A DNA stretch of 32,196 nucleotides from Gammaproteobacteria bacterium (GTDB lineage: Bacteria > Pseudomonadota > Gammaproteobacteria > Thiohalospirales > Thiohalospiraceae), in contig JAJRUV010000152.1 in the NCBI GenBank assembly GCA_024277595.1, positions 1-32,196 of the forward strand. The letters run 5' to 3'. Below, in pieces: positions 1-32,196 of this stretch. The translations under genes and the position numbers were made by a program. The number at the start of each line of letters is the position of its first letter. Within the stretch, counting starts at the first letter, position 1. Under the pieces are notes generated by a model, which ran no database searches, was not told where the DNA came from, and saw only the letters and a list, made by a program, of their open reading frames with translations.

Positions 1-140
1 CCCGAAGGGTTGGCCTGTCAGCGCCCATGGCGGCGTTGCGCCTCTTGCAAAGGGCGATGGCCATTCGCTGCGAGGCGCGCCTTGCCCTGAACGCTGACAG
101 GCCAACTGTATCCTGATTTATCACCTTGACGGAGTACTAG
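1..140 (-). repeat. Half of a hairpin/inverted-repeat element (copy 1)
   Basis: The copy consists of a 9-nt linker (cccgaaggg, 1-9), a 96-nt hairpin (10-105) and a 35-bp terminal arm ending in ggagtactag (106-140). Bases 9-140 are identical to 7923-8054. The hairpin pairs 10-23 with 92-105, and an inner helix pairs 40-44 with 72-76. The second terminal arm is absent because the window begins at the linker. No coding capacity is seen. The family is unknown to me. It resembles a MITE by its arms and a structured RNA or ssDNA element by its covarying stem. Confidence 0.85.
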
Positions 141-612
141 GTTCCAGAGTGTTGATACGGTGCAAGTAAAATTTTTTTCCATGAGTCCAAGTATGGAATT
201 GCGTCAGATGTAGCGATGTGAACCTGGCTTGGTCAGCGTGTATGTCTTGGGGGGTCGTTTTGCTCCTGAATTACCGATTCCACCCAATGAGAATGCAGAT
301 AGAGGAGGATTTTAATGTTCTGAAATCAGGACTCAATTTTAATCTGAGCAGGTTCTTTTCCGGTTAAATGAAGTATGTGGCGGCATCCAGGAAGGAGAAG
401 CCACATGCTGTATGCAGGATGAGGGAAAGGCCCCTCGGACTTGGTTTTCAGGAGCCGGGGTCAAATTGCTCCTGAGTTGCTCCGGTAAAGAGCCGGGATG
501 AGAAGCACCAGGAGAAAAGGCGTTGTGAGATATTCTATGGTATCGGATTAGGCAAATACCAAATTGTTAAAGATCGCCAGTCCACGATGTCCTGGCACTT
601 ATCACTTATCAG
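141..612. other. Gene-free stretch after repeat copy 1
   Basis: No convincing reading frame, tRNA or terminator is visible. A good ribosome-binding-like sequence (aggagga, about 303-309) precedes an ATG that is stopped after one codon, so it is not a gene. In many gammaproteobacteria hslV-hslU follow the argS/SPOR pair, and they are not found here. The stretch may be decayed DNA. Confidence 0.5.
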
Positions 613-1212
613 TTAGTCCTTGAGTTTCAGCAGAATGGCATTGAGTCTGCTTTCGTGCAGGTTTTGACGCACTTCAGCAATGCGGGCAGCGTTGCTGTAG
701 GGGCCAATGCGAACCCGGTACCAGTCGCGGTCATTGATGTTTACTGTCTGGATATGGGGTTCAAAGCCGAGCATGGTGATCCTTGCCTTGAGTCGATCCG
801 CATCTGCGCGACTCCGGAATGAACCCAGTTGCAGTACATAGGCTGTCTCTGCCGGCTGCTGCATCGTTGCGGGAGATGGCGGTTTGGGTGATTCCAGCTG
901 GCGAGGGGAGGGAGCGCGCGGCTCGGGATCCGGGCCGGGCACTGGGATCTCCATCTCCGGCAGAATGGTATAGAAGTCAAAACGGGGCCTGGTGGGTTCA
1001 TCTGAAGACACAGTCGATGACTTTTGTGGCTGCTGCGGTTTTGATGCACTTTGTTGGGGGATTGGGGGCAACTTGGGTTGAGTGTCACGCTGTCCCTGCA
1101 GATAGACCAGAAAAGCGACAAACAGACCCACCGCCAGTCCGGCCAGTAACCAGGCCCAACCGGGTGTGTGCTGTTTATGATTGCGAGGTGTACGGCGTTG
1201 CGGTCTGGCCAT
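613..1212 (-). CDS. FtsN-like SPOR-domain membrane protein
   Basis: This is a 199-residue protein with a short basic cytoplasmic N-terminus, one transmembrane helix (about residues 17-40), a Pro/Gln/Ser-rich periplasmic linker and a C-terminal SPOR domain (about 124-199, starting near YVLQLGSF). SPOR domains bind glycan strands lacking stem peptides at the septum. The linker motif FYTILPEMEIPVP is characteristic of FtsN-like proteins encoded behind argS. The start at MARPQ was chosen because it lies 4 bp after the argS stop; a longer frame would run into argS. No strong Shine-Dalgarno site is seen, consistent with coupling to argS. Its likely role is cell division or peptidoglycan binding. 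Orthology to FtsN itself is probable but not proven. Confidence 0.85.
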   Translation of the reverse strand: MARPQRRTPRNHKQHTPGWAWLLAGLAVGLFVAFLVYLQGQRDTQPKLPPIPQQSASKPQQPQKSSTVSSDEPTRPRFDFYTILPEMEIPVPGPDPEPRAPSPRQLESPKPPSPATMQQPAETAYVLQLGSFRSRADADRLKARITMLGFEPHIQTVNINDRDWYRVRIGPYSNAARIAEVRQNLHESRLNAILLKLKD

Positions 1213-1216
1213 CTTG

Positions 1217-2974
1217 TTACATGCTCTCCGGCGCCGAGACGCCCAGCAATCCGAGGCCGTTGGCAATGACTTGGCGCAGTACCAGAATCAGTGATAAACG
1301 AGCATCGCGCAGACCGGGACTATCTACCAAAAACTGGTGGGCATTGTAGTAGGTATGAAAATCGGTGGCCAGCTCGCGCAGATAGTGCGTCAGCAGGTGG
1401 GGCTCATGATTCAGTGCCGCAGTTTCCAGGATTTCCGGATAACGCGAGAGATTGCGCAGCAGTTTTTGCTCATGTATTTCGGTGAGCAGATTCAGGTGGT
1501 TAAGTCCGGCGGTCTGATCGTAACTCAACCGCTTCTCTTCCAGCTGATGCATGACGCTGCAAACGCGGGCATGAGCATATTGCACATAATAGACCGGGTT
1601 ATCATTGCTTTGTGATTTTGCCAGCTCCAGATCAAAATCCATATGCTGTTCGCACTTGCGCATGACGTAAAAAAATCGTGCCGCATCGTTACCTACCTCC
1701 TCGCGCAGCTCACGCAAGGTAACGAATGAGCCGGAACGGGTGGACATCTGTACCCGCTGGCCGTTGCGGTAGAGGTTGGCAAACTGTACCAGCAGTACAT
1801 CCAGTTTGTCGCTATCGTAACCAAGTGCGTTCAATGCCGCCCGGATGCGGGGAACATAACCATGGTGGTCGGCGCCCCAGATATCGATTATCCGCTCGAA
1901 TCCGCGCTCCATTTTGTCGGCATGGTAGGCGATATCCGAGGCAAAGTAGGTGGGTTGACCGTTTTCCCTGACTACGACCCGATCCTTTTCGTCACCGAAT
2001 GCCGAAGAGCGGAACCAGAGTGCGCCCTTTTTGTCATACAGGTGGCCAGATTTCCCGAGGCGGCTGATGACTTTTTCAACAGTTCCGGATGCAGTCAGAG
2101 AGCGCTCGGAAAACCATGTTTCGTAGACCACGCCAAACTGTTCCAGATCCTCTCGAATATCAGCCACAATGTGGTTTAATCCGGCTTGAAATACCCGCTC
2201 ATAGTCAACCCCCAGCAGTTCCCGGCTGCGAGCTATTAGAGCATCGATATGCTGCTCTTTGTCTCCGCCGGCGGGTTCATCGGCTGGAATATTGTCAAAA
2301 ACAGCCGCCGCACTATGGCAAAACCTGCTTTTGTACTCGTGGTTAAGCCGGGCGGCAATATCATGGATATATTTACCCTTGTAGCCATTATCGGGAAAGG
2401 TGAACTGTTCTCCGCAGCGTTCCAAATAGCGCAACCAGATGCTGGTGGCGAGGATGTTCATCTGCCGTCCGGCGTCATTGACATAGTACTCCCGGTGGAC
2501 CTGGAAACCTGCTGTTGCCAACAGATCCGCAACGGCAGCACCGTACGCGGCACCTCGCCCGTGCCCGACGTGCAATGGCCCGGTAGGATTGGCGGAGACG
2601 AACTCCACCTGAACCCGTTTGTTATTGCCGATGGTGGAGTGGCCGTATGCCTCTCCGGCTTCCATGATCTTCCGCACTACGTTCTGAAAGGTGGCTGCGG
2701 CCATGAAAAAATTGATAAAGCCAGGACCGGCAATTTCCACTTTGTCAACCAGCTCGGAGGCGGGCAGGGCGTTGACCAGCTCCATCGCCAGTTCACGCGG
2801 TTTGCGGTGTGCGGCCTTTGCCAGCAGCAACGCGATATTGCTGGCAAAATCGCCGTGGGTAGTGTCACGGCTGTTTTCGATCTGAATAACAAGCTCTGCT
2901 TCTGCAGGCAGAAGGCTATTTTGCCGCAGGGTTGTTATTGCTGAACTGATTAGCTGTTGCAGGTGACGTTTCAT
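1217..2974 (-). CDS. argS: Arginyl-tRNA synthetase
   Basis: This class I aminoacyl-tRNA synthetase charges tRNA-Arg in the cytoplasm. The translation shows the N-terminal Add1 tRNA-recognition domain, the HIGH signature as HVGH in [13 protein letters not shown], the KMSKS-region as MSTRSG, and the C-terminal DALR anticodon-binding domain. The start [13 protein letters not shown] gives 585 residues, the usual length for ArgS. An in-frame extension of 20 residues upstream has no family similarity and no ribosome-binding site. The SPOR gene follows after 4 bp, the common gammaproteobacterial pair. Nothing looks broken. Confidence 0.95.
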
Positions 2975-3290
2975 TTGCTGTGAGTTAGTGTTAACGGAAA
3001 CGACCATTATCCATGGTCGAAGAAAACAACTCAATTGCCCGCGGGCATTATTCAGGAAAAGATTATCTAGCAGACTTCTTTAAAATTACATGGTTAGTGA
3101 TGTTTTATAAATTGTTACATTAAAAATTAATTTCATAGCATCAGGAAAAAGAAGAAGCGTCCAGGCAATTTGAGTGATGGAGCTGGGCGTTATTCAAAAT
3201 TACACCTCTTTTTATTCGTGCAGGCAGGCTACGAGAGGGGAGTTTAAGCCAAGCGGTCAATGCAGTTGATGGCGCATGGAAATGCTCACA
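2975..3290. other. Intergenic region upstream of argS
   Basis: These 316 bp separate the argS start from the dapE stop. The part at about 3050-3140 is clearly AT-rich relative to its neighbours and probably holds the argS promoter on the minus strand. I cannot assign -35/-10 boxes with confidence. No terminator hairpin with a T-run is evident after dapE, and no small gene is supported. Confidence 0.4.
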
Positions 3291-4782
<1,492 letters not shown>

Positions 4783-4786
<4 letters not shown>

Positions 4787-5604
4787 ATATCGCGCAGCAG
4801 TTCGTTGATGCCGACCTTGGAACGGGTCTTTTCATCCACCTGTTTTACGATTACGGCGCAGTAGAGACTGTAGCTGCCATCCCTGGAGGGGAGATTACCA
4901 GATACCACTACCGAGCCGGCGGGAATGCGCCCGTAGCTGATTTCGCCGGTTTCGCGGTCGTATATTTTGGTGCTTTGGCCGATATAGACCCCCATTGAGA
5001 TGACCGAACCCCGTTCGACGATGACCCCTTCCACCACTTCGGAGCGGGCACCGATGAAGCAGTTGTCCTCGATGATGGTGGGATTGGCCTGGAGCGGCTC
5101 CAGTACACCACCGATGCCAACGCCGCCGGAGAGATGGACATTCTTGCCGATCTGCGCGCAGGAACCGACGGTGGCCCAGGTATCCACCATGGTGCCGCTG
5201 TCTACCCAGGCGCCGATGTTGACGTAAGAAGGCATCAATACCACGCTCGGGGCAATGTAGGATCCCTTGCGCACGGTGGCTGGTGGCACCACCCTGACTC
5301 CGCCCTCGCGAAAATCCCGTGCGCTGTAGTCGGAATATTTGGCGTCTACCTTGTCGTAGTAGTTGGTGAAACCGCCTTCCATGAATCGGTTGTCCGCGAT
5401 ACGGAACGAGAGCAGCACCGCCTTCTTCAGCCACTGATGCACTACCCATTTCCCGTCTGTCTTTTCCGCCACGCGCAGTTTGCCGCTGTCCAGCAGGTGG
5501 ATGGTATCCTCAACCGCCTCCTTGACGTGGGTATCCACGCTGCGGGGAGTGATCTCGGCGCGGTTTTCAAAGGCTTGTTCAATGGTGTCCTGGATGTCGC
5601 TCAT
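4783..5604 (-). CDS. dapD: Tetrahydrodipicolinate N-succinyltransferase
   Basis: The enzyme transfers succinyl from succinyl-CoA to tetrahydrodipicolinate, the committed step of the succinylase branch to DAP and lysine. It has 273 residues, the usual length being about 274. An N-terminal helical domain is followed by a left-handed beta-helix of hexapeptide repeats (from about residue 105, for example [20 protein letters not shown]) and a short C-terminal domain. The start is supported by a GGAGAGA ribosome-binding sequence 4-5 bp upstream. It lies 15 bp after dapC and overlaps yffB by an ATGA junction. Confidence 0.96.
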
Positions 5605-5619
5605 TAATCTCTCCGGTAA

Positions 5620-6819
5620 TTACGTTTGGTTTGTTTCGACAAAGTTGCGGATGCGTTTTGCCGCGTCGATACATTCATCCAGCGGCGCAACCAGCGCCAT
5701 GCGTACCCGGTTCTTTCCCGGGCTCATGCCGTGCGCTTCGCGGGACAGGTAGCTGCCGGGCAGCACGGTGACGTTCTGCCGGGCGTAGAGTTCACGGGCA
5801 AAATCGGTGTCGCTGGATTCCGTCCGGACCCAGAGATAGAATCCCGCCTCGGGCTGGTCGACACTCATCACCGGTGTCAGAATCTCCAGTACCGTCGTGA
5901 ATTTCTGCCGGTACAGCCGCCGGTTGTCATTCACATGCTGCTCGTCACCCCATGCCTTGGCGCTGGCGGCCTGGGTGTGCGGGGGCATGGCGCTGCCGTG
6001 ATAGGTGCGGTAGAGCAGGAAACGTTCCAGAATCTCCGCGTCACCGGCCACGAATCCGGAGCGCAGGCCCGGCACATTGGAGCGTTTCGACAGGCTGTGA
6101 AAGACCACGCAGCGTCGAAAGTCGTTCCGCCCCATGGCAGTTGCCGCCTGCAGCAGCCCCGGTGGTGGCTTTTGGTCATCAAAATAGATTTCAGAGTAGC
6201 ACTCATCCGAGGCGATAATAAAATCGTGCTCATCCGCCAGCCGGATGAGCTGTTGCAACACGCCCAGATCAGCAACTGCGCCGGTGGGGTTGCCGGGTGA
6301 GCAGAGGTAGAGCAGCTGGCAGCGCTGCCAGATATCGGCAGGTACCGCACTGAAATCGGGGAGACCGCTTTCCGCCGTGGCGTTAGCGTACCAAGGCTCG
6401 GCGCCGGCCAGCAGCGCGGCCCCTTCATAGATCTGGTAGAAGGGGTTGGGCATGATGACTATTGGCCGGGTGGAGCGATCTACTACCGCCTGAGCGAAGG
6501 CAAACAGTGCTTCGCGGGTGCCGTTGACCGGCAGAACCTGCCGTTCTGCATCAACCGCACTAGCAGCAAGAGTGTAACGCCGCACTAACCAGTGTGCTAT
6601 GGTTTCCCGCAGCGCCGGACTACCCTTGGTAAGTGGGTAGTTGGCGAGTCCGTGCAGATGAGCCAGCAGCTCCTGACCGATGAAATGGGGTGGCGCATGG
6701 CGCGGTTCGCCGATGGAGAGCGGGATATGATCCCGATCCCGGGGTGGGGTAATGCCCTCCTTCAGCCGGGCGAGCCTGGTGAAAGGGTAGGGGTGCAGTC
6801 TGTCGAGTTCAGGGTTCAT
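5620..6819 (-). CDS. dapC: Succinyldiaminopimelate transaminase
   Basis: This 399-residue class I/II PLP aminotransferase starts MNPELDRLHPYPFTRLARL, a beginning typical of gammaproteobacterial DapC. Family landmarks are ANYPLTKGSPALRE, the CSPGNPTG loop, SDECYSEIYF and the PLP lysine in HSLSKRSNVPGLRSGF. It converts N-succinyl-2-amino-6-ketopimelate to N-succinyl-LL-DAP with glutamate. It is first in the operon with dapD, yffB and dapE. A longer in-frame start at 6861 would overlap the divergent gene and adds nothing conserved. No good ribosome-binding site is seen. Confidence 0.93.
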   Translation of the reverse strand: MNPELDRLHPYPFTRLARLKEGITPPRDRDHIPLSIGEPRHAPPHFIGQELLAHLHGLANYPLTKGSPALRETIAHWLVRRYTLAASAVDAERQVLPVNGTREALFAFAQAVVDRSTRPIVIMPNPFYQIYEGAALLAGAEPWYANATAESGLPDFSAVPADIWQRCQLLYLCSPGNPTGAVADLGVLQQLIRLADEHDFIIASDECYSEIYFDDQKPPPGLLQAATAMGRNDFRRCVVFHSLSKRSNVPGLRSGFVAGDAEILERFLLYRTYHGSAMPPHTQAASAKAWGDEQHVNDNRRLYRQKFTTVLEILTPVMSVDQPEAGFYLWVRTESSDTDFARELYARQNVTVLPGSYLSREAHGMSPGKNRVRMALVAPLDECIDAAKRIRNFVETNQT

Positions 6820-6836
6820 AAAGCGGAACAGTATAG

Positions 6837-7748
6837 ATGATGCCGTCCAAACACGAAACAATCGCCTTACCGGTTCTGGCCCTGCTGTTCAGTGCCACCA
6901 TCTGGGGCGTGATGTGGTACCCCCTGCGTTTGTTCGAGGCGCAGGGTCTGGGTGGTCTGTGGGTTACTTTCATTTTCTTTGCGGCAGCCACTGCGGTTGG
7001 CATGACGCTGATGTCAGCTCACTTGGGCGAACTACGCAAACAGCCATGGATAGCACTGGGCATCGCGCTGGCCAGCGGCTGGACCAATACCAGCTTCAAC
7101 CTGGCCATGCTGGAAGGGAACATACTGCGGATGCTGCTGTTGTTCTACCTTTCCCCGCTTTGGGCGACACTGATCGGGCGGGCTTTTATGGGTGAGCACC
7201 TCACCTCTTTTTCCATACTGTTACTGGTGATTTCTGTTCTGGGATCCCTGTTCATGCTGTGGCAGCCCGGCATGATGATTCCCTGGCCCACCGATCGGGC
7301 GGACTGGCTGGCGATTGGCTCTGGTATGGGTTTTGCCATTCTAAATGCACTGGTGCGACAGGGGCAACAGATCAACATCCCGGCGAAGATGCTGGCCAGC
7401 TGGTTCGGGGTATTGCTGGTGGCGGGGATCTGGATTGCCATCACGGGTACGATGTGGCCCCTGGCGGATCTGGAGGTAATCGGTGCTGCGGCAGCGTTTG
7501 GTGCAGTGGTGATCGTCATTGCCACGCTCAGTGTGCAGTATGGTGTTACTCACATGCCAGTACATCGTTCGGCCGTCATTCTGTTATTTGAACTGGTGGC
7601 AGGCGCAATCTCGGCCTGGCTGTTAACTGATGAGGTTATTACTGCGAAGGAGTGGCTGGGGGGCAGCTTGATTGTTGTTGCGGCAGCAATCTCTGCGCGA
7701 CTTCATTTTCGTTCAAAATTTTGCCAACAGATCGACCGGGCTGCATGA
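6837..7748 (+). CDS. EamA/DMT-superfamily transporter
   Basis: This 303-residue inner-membrane protein has about ten hydrophobic helices in two five-helix EamA repeats. Examples are VLALLFSATIWGVMWYPLR in the first repeat and IGAAAAFGAVVIVIATLSV in the second. Such carriers export amino acids, nucleotides or other small metabolites; the substrate cannot be read from sequence. The first ATG is 17 bp from the divergent dapC start, with a second ATG immediately after it. Neither has a clear Shine-Dalgarno site. Start choice rests on the first helix beginning near residue 10. Confidence 0.85.
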   Translation: MMPSKHETIALPVLALLFSATIWGVMWYPLRLFEAQGLGGLWVTFIFFAAATAVGMTLMSAHLGELRKQPWIALGIALASGWTNTSFNLAMLEGNILRMLLLFYLSPLWATLIGRAFMGEHLTSFSILLLVISVLGSLFMLWQPGMMIPWPTDRADWLAIGSGMGFAILNALVRQGQQINIPAKMLASWFGVLLVAGIWIAITGTMWPLADLEVIGAAAAFGAVVIVIATLSVQYGVTHMPVHRSAVILLFELVAGAISAWLLTDEVITAKEWLGGSLIVVAAAISARLHFRSKFCQQIDRAA

Positions 7749-7817
7749 AAAAATAGCGTTGTTAAATTTATACTTGATTAGCCATAATTTTCAGCTATCT
7801 TCAAGAGCCTGCTCGGC

Positions 7818-7844
7818 ATATACTCAAACAACTTCAAAATGCAG
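7818..7844 (+). repeat. Single arm related to the 26648-26697 palindrome
   Basis: This 27-bp segment (atatactcaaacaacttc followed by aaaatgcag) matches the left arm of the palindromic repeat at 26648 with only a few differences. No matching right arm follows, so it looks like a half or decayed copy. It lies in the intergenic region after the EamA gene. Confidence 0.5.
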
Positions 7845-7888
7845 ATACGGCTGATTCCGGTTTTTGAAAATTGTCATTGATATTGCTG

Positions 7889-8054
7889 CTAGTACTCCGT
7901 CAAGGTGATAAATCAGGATGCAGTTGGCCTGTCAGCGCCCATGGCGGCGTTGCGCCTCTTGCAAAGGGCGATGGCCATTCGCTGCGAGGCGCGCCTTGCC
8001 CTGAACGCTGACAGGCCAACTGTATCCTGATTTATCACCTTGACGGAGTACTAG
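7889..8054. repeat. Complete 166-bp hairpin/inverted-repeat element (copy 2)
   Basis: The element runs from ctagtactccg to cggagtactag: a 35-bp left arm (7889-7923), a 96-nt hairpin (7924-8019) and a 35-bp right arm (8020-8054). The arms are perfect inverted repeats except for one base (7920, g, where the complement of the right arm gives a). The hairpin is identical to copy 1. It has no ORF and no obvious target-site duplication beyond CTAG at the arm tips. It is MITE-like in layout, the mobilising transposase being unknown. It sits between the EamA and cupredoxin genes, upstream of the latter's likely promoter. Confidence 0.9.
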
Positions 8055-8203
8055 AAGGATGACGAGAAATTCCTGGTTAAGTTTTTATTGCCATGCTCAG
8101 ATCCACACTATTATACTGGACTCCGCGACCCGATTAGGTCAGGTGGTTCAAACTGCTTTCCAGAAGCATTATCATCAATCTACCAGTTCTTACGGAGTAC
8201 GAA

Positions 8204-8575
8204 ATGAATAGTCGAATTTATCGCTTTTCCTGGTTCATTTGTTTGGCCATTGCTCTCCTGTCGTTAAGTTCTTTCAACACTGCAATTGCAGCGGATTATA
8301 AAATCGGTATGGAGGGTTGGGAATTCAACCCGGCTGAGCTAACCGTTCACGCAGGGGATACCGTAACCTGGATAAACGACGATGACACCAACCATGATAT
8401 TGCCTTTGAGATTGAGTTTGAAGGTGCACCTACGTTAGATAATCCCCATAAAGTCAGAACAACGAAACAGTTCTCTCTTGCCTTCGACAAACCGGGTGTC
8501 TATAGGTACACCTGCAAGATACACCGCGACTATGATATGAAGGGGATCATCAAAGTTAAACTGGTAGACAAATAG
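8204..8575 (+). CDS. Secreted plastocyanin-like cupredoxin
   Basis: This 123-residue protein has a Sec signal peptide (hydrophobic core IALLSLSSF, probable cleavage after TAIAA, residue 29-30) followed by a single cupredoxin domain. The type 1 copper ligands are visible: His in TNHDIAFE, then Cys-x2-His-x4-Met in YTCKIHRDYDM, the same spacing as plastocyanin. It probably carries electrons in the periplasm. The start is supported by GGAG 7 bp upstream of the ATG. It is a stand-alone gene; no redox partner is adjacent. Confidence 0.88.
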   Translation: MNSRIYRFSWFICLAIALLSLSSFNTAIAADYKIGMEGWEFNPAELTVHAGDTVTWINDDDTNHDIAFEIEFEGAPTLDNPHKVRTTKQFSLAFDKPGVYRYTCKIHRDYDMKGIIKVKLVDK

Positions 8576-8656
8576 GGCGGCTTGGGGTTCGTTACTCCCG
8601 TTACGGCACCTCTATAGTGATCACTAACCCGGCATGCTATATATTGGGTCCAGGAT

Positions 8657-8702
8657 TTCAAGCCTGCGTCCGGTTAAGACGCTGCATTGGCGCAGGCTCG
8701 AA
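8657..8702. other. Inverted repeat after the cupredoxin gene
   Basis: agcctgcg (8661-8668) pairs with cgcaggct (8691-8698) around a 22-nt loop. A T-rich run (8718-8725) follows about 20 nt later rather than directly. It could act as a transcription stop between two convergent genes, but it is not a canonical intrinsic terminator. Confidence 0.35.
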
Positions 8703-8812
8703 GTCCCTGACTGATTGATTTTTTACGACAGGCCGACTGAATGCAGGATGCAGTGTTGCCGGGTTAATAGCGGTTTGCCTGGAATGTTGATGCCTCGCCT
8801 GCTTCACCCGAA

Positions 8813-9198
<386 letters not shown>

Positions 9199-9290
9199 CT
9201 GTGTACCATGATGGTGTGGAGATTTCATGGCCGAAAGGGGCCAAAAAATCTGCACTACAAACCCGGCCCGGTTCCCGGTACAATCTTCCC

Positions 9291-9545
9291 ATGATAAATA
9301 CAAACTTTCTGGACAATATCGTACGCCAAGTGATGCAAACTCTGCCCGGCAGCGATGGTCAGCTGACAAAGGATCTGGAAAAGAACCTGCGTGCCGCCAT
9401 GCAGGGTGTGTTTAGCCGCATGGATTTGGTGACCCGTGAAGAGTTTGAGCTGCAGACTGAACTGCTGGCCCGCAGTCGCGCCAAACTGGAGCAGCTGGAA
9501 AAACAGGTAGCTGAACTGGAAGCACAGCTCAAGAACAGCAGCTGA
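9291..9545 (+). CDS. ubiK: Ubiquinone biosynthesis accessory factor UbiK
   Basis: This 84-residue protein of the YqiC/BMFP family starts MINTNFLDNIVRQVMQTLPG. It has an amphipathic N-terminal region and a C-terminal coiled coil (LLARSRAKLEQLEKQVAELE). UbiK helps the UbiJ-containing complex handle lipid intermediates in aerobic ubiquinone synthesis. The start was chosen from family length and N-terminus; the in-frame extension to 9201 lacks similarity. No strong ribosome-binding site is seen. It lies 7 bp before comM, a common gammaproteobacterial pairing. Confidence 0.88.
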   Translation: MINTNFLDNIVRQVMQTLPGSDGQLTKDLEKNLRAAMQGVFSRMDLVTREEFELQTELLARSRAKLEQLEKQVAELEAQLKNSS

Positions 9546-9552
9546 ACTCCGG

Positions 9553-11085
9553 ATGTCGCTGGCCACGATTTACAGCCGGGCGCAGACAGGGATCGACGCC
9601 CCTTCTGTGATCATCGAGGTACACCTCTCCAACGGCCTGCCTGCTCTGAATATCGTTGGGCTTCCGGAAGCGGCGGTTAAGGAGAGCAAGGATCGGGTAC
9701 GCGGCGCGATCCTCAACAGCCGCTTCGAGTTTCCGATGCAGCGCATTACCATCAACCTGGCTCCCGCTGATTTGCCCAAGGAGGAAGGCCGCTTCGACCT
9801 GCCTATCGCCCTCGGTATCCTTGCCGCCTCGGAGCAGATTCCTGCCCGGACTCTGAATCAGTATGAGTTTTTTGGTGAACTTGCACTGAGTGGGGAACTG
9901 CGCCCGGTACGCGGGATCCTGCCGGCGGCACTACAGACCCGCGCGGCTGAACGTACTCTGGTGGTACCGGAAGAGAATGCTGAAGAAGCCGCGTTGGTGG
10001 ACGGCTTGAAAGTCGTGGCCGCTCATCATCTGCTGGAGATCTGCGCCCATTTCAGCGACAGCAATCTCCTCTCCAGCTACTCTCCCCGGCACGGTAAAAG
10101 CGGGGTTGAGACAGATGAAGACCTCTTTGAAATACGTGGACAGCACCTCGCCAAACGTGCTCTGGAGATTGCCGCTGCCGGCGGCCATAGCCTGCTGATG
10201 AGTGGACCACCGGGAACCGGCAAGACCATGCTGGCGCGGCGCCTGCCCGGTATATTGCCTGGCATGACAGAGCGGGAGGCCCAGGAAACCGCGGCTATCC
10301 AGTCCATCAGCGATGCTGGATTCACCATCAAGAACTGGGGCAGACGCCCGTTTCGTACCCCTCACCATACCGCGTCGGGTGTCGCCCTGGTGGGTGGTGG
10401 TAGCCAGCCGCGTCCTGGTGAGATATCGCTGGCCCACAACGGGGTGCTGTTTCTGGATGAGCTGCCGGAGTTTGATCGACGGGTGCTGGAAGTGTTGCGT
10501 GAGCCCATTGAGTCGGGGAATATTACTATTTCACGAGCGGCGCGGCAGGCCGAATTTCCCGCCCGTTTCCAATTCATCGCAGCAATGAATCCCTGTCCCT
10601 GTGGCTACCTGGGCCATAGCAATGGACGCTGTCGCTGCACTCCCGATCGGATTCAGCGTTACCGCGGAAAACTGTCCGGCCCACTGCTGGATCGTATTGA
10701 TATGCATGTTGAAGTTCCCGCTCTGCCATTGAATCAACTGAGCCAAAGCCCGACAGAGGCCTGTGAAACCAGCGCGCAGGTTCGCAGTCGTGTCGAAGCT
10801 GCCCGTCAGTTGCAGTTGCAGCGCAGCGGTATCGCCAATGCTCAGCTCAGCAACCGTGAAATTGACAAAATCTGCCTCCTGAAAGAGCCGGATCGCAAGT
10901 CGCTGGAGCAGGCCATCGAACGCCTTGGGCTGTCTGCCCGCGCCTACCACCGGGTTCTCAAGCTGGCGCGCACCATCGCCGATCTGGATGCTGTCGAACA
11001 GATCTTAACCTGCCATGTTACCGAGGCGATCAACTACCGGCGGCTGGATCGCATGATAAAAAACGGTGGCATCGTCATCTCGTGA
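9553..11085 (+). CDS. comM: YifB/ComM family AAA+ ATPase
   Basis: This 510-residue protein has an N-terminal Lon-protease-S16-like ChlI domain (about 1-170) and a Mg-chelatase-type AAA+ core. The core has Walker A GPPGTGKTMLARRLPG, Walker B LFLDELPEF, the NPCPCGYLGH and RCRCTPDRIQRY Cys-rich insertions and the SGPLLDRIDMHVEVP sensor. A C-terminal Mg_chelatase_C domain follows. ComM is a hexameric helicase that promotes branch migration during natural transformation in Vibrio and Acinetobacter. It is full-length. Its presence suggests, but does not prove, competence. Confidence 0.93.
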   Translation: MSLATIYSRAQTGIDAPSVIIEVHLSNGLPALNIVGLPEAAVKESKDRVRGAILNSRFEFPMQRITINLAPADLPKEEGRFDLPIALGILAASEQIPARTLNQYEFFGELALSGELRPVRGILPAALQTRAAERTLVVPEENAEEAALVDGLKVVAAHHLLEICAHFSDSNLLSSYSPRHGKSGVETDEDLFEIRGQHLAKRALEIAAAGGHSLLMSGPPGTGKTMLARRLPGILPGMTEREAQETAAIQSISDAGFTIKNWGRRPFRTPHHTASGVALVGGGSQPRPGEISLAHNGVLFLDELPEFDRRVLEVLREPIESGNITISRAARQAEFPARFQFIAAMNPCPCGYLGHSNGRCRCTPDRIQRYRGKLSGPLLDRIDMHVEVPALPLNQLSQSPTEACETSAQVRSRVEAARQLQLQRSGIANAQLSNREIDKICLLKEPDRKSLEQAIERLGLSARAYHRVLKLARTIADLDAVEQILTCHVTEAINYRRLDRMIKNGGIVIS

Positions 11086-11169
11086 ACTCGCAGCCGGGCG
11101 GTTTGGTCGAAAAATTCCCGGATCCATTTCATCGGCAGGGAGCGGATGGTGAACGTACTGGTGCACCGA

Positions 11170-13110
11170 TTAATATAGCCTTGTGGCTTTAACATACATC
11201 TCGTCAACCAGCATGGTAGATAGTATTCCGACAAAGGCCATATTGTCGGCAAAACCGATGGCCCTTCCCTTGGCGCATTTGTTAACCAGCCGGGTAACTG
11301 CCTGGGCATCAAAATAACCGGCCTGGTTTATCTTTTGTTTACTCAGCAGGTGTTCTACATAGTCCGCCGGTTTGCCATTGTCAAAAAAAGACTGGCTGTC
11401 AGGAGCCCGGTAGGGTTGTTTGGTGCGGTTGCGGATGTTTTCTGGAATGATTCCTTTCATTGCTTTTTTAAGCAGATATTTTTCGTTAAGTCCCATGATT
11501 TTGTAGCGTAGCGGCAGCTGGTTGGCAAACTCGATTACCCGATGATCCAGGAATGGAAAACGGCCTTCTACAGAGTTGGCCATGGTAACACGATCTCCCT
11601 GGGAGCTGAGCAGATAACCGGACATAAGGGTATGCGCCTCGATGTATTGATCTCTGTTGAGCGGTTTCCAGTGGTTTATTTCGGGTGGCAGCAGATTCTC
11701 CAGTGCATCATAGGAGTGCTGATCCTGTAGTTCTGCTTTCACGTCACTACTGAAGAACTGCCAGCTGCGGCGGGTTGTCCTCCAGCGGGGCGTATGTCCA
11801 AAGTAAGGTTTATCAAAGTGTTCCATTCCTTTCTTAAAGAAGTGCTGCGCATAAGTGCGGCTGGCCATGGGGGAGTTTTTCAGGTAGGGATAAAGCCTGT
11901 CCAGGATCATCGGCCGCAGTTTCGAGTCAGGGAAGCGGCCCCAGAATCGTCTGATCTTTGCCTCCTTGAATATGTCATAACCACCTAAAACTTCATCGGC
12001 TCCCTCACCGGTCAGTACCACCTTGTATCCCTCCGAATGCACCTTTGCAGAGAGGATCATCAAGGGTGTCGGCGCAGTACGCAGAATTGGTGATTCGGTA
12101 TGCCAGATGACCCTGGGAAACAGGTCACGGATATCGGAGGTTTTGCACAGCACATGGCTGTGACGGGTGCCGAGGTAGTCAACCAGTTGTTTCTGGTAGC
12201 TGCTTTCATCAAATTCATCGTCTTCAAAAGAGACGGAAAAGGTGCGCAGTGGCGTATTGGTATAGTGTTTTATCAATGACGTGGTGACCGACGAATCCAG
12301 TCCGCCGCTGAGATAGGCTCCTACCGGGACATCAGAGCGCAGTCGCAGCCGAACCGAGTCAGTCAACAGCTCCTTGAGTTCAGCGGCCAGATCCTCTGCG
12401 GAGCGCTGATCCGGGATATTGGTGGGAAAGTCCCAGTCCCAGTATCGTTTGATATCAAGTTTTCCCTTTTCTCCCTTCTCCGCAGTCATCATGTGGCCCG
12501 GGGGAAGGGTGGAAATGCCGTCAAATATGCTGTGGGATGGCAGTGGCGCCCAATAGGTGAAAATTTCTCCCATGGCGCGGATATCCAACTGTCGTTTGAT
12601 TGCCGGGTGTGCGAACAGCGCCTTTACCTCAGATCCAAAAAAGAGCCGACCACTGGCAACTGTATAAAACAGGGGACGAATCCCGGTGCGGTCACGGGCC
12701 AGGAACAGTCGCTGGCGTTTTTTGTCCCACAGGGCGATAGCAAACTGACCGTTGAGGTGATTCACAAAGCTATCACCGTATTGCTCATAGAGATGAACGA
12801 TTACCTCTGTGTCTGAATGGGTGTAGAAACGGTGTCCCTGCTGTTTAAGCTCCTTGCGGAGTTCAATGTAGTTGAAAATCTCTCCGTTAAAGACAACCTG
12901 GATGGAGTGGTCTTCATTGTGTATGGGTTGATCACCCCCCTGCAGATCAATGATGCTAAGCCGGGCATGGGCCAAGCCTACATGCTCATCTGCATAATAA
13001 CCATAGCCGTCAGGACCCCGATGGGCCAGCCGGGTAATCATCGGCTTCAACTCATCACGCGAAGGGGAGGGGAGGTATTGCAGGTTAAGTATTCCGGTTA
13101 TTCCACACAT
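11170..13110 (-). CDS. asnB: Asparagine synthase (glutamine-hydrolysing)
   Basis: This 646-residue enzyme amidates aspartate using glutamine. Cys2 directly after Met (MCGITGI) is the glutaminase nucleophile of the class II amidotransferase domain (about 1-215), with RLAHRGPDG and FNGEIFNY loops. The synthetase domain (about 240-640) has the PP-loop SGGLDSS and GEGADEVLGGYD. It is longer than E. coli AsnB (554), like the AsnB/AsnO types found in cell-surface or polysaccharide loci, so an alternative amidation substrate is possible. It is convergent with comM and 120 bp from the phosphorylase gene. Confidence 0.92.
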   Translation of the reverse strand: MCGITGILNLQYLPSPSRDELKPMITRLAHRGPDGYGYYADEHVGLAHARLSIIDLQGGDQPIHNEDHSIQVVFNGEIFNYIELRKELKQQGHRFYTHSDTEVIVHLYEQYGDSFVNHLNGQFAIALWDKKRQRLFLARDRTGIRPLFYTVASGRLFFGSEVKALFAHPAIKRQLDIRAMGEIFTYWAPLPSHSIFDGISTLPPGHMMTAEKGEKGKLDIKRYWDWDFPTNIPDQRSAEDLAAELKELLTDSVRLRLRSDVPVGAYLSGGLDSSVTTSLIKHYTNTPLRTFSVSFEDDEFDESSYQKQLVDYLGTRHSHVLCKTSDIRDLFPRVIWHTESPILRTAPTPLMILSAKVHSEGYKVVLTGEGADEVLGGYDIFKEAKIRRFWGRFPDSKLRPMILDRLYPYLKNSPMASRTYAQHFFKKGMEHFDKPYFGHTPRWRTTRRSWQFFSSDVKAELQDQHSYDALENLLPPEINHWKPLNRDQYIEAHTLMSGYLLSSQGDRVTMANSVEGRFPFLDHRVIEFANQLPLRYKIMGLNEKYLLKKAMKGIIPENIRNRTKQPYRAPDSQSFFDNGKPADYVEHLLSKQKINQAGYFDAQAVTRLVNKCAKGRAIGFADNMAFVGILSTMLVDEMYVKATRLY

Positions 13111-13230
13111 GGTTGACTACCGTAAAGTTGTTGTATCCCTGCTTGCCAGATGGTAACAACTGGCAGCCTGTATGGCGTATGACTGATTTGAATGTCAACA
13201 GATTCATACAGAACCGGCCGGGTTAAAAAC

Positions 13231-13986
13231 TCAGGATTCCGGTTGAAGGCGTGGCACCAGTTCTCCCAGCAGGCGGCAAACCTGCTGCATTCCGGATTTA
13301 AGATTCTGCTCAATCAGCTCCATCGAGATAACCTCATCCTCTCCACGCCCTGCAGCCATATTGGCGACCACCGCACAGGTGGCATAGCAGAGCTCCAGTT
13401 CGCGTGCCAGGGATGCTTCCGGCATGCCGGTCATGCCGACCAGATGACAGCCATCCCTTTCCAGCCGGTCGATCTCCGCGGCAGTCTCCAGCCGCGGTCC
13501 CTGGGTTGCGCCGTAGGTTCCTGCTTCGATCGCATTCAGCCCCGCTGCCTCTGCGGCCTGAATCAGCCGTTCGCGCAACTCGCCACAATAAGGTCGGGTG
13601 AAATCGATATGTACCACATCGGTCAGTCCTTCTTCAAAATAGGTATTGGTTCGCGACCAGGTGTAGTCGATAATCTGATCGGGAAACACCAAACAACCTG
13701 GCGTTAAAGCGCCATCAATACCACCTACGGCATTGATGGCGATGACCCTCTCCACGCCAATGCTTTTCAGTGCCCAGATATTTGCCTGGTAGTTGATCTT
13801 GTGCGGTGGAATGGTGTGCCCCGAGCCATGGCGAGGCAGAAACACCACCTTGTGCTCCCGTAGTTCTCCATGAATCAGTGGCCCCGAGGGTTCACCATAC
13901 GGGGTATTGACCACCTCTCTGCGAACAATTTCCAGATCATTTAGAGAGGTAAGTCCGGTTCCGCCGATTATCGCTGTTTCAGTCAC
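13231..13986 (-). CDS. S-methyl-5'-thioinosine phosphorylase
   Basis: This 251-residue PNP/MTAP-family enzyme has the GGTGL phosphate loop, FLPRHGSGHTIPPHKINY, NAVGGI and the GMTGMPEASLARELEL substrate loop. Sequence flavour and the hpt/nagZ neighbourhood fit the Pseudomonas-type methylthioinosine phosphorylase better than MTA phosphorylase. I infer the substrate from this and do not see it directly. The start is a GTG at 13986 (protein begins MTETAIIGGTGL), preceded by AGGAG 7 bp upstream. It overlaps the end of hpt by 8 bp. An upstream ATG at 14007 lacks a ribosome-binding site. Confidence 0.85.
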   Translation of the reverse strand: MTETAIIGGTGLTSLNDLEIVRREVVNTPYGEPSGPLIHGELREHKVVFLPRHGSGHTIPPHKINYQANIWALKSIGVERVIAINAVGGIDGALTPGCLVFPDQIIDYTWSRTNTYFEEGLTDVVHIDFTRPYCGELRERLIQAAEAAGLNAIEAGTYGATQGPRLETAAEIDRLERDGCHLVGMTGMPEASLARELELCYATCAVVANMAAGRGEDEVISMELIEQNLKSGMQQVCRLLGELVPRLQPES

Positions 13987-14542
13987 TGTGACACTCCTGC
14001 GCTGCATAGATCCCCGGCAGATTACGCAGATAGCCCTTGTAATCCATGCCAAAACCAAACACGTAACGATCTTCTACCTCAAGACCGACAAAATCTGCCG
14101 CCAGACCCGGCGCCTTGCGCAGATGTTTCTTCTCTACCAGTGCAGCAAGCTGAACCTCGGCCGCCCCCTGATCGCGACAGTAGTCAACAATGGCGGCCAA
14201 TGTGTGTCCCTCGTCAAGAATATCATCGACAACCAGTATTGTACGTCCCGAAAGCGAGGATACTGGCCGGGCCAGCCAGCGGATTTCGCCCCCGCTGGTT
14301 TGTGCGTCGTAACGGGTTGCATGCAGGTAATCGAGCTGCAAAGGGAAATTCAGGCGAGTCAAAAGATGCCCGGCAGTAACTACTGCGCCGGTCATGACGC
14401 ACAGTACCAGCGGGTTTCTGCCATCAAGCGACGCGGTAATCTCAAGTGCCATCCGGTCAAGTGCAGCGGCAACGGCATCTGCGGAATAGAGGCACTCAGC
14501 TTGCTGATAAACCGAGTAAGCCTGTTGGGGAGTAATAGACAT
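13979..14542 (-). CDS. hpt: Hypoxanthine-guanine phosphoribosyltransferase
   Basis: This 187-residue type I PRTase joins hypoxanthine or guanine to PRPP. The PRPP signature ILVVDDILDEGHT and the purine-binding VFGFGMDYKGYLRNLP segment are intact. It sits between the DsrE-like gene (8 bp) and the phosphorylase (8-bp overlap). The pair makes biochemical sense: the phosphorylase releases hypoxanthine from methylthioinosine and this enzyme recovers it as IMP. Confidence 0.92.
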   Translation of the reverse strand: MSITPQQAYSVYQQAECLYSADAVAAALDRMALEITASLDGRNPLVLCVMTGAVVTAGHLLTRLNFPLQLDYLHATRYDAQTSGGEIRWLARPVSSLSGRTILVVDDILDEGHTLAAIVDYCRDQGAAEVQLAALVEKKHLRKAPGLAADFVGLEVEDRYVFGFGMDYKGYLRNLPGIYAAQECHSD

Positions 14543-14550
14543 ATTGATAG

Positions 14551-14919
14551 CTAGTAGGTGAAGGTCACGGTGTTGTCGTCCATCGCTTCGCTGATCAGGT
14601 AGGCATTACCAACCGTCTCTTTTATCTCCGGAATCAGATCATCACCCCATAACTCCAATGTTGTTGTACATACTTTAAATACCGCACCGGCATTCACCGC
14701 CTCCTTCATTACGTCATATACCGTTTTGGTACTGCCAGCCTGAAGCACCAACTGCTCTGCGGCTCCTGTTTTGGCCAGCTCTCCGGAACGGCCGGTGAAG
14801 ATAATCTCCACATCGTACTCCATCGCCGCGGCCACAGATGCCTGAAAAAATGGTGCCCCCAGTTCGCTGGGGTTGGAAGGGTCGGTATTTGACATAATAA
14901 TCAGCAGTTTGTCTGCCAT
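14551..14919 (-). CDS. DsrE-family protein
   Basis: This 122-residue DsrE/DsrF-like alpha/beta protein starts MADKLLIIMSNTDPSNPSEL, with a GAGGA ribosome-binding site about 10 bp upstream. One cysteine is present (VFKVCTTTLELWG) at the position where sulfur-carrying DsrE-fold proteins often have their active Cys. Family members take part in sulfur relay (TusBCD, DsrEFH) or are uncharacterised. It is first in an operon with hpt and the methylthioinosine phosphorylase, so a link to methylthio or sulfur metabolism is a reasonable but untested guess. Confidence 0.75.
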   Translation of the reverse strand: MADKLLIIMSNTDPSNPSELGAPFFQASVAAAMEYDVEIIFTGRSGELAKTGAAEQLVLQAGSTKTVYDVMKEAVNAGAVFKVCTTTLELWGDDLIPEIKETVGNAYLISEAMDDNTVTFTY

Positions 14920-14954
14920 AATTCTGGAATCCTCAGTTGGACGGGGTGAAGTCT

Positions 14955-15048
14955 GCGTTTGCGGCGGTGCGGGGCAAGGCGTAATGACGCGGAGTAGCAA
15001 CTCTATTCCAGGGAGTTACAATGCGGTCATATGCTGCCGCAAACGTGC
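14955..15048. repeat. 94-nt imperfect palindrome upstream of the DsrE-like operon
   Basis: The outer stem pairs gcgtttgcggc (14955-14965) with gccgcaaacgtgc (15036-15048), with a 2-nt bulge. Inner pairs are atgac/gtcat (14983-14987 with 15027-15031) and aactc/gagtt around 15000. It carries gggcaaggcg (14972-14981), also found at the same relative position in the 96-nt hairpins of the large repeat family, and a degenerate caatgcgg in place of caacgccgc. It has no 35-bp arms. It lies in the 5' region of the operon, 36 bp from the start codon. Confidence 0.55.
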
Positions 15049-15181
15049 GATTCATCCCGTAGCATTATTCATCCAGCGAGTAAGGCGGTAAATTGAGGTC
15101 AATAGCTTTCATATCAGTAACCTGGTATCCGAACAGAGCGGTCAACCGGGGAATCCAGGATAAGGCGGAACCTCCAGGTTA

Positions 15182-16104
15182 TCAGGAAACCACTCCACGA
15201 AAAAAGAGCGGCAACTGGGCATCGATGCGCTGCACGGCTCGAACACCCTCTTTAATCGCTTCGGCGGCCCGATGAAAATCCATCAGACCGATATCCTCCA
15301 CTACGGGAGTAATCAGCAGATTGGGCGGCTCGCCCGCCATACGGCTGCGGCTGATACGCATCTGCATGATATGGATACTGCCGGACACTACCTCGAAAAT
15401 GGAGGGTTCGCTCCCGCTGCCGCCAGTCAATTTCTGCTTCACCCCGGTTTCCCACATTCGGGCGGTGATCTCCCTGGCACTGGCAAACCAAGATTCATTT
15501 TCAATATCACTCTCGTCTTCCAACACTGGCTCATGCTTCGCTGGAGTACTGCGCTGGGCAAACAGATCCACGGCAATCACCAGTTCGGCGCCCATGGCCC
15601 GGCACAGGGAGACAGGAACCGGATTGACCAGCCCGCCGTCAACCAGCCAGTGACCGTTATGGTAAACCGGGGTAAACAGGCCGGGAAGCGAGGCAGAAGC
15701 CCGCACCGCCTCTACCACCGAACCTTCCCGCAACCATACCTCCAGACCGTTGTTCAGGTTGGTCGCAACAGCGCCAAAGGGCCGTGGCAGCTCCTCGATA
15801 TGATCCACTTGATAATGCCGGCGCAGCTGTTCAAACACTTTTTTACCCTGGATAACGCCTCCCTTGCTCAGAGTCAGATCCAGAAATCCCACCACGTCCT
15901 GCCATTTCAGTTTGCGCACCCAGTTTTCCAGGTGTGGTAGTTGTTCGGCCGCATGGGCCGCGCCGACCAGGGCGCCAATCGAGGTGCCACAAATGATATC
16001 CGCCTCAATGCCCCGTTCCTGCAGGGCGTTGATGACACCGATATGCGACCAGCCACGTGCCGCCCCCCCCCCAGAGCCAGAGCAATGGTTGGCTGGCGCG
16101 TCAT
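15182..16104 (-). pseudogene. rssA: Patatin-like phospholipase (RssA-like), frame broken at a G tract
   Basis: The gene begins MTRQPTIALALG at 16104 with an ATGA overlap to mscS, then hits a run of ten G (complement of 16063-16072). Family alignment needs LALGGGAARGWSHIGV, which requires 11 G; with ten, the frame shifts and ends early. After the tract the expected frame continues intact to 15182, with the nucleophile elbow GTSIGAL and the catalytic Asp in VDGGLVNPVP. Corrected length is about 307 residues, normal for RssA-like patatins. The cause may be a homopolymer sequencing error, true inactivation or slipped-strand phase variation. Confidence 0.8.
16063..16072. repeat. Ten-base C/G homopolymer inside the patatin gene
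   Basis: Ten consecutive C on plus, flanked by g and agagcc, lie about 11 codons after the patatin start. This is the longest G/C homopolymer I noticed in the window, and its length puts the gene out of frame by one base. Confidence 0.9.
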
Positions 16105-17228
16105 GGGGTCGCGTGTTCCGGCTGCGGCATGTTGCCGGCATTCGTGGCGATATGCAAGGTTTGGGTGGGAAAGGCAACTTCTGCACCATGCGCGGTGATG
16201 ATGTGATAGATCCGCAGCAGCACATCCTCCTTGACCTGGTGATATTCAGTCCAGACGGTGGTACGGGTGAAAGTATAGACGAAGAACTCCAGCGATGAGG
16301 GGCCGAAGGTAGTGAAGTTCACCATCAGCGTCTGGCTCTGATCGATCTCCGGATGCCGTTGTAGCATATCGCGCACATCAGCAAGAATGCCCTCCACCTT
16401 GCCCGCATCATCATAACGGATGCCGATGGTCTCCTTGATGCGGCGGTGGGTCATGCGGGACGGGTTTTCTACTGCTACCGAGGTAAAAGTGGCGTTGGGA
16501 ATATACAACGGCCGCTTGTCAAAGGTACGGATCCGTGTCAGACGCCAGCCGATCTCCTCTACCGTTCCCTCGATCTCCCGATCGGGAGATCGTACCCAGT
16601 CGCCCACCGTGAAGGGGCGATCCAGGTAGATCATCAGACCACCAAAGAAGTTGGCCAGCAGATCCTTGGCGGCAAAACCAACGGCAATGCCGCCGATACC
16701 ACCAAAGGCAAGTACACCGGAAACGCTGTACCCCAGCGTCTGCAGGATCACCAGTCCGGCGGTAATGAATATGGAGATTCGCAGCAGTTTGCCGATGGCA
16801 TCCACGGTGGTAATGTCCAGTTTCTTGCCCCGCTTTTCGGCACTGAACAACATGTTCCGCTGAATCCGCGTCACCAGCCGCACCAGAAACCAGCCCAGCA
16901 GGATAATCACGCCAATATCGCGCAGTGGACCTACCGCATCAAACAGCGGTGCACCGGTTTCACGGCCGACAATGTGTGCCGCGAAACTGATTCCCTGCAG
17001 CCAGATAAACAGACGCAGCGGCCGGCTCACGGAATCAATCAGCGCATCATCCCAGATATTGTCGGTCGTTTTGAACAGTCGGTGCAGTCGCTTGAAAAAG
17101 CGTTTTACGATAAATGCGAACAGTAATGCGAGGAAGACGACCACAAACACCTGACCAATCCATGAGGCGTTTGTCGACAAATGCCCCAACATGTCGATAA
17201 ATTGTTGTCTGTCGAAAGAGAAATCCAT
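16101..17228 (-). CDS. Small-conductance mechanosensitive channel (MscS family)
   Basis: This 375-residue inner-membrane channel starts MDFSFDRQQFIDMLGH, 4 bp after nagZ. There are four to five transmembrane segments in the first half, then the pore-lining helix and conserved GFAAKDLLANFFGGLMIYLDRPF, followed by the beta domain (DWVRSPDREIEGTVEEIGWR) and the cytoplasmic C-terminal domain. It releases solutes on hypo-osmotic shock. Upstream in-frame residues overlap nagZ in another frame and are excluded. It overlaps the patatin gene by ATGA. Confidence 0.9.
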   Translation of the reverse strand: MDFSFDRQQFIDMLGHLSTNASWIGQVFVVVFLALLFAFIVKRFFKRLHRLFKTTDNIWDDALIDSVSRPLRLFIWLQGISFAAHIVGRETGAPLFDAVGPLRDIGVIILLGWFLVRLVTRIQRNMLFSAEKRGKKLDITTVDAIGKLLRISIFITAGLVILQTLGYSVSGVLAFGGIGGIAVGFAAKDLLANFFGGLMIYLDRPFTVGDWVRSPDREIEGTVEEIGWRLTRIRTFDKRPLYIPNATFTSVAVENPSRMTHRRIKETIGIRYDDAGKVEGILADVRDMLQRHPEIDQSQTLMVNFTTFGPSSLEFFVYTFTRTTVWTEYHQVKEDVLLRIYHIITAHGAEVAFPTQTLHIATNAGNMPQPEHATP

Positions 17229-17232
17229 GGTT

Positions 17233-18276
17233 CTACAGAGATAAAATAGTCGTATCGTCCGCCAGCCGCGCCATTTTTTCGACCGCCTGCTTCCATTGCG
17301 GATCCGCCAGCAGTTCCTGGCGTTGCAGCGGTTGACGGCCATGCATGCGTGCCAGTCGCAGGTGGCCGTTCGGTCTATCCTGCCAGACAATGCTGTCCAG
17401 TACCTGTCGGGTTCCCGGCGGATTGTTGCACACCGGAATCATATCGCAACCGGCTGCCAGCGCCGCTTCCGCCCGCGCTACCATATCACCGGCAACGCTG
17501 GCTCCCTCCATGCCCAGATCGTCACTGAATACCGCCCCCTGAAAACCGAGCCGCTCCCGCAGCACCTCTTTAAGCCAGAAAGGGGAAAATGTTGCTGGCA
17601 ACTTGTCTACTTTTTCGTAAATGACATGGGCTGTCATCACCGCCGCCAGGCCATAACCGATCATGCGTTCAAAAGGCACGATATCCTGCATCAGGATATC
17701 CTCGAATGTTCGCTCATCGACGGGAATATCGACATGGGAGTCGGCCACCACCGCACCATGACCGGGAAAATGCTTGCCAGTGGCGGCCATGCCGGCATCC
17801 CGCATCCCCAGCAGCCACTCATGGGCCAGCCGGGTTGCCGGATCAGGAGCAGAGTGAAAAGAGCGATCGCCAATGATTTTGCTTACACCGAGATCCAGAT
17901 CCAGCACTGGCGCGAAACTGAAATCGATGCCAACGGCACGCAATTCACGCGCCATCAGCCAGCCGGCCGTCCGGGCCAGCTGGCAGGATGAGCCGGGATT
18001 TTTCTCATACAGATCGCCAAAACGGCGGGCAGCGGGCAGCACGGTGAATCCCTCGCGGAAGCGCTGCACTCGTCCCCCTTCATGATCCACTGCTACCAGC
18101 AGACGGGGTTCGCGTGCGGCGTGAATGCTCTGCACCAGTTCTGTTACCTGCCCGGGCGAAAAGTAGTTGCGGCTGAACAGAATCACCCCCCCAACAGCAG
18201 GGTGTCGCAGGATCTCCCGCTCTTCTGCCGTAAGCTCCAGCCCTTCAAGATCAACCATAACCGGACCTGATGCCAT
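17233..18276 (-). CDS. nagZ: Beta-N-acetylhexosaminidase NagZ
   Basis: This 347-residue glycoside hydrolase family 3 enzyme removes GlcNAc from anhydro-muropeptides in the cytoplasm during peptidoglycan recycling. Motifs are VDHEGGRVQRF, GKHFPGHG, the mobile catalytic Asp-His loop in VVADSHVDIP, and the nucleophile Asp in FSDDLGMEGA. It starts 7 bp after the L,D-transpeptidase stop. The C-terminus is intact. A nagZ/methylthioinosine phosphorylase/hpt neighbourhood is known from Pseudomonas and is loosely conserved here. Confidence 0.94.
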   Translation of the reverse strand: MASGPVMVDLEGLELTAEEREILRHPAVGGVILFSRNYFSPGQVTELVQSIHAAREPRLLVAVDHEGGRVQRFREGFTVLPAARRFGDLYEKNPGSSCQLARTAGWLMARELRAVGIDFSFAPVLDLDLGVSKIIGDRSFHSAPDPATRLAHEWLLGMRDAGMAATGKHFPGHGAVVADSHVDIPVDERTFEDILMQDIVPFERMIGYGLAAVMTAHVIYEKVDKLPATFSPFWLKEVLRERLGFQGAVFSDDLGMEGASVAGDMVARAEAALAAGCDMIPVCNNPPGTRQVLDSIVWQDRPNGHLRLARMHGRQPLQRQELLADPQWKQAVEKMARLADDTTILSL

Positions 18277-18283
18277 GTCAACT

Positions 18284-18781
18284 TCACTCTGTTATCAATA
18301 CCCGGGTACCAGCCGGAACCTGGTCGAACAGGGCGATAATATCCGCATTGCGCATTCTGATACACCCTTTGGAACGGGGAACACCCATCGGTTCACTGTC
18401 GGGACAACCGTGGATGTAGATATAGCGGCGCATACTGTCCAGGTCTTCCAGGCGGTTTTTGCCGGCTTCCAGACCACTCAGCCACAGAATCCGGCTCAGG
18501 ATCCAGTCCCGATCGGGGTGGTGCCTGGCGAGTTTCGATGAATAGATCTCCCCGCTGGCTCTGCGACCTACAAACACGGTGCCGACAGGACAACCTGCGC
18601 CGATTCTGGCGCGCACCAGATGCCAGCCACGCGGAGTACACTCACTGCCTGATATTTCACCCGGGCCATTAAGCGCGGTGGACACGGCAACATCCATCAG
18701 CAGCTGCTCCGCCTGCAACAGTTGCAGGCGCTGGCCGGCAATGGATACCAGAATCCGGGTGAAATCAGCGGGGTTTGTCAC
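18284..18781 (-). CDS. L,D-transpeptidase (YkuD domain)
   Basis: The YkuD catalytic signature is complete: RYIYIHGCPDSEPMGVPRSKGCIRM, 25 residues in all, with the catalytic Cys in KGCIRM and its His in IHG. Such enzymes form 3-3 crosslinks or attach proteins to peptidoglycan, or in compact forms act on muropeptides. I chose the GTG at 18781 (protein begins MTNPADFTRILVSIAGQ, 165 residues). It is preceded by GGGAG at 4 bp, and compact homologues start there. An ATG at 18913 is the alternative. No signal peptide is visible, unusual for a periplasmic enzyme. It is first in an operon with nagZ, mscS and the patatin gene. Confidence 0.82.
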   Translation of the reverse strand: MTNPADFTRILVSIAGQRLQLLQAEQLLMDVAVSTALNGPGEISGSECTPRGWHLVRARIGAGCPVGTVFVGRRASGEIYSSKLARHHPDRDWILSRILWLSGLEAGKNRLEDLDSMRRYIYIHGCPDSEPMGVPRSKGCIRMRNADIIALFDQVPAGTRVLITE

Positions 18782-18950
18782 GCCACTCCCGTCAGGGTTC
18801 GGAGACAAGACAGATATTGTATCAACCCGGTCGGATGCTTTTGGCGCATTATCACTATTGCCTGCTATACTACGCCATTTCGGGCGAGATTTTTGCTCTA
18901 TCCCGGTTGCCATACCTGTGCGGCCAAAAGCGTGCTGTGCGATGGAGCGG

Positions 18951-19649
18951 CTACTGCTGATCGGAACCGACGATGACGCGGATATCGACCCCTTCCGGTA
19001 GCGCGTCGTCGCGGGTAACAACCTGGTTACCCGGCAATACATGGCCCAAATGCACCGCTTTTATGGCAAAATCCGGACGGTATTTAATCCAGGTCTCGCT
19101 TTGTACACTTGAAGTGGCTCTTTCCTCGGACCAGGAGATGAAATAATTTTCGCCCGCAAGCCTTTCACTGACCCGCTGTTCCAGACCAGGAACACCGGAG
19201 ACATTAACAATTTCAACACGGACAGCATCGGCAGACAGGTCGGCCGATGAATGGCTGGATGAGGAGTCCCGGGCGGGGACAGTGACAACCTCAGTCTCTG
19301 TATCAGCCACAACCTCATCGGAAGAGAGATCAACTTCAGTTGGTTTTAGAGAATCGGACTCCAATCCAGTGACTGAAGAGAGATCAATCTTGGCTGATTT
19401 GGGAGAACCGGACTCCAGCTCAGTAATTTCTGTATCAGATAGCACAATCTCCGAAGTCTCGACAGCAACCTCATCGAGCGGAAGAACAATTGTGTCAGGA
19501 GGAAGGGGAATATCCTCATGGAACGCTGTTTTGCGCTGAACCGGGTTATCCGGCAGCACCGTAATATCCCGTCCCCCTGCCTGGGGTTCAAGTAGAGAGC
19601 ACCCCCCGATAACCACACTGAACAAAACAAGCATCAAATATTTTTTCAT
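18951..19649 (-). CDS. Lipoprotein with LytR C-terminal domain
   Basis: This 232-residue protein starts MKKYLMLVLFSVVIGGCSLLEP, a lipoprotein signal with the acylated Cys at residue 17. A low-complexity Ser/Glu/Asp-rich middle contains two near-copies of a segment of the form LES.S.K....DLSS. The C-terminal part (about 145-232, VRVEIVNVSGVPGLEQRVSERL) resembles the LytR_C domain found in cell-envelope proteins. Its function is unknown; it is probably periplasmic and envelope-associated. It is transcribed apart from the downstream L,D-transpeptidase (169-bp gap). Confidence 0.75.
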   Translation of the reverse strand: MKKYLMLVLFSVVIGGCSLLEPQAGGRDITVLPDNPVQRKTAFHEDIPLPPDTIVLPLDEVAVETSEIVLSDTEITELESGSPKSAKIDLSSVTGLESDSLKPTEVDLSSDEVVADTETEVVTVPARDSSSSHSSADLSADAVRVEIVNVSGVPGLEQRVSERLAGENYFISWSEERATSSVQSETWIKYRPDFAIKAVHLGHVLPGNQVVTRDDALPEGVDIRVIVGSDQQ

Positions 19650-19759
19650 TTTGAGTATTCCATGTTTTAGATAACAAACAGCTGGCTCTTGCTCCGGCAC
19701 TGCGTCGACGAAAGGGAAAAATTGCAGGCTGCAATCACCCCGGCAACGCCGATGTGCTT

Positions 19760-19765
19760 ATTATA
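19760..19765 (-). promoter_or_regulatory. Candidate -10 box for the LytR_C lipoprotein gene
   Basis: A perfect TATAAT lies on the minus strand 110 bp before the lipoprotein start, in the gap after rlmD. No convincing -35 hexamer is at 17 bp, so this is a weak call. Confidence 0.35.
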
Positions 19766-19817
19766 TCCCGAACAGGTACGGTATCCACCCACCCGTTTAA
19801 GCCCGGATACTGTGAAA

Positions 19818-21140
19818 TCATCGTTCAAACAGCGCAATGGACTCCATGTGCGCCGTATGTGGAAACATATCCATCACCCCGGCGCTGATCAGCCGATAAC
19901 CCCAGGTGTTCACCAACTCACCGGCATCACGTGCCAGGGTTGCCGGATTGCAGGAGACATACACAATTTTCCCCGCCTCCAGTTCAGCAAGTTGCGGTAG
20001 AATCTCCAACGCCCCGCTGCGGGGCGGATCGAGCAACATTTTGTCAAAGCCTCCCGCGCTCCAGCTGGCCTTGGTCATGTCCCGGGTGAGATCGGCAATA
20101 TGAAACGTGACGTTTTCCACATTATTGCGCGCGGCATTTTCTCCCGCTCGCTGCACAAGTCCTGCATCTCCCTCTACTCCGATCACTTCCTCCGCCAGAC
20201 GGGCCAGCGGTAACGAAAAGTTGCCAATCCCACAGAACAGATCCAGCACCCGTTCATCTGGTCGCGGATCGAGCAGCGCCAATGCTTGCCGTACCATGGC
20301 GCGGTTCAGCTCACTGTTGATCTGGGTGAAATCGGTGGGTAGAAACAAAAATTCCAGATCGAAATCCGGCAGCCGATAACTCAGCTGTGACTGCTCGGGC
20401 CATAGCAGATGAACCGTATCCGGTCCCTTGGGTTGAAGATAGACATGCAGCCCAGTCTGCTCGCCAAAAACGGCCAGGCGACCACTATCTTCCTCGGACA
20501 GTGGTTCCAGATGGCGGAAAATCAACGCCGCAACCCCATCACCAACCGCCACCTCCACCTGGGGCATCAGGCGGCAGGCCTGCAACGACTGCACCAGCGT
20601 GGCGATATCCAGAATGCGCTCACCGACAGCAGGATGTAGCACTTCGCAGCGCTGCATATCGACAATAAAACTGCTGTGTTTCTCTCTGAATCCCACCAGC
20701 ACCCGGCCCTTGGCTTTTACGAAACGAACCCCCAGCCGGGCCTTGTGCCGATACCCCCAGCGCGGTCCGAACAGGGGCGGCAGGATCTGTTGCGCCTCTA
20801 CCTTGCCGATACGCTGCAACTGCTCCACCAGCATCTGCTGCTTGGCCTCAACCTGTGCTCCCGGCTCAAAGTGTTGCAGGGAGCAGCCGCCACACAGATT
20901 AAAATGGGCGCAACGGGGAGCAACCCGATCAGTCGACGGGTTCATCACCTCCAGCACGCAGCCTTCGTCATTGCTTCGCCGGCGTCCGGTATAGCGAAAC
21001 ATAACGGTTTCGCCCGGCAGCGCACCGTCGATAAAGGTTACCTTGCCTTCGACGCGGGCCACTCCCCGACCATTATGGGAGAGCGATTCGATATGAGCCT
21101 GTACGGGTTCCGCAGGCAGTTTTTTTCGCCCTCGTGACAC
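19818..21140 (-). CDS. rlmD: 23S rRNA (uracil-1939-C5)-methyltransferase
   Basis: This 440-residue RumA-family enzyme has an N-terminal TRAM domain (PVQAHIESLSHNGRGVARVEG), 4Fe-4S ligands in CAHFNLCGGCSLQHF plus a later MQRCEV Cys, SAM motif LDLFCGIGNFSLPLA, LLDPPRSG, and the catalytic Cys in VYVSCNPATLARD. It methylates U1939 of 23S rRNA. The start is GTG (21140), 9 bp after the cysM stop. A GAGGG-containing sequence, overlapping that stop, serves as ribosome-binding site. The two genes are therefore likely cotranscribed. Confidence 0.94.
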   Translation of the reverse strand: MSRGRKKLPAEPVQAHIESLSHNGRGVARVEGKVTFIDGALPGETVMFRYTGRRRSNDEGCVLEVMNPSTDRVAPRCAHFNLCGGCSLQHFEPGAQVEAKQQMLVEQLQRIGKVEAQQILPPLFGPRWGYRHKARLGVRFVKAKGRVLVGFREKHSSFIVDMQRCEVLHPAVGERILDIATLVQSLQACRLMPQVEVAVGDGVAALIFRHLEPLSEEDSGRLAVFGEQTGLHVYLQPKGPDTVHLLWPEQSQLSYRLPDFDLEFLFLPTDFTQINSELNRAMVRQALALLDPRPDERVLDLFCGIGNFSLPLARLAEEVIGVEGDAGLVQRAGENAARNNVENVTFHIADLTRDMTKASWSAGGFDKMLLDPPRSGALEILPQLAELEAGKIVYVSCNPATLARDAGELVNTWGYRLISAGVMDMFPHTAHMESIALFER

Positions 21141-21149
21141 AATCCGCCC

Positions 21150-22040
21150 TCAGCCAAACACACCGGTAGAGAGATACCGATCTCCACGGTCACAGATTAT
21201 CACCACGATAACGGCATCATTGACCTCCTGACCGAGACGCAGCGCGGCGGCAACGGCTCCCCCGGAGGAGACTCCGGCAAAGATACCTTCCCGCGAAGCG
21301 AGCTGCAGTGTCATCTGCTCCGCCTCCTGTTGGGTGACATCCATAATCCGGTCAACGCGGGAGGCGTCATAGATGCGCGGCAGATAGGCTGGTGGCCAGC
21401 GGCGGATTCCGGGAATACTTGCTCCTTCGGCTGGCTGTACGCCAATAATTCCGATGGCCGGGTTTTGCTCTTTCAGATAACGGGACACTCCCATGATGGT
21501 ACCGGTGGTGCCCATTGCGCTGACAAAATGGGTAACTTCGCTCTGGGTATCACGCCAGATCTCCGGGCCGGTGGATTCGTAGTGAGCGAGCGGATTGTCA
21601 GGATTACCGAACTGATCCAGCACCTGCCCCCTGCCTTCTGCCTGCATCGACTGGGCCAGATCACGCGCTCCCTCCATTCCCTCATCAGCAGAAACCAGCA
21701 CAATCTCAGCCCCGTAGGCCTGCATCACCAGTCGGCGCTCCATGCTCATGGTCTCCGGCATAATCAACACCAGCCGGTAACCCTTGATGGCGGCAGCAAG
21801 CGCCAGTGCGATGCCGGTGTTGCCACTGGTCGCCTCAATCAGCATGTCACCCGGTTCTATCTCTCCCCGGGCTTCAGCATGCTGAATCATGCTCATGGCA
21901 GGACGATCCTTGACCGAGCCAGCGGGATTGTTACCTTCCAGCTTTACCAGAATCGTGTTGCCAGTGGCTTCCGGCAGCCGCTGTAAACGAACCAGCGGGG
22001 TATCACCAACAAACGACTCTATAGTTGAAAATCTCATCAT
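21150..22040 (-). CDS. cysM: Cysteine synthase B
   Basis: This fold type II PLP enzyme makes cysteine from O-acetylserine and sulfide, or thiosulfate in the CysM type. Motifs are the PLP Lys in [25 protein letters not shown] and [16 protein letters not shown]. The [13 protein letters not shown] loop is typical of CysM. From the ATG at 22040 the protein has 296 residues; a second ATG follows directly and either could be used. No clear ribosome-binding site is seen. It is divergent from a second cysteine synthase. Confidence 0.92.
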
Positions 22041-22138
22041 CGGGGAAGTGTAATGCAATCCGGCCCGAAATTATATTGCCCCAGCCGAAGCAGCAGCGTA
22101 AAGTATCGGTATTTCGGGACATAGACCGGGTTAGAAAA

Positions 22139-23095
22139 ATGGAATATTTCAAGGACAACTCGTTATCCATCGGCAATACTCCCCTGGTGCAGATCAATCG
22201 CATCATTAACCCCGACCAGGCGCGGGTATTTGGCAAAATAGAGGGGCGAAATCCATCCTATTCGGTAAAGTGCCGTATTGGCGCCGCGATGATCGGGGAT
22301 GCTGAAAAACGCGGCGTACTGAAACCGGGAATGGAGATCATCGAACCCACCAGTGGTAACACCGGCATCGCCCTGGCCTTCGTTTGCGCCTCACGCGGAT
22401 ATAAAATTACCCTCACCATGCCCGAAACCATGAGTCTGGAGCGGCGCAAGGTGCTGAAAGCGCTAGGCGCGGATCTGGTTCTCACCGAAGGTGCCAAGGG
22501 AATGCCCGGTGCAATAGCTGAAGCAGAAGAGATTGCTAACCAGGAGCCGGAACGCTATTTCATGCCACAACAGTTCAATAACCAGGCCAATCCAGCAATT
22601 CACGAATTGACCACCGGCCCGGAGATCTGGAGAGCCACTGATGGCGACATCGATGTGCTGATCGCCGGCGTGGGAACCGGCGGCACCATTACTGGTGTTT
22701 CCCGTTATCTGAAGAGAAACTGCCTGGGAAAGGAGATTGTCTCCGTTGCTGTCGAACCGGCTGACAGCCCAGTGATTACGCAAAAACTTGCTGGTGAGGA
22801 ACTCCAACCCGGTCCACACAAGATTCAGGGTATCGGTGCGGGATTTATCCCTGAAACACTGGATCTGTCGGTAGTCGATCGGGTGGAAAAAGTGGAGAAT
22901 GACGAAGCCATCGAATACGCTCGCCGCCTGGCACGGGAAGAGGGTATTTTATCAGGAATATCCAGCGGCGCTGCAATTGCCGTTGCCGTACGTCTGGCTG
23001 CAGAATCGGCCTTTGCCGGAAAAACCATGGTGGTCATTTTGCCCGACTCCGGTGAACGATATTTTTCCAGCACATTGTTTGAAAACATTGTATAA
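22139..23095 (+). CDS. cysK: Cysteine synthase A
   Basis: This 318-residue O-acetylserine sulfhydrylase has the PLP Lys in [41 protein letters not shown] and [17 protein letters not shown], and [11 protein letters not shown] near the end. It is closer to pseudomonad CysK than to the CysM across the 98-bp divergent gap. The start [17 protein letters not shown] agrees with family N-termini, and upstream in-frame codons overlap the promoter region. It probably uses free sulfide. Confidence 0.93.
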
Positions 23096-23122
23096 AAACC
23101 ATAGATAACCAAGGGGGAAATC

Positions 23123-23833
23123 ATGAATATTGAAATGATAGTAACAGCGGTTATTGCCTTTCTGGCAGGAACCGGCATCGGCTTTTTCATCGGTCGTGGC
23201 TCAATGGCGAAGACGGTTGAACACAGCGCAGAGGTCGAGGCTAAACTTGGCAAAGCCGAGCAGGAAGTGGATGAGTATCGTCACCAGGTCAAGAATCACT
23301 TTGAAAAAACAGCTGAACTGGTAGGCGATCTGACCAACAGTTACAGAGACATGACGCAGCACTACAAAAAAGTCTATGAACATCTGGCGTTGGGGGCTCA
23401 GACTCTGGCCAAGGGCGATGCGGACATGATGATCGCGGCATCAACAATCGAGAAGCTGATATATGAAGCAGATGAAGATGCTCATGTTGCCAGGATAGGC
23501 ACCGCCGCCAAACCAAAGCCAGTTGCAAGACAACGGGCATCAAAGGCCAGCGATACCGCCAGGAAGAAAATAGCCGGCTCGGACCCTGGCAAGAGAGCAG
23601 CGACAAAGACAGCGCCCGAGAAAAAAACAAGGCCGGAGCAAAAGAAAAAGGCAGGAGAAAACACGGGAAAAAAGCCGGAAAAAGATACCGGAGAGAAGCC
23701 AAAACAACAAATATCGGTCGCACAGATTAAAGCGGAGCAATCGAGTGTAAAACAGATCTCACCTGATTCAGCTTCCACCCCCGGGAAAAAAGAAGCACGT
23801 CCTGACAAAAAAGAAGAGTCCGGAAAGAGGTAA
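23123..23833 (+). CDS. ZapG/YhcB-like (DUF1043) membrane protein with Lys-rich tail
   Basis: This 236-residue protein has an N-terminal transmembrane helix (VTAVIAFLAGTGIGFFIGR) and a DUF1043 coiled-coil region to about residue 100 (YRHQVKNHFEKTAELVGDLT, YRDMTQHYKKVYEHLALGA). The remaining 125 or so residues are a Lys/Glu/Pro/Ala-rich low-complexity tail. E. coli YhcB/ZapG is about 130 residues and links cell division with envelope growth, so the tail is an extra. AAGGGGGAA before the ATG is a strong ribosome-binding site. Confidence 0.82.
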   Translation: MNIEMIVTAVIAFLAGTGIGFFIGRGSMAKTVEHSAEVEAKLGKAEQEVDEYRHQVKNHFEKTAELVGDLTNSYRDMTQHYKKVYEHLALGAQTLAKGDADMMIAASTIEKLIYEADEDAHVARIGTAAKPKPVARQRASKASDTARKKIAGSDPGKRAATKTAPEKKTRPEQKKKAGENTGKKPEKDTGEKPKQQISVAQIKAEQSSVKQISPDSASTPGKKEARPDKKEESGKR

Positions 23834-23879
23834 ACTGATTTATTCAATTCTTCAACACCTGGCTGGATGCAGGTGGAGA

Positions 23880-24251
23880 GTGTTACTCTGCCTTTCCGCC
23901 TTGCTGATGTTTGGTGGCTGCGCCCGGAACGGCCTGCTCAAGCCACCAGCGGACAGGGTTGCTCTCCACCAGTCCGGGGATAAAAAACTCACATGTCATC
24001 AGCTGGATCGCGAGATCCATCAACTCTATGGCAAGGCGCAACGGCTGGCGCCCGGAGAGTTCGGCGAGGACAACAGTAATACGGCAGCGGCTGTTGTCGG
24101 CACTTTTGTCTTTACACCCGCCTATCTTTACATCATTCAGAACGAATTGATAGATAAACCCAAACAGCGGATGCGGATTACAGCCATTACAGAGCGGGTA
24201 GAACTTTTGCGGCGTTACAAGGCCGGGAAGCACTGTTATGAATCCCGCTGA
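23880..24251 (+). CDS. Putative small lipoprotein
   Basis: This 123-residue protein has a short hydrophobic leader ending LLMFGGC, a lipobox with Cys at residue 14. The remainder shows no domain I recognise; one central hydrophobic stretch (AAAVVGTFVFTPAYLYII) could be a membrane-associated helix. The start is a GTG with AGGTGGA just upstream. The leader lacks the usual basic n-region, which would exist only if translation began further upstream at a non-standard codon, so the start is uncertain. Confidence 0.6.
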   Translation: MLLCLSALLMFGGCARNGLLKPPADRVALHQSGDKKLTCHQLDREIHQLYGKAQRLAPGEFGEDNSNTAAAVVGTFVFTPAYLYIIQNELIDKPKQRMRITAITERVELLRRYKAGKHCYESR

Positions 24252-24285
24252 GCAAATATCGAATGCTTTTTAACAGGGAGCAGCA

Positions 24286-24807
24286 ATGAGTAGCTGGTAT
24301 ATGTTGACCGTGGTGGGAGAAGACCGACCCGGCATTGTGGCCGGGGTAACGGCTGCGCTGTTTAAGGGTGGCTGTAATCTTGGTGAGGCTTCCATGATGC
24401 GGCTTGGCGGAAGTTTTACCATTATGCTCATGGTTGAGCTGGGAGGATCGGACGATGTGCTGCAGCAACTGGTTGAGCCGGTAGCCCGTTCACTTGGCCT
24501 GCATGTTCATATTGACTCCATCGAGGGGCAGTTGCATCGTCACCGGGAACCGGATGTGAGTATTACCGTTTATGGAGCGGATAAGACAGGTATTGTCGCC
24601 AGGGTTACCGCCGTGTTGGCGGAGGCAGGGTTGCATATTCTGGAACTGGAGTCCGATGTGGCGGGTAACAGGGAGAATCCCGTCTACGTTATGCATATCG
24701 AGGGTTATGCAGAAAAAAGTATCGATCTATTGCGATCAGCGCTGAAAGTAGTTGAATGTGACGGAATTGAAGTGAGCCTGGAAGCCGTCGATACGATGAT
24801 AGGTTGA
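24286..24807 (+). CDS. GcvR-type protein with two ACT domains
   Basis: This 173-residue cytoplasmic protein is made of two ACT domains (about 5-75, VVGEDRPGIVAGVTAALF, and about 90-165, YGADKTGIVARVTAVLAEAG). The layout matches GcvR, the repressor partner of the glycine cleavage regulator, and related ACT proteins. No DNA-binding domain is present. GGGAG 7 bp before the ATG is the ribosome-binding site. It sits 4 bp from the deformylase gene, so the two are cotranscribed. The ligand is unknown. Confidence 0.85.
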   Translation: MSSWYMLTVVGEDRPGIVAGVTAALFKGGCNLGEASMMRLGGSFTIMLMVELGGSDDVLQQLVEPVARSLGLHVHIDSIEGQLHRHREPDVSITVYGADKTGIVARVTAVLAEAGLHILELESDVAGNRENPVYVMHIEGYAEKSIDLLRSALKVVECDGIEVSLEAVDTMIG

Positions 24808-24810
24808 TTC

Positions 24811-25335
24811 ATGGTTGAACTTGAGATTCTGACCTACCCTGATCAACGGCTCAAGCAAGTTTCGCCGCCAGTGCGGCAGTTTGGTGAGGAGTTGCGTGTA
24901 TTTATTGCCAGGCTGGAGTTCACCATGCGCGGTTCTCCCGGTGGTGTTGGTATTGCTGCTCCTCAAGTGGGATACTTCCAGCGTATTGTTATTGTTGATG
25001 TATCGGCGAAACCAAAAATTCCCGGTCACGGCCGGATGGTGCTGGTAAATCCCGAAATTCTCTCTTGGGAGGGAATGACAAGAGGACGTGAGGGGTGTAT
25101 GTCAGTTCCTGATTTTACCGGTAACGTTATGCGCGCTGAGCGCATTACCATGACGGCTTTCGATGAAGAGGGTAACCTGCAGGAGTATCTCTGCGAAGGC
25201 TATGAAGCGCGTGCCGTACAGCACGAGATTGATCACCTGGATGGTTTGTTGTTTCTGGACCGGTTGGTCAGTCGGCATACCGACCTGTTCCGGCGCAAGA
25301 AATATGACAATAAAATATGTAACTATTCAGCATAG
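24811..25335 (+). CDS. def: Peptide deformylase
   Basis: This Fe/Zn hydrolase removes the N-formyl group from nascent proteins. It has 174 residues with motif I GVGIAAPQVG, motif II EGCMSVP (metal Cys) and motif III QHEIDHLDG (HExxH). There is no fmt neighbour, so this may be a second deformylase. The last residues (CNYSA) and the stop are encoded by a sequence resembling the arm of the adjacent MITE, so the C-terminus may have been remodelled by an older insertion. Confidence 0.92.
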   Translation: MVELEILTYPDQRLKQVSPPVRQFGEELRVFIARLEFTMRGSPGGVGIAAPQVGYFQRIVIVDVSAKPKIPGHGRMVLVNPEILSWEGMTRGREGCMSVPDFTGNVMRAERITMTAFDEEGNLQEYLCEGYEARAVQHEIDHLDGLLFLDRLVSRHTDLFRRKKYDNKICNYSA

Positions 25336-25349
25336 TTGAAAATGAGTAT

Positions 25350-25470
25350 GTAACTGTTCAGATTGTCCCTGAAATTCGTCAGTTCAAGGCGAAAAATGTA
25401 AGTTTACACGGGTAAATGATCATTTTTTAACACAGAAATGGCGGATTTCAGGGGTGAGCCGAATAGTTGC
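25350..25470. repeat. 121-bp MITE-like element with 31-bp imperfect terminal inverted repeats
   Basis: Left arm 25350-25380 (begins gtaactgttcag) and the complement of right arm 25440-25470 (begins gcaactattcgg) agree at about three quarters of positions, including CCCTGAAAT. The 59-bp centre is AT-rich and non-coding. A further arm-like piece (12 nt, 11 matching) lies at 25319-25330 and a weaker one at 26544-26565. It separates def from the acyltransferase gene. I cannot assign a parent IS. Confidence 0.65.
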
Positions 25471-25505
25471 TAAAATATCAGCATAATCCTTTCTGGTATT
25501 CTTTC

Positions 25506-26177
25506 ATGGTGATGGTTGTTTTTTGTTCGGTTTTTCTGTCGATGGTGGTGATAACTATTGTTGTTTGCCTGCGGGCCAATGATGCAGATTGGGGACGGGG
25601 ATGGCGCAACGGTTTGGATGGTCTGGTTCGCCTGTTCTGCAGATATTTTCATCGTTTTGAATACCAATCTATCCCGCTGCCAGAGCAGGGGCCGGCGCTG
25701 GTGGTGTCCAATCATGTTTCCGGTCTGGATCCGTTATTGTTAGTTACCGCCTCACGGCGACCGCTGCGGTTTTTGATTGCCGAGGAGGAGTACTACCGCT
25801 TTGGTCTTACCTGGCTGTTTCGTGCTGCCGGTTGTATCCCTGTTGATCGCAGTCGGCGTCCCGATATTGCTCTGCTCCAGGCGCGGCGTGCGCTGGAGCG
25901 GGGAGAGGTGATTGCCCTGTTTCCTCACGGCAGAATTCATCTGGACTCTGACCCACCGCGTAAACTGAAAGGTGGCGTGGTCAGGCTGGCGCAGTGGCAC
26001 AATTGCCCCATCTGTCCGGCGCGTCTGGATGGTATTCGGGGGGAGGGACGCGCTGCTCCGGCAGTGCTGATACGCAGCCGGGCGCGGCTGCGGAGTTTTC
26101 CTCCGCTCGATTGCAGCCATCTGTCATCAGACAGTTGTCTGGAGAGGGTGCGTGAGTACATCGAAGGGGAGAAATAA
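25506..26177 (+). CDS. PlsC-like 1-acylglycerol-3-phosphate acyltransferase
   Basis: This protein of about 223 residues has an N-terminal transmembrane segment (VMVVFCSVFLSMVVITIVV) and an LPLAT domain. The catalytic HX4D is present as NHVSGLD and the glycerolipid motif is FPHGRIH, where most relatives have FPEGTR. It probably adds an acyl chain to a lysophospholipid. The start is unsure: the ATG at 25506 lacks a ribosome-binding site, and a TTG at 25467 lies inside the MITE arm with AGGGG about 12 bp upstream. The stop overlaps the next ATG (TAATG). Confidence 0.78.
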   Translation: MVMVVFCSVFLSMVVITIVVCLRANDADWGRGWRNGLDGLVRLFCRYFHRFEYQSIPLPEQGPALVVSNHVSGLDPLLLVTASRRPLRFLIAEEEYYRFGLTWLFRAAGCIPVDRSRRPDIALLQARRALERGEVIALFPHGRIHLDSDPPRKLKGGVVRLAQWHNCPICPARLDGIRGEGRAAPAVLIRSRARLRSFPPLDCSHLSSDSCLERVREYIEGEK

Positions 26178-26497
26178 TGGACAGCTTTGCTGTGGGTTTT
26201 CAGCATCCCGGGCTGGTTGGCCGGCTGCGCTATTTCCTGGAAAATCAGGGGGAATTTTTCCGTCATGGGTTGCAAAAAGGGTTGGTAGTAGAGGACAAGT
26301 CCAGACGGGTGGCTAACTATGCCAGCCGGGTCAACCATGAGGTGGAACTGCTTGCTCATTCCTGTGGTCTGGCCAATGCAAGGGGATTTCGGTGTAGCCA
26401 TGCGCGAATCGTGCGAAATGCGGGGCACAGCCTGCTGCTGGATGAGATCTACCCCTATCCCGTTGGTCGATGCGCCGAGTCTGGCCCTGGAGCGTAA
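26177..26497 (+). pseudogene. Remnant of an FMN-binding glutamate-synthase-family gene
   Basis: The gene starts well (GGGGAGAAATAATG, coupled to the acyltransferase stop) but encodes only 106 residues. The first 35 or so (HPGLVGRLRYFLENQGEFFR) recall the N-terminus of FMN-binding glutamate-synthase-like proteins. The rest (QKGLVVEDKSRRVANY, HEVELLAHSCG, HARIVRNAGHS) recalls their C-terminus. The 350-400 residue FMN barrel that should lie between is missing, so an in-frame internal deletion is likely. The alternative is an unknown small protein. This recognition is from memory of the family. Confidence 0.45.
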
Positions 26498-26647
26498 TAA
26501 CCAGGTTTGGGTATATGCAAAACATTGTGAAATGTGACTACGTTATAACTACTCAGCCTATCCGCCTTCGCATTTTCTGAGGTCAGGAACCAATGTATCC
26601 CCTTCAACCGCATTACTCAATCTACTAAAAATAGTGCCCTGTTTGTT

Positions 26648-26697
26648 ATATACCCAAACTACCTGGAAATGCAGGATTTTTGGGTAATTCGGGTATA
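26648..26697. repeat. 50-bp palindromic intergenic repeat
   Basis: tatacccaaactacc (26649-26663) is nearly complementary to gggtaattcgggtata (26682-26697), with an inner cctg/cagg hairpin (26662-26665 with 26671-26674). A related single arm is at 7818-7844. It lies between the glutamate-synthase relic and the 3' end of the octaheme cytochrome gene, where it could also stop transcription on either strand. Confidence 0.6.
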
Positions 26698-26738
26698 GGC
26701 ATTAGTCAGGGCATGCAGAAAATTAATATACAAATAAT

Positions 26739-27803
26739 TCACAGATCGTGACAATTTCTGCAAATCTCGCGTACCCCTCGTCGCAACCGCTTGTAGCTAT
26801 CGGCGCCCTTGTCTGCTTCCGGTAGGTATTGAACACCACGCTCATGGGGGTTGTGGCAGGTTGCGCAGAAGATTCGTCCCGTTTCCGGCTCAAGCGGTAA
26901 AATAATATGCTGCCGCAAGGAGAGGCGCTCCATGTTATCCCTGATTTTGTCCGATGGTACTACCAGATGATCGGGGCCTTCTCCACTTTTGGAACCCGCC
27001 CACATCCCGCCAGGATGGGGGCGCCAAGGGTGACAACCTGTACATAGTTTTTTCAGATCTTCCGCCAGATTGAAAGTTACATCATCAATGCTGCGTACTT
27101 TACGTCTGTCTGGATAGCTGTTGTGGCAATAAAAGCACTGTTTGGTTATCAGCTCACCCTCATCGGTGATTTGATCATGGGGGTTGTAGCGCTCATACAT
27201 TTCGGGATCGTGGCAATTGTAGCAAAGCTTGGTGCGAGTAGGATAGGGGCCACCTCGAAAGAAGAGCGGGTTGATTTTCTTCTCCGGGAACCGTTCCTCG
27301 TGGCACTGTATGGGCAGATCGTGACAGGTGACGCAGCTCACATTGCCGTCTTGCAGCGAGTTCTTGAAGTCGTCTGGCATGCGTAGCATAAAATCATCGG
27401 GCGGAGCCATGCCGACGGGGTGGATAAACGCCTCCACCATCTCCTGTTCATGGCAGTTGGTGCACAGACGATTAGGATTTTCTTCACGAAGTTGCACAGG
27501 CGTGGGTACATCTGCAGTCGTATGGCAACCAATACAGCCGTTTTTTTGCCAGTGTGGATTGGGGATCTCCCCCTCTGTAATGATACCTTCATCAAGCAAT
27601 TCGATAATTCGTTCGGGGTGTTCCAGCAGTTGCAACTGCTTCTGTGTCAACGGGAGGTGTTTTTTGGGTTTATCCTGATTTGATGCTGATGCTGTCTCAG
27701 CGCTCTGATTGGTGAGAGCATTTACTGTGGAAGAAGGCTCCGGCACAGACGAGCACGATACCAGCGCCAGAAAAAGAACAGTTAACTGAAAATACGCGAT
27801 CAC
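26739..27803 (-). CDS. Octaheme c-type cytochrome lipoprotein
   Basis: This 354-residue protein has a lipoprotein leader (LTVLFLALVSCSS, acylated Cys about residue 17) and eight CxxCH haem-binding motifs: CIGCH, CTNCH, CVTCH, CYNCH, CFYCH, CTGCH, CATCH, CRNCH. One extra Cys-His pair (IQCHEE) is not a haem site. Several motifs fall in a doubled-CXXCH spacing. It is probably anchored in a membrane facing the periplasm or surface and transfers electrons; partner and direction are unknown. The start is GTG, with ACGGAG 10 bp upstream. It follows the beta-propeller gene after 27 bp. Confidence 0.85.
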   Translation of the reverse strand: MIAYFQLTVLFLALVSCSSVPEPSSTVNALTNQSAETASASNQDKPKKHLPLTQKQLQLLEHPERIIELLDEGIITEGEIPNPHWQKNGCIGCHTTADVPTPVQLREENPNRLCTNCHEQEMVEAFIHPVGMAPPDDFMLRMPDDFKNSLQDGNVSCVTCHDLPIQCHEERFPEKKINPLFFRGGPYPTRTKLCYNCHDPEMYERYNPHDQITDEGELITKQCFYCHNSYPDRRKVRSIDDVTFNLAEDLKKLCTGCHPWRPHPGGMWAGSKSGEGPDHLVVPSDKIRDNMERLSLRQHIILPLEPETGRIFCATCHNPHERGVQYLPEADKGADSYKRLRRGVREICRNCHDL

Positions 27804-27830
27804 TACATTTCGTCTCCGTAATATTTCTTC

Positions 27831-28979
27831 CTAACGCAGTAGCGTTACCACTCCATCTTCGGTTACTGCAACTATTCCCCGGCTGGATATGGCCAGCGGG
27901 GCTTTAATCGCATTGGGTAGGGTTTTCTTCCATAGCCGGCGCTGATTGCGCAGGTTAATGGCAAACAACTCTCCGTCAATGGTCGCAATAACGCCGATCT
28001 GATTTGAACCCACCACAAAGCCATGCTGCACGCTGATGCCCAGGTCATCCCGCCACTCGATTTTTCCGCTGACAGCATCGATTCCGTAGAGCTTTCCGCT
28101 ACGGCTGGCGACATAAAGCATACCATTGACCAGTACCGGGGTTCCCATTGGCCAATCATCCAGCAGTGAGGTACGCCATACAATAGCTCCACTTGTTCTA
28201 TCCAGCGCATAGACCCGCCGATCGTAGCTGCTGACATAGAGGTGTTCCCCTGCCAGCAGTGCGGCTCGGTACACGGATGAACCTACGTTGTGTTTCCAGA
28301 CAAATTTGCCGCTGTCACGGTATACTGCGTAGAAGTCGCCGTCTTTTGTGCCAATGTAGATTTTTTCACTGTCTGCTGCGGGGGAGGAAAACAGCCCGCT
28401 ATACTTATAGCCGTGAGTGAGATAGCGCCAGCGAATTTTCCCGCTGCCCAGATCGACCGCATAGAGGTGCAGGTCATTTGAACCCACAAAAATGGTGTCT
28501 TGATCGATAATGGGGGATGAGACGATTTTTTTATCGGTTTTTGTCTGCCACTTGATCTCTCCCCTGTGCGTATCCAGAGCTGTCAACATGCCGTCTTTGG
28601 CGCCTACTACAACAGTACTTCCTGTTATTGCGGGGGTGGTGGATATTGCCTCTCCCAATTTCTGTTTCCAGCGTACGCTACCCGTTGCTATATTTAAGGC
28701 CCATACCCGTTTGTCATGCCCGGCTACATAGACGCTATGTCCGGCTATCGCCGGGCCGGCATATACCGCACCATCAATTTGGGTTTGCCAAACCACATGA
28801 GGGTTCTGCGGTACAGGTGCGCTGCTGTGCATGGTGTGCCGGGGGTTTGCGCCGGCCATTGGCCAGTCTGCTGCAGATACTGTTGTACTGGATAGTGCCA
28901 CTCCTGGTATGAGCAGTACGATAGTGATAGCGTGGCGCAAAAAATTGTTGCCCTTCAGGTTAGCGTAAGTTATTGCCAC
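27831..28979 (-). CDS. Secreted PQQ-like beta-propeller protein
   Basis: This 382-residue protein has a Sec signal peptide (hydrophobic HAITIVLLIPGVALSS, cleavage near VSAA-DW) and about seven repeats of the PQQ_2/BamB type (for example VYVAGHDKRVWALNIATGSVRW, VYALDRTSGAIVWR). Each blade carries the Gly/Trp pattern of this family. No PQQ-binding active-site residues can be confirmed, so a structural or binding role is as likely as an enzyme. AAGGAG lies 10 bp before the GTG start. It is the first gene of a two-gene operon with the octaheme cytochrome. Confidence 0.85.
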   Translation of the reverse strand: MAITYANLKGNNFLRHAITIVLLIPGVALSSTTVSAADWPMAGANPRHTMHSSAPVPQNPHVVWQTQIDGAVYAGPAIAGHSVYVAGHDKRVWALNIATGSVRWKQKLGEAISTTPAITGSTVVVGAKDGMLTALDTHRGEIKWQTKTDKKIVSSPIIDQDTIFVGSNDLHLYAVDLGSGKIRWRYLTHGYKYSGLFSSPAADSEKIYIGTKDGDFYAVYRDSGKFVWKHNVGSSVYRAALLAGEHLYVSSYDRRVYALDRTSGAIVWRTSLLDDWPMGTPVLVNGMLYVASRSGKLYGIDAVSGKIEWRDDLGISVQHGFVVGSNQIGVIATIDGELFAINLRNQRRLWKKTLPNAIKAPLAISSRGIVAVTEDGVVTLLR

Positions 28980-29143
28980 AGTATTAAATCTCCTTGGATT
29001 TGGCGATTATAGTCGCAGCTGCTGCTCTTGAACAGAGACAGACGGGGCTGGCTTTGGTCAGGTTGATTTTGATGAGCATCTTGTTTGTCGTGGTGTGGCA
29101 AGCTGGTATAAAATACCCGCATCAAAACCAAGGAGAATAACCG

Positions 29144-30112
29144 GTGTCTGATAAAGTTGCTTTAGGAGTATATGAAAAAGCGGGAAAAACGGCCTCTCGC
29201 AGCCCACTCGTTGCCTTATTGCTGTCTGTTTGTCCTGGTCTGGGGCAGCAGTATGCCGGCCATTTGGTGAGGGGAATAACACTCTATATCGTGCTGATTA
29301 TTGTTTCGTGGTTGGCCGCTATCGCCTTTACGTATGTTGACAGCCGTATCAGTATTGTTTTTTTGGCCGTCCCGTTTGTCGGTATGGCAGCAATTGCTGT
29401 TGATGCTTGGCGGCGCGCCAGTAAGCAGCCTGAAGAGTACCAGCTGAAGTGGTTTAACAGACCCGTCATTTACATTGCTGTTTTTTTGTTCTTGCTGGTT
29501 ACGGTGAATCCCTTAATGGATATGCTTGTTGGTGGAAACGTTGTTCGTGCATTTCCTGTTACCTCATCGAGTATGGCACCGACCGTTCTAAAGAATGATC
29601 TGCTGGTCATTAACAAGTTAACCGAGCCTGGTCGCGGTGATGTGGTACTGTTGGATTACCGTGGTGATAATGCGAGTTCGCGGTTTTCCGATGTTATTGA
29701 TATCGATCTGTTCAAGAGAATCATCAACTCTCTTTTTGGAACGGATGAAATGCCGTACAAAGATGGGCAGTTGGTGAGAAGGATCGTTGCAGTTTCTGGT
29801 GATACTGTTGAAATTCGTGACGGGAATGTGGCGGTAAATGGCGAAAAACTGGATGAGCCTTATCGCTATAGTCATGACTTGGATGAGACAATTGGCGATG
29901 AAACCCCGTTTGGCGAAGATTTTGGGCCGGAAACAGTACCCGAAGATAGTTTTTTTGTGTTGGGTGATAATCGAAATTTCAGTATTGACAGCCGTATTCT
30001 TGGTTCCATTTCCACGCAAAAAGTTGCCGGAAAAGTGACCAAGGTTTTCTGGTCATGGAATTTTGGGGAGAATACTATTCATTGGGAAAGAACTGCGATG
30101 CCAGTGAAATAA
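29144..30112 (+). CDS. Signal peptidase I with extra N-terminal membrane domain
   Basis: This 322-residue S26-family protein has N-terminal helices that include a TM2-like pattern (LLLSVCPGLGQQYAGHLVRG), then a further helix and the peptidase domain. The Ser nucleophile is in SSSMAPT, and GDVVLLDYRG and VLGDNRNFSIDSR are conserved boxes. At the position of the general-base Lys (box YIKRVVGLPGD in classic enzymes) it reads LVRRIVAVSGD, so Lys appears replaced by Arg. AAGGAG precedes the GTG start. Lower GC than the neighbours suggests foreign origin or a lineage-specific gene. Confidence 0.82.
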   Translation: MSDKVALGVYEKAGKTASRSPLVALLLSVCPGLGQQYAGHLVRGITLYIVLIIVSWLAAIAFTYVDSRISIVFLAVPFVGMAAIAVDAWRRASKQPEEYQLKWFNRPVIYIAVFLFLLVTVNPLMDMLVGGNVVRAFPVTSSSMAPTVLKNDLLVINKLTEPGRGDVVLLDYRGDNASSRFSDVIDIDLFKRIINSLFGTDEMPYKDGQLVRRIVAVSGDTVEIRDGNVAVNGEKLDEPYRYSHDLDETIGDETPFGEDFGPETVPEDSFFVLGDNRNFSIDSRILGSISTQKVAGKVTKVFWSWNFGENTIHWERTAMPVK

Positions 30113-30605
30113 TTACTGTTTCGCTATCCAGTGTTTTCTTGGAAGCTGTCTTGCTAAAAGCGAGTTTATATGTCATAAAGTCGAGGTCTGAACTTTAAGC
30201 TTTGATATGGTTGTTTATGTACGATGGCGATTTATCTGATGAAGAGCGATTGTGTCGCCGCTATCCCGTGATAGATTTTATGGCATTCTTGCCAAAAATC
30301 GACTCGCCTGCGCGACAGTTAATTCCTTTTGCCCCGACTGTCCTGCGTCCGTCACAGCTCCGTATGACTACCTCAATGACTCTACGACACAACTCAAGCC
30401 GCTGCCGCATCTTCTCCGTTACTCGCTACTGCCCCTGACGGCGAATCTGCAGACGGCGTTGCCTGTCGCGGACTAACCCGCCCCCCTCGCTTCGCTCTCC
30501 ATGGCAGTCAGTGACTGCTGATGGCTTCAATAATAATAACCCGTTTTTCCAGAATAGCCCTGTCCCAAAGAGATAAAAGGCGTGTCTTCATGTTTTTCAC
30601 CCACC
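30113..30605. other. Gene-poor stretch between signal peptidase and IS256 scrap
   Basis: No supported gene. Short open frames at about 30202-30476 have no recognisable similarity. A run FYGILAKN at about 30280 faintly recalls the GVLAPN motif of IS91-type transposases, too weak to call. It is probably decayed mobile-element DNA. Confidence 0.4.
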
Positions 30606-30797
30606 GTGGTATCCAATGTCACAGCGGCGGTGCTGGATGACGTGATTGCCTGGCAGAGTCGACCCCTGGCATCGGTTTACCCGATCATTTGCTTTGACGC
30701 ATTCGTTATCAAATCTCGAGAATCCGAACCTGTCAGCAACAAGAGCATTTATCTGGCGCCGGGGGTTAATCTAGAGGGCGAGAAAGAGCTGCCGGGA
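30606..30797 (+). pseudogene. IS256-family transposase fragment
   Basis: About 64 codons read VSNVTAAVLDDVIAWQSRP, then VYPIICFDAFVIK, then NKSIYLAPGVNLEGEKEL. These match the central part of IS256-type DDE transposases, including the first catalytic Asp (FDA, usually LDA). Both ends are missing: no N-terminal helix-turn-helix, no second Asp or Glu, and no terminal inverted repeats are seen. It is a dead remnant next to lpxC. Confidence 0.85.
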
Positions 30798-30935
30798 TGT
30801 GCCACAGTTTCTCAGTTTACAAAGCCCGGCTTTTCGAGTTGCACCTGAAAAGCGCCATGCTGCGCTGTTCTATGGTAATAAGCAAACCGCGCCTTCCTCC
30901 ATGCAGTAGATTATTTCCAGTACTGACAGGATTCT

Positions 30936-31847
30936 TTACCCAACAGTTACCGGCTTCATAAATACGATTGGCGCCTCGTCAAGCTCATCATACGTCACGA
31001 GTTCCCACGCATCCTGATCGGCTACCAGCGTCCGTAACAAACGATTGTTTAATGCATGCCCTGACTTATAGGCACTATAGGCACCAATAAGACTGTGTCC
31101 CATAAGATACAAATCGCCGATAGCATCCAGAATCTTGTGCTTGACAAACTCATCGTCGTAACGCAGGCCATCATCATTGAGAATACGGTAATCATCCAGC
31201 ACGATCGCGTTATCGGGACTACCGCCCAGAGCCAGATTTTGCTCCTGCAAATACTCCAGTTCGCTCATGAAACCAAATGTTCTGGCCCGGCTTACCTCTT
31301 TGACAAATGAGGTAGTCGAGAAATCCATCACCACCTGCTGGCTGCGGCTCCTGATAGCGGGGTGATTAAAATCAATGGTAAAAGAGACCTTGAACCCCTC
31401 GAATGGATCGAAACGCACCCATTTGTCATCATCCTCAACAACGATGCTGCGCTTGATCCGGATAAATTGCTTGGCGGCATTCTGTTCATCGATTCCTGCC
31501 GACTGGATGAGAAAAACAAAGGGGCCGGCACTCCCATCCATGATCGGAACTTCAGGTGCACTGAGTTCAACATAAGCGTTATCAATCCCCAGCCCTGCCA
31601 GCGCAGAGAGCAGATGTTCCACTGTAGATATACGAACTCCATTCTTCTCCAGCGTAGTTGAAAGGGTGGTGCTCCCCACATTTTCAGGTCGGGCAGCAAT
31701 CTCCACCGGCTCGTCAAGATCCACGCGCCGGAATATGATCCCTGTGTCGACAGGAGCCGGACGCAGGGTAAGGTAGATTTTTTCCCCGGTATGAAGTCCT
31801 ATTCCGGTGGCCTTGATTGCATTTTTTAGCGTACGCTGTTTAATCAT
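30936..31847 (-). CDS. lpxC: UDP-3-O-acyl-N-acetylglucosamine deacetylase
   Basis: This is the committed Zn enzyme of lipid A synthesis. It has 303 residues, the normal length. Zn ligands are His in [12 protein letters not shown], and His and Asp in [14 protein letters not shown]; the catalytic Glu is in the same EHLLSAL helix region. GLHTGEKI and MDGSAGPF are also conserved. The start has only a weak AAGG. lpxC usually follows ftsZ; here the gene is bounded by a repeat element upstream and an IS256 scrap downstream, so ftsZ may lie beyond the window. The 209 bp before the repeat hold no gene. Confidence 0.96.
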
Positions 31848-32056
31848 CTGGTAGAACCTTTGTATTTGTACGGCAAATTAACCTAGGGAAAATACCCGGA
31901 ATAACCAATTATCGTCTCATTGTCATGAAATCTTAACATGACAGGTCGATCTTCTACCACCCAGCTTGCCAGCACAGGATTCCATTTTTGGGGATAGACT
32001 GCTTTTATACCAATGATTTGTCACATAAAAACAACAGGCGTATGTTTTTGAATGCG

Positions 32057-32196
32057 CTAGTACTCCGTCAAGGTGATAAATCAGGATACAGCGTTCCTGT
32101 GGTGTTTCGCAGCAAGGCGCAGTGTGCAGGCAATGGCTGTCGCCCTTGTCAAACACTGCAACGCCGCAGCGGGACACCACAGGAGCGCCCGAAGGG
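32057..32196 (+). repeat. Half of a hairpin/inverted-repeat element (copy 3, divergent stem)
   Basis: The copy consists of a 35-bp arm (32057-32091, identical to the other copies), a 96-nt hairpin (32092-32187) and the linker cccgaaggg (32188-32196), ending at the window edge. The hairpin has the same length and the same unpaired blocks as copies 1 and 2 (gcaaggcgc, gcag, aatggc, tcgccctt, gcaacgccgc), but different paired bases. ggtgt/acacc replaces cagcg/cgctg and agtgt/acact replaces gcctc/gaggc. No coding capacity. Confidence 0.88.

Follow-up and report, generated by a model that had tools for sequence, protein, structure and literature searches.

The last 140 nucleotides of the window, as we call the whole 32,196-nucleotide stretch analysed here, are the left half of a non-coding mobile element of about 270 bp, with inverted ends, two inward-facing hairpins and a 4-bp target duplication, and selection maintains the hairpin fold on one strand, the one in which AAGGC comes first. 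The full element runs from a 4-bp target, usually CTAG, through a terminal inverted repeat (TIR), hairpin B, the linker CCCGAAGGG and a reversed hairpin A to the second TIR; contig ends cut both of the copies that lie at the extremities of the window (Table 1). As to function, the reading we favour, at a probability of about 50% and on sequence comparison, is that an IS5-type DDE transposase would mobilise the element in trans and that the hairpin would be a read-through RNA element on which a host RNA factor acts, by binding or by cleavage.

Table 1. Element copies and related features in the window
Feature	Position	Strand	Evidence
Left TIR, 35 bp	32057..32091	+	43 arm matches in the genome
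CTAG, target duplication, first four bases of the left TIR	within 32057..32091	+	CTAG duplication
Hairpin B, 96 nt, sense on + strand	32092..32187	+	folds; covariance-model match at 32100-32179, 93.4 bits
Conserved internal loop, 5' side, AAGGC	32114..32118	+	near-invariant in 125 modules
Conserved internal loop, 3' side, AACGCC	32160..32165	+	AAC near-invariant in 125 modules
Central linker CCCGAAGGG, cut by contig end	32188..32196	+	L008, L016, L201-L203
Central linker of another copy, cut by contig start	1..9	-	
Hairpin A, 96 nt, sense on - strand	10..105	-	covariance-model match at 18-97, 91.3 bits; fold
TIR of the contig-start copy, CTAG at its end	106..140	-	arm matches
Complete 166-bp one-hairpin copy: TIR, hairpin A (sense on -), TIR; CTAG at both ends	7889..8054	-	covariance-model match at 7932-8011, 91.3 bits
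Weak, degenerate hairpin-model match	14962..15039	+	23.9 bits, E 8.6e-4 for the window; read by eye

A first-pass annotation of this DNA had aligned the reverse complement of positions 1-140 with positions 32057-32196 without gaps, and had described the two as different stem sequences of one structure. The alignment was reproduced, and 38 of the 40 differing sites of the 96-nt cores are indeed paired. Where the annotation had counted at least 14 two-sided Watson-Crick changes and a few wobbles, we find exactly 14 pairs that pass from one Watson-Crick pair to another, three more that change through G-U and two that swap the position of one mismatch; all 19 altered pairs are altered on both sides and none on one side only. 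The blocks that it had listed as conserved correspond to the internal loops and the tip. The shared fold thus stands; the two sequences, however, are not versions of one locus but halves of one element. In the five loci where contigs continue past the linker, reversed hairpin A comes next, and since these contigs read B-CCCGAAGGG-A' across the junction, the two copies are different hairpins rather than alleles. The stem feet, compared by eye, are GTTGGCC/GGCCAAC in hairpin A and CGTTCC/GGAGCG in hairpin B; the foot of an integron attC site is RYYYAAC ... GTTRRRY, and we rejected this assignment.

An arm search, suggested in the same annotation as a way of gathering copies, gave 43 matches in the 2.5-Mb, 196-contig source genome, mostly at contig ends: the repeat has so many copies that the assembly broke in it, which is why the window ends inside an element. 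We collected 33 complete elements of 164-342 bp. Those of 164-166 bp have one hairpin, those of 247-271 bp have two, some with a shortened hairpin, and the largest measure 314-342 bp, five of them having insertions within a hairpin and two resembling the rest in their ends only. The arm is present in all seven other genomes of the genus and was absent from all four genomes of two other genera of the family. Some hairpins are broken at the internal loop, by ACCAACAGTAGGCGCTTTAGGCGA in three loci, in one of which (L168) an identical short sequence stands on both stem sides at the interrupted loop, and by an insert of about 71 bp in four more (L060, L061, L070 and L167). A different repeat, with the core GTCTTCCTCAAATCGTGTGGGTAAAATGGTAAATCA, has the same arm or adjoins it in seven loci. 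The left flank AATCCGACAGACTC is common to five copies (one of them, L049, reads GATCCGACAGACTC); the end of another repeat thus seems to have been a target more than once.

The complete elements have the make-up of IS5-type miniature transposons (MITEs), being short, bounded by inverted repeats and free of any transposase gene. Target duplications of the IS5 kind are YTAR (4 bp) or TNA (3 bp). Duplications of this type are present: among the 4-base ends of 55 complete elements, 32 are CTAG/CTAG and three have other identical ends (CTAC/CTAC, ATAG/ATAG and ATAT/ATAT); no inverted end pair occurs among the 55, and in the remainder the two ends are unequal, with CTAG on one side in 17. In a relative whose ends are different, TAA is seen to be duplicated when the occupied site is compared with an empty one; for the copy at 7889-8054, no relative retains both flanks of an empty site. 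In ten loci the element's CTAG closes an open reading frame; target duplication regenerates the TAG stop codon there, so that such a gene survives the insertion whole.

Candidate partners came from related families. The CTAGGGCCTGTTGACGTTTC ends of a Pseudomonas-like element also bound, on both sides, an IS of the Halomonas plasmid pHA020_1 whose transposase is of the IS5 family, and TAGGGAATCTCTGCACGAATC, the end of another family, lies beside an IS5-family transposase on pADP-1, exact at one end and approximate at the other. An IS5-type DDE transposase acting on the TIRs would move the element in trans, as is supported for these two other TIR families; our searches found no transposase or IS with the window's own TIR, and no arm-flanked IS with DDE_Tnp_1 (PF01609) in the family. 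An IS630 found beside the arm was rejected as the autonomous partner, since it has its own TATTAACYCGGC ends and sits inside the arm, and with these other ends it gives no grounds for an IS630-type MITE. Nested insertions, of the IS630 and of a related miniature element with TATTAACYCGGC ends, were seen inside the CTAG arm (L200 and L107 at G003:C51, and L183).

Several counts argue for selection on the fold. RNAalifold found compensating changes in 27 of 36 pairs among 14 modules. In a set of 19 modules, 94.7% of cells pair, and two-sided changes number 135 cells; shuffles gave 42 and slid controls 19-22. In relatives, hairpins with this architecture fold as RNA 6-10 s.d. better than shuffles, and for the copies in the window itself a DNA fold has z values of -4.7 and -2.1. 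For a structure-independent test, 182 unique modules were aligned without gaps, by the AAGGC and AACGC anchors only, and thinned to 125. The covariation score was a G-statistic compared with substitutions reshuffled along a tree derived from the same short sequences, computed with our own script in the manner of R-scape rather than with R-scape, the program proposed at first. With this tree-aware null, 14 of 27 pairs of the structure reach E<0.05 and no column pair outside it does. Most AAGGC and AAC columns underwent 1-3 changes (12 at the first A) and most stem columns 15-36, a contrast somewhat favoured by the use of these loops as anchors.

Could paired changes of this kind arise with no selection on the fold, through template switching that corrects an imperfect palindrome as it is replicated? 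Such correction does occur: in the one-hairpin copy G000:C104:17460-17538 (L302, L391), the 5' side of the loop is now the complement of the 3' arm. This copy, with its AAGGC loop erased, is a natural case of palindrome correction. That all 19 altered pairs between A and B are altered on both sides also fits, and correction may be the source of the paired changes. However, correction should erase unpaired loops, whereas AAGGC and AAC are the most conserved columns, and it makes no distinction between strands. Read on the AAGGC-first strand, Watson-Crick pairs decay to G-T in 100 cases and to A-C in 41 (p 7e-7), or 83 and 38 when two wobble-rich positions are removed. As the covariance model could favour G-U, the count was redone on copies collected by the arm and gave G-T in 89 cells against A-C in 23, these cells being non-independent events. 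With G-T decay 2.5 times A-C and AAGGC and AAC conserved beyond the stems, selection must see one strand, as RNA or single-stranded DNA, and loop conservation and strand asymmetry call for selection besides correction. Correction without selection is therefore already disfavoured, and we regard it as very improbable. Covariation with conserved loops had been named beforehand as the test of a selected RNA or single-stranded DNA fold, and it is what we observe; the opposite outcome, in which correction explains every change and the loops are no more conserved than the stems, is not.

Relatives were detected with a covariance model built from 19 modules: at E<=1e-3 they occur in 110 of 369 class genomes, and at E<=1e-4 in 81 of 398 phylum genomes; the E-values are rough, from a short calibration, and many matches lie far below the threshold. 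Pair layout was examined in 76 loci sampled from the best matches: most are hairpin pairs in opposite orientation, spaced by about 105 nt, with a short linker (usually CCCNNNGGG) between them and, outside, TIRs that vary by family; each of the 38 listed pairs faces inward. Elements with other ends, namely TATACCC in the source genome and ATTAACCCGG, contain hairpins of the same design, and a similar loop occurs in elements with GTAACTATTCAG and CAGGCTATTGAAAAA ends. One related family resides on plasmids of Azotobacter, Halomonas and P. aeruginosa, where the model matches the P. aeruginosa copy and one Azotobacter copy. The architecture is thus present in many genera of the phylum, as counted by anonymous labels, in elements with unrelated TIRs. 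Among the matches listed in a scan of public genomes with the arm pattern, the metagenome-assembled genomes are labelled Gammaproteobacteria, Chromatiales, Sedimenticola and, once, Zetaproteobacteria. A plasmid search with the one-hairpin copy and a phage search with the contig-end copy (32057-32196) gave no match, and viral contigs scanned with the arm pattern gave none. The degenerate match at 14962-15039 adjoins possible inverted ends, ACGGGRTGAA.

The Rfam search that had been advised returned nothing for the hairpins; at the gathering score its only match in the window was a group II intron (group-II-D1D4-2, RF01999, 54.3 bits) at 421-540 on the + strand, near the element at the contig start, and four further loci, searched at a lax threshold, gave nothing above chance-level matches. 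In the literature searched we found neither the arm sequence in any paper nor a description of the element, though single families may have been described earlier in papers or supplements, for example among the Pseudomonas fluorescens repeats.

Which molecule carries the selected fold? With inward-facing hairpins, transcription from either flank runs into a hairpin in the sense orientation before the other one, and it is from this geometry and the G-U asymmetry that we infer a role in RNA. In the reading we favour, a host RNA factor would bind or cut this first sense hairpin at its AAGGC/AACGC loop, and the action of this factor would set the fate of the read-through message, making insertions tolerable. 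The first-pass annotation had suggested the substrate of a transposase or recombinase, or a structured non-coding RNA. A selected single-strand fold agrees with our results, which give no sign that a transposase or recombinase recognises it; the IS5-family ISs sharing the TIRs of two relatives have no hairpin.

Alternatively, the sense strand of each half could fold as single-stranded DNA, on the lagging strand or in a transposition intermediate, and be bound by the transposase or by a host replication or repair protein. Selection on one strand per half fits this equally, the same fold forms with DNA parameters, more weakly, and the hairpins are tied to the ends of mobile elements. One-hairpin copies also show no sense bias relative to neighbouring genes: 11 lie between co-directional genes, three in sense and eight in antisense, small numbers that rest on crude gene calls. 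However, the covariance model finds no hairpin in the IS5-family ISs of pHA020_1 and pADP-1, so that those two transposases need none on their own element, and G-T in DNA is a poorer pair than G-U in RNA. We hold a DNA fold to be unlikely on balance, yet the most serious competitor of the RNA fold.

A two-way transcription terminator carried by the element would explain strong symmetric hairpins, and a bias for tail-repeat-tail positions has been reported for intergenic repeats of Pseudomonas fluorescens (PMC2718517). Yet the copies read have no T run after the hairpins, crude gene calls show no tail-tail excess (9 tail-tail, 17 head-head and 23 tandem), and on a P. aeruginosa plasmid one copy sits between two co-directional acyl-CoA metabolism genes. 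There is little chance, in our view, that termination is the function.

The element shares several traits with known repeats. Like IS5-family-derived MITEs it is short and non-coding, has inverted ends and a YTAR-like 4-bp or TAA duplication and, in two related families, has ends in common with IS5-family ISs; it differs in its conserved covarying hairpins, which the two ISs lack, and in that no IS with its own TIR was found. ERIC (127-bp consensus) and Correia/NEMIS elements are likewise small and mobile, and form long hairpins when transcribed, and the TATACCC-like ends of a one-hairpin group in the source genome bear some resemblance to ERIC ends; unlike them, the present element consists of two inward-facing hairpins with the AAGGC/AACGC loop. 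Effects of RNase E and RNase III are described for ERIC and Correia/NEMIS (PMC2229807), and CIR repeats of Caulobacter and Brucella have two arms joined by a linker (PMC2229807), a layout likened to ours by description alone. REP/RAYT hairpins have a GTAG or CGTC tag at their foot and come with a Y1 transposase. The Pseudomonas fluorescens intergenic repeats (R0, R2, R178, R200 and others) are MITE-like, of this size range and from a genus with members of the present family, to which some of them may belong.

Small palindromic repeats of bacteria are usually taken as decayed transposons. Here, one architecture, with conserved loops and stems free to change in pairs, recurs with many ends and in many genera, which points to a common recognising factor. 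Tentatively, the hairpins may form an unnamed class of structured RNA, defined by an AAGGC/AACGCN internal loop and covarying stems, which would have spread in Pseudomonadota as cargo of many unrelated miniature-transposon families and would recruit a conserved host factor to the transcripts that enter them. The covariance model can be used directly to locate copies in strains that are genetically tractable, and so to search for this factor.
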